Positions 1-22,986 of a DNA stretch of 22,986 nt are shown here, one piece after another. A program made the translations under genes and the position numbers. Position 1 is the first letter of the stretch. Each line of letters opens with the position of its first letter. Source of the DNA: a virus; the IMG/VR virus record IMGVR_UViG_3300009034_000994, positions 1 to 22,986 of that record; one strand, 5' to 3'. Under the pieces are notes generated by a model. The model searched no databases. It had not been told where the DNA came from and saw only the letters and a program-made list of their open reading frames with translations.

Positions 1-134
1 TCCCAGTGACTTAATGTCTGCCGGATAATACCTAACTTCCGTTTTAATTTTTTTCGGATAACATAAGTCCGAACGTCTTTTTTCGCTGCCTCCTCGACGA
101 TTAATTTTGTCAATGCGTGTCCATCAAATTTCAT
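1..134 (-). CDS. N-terminal fragment of an unknown small basic protein (runs off left edge)
   Basis: An ATG at 134 opens a frame that stays open for 44 codons to the window edge. It begins MKFDGHALTKLIVEEAAKK and continues with a Lys/Arg-rich stretch (RKKLKRKLG). An AGGAGG ribosome binding site lies nine bases upstream. The start lies only about 20 bases after a strong hairpin and T-run (151-198), so its expression should depend on read-through of that element. I do not recognise the family. It resembles the other small genes of this block in size and charge. The C-terminus lies outside the window. Confidence 0.6.
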   Translation of the reverse strand, partial: MKFDGHALTKLIVEEAAKKDVRTYVIRKKLKRKLGIIRQTLSHW

Positions 135-150
135 TTTCTATCACCTCCTA

Positions 151-198
151 TAAAAACTGACGGGAGCAGGGAGGGGGACTCGCTCATACTCCCATCAG
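151..198 (-). terminator. Rho-independent terminator or attenuator before the left-edge gene
   Basis: On the minus strand CTGATGGGAG (198-189) pairs with CTCCCGTCAG (166-157), ten pairs with one U-G wobble, followed at once by TTTTTAT. The loop is long (22 nt). The next gene's ribosome binding site follows directly after the T-run, so this is either the terminator of the small-gene block or an attenuator controlling the left-edge gene. Confidence 0.6.
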
Positions 199-204
199 TC
201 GGTG

Positions 205-234
205 TCAAGTCTGTTGACTTGATTATTTTTTTTT
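205..234 (+). terminator. Hairpin with T-run, plus-strand orientation
   Basis: TCAAGTC (205-211) and GACTTGA (216-222) form a perfect 7-bp stem with a TGTT loop. On the plus strand it is followed by TTA and nine T (226-234). This would terminate antisense transcription entering from the left; on the minus strand no U-tract follows. No plus-strand gene is seen nearby, so its role is uncertain. Confidence 0.4.
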
Positions 235-271
235 CTCTAACAATTTTTCACATTCCATCACTTACCTTCTG

Positions 272-574
272 TTATCTTTTTTTACTTTTTTTAAATATCT
301 TTTTAAATGCATTAATAGCACCATAATAATACCTTAAATGATATCCTTCGTCAATATGTCTTCGAGAATATTCTACATCATAAATCGCTTTAATCAGTTC
401 TTCTAAATCATGCTTTATCCAAGTATCTACATACAATTTTACTTCCTTTTTTGCATCTAAATTACATCCACAACTTGAAGTACTTTTTAAACTTGTCAAT
501 TCATCTACTTTGTTATAAGTATGTAAAAGACAATTTACCATACTTAAAGTGAGATTCCTATTAAATTTTTTCAT
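272..574 (-). CDS. Hypothetical 100-aa protein
   Basis: The frame begins MKKFNRNLTLSMV at 574 behind an excellent ribosome binding site (AGGAGG, then TGTCAAG, then ATG). The protein is mixed-charge, with a Cys-x-Cys pair in its middle (SSCGCNL), a helical stretch with EELIKAI, a Tyr-rich segment (HLRYYYGAINAF) and a basic tail (KKIFKKSKKR). There is no signal peptide or membrane segment. The basic tail could contact nucleic acid, but that is only a suggestion. It is the third gene of the small block driven from the promoter at 1150-1179. I do not recognise the family. Confidence 0.65.
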   Translation of the reverse strand: MKKFNRNLTLSMVNCLLHTYNKVDELTSLKSTSSCGCNLDAKKEVKLYVDTWIKHDLEELIKAIYDVEYSRRHIDEGYHLRYYYGAINAFKKIFKKSKKR

Positions 575-604
575 CTTGACACCTCCTGACCTATCTCATC
601 GGTT

Positions 605-642
605 GCCGGTTGGTCAATCCGACAAGACCGGCCGAAGCCGGT
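605..642 (-). promoter_or_regulatory. UUCG-loop hairpin with a competing downstream partner
   Basis: On the minus strand ACCGGC-TTCG-GCCGGT (642-627) is a perfect 6-bp GC stem with a UUCG tetraloop, nine bases after the stop of the 62-aa gene. A second ACCGGC at 610-605 could pair with the same GCCGGT instead, so two exclusive structures are possible. No U-tract follows, so it is not an ordinary intrinsic terminator. It lies in the leader of the gene starting at 574 and may protect or process the mRNA or act as a switch. Confidence 0.45.
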
Positions 643-650
643 TTCGATTA

Positions 651-839
651 TTATATAATAATTATTCTCTTTTTCCAATTATCCATTTTTAGTTTTTTTT
701 CCATACTTTTCATATCTGATTCTATGAAAGAAATATACTCACCATTCTCACTGTCAAATAATCGAAAAGTACCCGTAGAAGTTTTTTGTAATTCGAGCCC
801 GTTGCCATGCCTTGCATGGTCATATACTGTTATTTTCAT
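651..839 (-). CDS. Hypothetical 62-aa protein
   Basis: The start chosen is the ATG at 839 (MKITVYDHARHGNGLELQK), because GGAGGTGTCAAA lies directly before it. The same frame runs open further upstream but has no ribosome binding site there and overlaps the preceding gene. The product is a small protein with a beta-rich N-terminal half (TGTFRLFDSENGEYISF) and a basic end (KKLKMDNWKKRIIII). The Ile-rich end is too short to be a membrane anchor. It sits 13 bases after the stop of the 82-aa gene, in the same transcription unit. I do not recognise the family. Confidence 0.6.
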   Translation of the reverse strand: MKITVYDHARHGNGLELQKTSTGTFRLFDSENGEYISFIESDMKSMEKKLKMDNWKKRIIII

Positions 840-852
840 TTTGACACCTCCT

Positions 853-1101
853 TTATGTTTCATACCCTTCACCAACTTTAATCGGTCCATTATAATATTC
901 AACAAAATTTTCATCATCTTCATCCCCAGTAAAACCATATCGAACTTTTCCATTAACCAAATGTCCCCGCTTTTCCTGCCTTTTTTCTTCTTGATGCTGC
1001 TCTTCAAGTTTTTTAAGCTCATTAAACTCATCAACTTCTTGCCAAGTCAAAGGCTCAATCTTCTTCATTAATTCATTTAACCTCTTTTCATCAAACTTCA
1101 T
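853..1101 (-). CDS. Hypothetical 82-aa highly charged protein
   Basis: The ATG at 1101 is preceded by CGGAGGTGTCAAG, an optimal ribosome binding site. The in-frame codons upstream (to 1179) overlap the promoter and look non-coding. The protein starts MKFDEKRLNELMKKIEPLTW and has a Glu/Lys/Gln-rich helical segment (KKLEEQHQEEKRQEKRG, about residues 30-46, likely coiled coil). A short acidic beta-like tail follows (YGFTGDEDDENFVEYYNG). It is the first gene after the promoter at 1150-1179. I do not recognise the family; a small regulator or inhibitor protein is possible but unsupported. Confidence 0.65.
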   Translation of the reverse strand: MKFDEKRLNELMKKIEPLTWQEVDEFNELKKLEEQHQEEKRQEKRGHLVNGKVRYGFTGDEDDENFVEYYNGPIKVGEGYET

Positions 1102-1149
1102 CTTGACACCTCCGATATAAATTATAATATATCTTAATATATTATGTAT

Positions 1150-1179
1150 ATAATGTAACACTTTAAAATCAAAAGTCAA
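1150..1179 (-). promoter_or_regulatory. Sigma-70-type promoter for the small-gene block
   Basis: TTGACT (1179-1174) is followed after 18 bases by CATTAT (1155-1150), about 50 bases before the ATG at 1101. The TTGAC core is strong and the region is very AT-rich. A start site near 1142 would leave a leader of roughly 40 bases. This would uncouple the small genes from the late operon. Confidence 0.5.
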
Positions 1180-1350
1180 GAACTATTTTACTTTTCTTTT
1201 TTCTTTCCTATTATACCGTTATTTACAACAAAAATAATTTTTAGAAAAATACCAAAAATATCGAGTTTTTTGAAATCAGACAACATACTACACTGAAGAT
1301 ATAAAAATCTTGCTACGGGCTTAAAAACGGCCATAGAATTGAAATAAATA

Positions 1351-1380
1351 GGGGTGCCTGCACCGTTAAACAGACACCCC
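1351..1380 (-). terminator. Hairpin ending the lysis cassette
   Basis: GGGGTGTCTG (1380-1371) pairs with CAGGCACCCC (1360-1351), ten pairs with one U-G wobble and a ten-base loop, followed by TATTTATTTC. It lies 27 bases after the stop of the spanin-like gene. The U-tract is imperfect, so termination may be partial. Confidence 0.55.
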
Positions 1381-1406
1381 ATCGGAGGAAATCATTCTGA
1401 AGAAAA

Positions 1407-1700
1407 TTATTTTGTTATGCTAACTACTCCACCCATAAACACAATCCCTAATATAAAACAAACATAGCCCTTATATCTATCCCACCACGTTTTTTTTATT
1501 TGTTTTTCATATTCTTTATTTAGTTCTTTCAACATTTCTATTTCCATCTTCTGCAAATCTACCTTATCAAGCAAAATAATATAATTTGTCATTATTACTC
1601 TTATCTCTGCAAGTTCATTATTTGTCAGGTCGTTTGTGTCTGGGTAACATTCTACGGATAGAAGAAATATTATCAGCACGGCTATTATTTTTATACGCAC
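1407..1700 (-). CDS. Spanin-like protein (u-spanin architecture)
   Basis: This 97-aa protein starts with GTG at 1700 behind GAGGTG with a seven-base spacer. An N-terminal signal (MRIKIIAVLIIFLLSVEC) places a Cys at residue 18, which could be lipidated although SVEC is not a canonical lipobox. A predicted coiled coil follows (about 28-70, DLQKMEIEMLKELNKEYEKQ) and then a C-terminal membrane helix (about 77-94, YVCFILGIVFMGGVVS). Outer-membrane lipid anchor, periplasmic coil and inner-membrane anchor is the layout known for unimolecular spanins such as phage T1 gp11, which fuse the two membranes in the last step of Gram-negative lysis. Its first 83 bases overlap the end of the upstream holin-like gene in another frame, recalling the Rz/Rz1 nested arrangement. 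The role is inferred from topology and position. Confidence 0.6.
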   Translation of the reverse strand: MRIKIIAVLIIFLLSVECYPDTNDLTNNELAEIRVIMTNYIILLDKVDLQKMEIEMLKELNKEYEKQIKKTWWDRYKGYVCFILGIVFMGGVVSITK

Positions 1701-2014
1701 CTTTCTTCACCTCTTTTAATTTCTCTATTTTTTTTTCTGTATCGTTAATCTTCTGAATCAAATCTTTTGTCTTGCCATTCTCTTTATTTGCAATCTTGTT
1801 ATTATGCCGATGAATCGCTTTCAAAAAATGTATCCCAGCAATTATTAATAAACCCTCAAGCCATGAATCCGAGTATCCCTAAAATCAATGTATCAGATAA
1901 ATCAGCCTTGCTAAAAAATCTCAACACTACACATACAACAGCCAAAAGACAGAATACTGTAATCCAGAAATACACCGGCTGAAAATTACCCTTACTATAA
2001 AAAAAAGGTTTCAT
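1618..2014 (-). CDS. Holin-like membrane protein, broken by a +1 frame change near 1860-1880
   Basis: The ATG at 2014 (GAGGTG upstream, overlapping the lipoprotein stop) opens a 52-codon frame with MKPFFYSKGNFQPVYFW, a membrane helix (about residues 14-33) and DTLILGILGF, then stops at 1856. The continuation lies in the +1 frame: WLEGLLIIAGIHFLKAIHR completes a second helix and leads into a charged coiled coil (about KDLIQKINDTEKKIEKLKEVKK) ending at 1618. That frame has no ATG, GTG or TTG before its membrane helix, so it cannot easily be a separate gene; the span is 3n+1 bases. Two membrane helices plus a cytoplasmic coil next to a transglycosylase and spanin candidates suggest a holin. The break may be an assembly insertion, a real mutation or frameshifting. 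Confidence 0.5.
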
Positions 2015-2100
2015 AATTCATCACCTCGCCAATTGTTTTTTCCCGGTCGCCAACACGCAACCAAATAAATTAATAAAATTATTACTAATAAAAGTTTCAT
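2011..2100 (-). CDS. 29-aa lipobox peptide, possible o-spanin or lysis lipoprotein
   Basis: The frame starts at 2100, overlapping the transglycosylase stop by ATGA, and ends at 2011, overlapping the next ATG. It begins MKLLLVIILLIYLVAC, a lysine plus hydrophobic signal and a textbook lipobox (LVAC, Cys16), and leaves a mature peptide of only 14 residues (CWRPGKNNWRGDEL). The perfect coupling on both sides argues that it is translated. Known outer-membrane spanins (Rz1 family) are small lipoproteins in lysis cassettes, but most have longer mature parts. It could work with the neighbouring membrane proteins. Confidence 0.6.
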   Translation of the reverse strand: MKLLLVIILLIYLVACWRPGKNNWRGDEL

Positions 2101-2681
2101 TTGCTTAACTCCTGATAAATTTTGTATGTATCGCTAACATAAATTTCTACTCGCCTAATGTAACGACCATGTTTTCTTTTATGAAGGATTGCTCCGTGCC
2201 CTCCATTGTAAGCTGCCAAAGATTTTTTGACATCACCTTTATACCGAATAAGATTATTTCTCAAGACAAGAGTACCGTGTTCAATATTGACATCCGCATT
2301 ATATAATCCTTCAGGTAATCCTTTGTATCCCTGATGCTTTGCATTACCATATAAAATTTGCATAGGACCATAAGACGCATAACATCTTTTTTGTTTTTTT
2401 TCTATTTCAGATAATGTATTCAAGTACCATCGTTGATCTTTTAAGACTTTATAATCTACTCTGTAAGCCCTTGCCTTTTCCTGACTTTCAGTTTTTATAA
2501 TTGCTCGGATTAAATTTGGATCAACATTTCTTAACTTTGACCATTTTCTAATCGAGAACTCAATATCTTCTTGCATACTTTTTAACGTATCTTTTGATGT
2601 ATAAATACTTTCATACGGCATAATTACACCTCCTATCAAGACACACAATAAAAGCAGTTTTTTGATTAAAGGTAAAACCAT
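2097..2681 (-). CDS. Lytic transglycosylase-type endolysin (goose-lysozyme/SLT fold), two candidate starts
   Basis: The protein cleaves peptidoglycan glycan strands. The fold's signature is clear: catalytic Glu65 in IIKTES, YGPMQI at 104-109 and the substrate-groove motif AAYNGG at 156-161. There are two starts. The long form (194 aa, ATG 2681) has a Lys-Lys plus hydrophobic N-terminus (MVLPLIKKLLLLCVLIGGV) like a signal or signal-anchor, but no ribosome binding site at normal distance. The short form (174 aa, ATG 2621, MPYESIYTSK) has a very strong AGGAGG seven bases upstream and no signal. Membrane-tethered and cytosolic forms may both be made. Neighbours are small membrane and lipobox genes, fitting a lysis cassette. 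Enzyme class is secure; substrate details are not. Confidence 0.88.
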   Translation of the reverse strand: MVLPLIKKLLLLCVLIGGVIMPYESIYTSKDTLKSMQEDIEFSIRKWSKLRNVDPNLIRAIIKTESQEKARAYRVDYKVLKDQRWYLNTLSEIEKKQKRCYASYGPMQILYGNAKHQGYKGLPEGLYNADVNIEHGTLVLRNNLIRYKGDVKKSLAAYNGGHGAILHKRKHGRYIRRVEIYVSDTYKIYQELSK

Positions 2682-2688
2682 TTTTCAA

Positions 2689-2826
2689 TTACAATTTCTC
2701 CAATAACTTTAATATATAATAAATTACACCCGGAACCAAAAACATAAGTCCAATAATCCAACGATGATTTTTTTTATGATCCTCAAAATCTTTTTTATCT
2801 CTTGTTGTCATTTTTCCATTTGGCAT
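2689..2826 (-). CDS. 45-aa single-span membrane protein in the lysis cassette
   Basis: ATG at 2826 is preceded by GGAG with an eight-base spacer. A charged N-terminal half (MPNGKMTTRDKKDFEDHKKN) is followed by one membrane helix (about residues 23-41, WIIGLMFLVPGVIYYILKL) and a short basic end. The topology and position directly before the endolysin resemble small holins or antiholins, but size and sequence alone do not prove it. I do not recognise a specific family. Confidence 0.55.
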   Translation of the reverse strand: MPNGKMTTRDKKDFEDHKKNHRWIIGLMFLVPGVIYYILKLLEKL

Positions 2827-2845
2827 TATGATTCTCCACTCTTTT

Positions 2846-2995
2846 TTAAAACTGACTAATACAAACAATCACACAATCACGTGTAGTGTGCTCCCCGTTT
2901 TCGGGGCAAGGCTCATTAGGATTCGCCCCGTCGACATCATTATAATAGTAGTACTTCTCGCAGTCCTCACAATATTTTCTCTGATAATATGTCAT
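2846..2995 (-). CDS. 49-aa Cys-rich peptide, possible zinc-binding
   Basis: The ATG at 2995 overlaps the upstream stop as ATGA, indicating translational coupling. The sequence has CEDC at residues 9-12, Cys30 in EPCPENG and two Cys at 41 and 45 (DCVIVC), enough for a zinc site, in a Tyr-rich context (KYYYYND). It has no signal peptide. It ends the tail gene cluster just before the lysis genes. The role is unknown; a small structural knob or assembly factor is possible. Confidence 0.55.
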   Translation of the reverse strand: MTYYQRKYCEDCEKYYYYNDVDGANPNEPCPENGEHTTRDCVIVCISQF

Positions 2996-3429
2996 AGTTT
3001 CATCACTCCATATATATTCAATGTTGCTCCAGCAATATTGGAAGGTCCTATCGGACCAGCCTTACGGAATTGAACCTCAAGCATAATTTTTCCTGACTTA
3101 TTAGAAAAATAATTTTTGACATTAGTGAAATCAATCGTATCGTCATCAACTCCTCCGAAACTTACTACTCCCACCTCTGCCGCATTATTCTTATCCCATA
3201 ATCGCACATCAATCCCATCAGTACCGAGTGTTCCGCTTGCTGCGATGAAATCCATCGCCTTGATTTTTGTATATCTGAAAAGATCGAGATCGAGTATACC
3301 GCCTCCTATTCGGGCGTAAATTGTTGAGTTCGTCGAATGTTCTTCCGGGACAAGATTTAAGGGAACCAGATTTGCTATCTTTGTATTCAGTTCATAAGAT
3401 AAATTTCTAATATCAAAACTTTCTGCCAT
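2992..3429 (-). CDS. 145-aa tail-associated protein, unknown family
   Basis: Starts at 3429 (MAESFDIRNLSYELNTK) with CGGAG upstream, one base after the hub-like gene. After a short helical start the rest is rich in beta-forming and Gly/Asp residues (DGIDVRLWDKNN, VGVVSFGGVDDDTIDF, LEVQFRKAGPIGP), as in phage beta-sandwich tip or receptor-binding proteins. It has no catalytic motif that I can see. Its place after the baseplate hub and before lysis is where siphoviruses keep tail-tip or fibre accessories. Function is inferred only from position and composition. Confidence 0.6.
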   Translation of the reverse strand: MAESFDIRNLSYELNTKIANLVPLNLVPEEHSTNSTIYARIGGGILDLDLFRYTKIKAMDFIAASGTLGTDGIDVRLWDKNNAAEVGVVSFGGVDDDTIDFTNVKNYFSNKSGKIMLEVQFRKAGPIGPSNIAGATLNIYGVMKL

Positions 3430-3430
3430 A

Positions 3431-4525
3431 TTATACTCCGTACGCCTCTATTGAGATTTCATCTTTTTCTTCATTGATAGTGAATTCAAAAGTTTCAAAA
3501 TTTTTCTCATCCCAACTCTCTTCCGAAAAATTAACCCGGAAATAAGTGCCAAGTGTGATGTGTCTTTTGTATCTTGAGAAAATTGAGAATTTTGCTCTTG
3601 TTGGCGGTTCTGGATTTGTCTCAAGATTTCTATTCGTTTTTCTGATATAAGAATTGCCGATATATTTTGCAGAGATTTTATCCTTGAAAATTATCTGTCC
3701 GTTGCTGCCAGTTCTGAATCCGGGCAAGAGACGTATGCGAAATTTCTCTCTTGAGGCTTCACCAATGTTATCACTATTACTATCTGTCGCAGGAGTTTCA
3801 CCTGATTCATCATAGTCAATCGCAAAATCATTGATAATATCTTTGTCGGGACTGTCCACCTCTGGCGACCGTTTGAATTCACCCCGTCTGTCTCCCTCGA
3901 TAGTAATTGTTACTCCTCCTGAAAACTCTTGCCAGTGTTCAAAATACAATTCGTCAAGATGAACGTACAGGTCAGCGTTTGAATATTCCGCTACCTTTTT
4001 CACAGCATCCATAAAATTAACCGAGTCCTCTGTATTGAAATTACATTTTAAAAGACAGTTTTCATCAGTCAATCTGTCATTACTTTTGCCCCAAGCTTTT
4101 TCATTATATTTCTCGAAATTCACAGAATCACAAATATTCTTAAACGCCGTCGCTCCTGTCTCCCAGTCCGATGATTGATAATTCACTATATCCTTCCGAA
4201 AAGAGAAAAAAGAATTCTTGCAAAATACTTTTGCCTTTTTTGTTTTATGTATTCTTAATATATCAATTATAATTCCTTCCCATGTTTTAATATTATCTTC
4301 GTTGTATACCTCGATAGTTGAATATCGCCAATTCGTTCCGTGAAGGCCTGAACCTGATTTTTCCACACTGAAAAAATCATCATAATTATCAACATCAAAA
4401 GTAAACTCATTCGTAATTAATTTTCCTTTACGGAAAGTTTTCTTTTCGTTCAGATTTAAAATATTTTTCAAATACTTTCTTTCGATCAAATCGTATCTAC
4501 CTAATATTATTACTCTCGGATTCAT
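3431..4525 (-). CDS. Baseplate hub / tail-tip protein-like, 364 aa
   Basis: I choose the ATG at 4525 (MNPRVIILGRYDLIERKYL) because it overlaps the upstream stop as TAATG and has GGAG at normal distance; the extension to 4579 lacks a site. The protein starts with beta strands, contains EVYNEDNIKTWEGIIIDI (typical of hub proteins that report a local position and an excursion strand) and then KNSFFSFRKDIV. An alpha/beta segment follows with TAFKNICDSVNF and MDAVKKVAEYSNADLYVHLD. This resembles the prophage tail endopeptidase/gp27-like hub organisation in many siphophages. It follows the tape measure and tailspike, consistent with a tail-tip hub. No peptidase residues were identified. Confidence 0.6.
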   Translation of the reverse strand: MNPRVIILGRYDLIERKYLKNILNLNEKKTFRKGKLITNEFTFDVDNYDDFFSVEKSGSGLHGTNWRYSTIEVYNEDNIKTWEGIIIDILRIHKTKKAKVFCKNSFFSFRKDIVNYQSSDWETGATAFKNICDSVNFEKYNEKAWGKSNDRLTDENCLLKCNFNTEDSVNFMDAVKKVAEYSNADLYVHLDELYFEHWQEFSGGVTITIEGDRRGEFKRSPEVDSPDKDIINDFAIDYDESGETPATDSNSDNIGEASREKFRIRLLPGFRTGSNGQIIFKDKISAKYIGNSYIRKTNRNLETNPEPPTRAKFSIFSRYKRHITLGTYFRVNFSEESWDEKNFETFEFTINEEKDEISIEAYGV

Positions 4526-5028
4526 TATTCTTGCTCCAATAATAATTTGTATCCCGTCATCCATTCTTTGCGGGACCAAGCAAAGAGTGGCTGGCGAGGT
4601 TCGAACCTTGAATCAGCTACCCGGACTTTTGCGAAATCTATATAATAATCATAAGTCCCATCAATGAGTTCCAAATCATCATCCAGAAGACTGAAAACAA
4701 CGGAATCATCATGGCTCTCAATCTCAAAATATTTCTCGATCGAATAATCAATCGTATTTGAAACAAGTGTAGAGTAGGGATCGCTTAAAGACAAGACCTC
4801 ATCAGTGTTGCTTTTGATGTAATAGGTATATCCGTTATATTTCAGGTATCGACCTGTGTGTTCATTCACGGTCCACCCGGCACCTGTCTTCGTGCCTGTC
4901 TTTGCACCAGAGTCAATCACCATCCCTGACCCGCTGGTAAAAATTAATCCTACATTATATCCCTTGTATTTATCTTCTGTTTTTGTAATTGCTGTATCGG
5001 TCAAGGTTTTTGCAGAAGCGTCAATCAC
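4525..5028 (-). CDS. C-terminal continuation of the tailspike protein, or separate 167-aa tail protein
   Basis: The annotated frame starts with a GTG at 5028 (MIDASAKTLTDTAITK), but the same frame is open upstream to about 5102 and reads naturally there (GKPRLRIVPTAHLFNGTDG). The upstream tailspike frame ends off-pattern with KTQIKDCTNSTSFQW. A +1 change near GGGGAAAACCC (about 5081-5091) would join RSTGK to PRLRIVPT in a single protein of about 1062 aa (4525-7714 is 3n+1 bases). The domain is beta-rich with GAGW, Tyr/Gly stretches and an end reading RQPLFAWSRKEWMTGYK. Either a fused C-terminal domain or a coupled separate gene is possible; I favour fusion. Confidence 0.6.
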   Translation of the reverse strand: MIDASAKTLTDTAITKTEDKYKGYNVGLIFTSGSGMVIDSGAKTGTKTGAGWTVNEHTGRYLKYNGYTYYIKSNTDEVLSLSDPYSTLVSNTIDYSIEKYFEIESHDDSVVFSLLDDDLELIDGTYDYYIDFAKVRVADSRFEPRQPLFAWSRKEWMTGYKLLLEQE

Positions 5029-7714
5029 TCCATCTGTCCCATTGAAAAGATGTGCTGTTGGTACAATCCTTAATCTGGGTTTTCCCCGTTGATCGTTTCG
5101 GAATCAATCTTGAAATGTATCGAATCTTATCCAGTTGCTCCTCGGTTGAATATGTATCAGCCTCCCACTCCAGAGGGAAAACGAGTTTATCAGATTTTGC
5201 CCATAATGAACGTGATCCGAGAGCATCAGAGAATTTTACCTGCCCAATAGGTTGATCTTCAGGGATACCGTTAGTGGGATTAGTTTCAAAAACATATTTT
5301 TTCCATCCCTCCTCACCAATTGATCGGTCAACGTCATAAGCACCAATGTCCTTACTATCATCGGCAGTGAGAAAACAGGGGCTGTCAACATTCCACCCAC
5401 CGAACCTTGTTTTAATATTAAAATCCTCCGAGCCGGTAATTTCTGAAACGAATAGAGGGTCATCTGACGTGTTGCTTGTAGCAGAGGTATTGACATTATA
5501 AGTTCTATCAGTTATACAACAATAAGTTACCGATATAGAAACCTCGGAATAAATTCCGTATGAACTACCTTTATGAGAAATATTATTCTTAAAAATTATA
5601 GATCCCGTATTACTTTCAAAATAGATATTATATTGATTTCCAAAAAAAACATTATGATCGAAAATTTGACCAGCTTGATCTGAATGAATTCCAAAAATAG
5701 CATTATTATAAATTAAACTTTCCTGAACTGTATTTCCCCCGTAGGAAAATTTTATACCATTGCCCCCATTATAGAATTTACAATTTGAAATCAAGCAATC
5801 TGTATTAGTATCATTATCATAAGGATCAAATTCAATTCCTTGAAAATCATAAATACTATTCCATTTCAATAAAGTTCCGATATGATTTACCGTGTCAAGA
5901 ATATAAATGGCATTGTTGTATTGCTCCTGTCCATCAATCTTGAAACCGTTAATTTCAATATTACTTTCATTGATTTCGATCAATCGAAAATGAGCACCCA
6001 TATCATCGGAGCTCGTATCTGTTCTATACGCTCCACTTTTCGCACTAATTCCAAATTTATAAGAAGGGATTGTTTTACAAAATTCTGGATCGGTTGTAAT
6101 ACATCCAGCTCCAATTGTAAATCCTGAGTTAGTTTCATAATTACTTTCTGTTATTGTAATTGCTACACCACCTGGACGGATTAAATCAAAAGTCGTATTA
6201 TCATAAATTATATTATCTCTGATAGTACCAGTAAATCCAGATTGAGCATTCATACTTAATCCATATCTACTATTTTTAGTGATAGTATTATTTTCAATTG
6301 TCGCAGTAGAAGTAGCATTCTCAATATTTATTCCATCTATATTATCATAAAGGACATTATTATTAATATTGGTATTAACTGCACCCGTAGGAACTGAAGC
6401 CTTGCTTATTGCTATATTACAATTATTAATATAATTTTTCGTAACAATTCCAGCAGTAGCAGCACTCGAATTAAATCTAACTCCATATAAACCATTTGAA
6501 ATATAATTTTTTTCAATATTACCAGCAGCACCTAATGATACCAAGTAGATCATATTTGTTACCGCATTTATTATGTTGTTGTCTTTTATATCTCCCGTGA
6601 ATCCAGATGGTATATAAAGATTATTCGTAGCAATACTCAAACCATCTATTATGAAACCATATATATTTGTTCCTGTGGTTGTAAGTTCAATAAATCTGTT
6701 TATTGAAGAAGCTGCTCTTATCGTTGGAGTGAATCCATATAAAGGTTCAATTGAAATATTCACATTTATTAAAAGATTTTCAGTATAGATACCCGAATCC
6801 ATTACATTAATATAAGTTAAACCACCCATACTATTTTCAGCAAATTGTATTGTCAAATATGGCTCTTGAAAAGTTCCCGAATTAGCATCATCGCCACTTT
6901 TACTCACGTATTTTGTATCTGAATTATTTCCATCATGCTCAACCTCTCTTGAAACTTTTGACCCTACTCCACCGGTCAAGGTCGGTGTTTGTCCAAGTGC
7001 AGCTTGTATCTTTTCTCCTGTTATCGAATCAAGTACCCAGTCAGGAACCTCATAGGTTGCGGAGTCGAGAACCGTCACGATCGTAAACGCTCCTCCGAGC
7101 GCCGCCTCTGCTGCTACCGGATCAAAGTAAGGTAATTTAGCTGTTCCGTCAGGCGTGTGTCTATGTCCCCCATATCGCATTGAAAAATCAATATTCGTTT
7201 CCATGTAATAAGTTGATCCCGTCGCCGAAACTGCAAAATACATATCTTCAGCAGTGGAAGGATGATTTTCACCTGAAAGATAAACCGTAAGCCCTCCGGG
7301 GTCAGTATCGGTTGTCAATGTTATTGTATCACCATCTTGAGGAGTTGCCGTTCCCTGTACACATACAAGTATCATTATTAATTTACCGGTCGCCACTGCA
7401 GTGCCATCGACGAAAGTGCTTGCCCCGAGTTCATCTTTAATAGTCCCCATGATGTCGCCTTCTGTTTCATCATATAATTCAAATCTCCATTTATTCGTCC
7501 CGCCTCCATCAGACCGAGGCGTATTTATTACAGCGTTCGTAATATCTCCAATAGCATAATCAATTCCGAACTTTCTCACGTGCTTACAGTTTGTATCGTT
7601 GTAAGTTGTGATGGTCCTTAATGTCGTCGAGGTATTCGCCCCGATAACATTCTGCGCGTCCTCGAGATACTGAATAAGATAATCATAATCTATTTGAAGT
7701 TTTTCTTCTGCCAT
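5021..7714 (-). CDS. Tailspike / tail fibre with right-handed parallel beta-helix
   Basis: 897 codons from ATG 7714 (MAEEKLQIDYDYLIQYL) behind AGGAGAGG. An N-terminal structural part (about 1-265) precedes YVSKSGDDANSGTFQEPYLT, the usual entry motif of pectin-lyase-like beta-helix domains. From about 270 to 780 come repeated coil units with Asn ladders (IENNTITKNS, TIRDNIIYDN, NINNNVLYDN), the hallmark of a parallel beta-helix. Such proteins bind or cleave surface polysaccharide. The last ~100 residues (GIPEDQPIGQVKFSDALGSR) leave the helix and appear to continue in the +1 frame into 4525-5028. It follows the tape measure directly, unusual for a plain fibre, so it may be a tail-tip protein with an inserted beta-helix. 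Host specificity cannot be read. Confidence 0.8.
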   Translation of the reverse strand: MAEEKLQIDYDYLIQYLEDAQNVIGANTSTTLRTITTYNDTNCKHVRKFGIDYAIGDITNAVINTPRSDGGGTNKWRFELYDETEGDIMGTIKDELGASTFVDGTAVATGKLIMILVCVQGTATPQDGDTITLTTDTDPGGLTVYLSGENHPSTAEDMYFAVSATGSTYYMETNIDFSMRYGGHRHTPDGTAKLPYFDPVAAEAALGGAFTIVTVLDSATYEVPDWVLDSITGEKIQAALGQTPTLTGGVGSKVSREVEHDGNNSDTKYVSKSGDDANSGTFQEPYLTIQFAENSMGGLTYINVMDSGIYTENLLINVNISIEPLYGFTPTIRAASSINRFIELTTTGTNIYGFIIDGLSIATNNLYIPSGFTGDIKDNNIINAVTNMIYLVSLGAAGNIEKNYISNGLYGVRFNSSAATAGIVTKNYINNCNIAISKASVPTGAVNTNINNNVLYDNIDGINIENATSTATIENNTITKNSRYGLSMNAQSGFTGTIRDNIIYDNTTFDLIRPGGVAITITESNYETNSGFTIGAGCITTDPEFCKTIPSYKFGISAKSGAYRTDTSSDDMGAHFRLIEINESNIEINGFKIDGQEQYNNAIYILDTVNHIGTLLKWNSIYDFQGIEFDPYDNDTNTDCLISNCKFYNGGNGIKFSYGGNTVQESLIYNNAIFGIHSDQAGQIFDHNVFFGNQYNIYFESNTGSIIFKNNISHKGSSYGIYSEVSISVTYCCITDRTYNVNTSATSNTSDDPLFVSEITGSEDFNIKTRFGGWNVDSPCFLTADDSKDIGAYDVDRSIGEEGWKKYVFETNPTNGIPEDQPIGQVKFSDALGSRSLWAKSDKLVFPLEWEADTYSTEEQLDKIRYISRLIPKRSTGKTQIKDCTNSTSFQWDRWSD

Positions 7715-7715
7715 A

Positions 7716-10100
7716 TTAACCTCTCCTTATAATATCCACACCCATGTCCTCTCCGAACTCAATGAACTGCTCGAAAAGCGGACCCGGTTCGGGGCTGGTT
7801 ATTTCTACCTTATTTATCATCACCGAGCGTCTTTCGTCTCGATTTACAACTCCCCCAGCCTGCATACCCGGACTCGGCCGATTCGCCGGGATCGAGAGAG
7901 AAGCAAGATTGCCCATGCTTTTATTTATCGCTGTAAGCATTGGTAGAGTATTTGACGTTACGCTTTCTTTTTTAACAACAAACTCCCCACCCTCGACATT
8001 AATATTTTTTCCGCCTTGTGAATGTGGCGGGCCAGTTACCTTTCCGCCTTGAGCAAAGACAAAGCCTCCTTTTTTAAAAAATCCGGGAATGGTTGGTATT
8101 CCTAAAAGAGTCATTATACCTTTCATTAAAATCATTTTGCCAATCATTTTCGTTATCCCTTTAGCTACATCAATAGCTATATCTCGAAAATTTTTTTTAA
8201 ATTTTTCGCCCTCAAGACCCATTTCAAAAAGTTCGTCGATATAGCTATCTGCTGTTGAGGTAATCTGTTTATTCCAAATTTCCTGAATTGATTTAGCAAA
8301 TCCCTCCTCTATTTTCACTTTCTTTTTTCCATGCTTTTCTATTATCTTATCAAGATTAGTTTCATGCTGTTCACGAAGACCCTCCATCATTACTCCATGT
8401 TCAGACCGCTTAATTTTTCTTTCTTCAAGCATAAGGTCAAGACCTTCCCGTGCTCTCTGAAATCTTTCGTTCTCCTTGATTTCATCCAATGCCCGTTGGT
8501 TTTCAACGTAAGCATAATAATCAGCTATGTCCGCCTTTTTCTTTTCAGTTTCTTCCTCTGCCTTTTGAGTCTGTTCCTTTTCCTTTTCTCTCAGATTGTC
8601 AAAAGCTACCGATTCCTGAGCATAGACCTCACGAATCTCCTGATGTGCTTTGACTATTGCTGCTGCTGATTTCGTCACCGGTATTCCTAATTCAATAGCC
8701 CTTTCAATTACTGAAATATTTTTTGCTTGAGCCTCCTCATTCTCCTTAAGATTTTCTGTATATTTCGTTTGAGATTTACTTAAGGCTTCCAAACCCAACC
8801 CAGCAGTTGTCAAACTTTTTCCCCATGCCGTCTGAATAACAACATAATTATTAGTTGCCTTGATCCCTTTATTGATTTTATCATTCAAATTAATATATTC
8901 TTGAGAGGTGAGCTTAATAGCAGCTTTGAGTCCCCTGTTCGCTGCCTCAAGTCTTACAATATCTTTTTCGGCTTCTTTCGCCTTAATCAAAATCATCTGC
9001 CGGGCAAGTGCTCTCTGCTGCTCGTTTAATTTTCTCGCTTCTTTTGTATTAATACGATAAGCACCCGAAAGATCATCGACACCTGTAACAACCTCAGGAA
9101 GAATGTCTTTAAGCTTAACAGATATTCTCCGAAACTCCTCATTCTCGGCAGCCGTTCTTTTTGTTTTGCCTTCGAGTTCAGCGTATCTTGTTATTAATTT
9201 ATCGGTCGTATCGGACGTCTTTAGTTGTGCTGCCGATTGCTCTACCATTTCAAGACGATAATCAGCCGTAGAGGTCAAGAGTCTGCTGAGTAACTTGATT
9301 GCCGGAGCAAATAGGGGCATAAGCTTACCGCCCAGAGTTACTGCCCAGTCCTCAAGTTTTGCCCGCAGAATTCTTACCTGATTAGCGAACCCTCCGGAGG
9401 TTCTCTGAAAATCACCGATAGCATCAGACGAACCTTCAGTAATCATCTTGAGGGCAACGAGTGCTCGTTCCTGTGCGTCAATTGTTCCTTTTACCTCCCG
9501 ACCGGTATCATCAAGGATTTTCTGCTTCAATGCAGTGTCGCTCAAGACCACTCCGTATTTTCTTACAGTTTCAAAATTCCCAACAAGAGCTGATTGTATA
9601 TCTCGAAGTACCTCGCCTGTGGGCAGGTTATTGAAACTCGCAATATCTCTCGCGAGTTTCACCACATCACCTGACAAAGCTGCTGCTGCCTTCCTGTCAA
9701 GTCCTAACGGTACGAATAAATCCTGTACGCTTGACAAGAACTTTCTCGCCTCGATAGTCGAAAGACCATAAGCAGCAACAAGTTCGTCGGACATTAATTT
9801 CGCCTCTTTCTCCACACCCCGGAAAACTGTCTTGAACTTTGCGTTGACCTCTTGAAACTCGCTTGCTTTCTTTATTAATTTTCCAAAAGCTATTGCAACC
9901 ACACCGGTCAGGACACCAGCAAAGGCAACATAACCACCTTTCAATTTTGAAAGAAATCCCTTGTGCTCTTTCATTTTTTTCTGCTGCTTGGTTATTTTAT
10001 CCGAGGTTTTATCGACAGCTTTATCGAATTTCTTAATTCCAGTAATAGCACCTTTTTCATCGGTCACAATTTCATATCTTAATTGTTGAGCATCAGGCAT
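7716..10100 (-). CDS. Tail tape measure protein
   Basis: 794 aa from ATG 10100, coupled as TAATG to the stop of the -1-frame chaperone extension. Tape measure features: a basic coil start (KITKQQKKMKEHKGFLSKL) and a hydrophobic segment (about 57-73, YVAFAGVLTGVVAIAFG). The conserved tape-measure domain follows (FQEVNAKFKTVFRGVEKEA, GNFETVRKYGVVLS, FQRTSGGFANQVRILRAKLEDW). Then comes a long charged helical region (about 300-600) and a Gly-rich hydrophobic C-terminus (FFKKGGFVFAQGG). It sets tail length and is ejected into the host envelope; at about 1.5 Angstrom per residue a tail near 120 nm is expected. Identification is secure from motif, length and position after the chaperone. Confidence 0.93.
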   Translation of the reverse strand: MPDAQQLRYEIVTDEKGAITGIKKFDKAVDKTSDKITKQQKKMKEHKGFLSKLKGGYVAFAGVLTGVVAIAFGKLIKKASEFQEVNAKFKTVFRGVEKEAKLMSDELVAAYGLSTIEARKFLSSVQDLFVPLGLDRKAAAALSGDVVKLARDIASFNNLPTGEVLRDIQSALVGNFETVRKYGVVLSDTALKQKILDDTGREVKGTIDAQERALVALKMITEGSSDAIGDFQRTSGGFANQVRILRAKLEDWAVTLGGKLMPLFAPAIKLLSRLLTSTADYRLEMVEQSAAQLKTSDTTDKLITRYAELEGKTKRTAAENEEFRRISVKLKDILPEVVTGVDDLSGAYRINTKEARKLNEQQRALARQMILIKAKEAEKDIVRLEAANRGLKAAIKLTSQEYINLNDKINKGIKATNNYVVIQTAWGKSLTTAGLGLEALSKSQTKYTENLKENEEAQAKNISVIERAIELGIPVTKSAAAIVKAHQEIREVYAQESVAFDNLREKEKEQTQKAEEETEKKKADIADYYAYVENQRALDEIKENERFQRAREGLDLMLEERKIKRSEHGVMMEGLREQHETNLDKIIEKHGKKKVKIEEGFAKSIQEIWNKQITSTADSYIDELFEMGLEGEKFKKNFRDIAIDVAKGITKMIGKMILMKGIMTLLGIPTIPGFFKKGGFVFAQGGKVTGPPHSQGGKNINVEGGEFVVKKESVTSNTLPMLTAINKSMGNLASLSIPANRPSPGMQAGGVVNRDERRSVMINKVEITSPEPGPLFEQFIEFGEDMGVDIIRRG

Positions 10101-10758
10101 TAGTCCGTCCTTTTTCTCCTCGCAAGTCTTTTGGCGACCTTGCTCGTTTGGTACTCAAGTTCCCTCTCTCGCCGGAGGAGGAGCTTGACCTTGAGGAGCG
10201 GGATTTTAATTTCTCTAAGTTTCGGAAGCGTGCAGGTAACCTTTCCCGAAAACCGGGAGATTTTTGTAACCGGTTTGACCCATCCCCGCTCGATGATGCT
10301 CCGATATAGGTCCGTAACTGTGGGTCGGATTCCAGAATCGAATCGGCGATTTCCGAGAGTTTTTTTTTGAAGTCGTCAATATTGAATTTGTAAACTCGAA
10401 GAAAAATTTCAGCTAACTCTTTCGGAGTTACGTATTCATTGAAATATCGGTCAGAAAATCTTAAATATCCGACCTCTTTCAAAAGCCTTATAAAATCTTT
10501 TCGCACCATTGCATAAGAAAAAACCCTCCGCAATTGTGAACGGAGAGTTTCCATCTTTTTCTTATACTTCCAACTTTTTCCGGTAGGCAAGGTCATCCTT
10601 TCTGTATCAGCCTGAAAATACAAAAGAAACTGTGTGAACCTCGGCACGAACTCATCATAATATTTTGATATGCCAAGCATTTTAAGTTCAAGTCTTTTCT
10701 TCTTCGGTCCAACAAGGAAGACCTTCCGTTCCTCATTGAGAATTTGAGTATCTTCCAT
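10093..10758 (-). CDS. Tail assembly chaperone, zero-frame product (lambda gpG-like)
   Basis: 221 codons from ATG 10758 (MEDTQILNEERKVFLVG). The first ~133 residues look like a genuine mainly helical protein (EFVPRFTQFLLYFQADTE, SYAMVRKDFIRLLKEVGYL) and sit just before the tape measure, the invariant place of gpG/gpGT chaperones. Codons 131-133 are three AAA in an A9 run. Beyond there the zero frame soon degrades to a Ser/Arg-rich sequence (KSRSSRSSSSSGERG) typical of out-of-frame reading, while the -1 frame is open and protein-like. The zero-frame stop lies inside the tape measure gene. The chaperone role rests on position and the frameshift signature, not on sequence similarity. Confidence 0.7.
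   Translation of the reverse strand: MEDTQILNEERKVFLVGPKKKRLELKMLGISKYYDEFVPRFTQFLLYFQADTERMTLPTGKSWKYKKKMETLRSQLRRVFSYAMVRKDFIRLLKEVGYLRFSDRYFNEYVTPKELAEIFLRVYKFNIDDFKKKLSEIADSILESDPQLRTYIGASSSGDGSNRLQKSPGFRERLPARFRNLEKLKSRSSRSSSSSGERGNLSTKRARSPKDLRGEKGRTNA
10100..10758 (-). CDS. Tail assembly chaperone -1 frameshift product (lambda gpGT-like)
   Basis: Slippage by -1 on the A9 run at 10368-10360 would add 86 codons, giving about 219 aa. The extension reads TLGNRRFDSGIRPTVTDLYR, continues with IIERGWVKPVTKISRFSGK and KLREIKIPLLKVKLLLRRE, and ends LARRKRTD. Its TAA (10102-10100) overlaps the tape measure ATG as TAATG, the coupling seen at other junctions here, whereas the zero-frame stop does not. 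The -1 frame has a TGA just four codons before the A9, so it opens exactly at the slippery site. An A10 read as A9 would give the same picture, so reads must be checked. Confidence 0.6.
10360..10368 (-). promoter_or_regulatory. A9 slippery site for -1 frameshifting
   Basis: Nine consecutive A on the minus strand in zero frame as TTC AAA AAA AAA CTC, containing the canonical heptamer A AAA AAA. GC-containing sequence follows that could fold, but I did not resolve a firm pseudoknot. Position within a pre-tape-measure gene matches known G/GT sites. Confidence 0.6.
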
Positions 10759-10759
10759 A

Positions 10760-11275
10760 CTACCTCTCGAATCTGAAATATGCTAAATTTCTCTGCGTAT
10801 CTGAAACAGTCGTATCCCGCAGAGCTTCAATCATGGCTGGTATTTCAGCATAATCAAGATTACCTGTCAAGGTCTCTGCCAGATCAGTGGATTTGCCTTT
10901 AAGAATCACGAACTCAACAGCCTTGTTATTTTGAAGTTCAGAAACAAGTCTGAATCTGAAGGTAGGCGGGTCAATGTAATCCTCGCCATAAAACAGGTAA
11001 TCCCACACACTATCGCCATTGTCAATCACGCCTCCACGTGCCAACCTCATTATCACGGCAGTCCATTCGAGAATAAGCAGATTGATCGTGAGACCGAATC
11101 TTATCAAATCCTTTCTCACAAGATTCTGCGGGACTCCGTCAAGAAACTCCACGTATTCCGCTGTCGGTGTTATCGGTTTTTCAGCCCGACAATAAAACGC
11201 CGGCTGTGTCTCTGCATCAAGATAGACGTCCATCTCTTTCAAGAAAAACGCCTCTGCGTCTTTAGGTGAAAACAT
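10760..11275 (-). CDS. Major tail tube-like protein, 171 aa
   Basis: Start ATG 11275 overlaps the upstream stop as TAATG behind AAGGAGG. The protein has alternating beta-rich and helical segments, including TAEYVEFLDGVPQNLVRKDL, TINLLILEWTAVIMRLARGG, PTFRFRLVSELQNNKAVEFV and ILKGKS. A hydrophobic core with a rim strand such as NNKAVEFVILKG is what tail tube subunits (lambda gpV/SPP1 gp17.1 fold) show. It lies one base from the chaperone gene, and tube, chaperone, tape measure is the standard order. I assign the tube role on order and size; sequence similarity is not certain. Confidence 0.6.
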   Translation of the reverse strand: MFSPKDAEAFFLKEMDVYLDAETQPAFYCRAEKPITPTAEYVEFLDGVPQNLVRKDLIRFGLTINLLILEWTAVIMRLARGGVIDNGDSVWDYLFYGEDYIDPPTFRFRLVSELQNNKAVEFVILKGKSTDLAETLTGNLDYAEIPAMIEALRDTTVSDTQRNLAYFRFER

Positions 11276-11847
11276 TATATTACCTCCTTAAAAGGAAATT
11301 TTTTTAATTTTGATTTAGGATTGCAATTATAAATTTTAGCACTCCATCTATGCCTATCGAAATCATCTATCCAATTTTTCAACAATCGCCGGATGCCATT
11401 CTTTTCAGCGGGAGTGATCTCTGTATCAAACCTACCTTCATAATAATGAAGTAATCCATTTTCGTCTTCATAATAATCGTACCCAACCAGATATATCTCA
11501 TCAAAACCAAGAAGCTCGGCAATTTGTAAAGCTACATATCCGGTATGTCTCCCTTCCGAAATTCCTCTGAGAAAACTGTAATAATAATCAACTCTCTTGT
11601 GCTCAGAAAGAATCGGGCCGATAAGAACTCGACCATCTTCAATTGGATGTTTGTCAATCCATTCAAGAAAAAATCCATCACAAAAAATCTGATAATCTAT
11701 CCGAGTATCAACAAAACAACGATTGACCGCTATCCTTGTAATCTTACTATCCAGATTTGAGAAGTCAAAATCATTCACACTCGACCCCCCGGCTATTAGT
11801 ACACATTTCCCCGTTTCAAGATTTTTTAATTCATTGATTTCTCTCAC
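11275..11847 (-). CDS. DUF115/MptE-like (sialyltransferase-fold) enzyme in the tail operon
   Basis: 190 aa from a GTG at 11847 that overlaps the upstream TGA, with AGGAG upstream. The N-terminus GKCVLIAGGSSVNDFDF (residues 13-29) with GGSS at 20-23, then RIAVNRCFV, DYQIFCDGFF (Asp57) and HTGYVALQIAELLGFDEIYL leading into VGYDYY (residues 101-126) match the pattern of DUF115/MptE-like and related glycosyltransferase-type Rossmann proteins. It likely binds a nucleotide-linked donor. It is not a known tail component, so it is an accessory gene between tail terminator and tail tube. Glycosylation of virion proteins or of host surface sugar is a hypothesis. Family call is fair; substrate unknown. 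Confidence 0.6.
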   Translation of the reverse strand: MREINELKNLETGKCVLIAGGSSVNDFDFSNLDSKITRIAVNRCFVDTRIDYQIFCDGFFLEWIDKHPIEDGRVLIGPILSEHKRVDYYYSFLRGISEGRHTGYVALQIAELLGFDEIYLVGYDYYEDENGLLHYYEGRFDTEITPAEKNGIRRLLKNWIDDFDRHRWSAKIYNCNPKSKLKKFPFKEVI

Positions 11848-12302
11848 GATGGTACTCCTGCCTCAAAATAACTCAAGAGTATTTGTGCCCGGTGACATAA
11901 AACCCCAACAAACATTGCTTCGTCCATTGATTCTATTCTTGCAGGCTCACTCCATCTTGCTTTCGTGCCACCGCCCAAATCTTGCAAAGCATCAAAGTGA
12001 TCAATTACGTCCTCGACTATACCTTCAAAAGTCTTTGCCGAGGCCACAACATCTTTGAGTCCGTACAAACCCCAGATTCGTATAGTATGAAACCTGCGAA
12101 TTACTGGAGGCGTATCAGATTCTTTTTGTCCTCTCATGCTTGACCAGTCAATTATCCATCCGTTGATTTTTCCGTTATCCAGAAACCCTTCGGCTATTTT
12201 CTCCCAACTAACAAGATGTCTCCGATAATCATTCACCTTACCTACATCTGATATCTTCTCAAGCTCTGTTTTAATTTGTGCTCTGATATTTGACCAGCTC
12301 AT
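11844..12302 (-). CDS. Tail terminator / minor tail completion-like protein, 152 aa
   Basis: ATG 12302 overlaps the upstream stop (ATGA) with GGAGG upstream. The protein begins MSWSNIRAQIKTELEKISDVG, the usual helix opening of small phage tail-completion proteins. It goes on with IRRFHTIRIWGLYGLKDVVA, KTFEGIVEDVIDHFDALQD and ends LCHRAQILLSYFEAG. This alpha/beta layout (N-terminal helix, strand with a Thr/Arg-Ile-Trp edge, long helix, final strand) is that of gpU/gp17-like tail terminators. Gene order (gp10-like, this gene, tube) supports it. Confidence 0.6.
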   Translation of the reverse strand: MSWSNIRAQIKTELEKISDVGKVNDYRRHLVSWEKIAEGFLDNGKINGWIIDWSSMRGQKESDTPPVIRRFHTIRIWGLYGLKDVVASAKTFEGIVEDVIDHFDALQDLGGGTKARWSEPARIESMDEAMFVGVLCHRAQILLSYFEAGVPS

Positions 12303-12707
12303 GTTACCTCCATTAATTTTTTGCCAACCCTGACTCCGAGTTTTTCGAATTGAGCCTTAACATACGACTCGGAAATATTCACGGCCTTACGAAAAAACTT
12401 TTGTCCTTTGGTTCTCTTCAATTTTTTCTTTCTTGCAACAAGAAAGGCAACCTGTTTTGAGGTGATTTTCGGATACCTGCTTTTCAAAGCATTCCATAGA
12501 GAGGTACCAGCCGAACTTTTCTCGACCCATCTTCGAATTGATTGCTGCCCTGTTCTCGAAACCGGGAGGTGTCAACTTATCCGCCTCGAACTTTACCTTG
12601 ATTAACGAATTGTCAAGAGCAATCCGGCCCTCCCTTGCCATCATCACCTCAGCTTTCGGAGGATCGTGGAGCAAAATTCGAGGTTTGTGTAATTTGACTT
12701 CGTACAT
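12299..12707 (-). CDS. HK97 gp10-like head-tail/tail completion protein, broken by a +1 frame change near 12575
   Basis: ATG 12707 (AAGGG upstream, one base after the preceding TGA) begins MYEVKLHKPRILLHDPPKAE and runs to ADKLTPP. There the continuation is in the +1 frame: VSRTGQQSIRRWVEKSSAG, SLWNALKSRYPKITSKQVAF, KGQKFFRKAVNISE, ending at 12299. That second half is typical of HK97 gp10-like proteins (RTG...SIR near the middle, KGxxFFxxA near the end). Skipping one base at ACA CCT CCC GGT gives a 135-aa protein of normal size, and the span is 409 bases (3n+1). The unshifted frame instead gives a Cys/Lys-rich unlikely tail to 12387. Sequencing insertion in CCC, true mutation or +1 slippage on CCC are all possible. 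Confidence 0.65.
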
Positions 12708-12708
12708 A

Positions 12709-13044
12709 TCAACCCTTACACTGCATCTTAATATCAACGCCGGAAATCACCGGACTCCCACCGCCGAGAGTATAGACCACACGAACGTACCGGCCGAAAT
12801 TTGTTGACGGGATTATATTCTGTCCCGCTGCGGTTAACGTTACAGATGATTCTATATTATCCCATACAATTTTGTCCGGGGATGATTGAAGCTGAACAGT
12901 CAAGGTGGGGCTTGACCCAGCAAAACCTCTTGCCTTAATGTGCAAAAGCAACTGTTCCGCCCAACCCTTTTCAAACTCTCGACTTCTCCCGCTTGCATTT
13001 AAGGTCGCATTTGTCAAGATTTCATCTATCGCTGTCATTAACAT
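12709..13044 (-). CDS. 111-aa beta-sandwich virion protein, unknown family
   Basis: ATG 13044 has GGAGG with six-base spacing; a second ATG two codons later is less well placed. After a helical start the protein alternates beta strands (SPTLTVQLQSSPDKIVWDN, SSVTLTAAGQNIIP, GRYVRVVYTLGGG), a pattern of small Ig- or galactose-binding-like virion domains. It is between the connector-like gene and the gp10-like gene, so it should be a neck, decoration or tail accessory. No catalytic residues. It ends two bases before the next ATG. Confidence 0.6.
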   Translation of the reverse strand: MLMTAIDEILTNATLNASGRSREFEKGWAEQLLLHIKARGFAGSSPTLTVQLQSSPDKIVWDNIESSVTLTAAGQNIIPSTNFGRYVRVVYTLGGGSPVISGVDIKMQCKG

Positions 13045-13054
13045 AATATGCCTC

Positions 13055-14095
13055 CTACCAATAAACGCTTCGTCTTAATAATAAATCATTATATCCTTCA
13101 AGACTCGTCTTAATATCCCATTCTCCTCGCATCCCCGTAACCTCCGGTCTAATTTCCTTATCGAATTTATTAAATAATTCCTTTGCTCTTGAAGAAAATT
13201 CATCCCCACGTGTTCGATATGCCACCACGTCAGCATCAATCGACGACTCTGCTGTATGACCGTATGCTGAAGCCAAAGCCATGCAACATAAGGAAGCCGC
13301 AAGATTACACAGACCTTCCTTGTCGACTACCGGAATAGTAGAACTTGAATCATCCACACTATGCCGTATAGTGTATCGAAAATAAAACTGCTCATTGAGT
13401 CCGGGATAATCAGTATCCCGGAAACGACAAATCCAGCCCGTATCAATATCGGCTACCTCGTAATATTTTGGATCAATCATATAGGGTGGGACGCAACTCA
13501 GATTATTCGAGTCAAGCGGATATTCAATTTCACGAATCCTCGAGAACTCAACCTCCCAATCGGAAGGAAGCGAAAAGAATGAATTTCCATCCCCGGTTAA
13601 TTTTGCTACTTTTTTCTGTGGTTTCCTTCTTGAGTATTCCTTGACCGCCTCACCGATTAGAGACTCATAATCATCTGGGTCAGTCAGCTTGTCTGATACC
13701 GGGCCAATTGTAGGCGCCTGAACTTTTAATTTTACCAGAGAAACAAAAGATGCTATTCCCACACTCGGAATAGCCGTATCGAGAATAAGCGTTGACTCTT
13801 CGAGATAATAAGTTTTTCCTTTATAGATTATTTCCCATCTATCGAAGGTCTTTCGCTTTTTTGTATTCCATGACAAACTCGATTCAAAATAATATTTCCC
13901 TGTTCCATATTTCACAATGCTTGCTGGAGCTGCTGGAGCAATTGTTTCAAGAACTGTCGAATGATCCGAGTCGAAAACCTGTACCTGAGTAAAGGTGGGG
14001 GGATCAAAAAGATTTCCTGTTCGGTCATATCGAAACCCGACCCGCATTCTTATTTGTTTACCGACTACTGCGTTTTCTCTTTCTACTACGCTCAT
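13055..14095 (-). CDS. Head-tail connector-like protein with N-terminal beta domain, 346 aa
   Basis: ATG 14095 overlaps the upstream TGA (ATGA) behind GGAG. Residues 1 to about 110 form a beta-rich domain (GKQIRMRVGFRYDRTGNLF, GKTYYLEESTLIL). The C-terminal ~220 residues resemble gp6/neck-type connectors: helix DYESLIGEAVKEYSRRKPQ, then FSLPSDWEVEFSRIREIEYP, FYFRYTIRHSVDDSSSTIP, a hydrophobic helix (LCNLAASLCCMALASAYG) and a closing basic helix (RTRGDEFSSRAKELFNKF). Connectors of this kind seal the head and join it to the tail. Position between the capsid and tail genes supports the role. The N-terminal beta domain is an unusual addition. Confidence 0.6.
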   Translation of the reverse strand: MSVVERENAVVGKQIRMRVGFRYDRTGNLFDPPTFTQVQVFDSDHSTVLETIAPAAPASIVKYGTGKYYFESSLSWNTKKRKTFDRWEIIYKGKTYYLEESTLILDTAIPSVGIASFVSLVKLKVQAPTIGPVSDKLTDPDDYESLIGEAVKEYSRRKPQKKVAKLTGDGNSFFSLPSDWEVEFSRIREIEYPLDSNNLSCVPPYMIDPKYYEVADIDTGWICRFRDTDYPGLNEQFYFRYTIRHSVDDSSSTIPVVDKEGLCNLAASLCCMALASAYGHTAESSIDADVVAYRTRGDEFSSRAKELFNKFDKEIRPEVTGMRGEWDIKTSLEGYNDLLLRRSVYW

Positions 14096-14559
14096 GCTGT
14101 CTCCGCACTCATATTAAAATTTTCGGGGTCCTTGTCAACCTGATCCGAGCTGCCCATTATATAGTTCGTCGGAAGCTTGTTGACGATAGCTAAAATCCCC
14201 GTTTCAAGCGAGCTGACACTTGCCTTAAAATCTGATGATTGCTTGATAAGATAATTGACCTCATCAGCCGTGTCCTTACCGTCTACCGTCCATTCAAAAA
14301 GAACTCGGTATATTTTCCCTACAGTGAATAACGACTTATCAACAAGAACTCCGAAATTTCCTGTCTTGCCATTAATTTTTGCACACGTGAAAGGACTCCC
14401 GGTAATTTCTGAATTATCGAATGTCGCATCAGCACCGCTCTCCTCATATATTCTCACAACAGCCGCCGAAGGATCAACCTTCTCACCGTCCACTTTCGTC
14501 GCCTGCCTTTCAAAAGGTATATAGTCAGTCCATAAATCTATATTAAGTTCTAATAACAT
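14092..14559 (-). CDS. 155-aa beta-rich virion protein, unknown family
   Basis: ATG 14559 follows AAGGAGAG. Beta-strand pattern in the first 110 residues (DLWTDYIPFERQATKVDGEK, AAVVRIYEESGADATFDNS, IYRVLFEWTVDGKDTADEV), like the N-terminal beta sandwich of baseplate-upper/Ig-like virion proteins. A helical tail follows (FKASVSSLETGILAIVNKL). Its first half is similar in style to the N-terminal domain of the next gene (13055-14095), which hints at duplication. Probably a head decoration or connector accessory. I do not recognise a named family. Confidence 0.55.
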   Translation of the reverse strand: MLLELNIDLWTDYIPFERQATKVDGEKVDPSAAVVRIYEESGADATFDNSEITGSPFTCAKINGKTGNFGVLVDKSLFTVGKIYRVLFEWTVDGKDTADEVNYLIKQSSDFKASVSSLETGILAIVNKLPTNYIMGSSDQVDKDPENFNMSAETA

Positions 14560-14568
14560 AATCTCTCC

Positions 14569-15300
14569 TTATATCATTGCTCCGTCGAGCATGGGGCTCT
14601 TCAATCCCCCGCCGAGCATTCTAAAACCACCGCAAGGATCGAACTCATCAGCCACATAATTCGGATCAGCCACATAATTCGGGCTATTATAAGTCGTCAA
14701 CGTTCTCCCGTTTCCACTTAGATCAATCTCCGAAGCACAGACCCCACTTTCCTTGTCGAACTTCCATCGTGCTTCAAGACTGGTAGAAACCGAATCACAC
14801 CCTCGTTTTGAATAGAGAATCGAAACCTCGCCGGAACTCAATGCCCTGCTGTAAATACGAAAATCAAACATATCACCGTCAAAATAATTCCAGAGATAAG
14901 CCCTCGCCACCCGCACATCGTTCAGGCCGGTATCAATCTCTTTTGAGAGTGTCGAGGAAATGGAAGCTGGACTTCCGTCAATATAGGCGATCATATCGTC
15001 AACATTTGTTCCATCCAAAACGAAACAAAGATGATGCCAGTTTCCATTAAGTAACGAGCCAGCATTCCATACCCGGAAACCACTGAATACCGAAATGCTA
15101 AAGGTATTCCCTGCGGCGCTTTCAATCTGGCCATAAAACCTTTTGCCAGTGACCTCTGTTCCCCAACCGAAAAAACAATCAAGGTTTGCTGCAGTTTCAA
15201 CCCTGACCCATTGTGCTACTGATCTCTTTGAAGAGCCAGTAACTCCTTTGTATCCAAGAGCAGCTCCGTATTGATTACTACCATTCCATCTTATTGCCAT
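14569..15300 (-). CDS. LamG/concanavalin A-like lectin-fold virion protein, 243 aa
   Basis: ATG 15300 (MAIRWNGSNQYGAALGYKG) is the natural LamG start; the longer frame from TTG 15345 would start inside a terminator hairpin. LamG features are clear: AQWVRVETAAN, GNWHHLCFVLDGT with AYIDG, and the exit motif FDGDMFDFRIYSRALSSGEV, followed by LEARWKFDKESG and a Gly-rich end. Such domains bind carbohydrate or decorate surfaces. It directly follows the capsid gene, so a capsid decoration or adhesion protein is likely. No ribosome binding site precedes the ATG (only CTTAAAAAAATT), so expression should be low or S1-dependent. The C-terminal region holds an 18-base tandem duplication. Confidence 0.75.
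   Translation of the reverse strand: MAIRWNGSNQYGAALGYKGVTGSSKRSVAQWVRVETAANLDCFFGWGTEVTGKRFYGQIESAAGNTFSISVFSGFRVWNAGSLLNGNWHHLCFVLDGTNVDDMIAYIDGSPASISSTLSKEIDTGLNDVRVARAYLWNYFDGDMFDFRIYSRALSSGEVSILYSKRGCDSVSTSLEARWKFDKESGVCASEIDLSGNGRTLTTYNSPNYVADPNYVADEFDPCGGFRMLGGGLKSPMLDGAMI
14647..14682. repeat. Two perfect tandem copies of an 18-base unit in the LamG gene
   Basis: The unit ATCAGCCACATAATTCGG occurs twice head to tail and encodes NYVADPNYVAD in the minus-strand protein. It keeps the frame. This looks like a recent slippage duplication in the linker after the LamG domain. Confidence 0.85.
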
Positions 15301-15309
15301 AATTTTTTT

Positions 15310-15343
15310 AAGAAAGAGAAGAGAGGCAAGAGCCCCTCTTCTC
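15310..15343 (-). terminator. Rho-independent terminator after the major capsid gene
   Basis: GAGAAGAGGGGC (15343-15332), TCTT loop, GCCTCTCTTCTC (15327-15316): twelve pairs with one G-U, followed by TTTCTT. It starts 23 bases after the capsid stop. The U-tract is short, so partial read-through would lower expression of the downstream tail genes relative to the capsid. Confidence 0.7.
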
Positions 15344-15365
15344 AAATTTATTTACCTTTTAATTT

Positions 15366-17852
15366 TTAGCTTATCCCTGCCTGAAGACCGCCATAAAAAC
15401 CACGATAGTCTGTCACGACTCCGCTATACTCATGACGAATCTTATATCGAACAGCGTCGTTTGTGAAAACCTGATCAACACCCGGCTGATCCTGTAAGAA
15501 CATTTCCGGAGTTTCCTTACCATCAAGAAATCCAATGATAAGATAATCCAGAAGAGCCTTGTCTGCCAGGACATACCAGTTATTTTGATCACTTCTCAGA
15601 TACCCTTTTGGTACCGGAAGAACATCAAGAGCCTGATATACCGGGTTCGTACTTTCAACAGTGCCCTGTGCACCCGATGTCGCAACCACCGGTCTCTTTT
15701 CAGAGTCGATGATTACCTTCGAACGACTTCTCAACTCATAAGGTACAAGCAACCATTTTGCCTTGATGTCAATAGGCTCATCACTATCAGCTTCAGTGAA
15801 ATTACCCATCGCCGTTATAGCCGTATCAACCGAATTGAAGTCCAAGGTATCATAAGTTACATTATTGTGATTTGCATGATACAAGGCAATCGAGTCATAT
15901 ATTGTTCCGCCATTAATGGCTCCGCTTGCTGTGGTGTAATTCAGAATCAAATCAAAGACAAACTTCGCTAACGTACGAGCAGCCGCCTGACCCATCTTCT
16001 TGACAAGTTGCTGGATTATTCTCAGGTCGTCGTTCTTGATCATTTCTCTGGTTACCCTGAGAATCTTCCCTCGCTTTGTCACCTTATAGCTTGCCTGCTC
16101 TTCGGATGGACTGACGTATTCAGTATACTCACCATTTTCTAATACAGTTGGAAGGTCTGTTAATCCACCTACCCGGATAAAATACTGGTCCTTATAATCT
16201 GATGGTTTGTCAATCGTGACAAATTTCCGCCAGACCTCGTTGACCGGTACCATCGAGTATATCTTTAACAGTTTCCGGTGAAGAGCATCCCCGAGAGCAT
16301 TGGGATAGTCTGTCGACAATGCTTCGGTGATTCTTCCTCTTCCATCGGGAGAAACATCAATGTCTCCAGTATACTTAATGTAACTTTCCTTAATGCCTCG
16401 AAAAGCAGGAACTTTCGCCCAGTCTTCTTTTTCATCTTCTTCCGGCTCGATGTCAAACATCTTGTACATTGCTATCTGCTTTCTTTGTTTTTCATCAAGA
16501 CCAGTTGTAACATGTTCTGAGCCCATACCTTTCACCTCACCTGATTCGCTCAATTTTGCGAGAATCTCTTTCTCTTCCTTAATTGATTCTTGAAGTTTTT
16601 CTTCATCGAAAACCTGATCCTCGTATTGCTTGCGAATCTTTTCCTTGAGAAGATCGGGAAGAATCTTCTCTTCAGAAAGAATCTCTTTCAGTTTCAAATT
16701 GGATTCACGAACATTTAACTTTTCAAGCGCCTCATCAACGGTTTTCATTTTCTTGCCTAATTCATCCATCTCTTCGGTTTCTTCCTTTTTTTCTTTTTCG
16801 GATTCTCCCATCTTCCCATATTTCTCTTTATACTTTTTGTACTTCTCATCTTTGAACTTCATATCAGCGGCCAGAATCTCTTTGAGCATGTTTGTCGCTT
16901 CCTCGATTTTCTTGTCCTTCAAAAGACCAATGACTTTTTGAAGGTCTGATTTTGTGGACTCCTCCAATTCAGTATCAGAAAGAAGTTCAAAGAGGTCTTT
17001 CTCTGTCTCGGTGAGATTCTCAATCATTTCCTTAATCTGCTCCTGTGATTCTTTCATTTTCTTTTTCTTCTCTTCTTCCTCTTCCTTTTTCTTTTTCTTT
17101 GCCTCTTCTGTCTCTTTCTCCTCTTCTGGTTTCTTTTTCTTTTTTGCCTCAAGAGTTTTGACGAACATATTAAGAACCTCCTCATCGGATTTATCTTCTA
17201 TATTTTCGCCTTCCTTGAGACCGAGAATTTCTGGATTCTCTCGAACCCATTTGATTAACTTATCCATTTTTTTACCTCCCATAGACGCTACCATCCGCAG
17301 GAACTTCCCTCCTGCTGCCGGTAACGTCACCTGGTCTACGGTAGTGACCTCATGTATCTTCTCAACGATATTACCTTTTCTTCCTTCAGCAATACCCGTT
17401 GAAACTTTCGCCTGTGCATCAATCGAAAATCCAAGTAAATCTCTCTTCTTTCCATCCTCCCATGCGTTCTTATAGGTCTCACGCATCTTGCTATCAGTAA
17501 TATGATAGTCAGCAGTGAGTCCATCCTTGCCATCAGTTTTCTCATACCTTACGTTATCAATCCATCCAGTCACATTTTTTGCGAAACCTTGTTTGACAAG
17601 GTTGGCTACAAAGCCGGGCAGATGATTGAAGAAACGATTATCAAACTCATAAGCACAAATTTTCGCACCTTCAAAAAGAGGGATAGCTTCCTTGAGAATT
17701 TTCGGGGAATAGTAAAATCCATTCTGACTCCAACCGGAATCAATGACCTTAATTCTCCAGACCTTTCCGGTCTTCTCGGATTCTTGAATAAGGGCAAGTG
17801 GCAACCAGCCGGAAGATATTTGAGCCAAATCCGTGAAATATAATTCAGGCAT
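15366..17852 (-). CDS. Prohead protease-scaffold-major capsid protein fusion, 828 aa
   Basis: Three regions in order. Residues 1-190: maturation protease (WRIKVIDSGWSQNGFYYSP, candidate catalytic His77 in FFNHLPGF and Ser143 in LLGFSIDA, end VDQVTLPAAGGKFLRMVAS). Residues 196 to about 440: a Lys/Glu-rich coiled-coil scaffold (EEAKKKKKEEEEEKKKK). Residues 443-828: major capsid protein of the Mu gpT-like/HK97-fold type (HRKLLKIYSMVPVNEVWRK, VTKRGKILRVTREMIKND, IALYHANHNNV, DPIDIKAKW-like strand). Single-gene protease/capsid fusions are known in phages; a full three-part chain is less common. AGGAG precedes ATG 17852. Internal ribosome binding sites lie exactly before Met196 and Met443. A promoter and structured leader sit upstream, a terminator downstream. 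Confidence 0.9.
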   Translation of the reverse strand: MPELYFTDLAQISSGWLPLALIQESEKTGKVWRIKVIDSGWSQNGFYYSPKILKEAIPLFEGAKICAYEFDNRFFNHLPGFVANLVKQGFAKNVTGWIDNVRYEKTDGKDGLTADYHITDSKMRETYKNAWEDGKKRDLLGFSIDAQAKVSTGIAEGRKGNIVEKIHEVTTVDQVTLPAAGGKFLRMVASMGGKKMDKLIKWVRENPEILGLKEGENIEDKSDEEVLNMFVKTLEAKKKKKPEEEKETEEAKKKKKEEEEEKKKKMKESQEQIKEMIENLTETEKDLFELLSDTELEESTKSDLQKVIGLLKDKKIEEATNMLKEILAADMKFKDEKYKKYKEKYGKMGESEKEKKEETEEMDELGKKMKTVDEALEKLNVRESNLKLKEILSEEKILPDLLKEKIRKQYEDQVFDEEKLQESIKEEKEILAKLSESGEVKGMGSEHVTTGLDEKQRKQIAMYKMFDIEPEEDEKEDWAKVPAFRGIKESYIKYTGDIDVSPDGRGRITEALSTDYPNALGDALHRKLLKIYSMVPVNEVWRKFVTIDKPSDYKDQYFIRVGGLTDLPTVLENGEYTEYVSPSEEQASYKVTKRGKILRVTREMIKNDDLRIIQQLVKKMGQAAARTLAKFVFDLILNYTTASGAINGGTIYDSIALYHANHNNVTYDTLDFNSVDTAITAMGNFTEADSDEPIDIKAKWLLVPYELRSRSKVIIDSEKRPVVATSGAQGTVESTNPVYQALDVLPVPKGYLRSDQNNWYVLADKALLDYLIIGFLDGKETPEMFLQDQPGVDQVFTNDAVRYKIRHEYSGVVTDYRGFYGGLQAGIS
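16524..16538 (-). promoter_or_regulatory. Internal ribosome binding site and ATG at the scaffold-capsid junction
   Basis: GAGGTG (16538-16533), spacer AAAGGT, then ATG 16526 in frame (Met443, MGSEHVTTGLDEKQ). Initiation here would make the capsid protein alone, 386 aa. The site falls exactly where the coiled coil ends. Confidence 0.5.
17265..17280 (-). promoter_or_regulatory. Internal ribosome binding site and ATG at the protease-scaffold junction
   Basis: GGGAGGT (17280-17274), spacer of six A, then ATG 17267 in frame (Met196, MDKLIKWVRENPEI). Initiation here would make scaffold-capsid without protease, comparable to lambda C/Nu3 nested translation. Confidence 0.55.
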
Positions 17853-17895
17853 TTTAATCTCCTGAACATCAATTTTATCACAGTTTGGCTTGCTG

Positions 17896-17941
17896 TCCCG
17901 TTCCCGGGATGGCTGGCTACTTCCATCATAAGATTATGATG
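17896..17941 (-). promoter_or_regulatory. Structured 5' leader of the capsid mRNA
   Basis: Two hairpins lie between promoter and start: CATCATAA/TTATGATG (17941-17924, near-perfect palindrome) and TCCCG-GGAA-CGGGA (17909-17896) with a GNRA-type loop. The first would begin close to the expected transcript start, a layout known to stabilise phage late mRNAs. Confidence 0.5.
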
Positions 17942-17949
17942 TTTTTCTT

Positions 17950-17977
17950 AATATAGCAACTATTTATTATTTGTCAA
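17950..17977 (-). promoter_or_regulatory. Strong sigma-70-type promoter before the capsid gene
   Basis: Perfect TTGACA (17977-17972), 16-base spacer, TATATT (17955-17950), about 100 bases before the capsid ATG. It is in the only sizeable gap of the head module. It would let capsid be made in excess over the upstream enzyme genes. Confidence 0.65.
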
Positions 17978-17985
17978 GTTTTTTT

Positions 17986-18153
17986 TCAATCTTTTTTATT
18001 TAACACCAAACCTATCGGCGTCATTTTTAAAATGTATTTTTTTCTCCCTTCAAGAATAACCTCAATAGGCAGGTCTTCTTCCGTTACTCTCAATTCAGAA
18101 TTCTTCACAAATTTTGTGTCAACCTCTTCTATGTAATCTATTTCTTTAATCAT
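17986..18153 (-). CDS. Hypothetical 55-aa protein
   Basis: I choose ATG 18153 (MIKEIDYIEEVDTKFVKN), nine bases after the upstream stop, with GTGGG as a weak site. A longer frame would begin with TTG at 18186 inside the Cys-rich gene. The protein is acidic first and then beta-rich and basic (EVILEGRKKYILKMTPIGLV). It is the last gene before the capsid promoter. I do not recognise the family. Confidence 0.5.
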   Translation of the reverse strand: MIKEIDYIEEVDTKFVKNSELRVTEEDLPIEVILEGRKKYILKMTPIGLVLNKKD

Positions 18154-18161
18154 ATTTCCCA

Positions 18162-18332
18162 CTATTTTTTTTGATAATATTTGCAATCATTATTTGAATT
18201 CAAATCCTTTTGAGCTTCTTGATAGTGATACTGACTTTCTTTATATCTCTCTGAACTATGGCAAGAATAACAATAAGGACGTAAATGTTGAGGAATAGAC
18301 CATCTGCAATTTTTACAAAATACGTTCTTCAT
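18162..18332 (-). CDS. 56-aa Cys-rich, probably zinc-binding protein
   Basis: ATG 18332 overlaps the stop of the LigD-like gene as ATGA behind GGGAGG, so it is translationally coupled to it. MKNVFCKNCRWS has CxxC at 6-9, YCYSCHSS a second CxxC at 21-24, and NDCKYYQKK a Cys at 50; His residues lie between. Two CxxC knuckles fit one zinc site. Similar tiny Cys-rich proteins occur in phage head modules. Coupling to the enzyme gene suggests it may be a partner or DNA-binding accessory; this is inference. Confidence 0.65.
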   Translation of the reverse strand: MKNVFCKNCRWSIPQHLRPYCYSCHSSERYKESQYHYQEAQKDLNSNNDCKYYQKK

Positions 18333-19204
18333 CGTTTCCCTCCCGGTCCCACCGAACGTTTCAAAATCCATATTTCGCTTTTCGGGTCTTCTCGAACCAG
18401 AACCTTGAGCCCTTTGAAACTTTTCCCCTGAAAACGTAGATGAATAAAATTTTCGGTCTTCTCAATTAGTTTCGCTGTACCTCTATCTTCAATCTCATAG
18501 TTCATAGGAATTTTCTCATTCGGATTCTTTGGATGCGCTGCGGGAATCTCTCCCTCGAAAGTCAGCCAGTTCTTGAAGTCTCCATTCGGTTTTGTGTTCT
18601 CTGTTGTTAATGTACCAATAGTCTCTTCCTCGAAAACAGGATTGCTGTCAGTCTCAAACCTTTGTAATTTCTTCTCACCGAAATCCAAAAATAATTCATA
18701 ATGAATTTTCGGCATACCCCTAACAACTGTCGGGCCTTTCCACCATGCCCGGCTCAATGTCCATTTGACTTCTCTTGCTTCTTGGATTTTCAGCTTGCGA
18801 AACGGGTGGTCCTTATTTTCAATCAGCCAATTGAACGCCTTATCCATCATCGAAAGTCTATTCTTTCTTTCAAGCCCTTTTCCCCACCAATGCAACTCTT
18901 TTGGAATTTTTTCTTCCCACTCTTTCGGAATACTACTCATTCCGTCAGGTGGAACATAATCCCTTCTTGTCCTTCCCCTGCGAGTCAAAAGATAAGGAAT
19001 CTGACTCTCTGCATCAGCCTTTGCCCACCAAGCCATCCATACCAGTTTCCCTTTCCCCACTTTTTCCCATTCCTTTCTTGCGTCCGTGCTCGAAGTACTC
19101 CTTGAAGTATGTCTTTTGTGTGCCGAATTCTTTTTGGTATCCTTTCTCAACATGATAGAGAAATCCCGGCCCTTCGGCTGTCGCACCAACCTCACCCGGA
19201 TCAA
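18329..19204 (-). CDS. C-terminal part of the LigD-like enzyme: rest of phosphoesterase-like domain 1 plus domain 2
   Basis: The frame is open from 19204, but residues before about position 43 overlap the ligase frame and look non-coding; sensible protein starts near 19080 (KEWEKVGKGKLVWMAWW). QIPYLLTRRGRTRRDYVPP completes the first phosphoesterase-like domain begun in the other frame. From about 147 a second copy follows: TLSRAWWKGPTVV, IHYELFLD (His168, Glu170), LTFEGEIP, IEDRGTAKL, and the LigD-type end FKGLKVLVREDPKSEIWILK. LigD phosphoesterases use His-His-Asp-His; here the first His and the EDHP His are not evident, so activity is doubtful. No ribosome binding site suits a separate start; I favour one protein with 19014-22121 (total 3n+1 bases). 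Confidence 0.65.
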   Translation of the reverse strand: MIRVRLVRQPKGRDFSIMLRKDTKKNSAHKRHTSRSTSSTDARKEWEKVGKGKLVWMAWWAKADAESQIPYLLTRRGRTRRDYVPPDGMSSIPKEWEEKIPKELHWWGKGLERKNRLSMMDKAFNWLIENKDHPFRKLKIQEAREVKWTLSRAWWKGPTVVRGMPKIHYELFLDFGEKKLQRFETDSNPVFEEETIGTLTTENTKPNGDFKNWLTFEGEIPAAHPKNPNEKIPMNYEIEDRGTAKLIEKTENFIHLRFQGKSFKGLKVLVREDPKSEIWILKRSVGPGGKR

Positions 19205-22121
19205 CCTTACCAGAAAACTTTAGCCAAGCCACCGGCTGTCTCGCTTTTGGAAAAACAAGAACTTTTTTTTCTGGCATACGGGGATCAAATTTCCACAACT
19301 TATTTTCATAGAAATGATTATCCATCTTTTTCGCTTTCTCTGCCGTATCAATATCATCCTCAATACCAAGAGTTTTCTTTGCCTTACTCACCTCTCCCGG
19401 CTGCGGGCCATCGGCAATAGTTATTCCGTTCAAAAAATCATTCACCTTGAACCTATGGTCGGCATGGACGCTTTCTCCTCGCCAGTGATGTTCCCAGAGC
19501 GTTCCTTTAGTTTCTCCTCCGGACGGTATATCTTTAAGCTGTTCTCTGACCGCAGAATAAGCAATTCCACCTTGAACGGAGCCCCCACTCCCCCCTTCTC
19601 TGCTATAATCCATTTGATTTTCCACAATCTTTTCCAAAGATAAAACATCAGCTTCGGAAATAGAATCATCCCAAAATAAATTGAGTTCTTCACATTCCTT
19701 AATATTTTTTTTCCTTTCTTCATTTAAAAACTCCTCGCCAAAAGATTCAGCTAATGCCATATCATAGTCATCAAGCTCACCTAAAAGCGGAAAAGATTTT
19801 GCAAGCCAATCTGAATAGTTCTCAACATTAACGGATTCTTTCAACTTCCCCAAGGCAACCTCGTACCGTTTTGGATACCGCTTCTCCTCGATTTCTCCAC
19901 TGGTCGCCTTCACAATCCTATTGGCAGTATCAACTGTATCGGGCCGGGTCTTGTCCTCACGAAACTCAATCGGTCTCGGTGCCCACCAATTAAACCAAAC
20001 CTCTCCTGTATCGGGGTCAGTATATCGGTTAAGATTGACAAAAGCTACTCGAATTATTCCACCTACCGGAACCATTATCGCCCGGCCATTTTTCTCGAAC
20101 CTCACATTATAAGTTCTTCCCACCGGAACTTTCTTTTCCCCATCCCGAATAACACAAAGATAATTATACGAATCCGTTCCCTTGACCCGGTGAATCTCAA
20201 TCACCTCTGCGTCAATATCAGCTTCTTTTTTGAACTTCATCCAATCCCCGGTCATTCCGCTTAACGGATATATGCTATTCCATAGCTTGAGCATCGAACC
20301 TTCCGAACCTTTAATTTCAGAAAAATGATTCATAGCATCCTTTAATTCCTTTTCCGTATTCGCCAGATGAAAATCTGCTACCTTGAAAGCCTTGCCGGAT
20401 TTAAATTTCTTCATCGACTCTTTCCTCTCTTGCAAGGTTTTCTTATGTATATCTTCGTTCAAATACGGGGCATCGAAAACATTCGCCGTGTACGGACTAT
20501 CATCAACGGGAGTCTTCGCATGAGCATAGCCGGAAACATCCGACCGTCCAATATGCTGCCCTTTTCTTTCACCGGTCACCTCGGCGTCAGCAACAAAAGG
20601 AAATCCTTGAGCTTTTGCTTCTTTGACTATCGTGGGAAATCTATGTGTTACATCCCCTCCATCTTCACTCCATACCTTCACCTTATCATCAGAATGTATC
20701 TGTACTCTGAACCCGTCGAATTTCTGGTCAACATGTACCGAAGGAAACTTATCTCCTTTCATCCACTTCTGCTTCACTCTCTCAATCGCACCCTCGACAG
20801 AATAAACTTCTTCCTTTCTGTAACCTGCTATTCCTTTCGGTTGTACGAAAAATCTGAAAGGCTGCAAGCTGTCACTTTTACGACTCTGCTCTGCTTGCCT
20901 TTTTCTGGTAATGTCCGTAATTCTCTGTTCTCTTAAAACACTCTCGGCAAGTTCGGAAAGTCCTTCCCTTGCCATTGCCATTTTGATTAATTTCCTTTCT
21001 TTTGGCGGAATCATTTCGATCTTGAGAATTGCAAAAGGTACATAATTTGTGAAGGGGCCAGTGTAATCAGAAATAAGATGTATCTTGTCTTTTAATTTCG
21101 GAGGAAGAAAAGATTGCAGCCGAAAATTAACAGCATCAAGAAACTTTGTATCGGAAGAATCGTGATTAATGTGAATGTCAATATCCTTACCCCATCCACT
21201 CACAACACTCCCCCCGATGAAAGAAAGAAAAGGATTCCGTATAGCAAACCCATCTTGCCAGAAGTTCATCAGTTCACTCAACTTAACCTTATCATCAAGT
21301 CCATCCTTTGTCTCGGTTACAAACTTCAGGGATAATCTATCCAGCTCCGTAACCGGCCTATGTTCAAGTTTTCTTCTCCGCATTTCTTCAATGATTAATG
21401 TATGCTTGTCGATAATTCCTTCGTGTGGAGGTTTACCGGTCTCCTGCGAAAATCCTGCAGATTCGCCGTGAATCTCTGCATGAAGTTTTATGATTTCTGC
21501 ATCGGAAAGCTTTTGCAAATTCCAGTCTTTCGGAAGAAACGTGGATTCAAAAAATTTTATTGATTCGATCATCCTTATTGGACCAATCTCCTTCGGATTC
21601 TCAAAAGGAATGAACTCACGAATTTTATAATAATATAAATTCTCTCTTTGCCCAACCTCTGATTCGGCTGTTCTATGCTCCTCGAATCTTTTTACGAATT
21701 CATCTTTATTGATTTGCTCGGATTCATAACACCTTACAAATCCATAGGCAAGATTCCCGCTTGAAAGTAATCCCATCTCTGTTAATCTGTCAAACTTGCA
21801 ACGGTAGACTATCGCTTGCTTTTTCCCTGTCCATATCAGCTCCCCGTGTGGCGGGTCAAGATACGGACCTCCTCTTATCGTTCCCGCAAGACACTCTCTT
21901 AATAATCCCAAGGTCTCGGTTTTCATTTGGTCAATTTGAAATGTCACCTCACCTAACTCAAGTATTCTTTTCACAAGCTCTGTTGCTGATTCAACTACAT
22001 TCTCTATTCCATCAAGTTCGGTTTCATCGCCTTTCTTTGCAAGCGAATATTCTTCAGCCAAATCCCGAAAAGCTTCGGCAAGTATTTTGCTGTCAGTTTC
22101 TTTTGACCAGTCTCGAGGCAT
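19014..22121 (-). CDS. Multidomain NTase-ATP-dependent DNA ligase-LigD phosphoesterase-like protein
   Basis: ATG 22121 overlaps the upstream stop (TAATG). Domains over 1035 aa: ASCH/PUA-like about 85-195 (PPHGELIWTGKKQAIV, GLLSSGNLAYGFVRCYES); a helical link with EEMRRRKLEH; Pol-beta-type nucleotidyltransferase about 295-375 (GGS at 303-305, DID at 313-315, Glu369). The ATP-dependent ligase is about 430-740: motif I KFDGFR (Lys467), FDAPYL (Asp550), SEGSMLKLW (Glu607), DWMKFK (Lys629/631), then an OB fold with REDK (721-724). From 871 a LigD phosphoesterase-like domain begins (HHWRGESVHADHRF with His879, His886, Asp888; LKFSGKVDPGEVGAT). It ends off-pattern after EYFEHG, where a +1 change leads into 18329-19204. 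It lies between minor head and capsid genes, so virion packaging is plausible. All ligase catalytic residues are present. Confidence 0.85.
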   Translation of the reverse strand: MPRDWSKETDSKILAEAFRDLAEEYSLAKKGDETELDGIENVVESATELVKRILELGEVTFQIDQMKTETLGLLRECLAGTIRGGPYLDPPHGELIWTGKKQAIVYRCKFDRLTEMGLLSSGNLAYGFVRCYESEQINKDEFVKRFEEHRTAESEVGQRENLYYYKIREFIPFENPKEIGPIRMIESIKFFESTFLPKDWNLQKLSDAEIIKLHAEIHGESAGFSQETGKPPHEGIIDKHTLIIEEMRRRKLEHRPVTELDRLSLKFVTETKDGLDDKVKLSELMNFWQDGFAIRNPFLSFIGGSVVSGWGKDIDIHINHDSSDTKFLDAVNFRLQSFLPPKLKDKIHLISDYTGPFTNYVPFAILKIEMIPPKERKLIKMAMAREGLSELAESVLREQRITDITRKRQAEQSRKSDSLQPFRFFVQPKGIAGYRKEEVYSVEGAIERVKQKWMKGDKFPSVHVDQKFDGFRVQIHSDDKVKVWSEDGGDVTHRFPTIVKEAKAQGFPFVADAEVTGERKGQHIGRSDVSGYAHAKTPVDDSPYTANVFDAPYLNEDIHKKTLQERKESMKKFKSGKAFKVADFHLANTEKELKDAMNHFSEIKGSEGSMLKLWNSIYPLSGMTGDWMKFKKEADIDAEVIEIHRVKGTDSYNYLCVIRDGEKKVPVGRTYNVRFEKNGRAIMVPVGGIIRVAFVNLNRYTDPDTGEVWFNWWAPRPIEFREDKTRPDTVDTANRIVKATSGEIEEKRYPKRYEVALGKLKESVNVENYSDWLAKSFPLLGELDDYDMALAESFGEEFLNEERKKNIKECEELNLFWDDSISEADVLSLEKIVENQMDYSREGGSGGSVQGGIAYSAVREQLKDIPSGGETKGTLWEHHWRGESVHADHRFKVNDFLNGITIADGPQPGEVSKAKKTLGIEDDIDTAEKAKKMDNHFYENKLWKFDPRMPEKKVLVFPKARQPVAWLKFSGKVDPGEVGATAEGPGFLYHVEKGYQKEFGTQKTYFKEYFEHGRKKGMGKSGERETGMDGLVGKG

Positions 22122-22447
22122 TAATTCAATCCTCCTGTAATCTCTTTGCCTTTTAAATCAACTATCTTATTCCTTGCAACTTTTACTCCTGTTTCATCCT
22201 GAATATACGAATCCCTGATTTTTTGAATAGCTTTTCGTTGACAATAAATGTCTTCCTTCGGTATCCAGAAATCTTCTCCCTTTTCTTTCTCCCCGAACCC
22301 CATCGTAAAATCCAAAAGGTCATACATCTTTTGAACATGATTAAGAACTAATTCTCTTGGATTCCGTATACCTAAATTCCCGTCATCAATACCCACAACA
22401 AACATACGATTTTTAAGCCTTGCGATTACTATTTTCTCCTCTTTCAT
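22121..22447 (-). CDS. Hypothetical 108-aa protein upstream of the ligase
   Basis: ATG 22447 follows GGAGG with a five-base spacer and overlaps the upstream gene by 35 bases; its stop overlaps the ligase ATG. The N-terminus is beta-like (EEKIVIARLKNRMFVVGID), followed by helix NPRELVLNHVQKMYDLLDFT, a charged loop and DSYIQDETGVKVARNKIVDL. No membrane segment or known motif. Close coupling to the ligase suggests a shared function, but none can be named. Confidence 0.7.
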   Translation of the reverse strand: MKEEKIVIARLKNRMFVVGIDDGNLGIRNPRELVLNHVQKMYDLLDFTMGFGEKEKGEDFWIPKEDIYCQRKAIQKIRDSYIQDETGVKVARNKIVDLKGKEITGGLN

Positions 22448-22685
22448 TTTTACCTCCTATGAGTTGTATCATCATTTCAGCCCAAAGTTTTTTTGCCTGT
22501 ATATAATTAATATTATGTTTCCTATAATCATTATCTACCAAGCCTCGTAAAAGAGAGCGCAGTAATCCTATTCTCGACTTTCTAATGTAAAACAATCCGA
22601 ATTTATCTTGAATTGTGTGCTCACCATTATCAAATAAAACATCAAGCTCATTTACTAATTTTTTCAGTTTCCTTTTTAATGTCAT
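22413..22685 (-). CDS. Hypothetical 90-aa helical protein
   Basis: ATG 22685 follows AAGGAGG with a four-base spacer. The protein is basic and helical at the start (MTLKRKLKKLVNELDVLF), with SRIGLLRSLLRGLVDNDYRK in the middle and IQAKKLWAEMMIQLIGG near the end. It overlaps the genes on both sides. I do not recognise the family; a small head assembly or DNA-associated protein is possible. Confidence 0.65.
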   Translation of the reverse strand: MTLKRKLKKLVNELDVLFDNGEHTIQDKFGLFYIRKSRIGLLRSLLRGLVDNDYRKHNINYIQAKKLWAEMMIQLIGGKNERGENSNRKA

Positions 22686-22809
22686 CTTTTCCTCCTTGAC
22701 TCCAATCTATTTTATCATATCTCTTTCTCCAATTCTCTGATTTCTTTTTCTGAAAAATCGGTCGCTGATGATCCTTGCCGAATCGTCGTTTAAGTTTTTC
22801 TCTTTGCAT
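22648..22809 (-). CDS. Hypothetical 53-aa basic peptide
   Basis: The ATG at 22809 follows directly on the TAG of the minor head gene, with GGAGG four bases upstream. The frame (MQREKLKRRFGKDHQRPIFQ, ending ETEKISK) is Lys/Arg-rich and overlaps the start of the next gene by 38 bases. The placement supports translation, but with so short a frame I am only moderately sure. Confidence 0.45.
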   Translation of the reverse strand: MQREKLKRRFGKDHQRPIFQKKKSENWRKRYDKIDWSQGGKDDIKKETEKISK

Positions 22810-22986
22810 CTATCCTCCGGGCGGAAACAAAACCTCCACACATCCACAATTAATTACATTCTCTGCACCACCGGCGCCGTCATGTGGATGATCCATTCTC
22901 TTGTATGTCGTCGCTCCTTTTGGGTCACCCGTCGCCCTTGCCCGAACCTCAAACTTTTTTTTGAAAGGAATAGGATTCGCAAGATA
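22810..22986 (-). CDS. C-terminus of a Mu gpF / SPP1 gp7-like minor head protein (partial)
   Basis: The frame enters from the right edge and ends with TAG at 22812-22810, giving 58 residues. KKKFEVRARATGDPKGATTY and MDHPHDGAGGAENVINCGCV match the typical end of phage head morphogenesis proteins (MuF family), where a His-Pro ... VINCxC segment closes the domain. These proteins sit next to the portal and are packaged in the head. This fixes the window as the region just after portal/MuF. Confidence 0.75.
   Translation of the reverse strand, partial: YLANPIPFKKKFEVRARATGDPKGATTYKRMDHPHDGAGGAENVINCGCVEVLFPPGG

Follow-up and report, generated by a model that had tools for sequence, protein, structure and literature searches.

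We lean towards placing the protein encoded at positions 18329-22121 of the window in a monophyletic and so far undescribed family of multi-enzyme 'polyvalent' proteins encoded in the head module, which would be made late, packed into the virion and ejected to protect or seal the incoming DNA. The window is the whole of the IMG/VR record analysed, about 23 kb in length (22,987 bases). Core parts of the family are a Pol-beta-type nucleotidyltransferase (NTase), an ATP-dependent DNA ligase (LIG) and two or three LigD-type 3′-phosphoesterase (PE) domains, commonly accompanied by an ASCH domain. The module is a variant of the polyvalent phage proteins and not a LigD. The finding extends beyond the window and is both real and larger than first reported, and our literature searches for the module family returned no description of it.

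The sequence-only reading had treated 18329-22121 as a single reading unit. This has to be corrected, as the region consists of two frames with a break inside the first PE domain (PE1). P0001 (19014-22121, minus strand, 1035 aa) holds the ASCH domain, the NTase, the ATP-dependent DNA ligase and the first part of PE1, while P0002 (18329-19204, minus strand), which lies in a different frame, holds the last strand of PE1 and the second PE domain (PE2). The break (19075..19090, minus strand) corresponds to about 38 nt, one base short of 13 codons, that the nearest relative, L007, has and the window lacks. L007, which is 55% identical, reads through the join with 13 extra residues, KRYYGRWVVRKIP, and the virus ANMV-1 also reads through it in one frame. 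Codon-position changes relative to L007 amount to 0.34/0.23/0.62 and 0.28/0.21/0.58 on the two sides of the break, revealing protein-like constraint on both and suggesting that the break is a recent mutation or an assembly error. No short repeats able to explain the 38-nt gap were found. IMG/VR contained no strain-level copies spanning the break, so that an assembly artefact and a real deletion look alike here.

The individual domain calls of that reading were borne out. The ASCH domain (21588..21950, minus strand; about residues 58-178 of P0001) was recognised by the family profile and PF04266; the only good PDB matches of this profile are to the ASCH-type protein TTHA0113 (2dp9/1wk2, E 2e-6), and Pfam ASCH was detected in 7 of 31 family members. 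The Pol-beta-superfamily NTase (20982..21293, minus strand; about residues 277-380) carries a GGS...DID motif comprising GG303-304, D313 and D315, with the third Asp not kept. All 59 PDB chains matched by the NTase family profile belong to the Pol-beta superfamily, including Pol beta, Pol mu, TdT, aminoglycoside adenylyltransferase and the MNT antitoxin, the matches being individually weak (best E 0.028). Both the NTase and the ASCH identities are profile-based and do not come from a separate fold search. As proposed from the sequence, a Pol-beta-type NTase thus stands where LigD has its polymerase; Pfam scans recognised no AEP polymerase domain in the proteins scanned.

The ligase, comprising adenylation and OB domains (19956..20744, minus strand; residues 460-722 of P0001), has its nucleophile K467 in a KFDG motif. 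It matches PF01068 over residues 461-631 (E 7e-18), and the ligase profile matches the archaeal ligase 4eq5 with an E of 2.6e-29. The predicted structure of P0001 has a mean pLDDT of 74, most ligase blocks exceeding 90. Structural comparison recovered the expected fold, the predicted ligase part aligning with the Archaeoglobus ligase 3gde (VIA Z 25.1, 301 aligned, rmsd 13.7, the large rmsd reflecting a different relative pose of the two domains) and with human Lig1 6p0a (VIA Z 24.5, 309 aligned, rmsd 3.1). With its KxDG nucleophile, the motifs through KxK and an OB fold, it has all the hallmarks of an ATP-dependent DNA ligase. No counterpart of the N-terminal DNA-binding domain of archaeal ligases was recognised in the module, where the NTase occupies that place.

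The first part of PE1 (19083..19502, minus strand; residues 874-1013 of P0001) carries the signature H879-x-R881-G-x-S-x-H886-x-D888-x-R890, and alignment with L007 and ANMV-1 places its last strand in the P0002 frame (18980..19078, minus strand; RKEWEKVGKGKLVWMAWW...). All five PDB sequence matches of the PE profile are LigD-type PE domains. PE2 (18350..18769, minus strand) has a LigD-PE fold, its catalytic His motif being lost in the window's clade. P0002 matches both the C-terminus of the ANMV-1 ligase protein and the Korarchaeum LigD-type phosphoesterase 3p43 (E 7e-4). In the predicted structure of L007 PE1-PE2 (pLDDT 85), the PE2 equivalent (residues 270-412) likewise proved to have a PE fold, matching six LigD-PE entries with Z of 15.6, 15.0, 13.4, 12.9, 12.2 and 11.8 before the next row at 4.6, with 3p43 again on top (VIA Z 15.6). 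PADLOC detected no defence model among the window proteins and returned only methyltransferase models, for P0008.

Within the window, the module is flanked by a MuF fragment on one side and a fused protease-capsid gene on the other, in agreement with the placement in a capsid operon noted initially. The C-terminal fragment of a MuF-like head protein (22810..22986, minus strand; ...RMDHPHDGAGGAENVINCGCVEVLFPPGG) lies at the contig end; it was assigned by motif reading and BLAST, the best match being the PhiCh1 gpC head morphogenesis protein with a weak E of 0.025. The next large gene on the other side (15366..17852, minus strand) encodes a prohead protease-scaffold-major capsid protein fusion (PF25209, E 8.6e-38; phrog_133, phrog_4523). 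This fusion is 49% identical to the product of L007:4490-6844, whose N-terminal part matches the head maturation protease phrog_15531 (E 3.8e-14). Immediately following the capsid gene, 14569-15345 codes for a Concanavalin A/LamG-like lectin domain (PF13385, E 1.6e-16). Small neighbouring ORFs had been put forward as possible partners of the enzyme, a suggestion that found no support, the four small window ORFs having no relatives among the fetched loci.

An exact-pattern scan using the window protein alone gave no matches, and the family was reached through alignments with ANMV-1 and two further relatives. A four-member profile retrieved 77 viral loci, and another query gave 18, in part the same; six domain profiles were then run across all reading frames of the loci. 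About 88 viral loci bear the module, corresponding to 51 clusters at 70% identity, and the NTase, the ligase and PE1 occur together in 35 of the 40 untruncated clusters, in at least three orders (NTase-LIG-PE, NTase-PE-LIG and LIG-NTase-PE). Active sites are well kept across the family: the ligase Lys in 99%, the KxDG Gly in 100% and the motif IV Glu-Gly in 99-100%; the NTase Gly in 100% and each residue of Asp-x-Asp in 99%; and the PE1 His, His, Asp and Arg in 100%, 100%, 100% and 99%, respectively. The third NTase Asp (YDL) is common in the family and missing in the window, L007 and L008. Extra copies within a single protein, in most cases a third PE domain, account for 28 PE2-type matches; 12 of these keep the H-x5-8-H-x-D-x-R spacing and others are spaced longer. 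A match upstream of the XkdF protease of PhiCh1 was rejected as a PE domain, as it crosses stop codons.

Several ligase genes are interrupted. An intein with a LAGLIDADG domain lies inside the ligase of L055:5524-10092, and the same interruption of about 310 aa occurs in L067, L068 and L082. The ligase domain is split across two adjacent genes in L053, L057, L063, L064, L065 and L076, with the NTase between ligase and PE, while in L023:7924-13316 the ligase halves stand 2.1 kb apart with small ORFs between them, possibly an intron or a split intein.

ANMV-1, which comes from a methane-seep sample and has been assigned an archaeal host (PMC4372165), encodes a true member of the family. Its AJP62006 product has the NTase-ligase-PE-PE order in one frame, lacks the ASCH domain of the window protein and is annotated merely as a DNA ligase; the gene is flanked by one for a portal protein and one whose product has a MuF-like C-terminus. 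The word 'ligase' is absent from the main text of the ANMV-1 description (PMC4372165) and of the other virus papers examined. The ANMV-1 gene at 1913-3193 of KP703175, annotated as a MutT-like phage hydrolase, codes for a portal protein (PF06381, E 3e-22).

If homologues had been confined to replication modules, as the sequence-only reading itself had warned, its virion-enzyme idea would have suffered; they lie instead next to genes for terminase, portal, MuF, prohead protease and capsid, with fusion to the protease a frequent arrangement, so that the idea is supported by context. A recognised head gene is fused to the module or at most 5 genes away in at least 38 of the 51 clusters under strict profiles and in 47 of 51 under looser clustering; the lower count was taken from the strict profiles because a single-linkage cluster (c0, 'portal') was contaminated by shared domains. 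Strict profiles missed ANMV-1 and L005, yet portal and capsid are present in both by Pfam. Pfam and PHROG identified the neighbour clusters as terminase, portal (PF04860, E 3.5e-37), MuF (PF04233, E 3.7e-8), prohead protease S78/XkdF (PF04586, E 3.4e-9) and capsid (PF25209, E 1.5e-15), the usual order being terminase - portal - MuF - module - protease - capsid. In 12 clusters the prohead protease XkdF is fused to the module. The fusion in L003 reads C5 methyltransferase - ligase - PE - PE - XkdF and that in L019 reads NTase - D12 methyltransferase - ligase - PE - PE - XkdF, whereas the extra domains in L008 are a metallo-beta-lactamase fold and a D12 methyltransferase; some relatives also add a 2H domain, and ASCH also occurs at the C-terminus of portal proteins. 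Between MuF and the ligase, L003:7637-10834 codes for 2′-5′ RNA ligase (2H) and D12 methyltransferase domains with ASCH and NTase profile matches, and L036:5368-6198, between terminase and portal, resembles a DNA repair exonuclease gene (phrog_7339, E 5e-29).

These fusions bear on where the enzyme would act. A late enzyme could work in the producing cell, sealing nicks or trimming concatemer ends before or during packing by the terminase, and never be ejected. Its late head-module site adjoining terminase and portal would fit such a role, as would its DNA-specific ligase fold; we nevertheless think it unlikely, since it leaves unexplained both the fusion to a prohead protease, which normally acts inside the procapsid, and the ASCH-portal fusions. 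Protease fusion suggests rather a DNA-repair kit that is loaded into the particle and injected with the genome. A point against delivery is that cleavage may remove the fused protease ahead of assembly.

Module ligases group in a single clade (99/98 support) that excludes both the two solo viral ligases and the ten cellular ligases sampled, a small set. By profile score they are nearest to archaeal replicative ligases, not LigD. Matches in Daviesbacteria were rejected as family members, being generic ligases. Among the 38 ligase-bearing records, the module ligase is the only PF01068 ligase in 36 (two split genes counted as one) and could thus also serve replication. This would be expected of an ordinary viral replication or repair ligase lying by chance among head genes, a reading that we hold to be very unlikely, because the placement and the protease fusion recur in deeply diverged viruses, two viruses bear a separate solo ligase outside the module clade, and an NTase stands where archaeal ligases have their N-terminal DNA-binding domain.

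The viruses of the family are tailed and most likely have archaea as hosts, and the archaeal host of the window virus is deduced from its relatives. Genome bins with true members are mostly from methane- and alkane-associated archaea (Methanosarcinales, Methanophagales and Archaeoglobales), and one Omnitrophota and one Planctomycetota bin (binning unchecked) also carry true members. Wherever context is visible, the members in bins lie in head modules. PE-profile matches occurred in 6 of 117 genomes searched from two archaeal classes, suggesting that the module is accessory there. The copies in the archaeal bins G049 (contig 138), G050 (contig 230) and G132 (contig 99) contain in-frame stops, mostly TGA, pointing to decay, frameshift or recoding.

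The combination of ligase and phosphoesterase in one polypeptide, together with the PE fold and the H-H-D-R metal-site residues, recalls the LigD/NHEJ phosphoesterases of bacteria and archaea. The module differs from LigD in having a Pol-beta NTase in place of the AEP polymerase and two or three PE copies. LigD residues H42, H48, D50 and R52 are kept at 99-100%, and the full LigD set is not: the PE1 positions equivalent to His84 and Tyr88, both essential for Pseudomonas LigD PE (PMC8656161), are Gln/Glu and Trp, which leaves room for a different PE activity. No Ku turned up in 49 records, some of which may be fragments (a positive control in Bacillus subtilis was detected). Ku-dependent NHEJ as in the mycobacteriophages Omega and Corndog, the analogy drawn at the outset, has the LigD-type PE domains to recommend it and is scarcely credible given the absence of Ku from these records and of a recognised AEP domain from the proteins scanned, and a ligase that is not LigD-like by profile score.

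A closer likeness is to the polyvalent proteins (Iyer et al. 2017, PMC5512222), which the passages of that survey relevant here portray as large multi-enzyme polypeptides that portal-terminase viruses encode among their head genes, that bear methyltransferase, 2H and NTase-type domains and that are linked to MuF and portal. Like them, the module joins disparate enzymatic domains in one polypeptide (ASCH, NTase, ligase and PE, with methyltransferase, 2H, metallo-beta-lactamase fold and protease in relatives) and lies in or beside the head genes of portal-terminase viruses. Its fused protease is a prohead protease, in contrast to the zincin described in those passages; general Pfam scans of representative proteins detected no zincin MPTase or ArdC hub domains. 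The same passages name RNA ligases only, with no DNA ligase or LigD-type PE, give the Pol-beta NTase for conjugative elements only and report a paucity in archaea. The resemblance of the ASCH and 2H domains and of the MuF/portal context to the effectors treated in that part of the survey would also suit an effector directed at the host or at its defences, ejected in the manner of MuF-linked toxins and using its NTase, ASCH, 2H and PE domains against host RNA, tRNA or signalling nucleotides instead of viral DNA. The ligase is of the DNA type with an OB fold, and the fused C5 and D12 DNA methyltransferases point to DNA, making such a role quite unlikely.

The site in the head module, the fusions to protease and methyltransferases and the domain shared with portal proteins together suggest a protein that is targeted to the head and acts on the incoming genome; its packaging, ejection, activity and substrates we infer. 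On the reading that we favour, the protein would be made late, together with MuF, protease and capsid, and would enter the procapsid, where the protease would release it; in many viruses the prohead protease would carry it in as its own N-terminal portion. The released enzyme would remain with the packaged DNA and be ejected alongside it. In the new host, the PE domains would clean 3′ ends, extension or marking of ends or nucleotides may fall to the NTase, the ligase would seal nicks or cohesive ends and the fused methyltransferases would mark the DNA, with the outcome that the incoming genome is protected and circularised ahead of host nucleases. T4-type internal proteins are packed in the head, ejected and protect DNA. 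P1 DarB, as cited in the part of PMC5512222 used here, is also head-packaged, ejected and protective. By analogy, the module protein may share head packing and ejection to guard incoming DNA with these proteins, from which its proposed activity, sealing and end processing, differs.

For archaeal viruses, little is known of the sealing and protection of linear tailed-virus genomes just after entry. We conjecture, with a little less than even confidence, that a widespread class of archaeal tailed viruses uses the prohead protease (and the portal) as a cargo carrier, loading a genome-repairing and genome-marking multi-enzyme (ligase, end-cleaning phosphoesterase, nucleotidyltransferase and DNA methyltransferases) for injection and thereby possessing a virion-borne, Ku-free end-sealing system. 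If true, particle-borne DNA ligase and end-processing enzymes, targeted by fusion to the maturation protease, would provide a concrete mechanism. It would also extend polyvalent proteins to archaeal viruses, where the passages cited report them as scarce (PMC5512222), and would be a source of new joining enzymes, of which some may come from hot or anaerobic environments.
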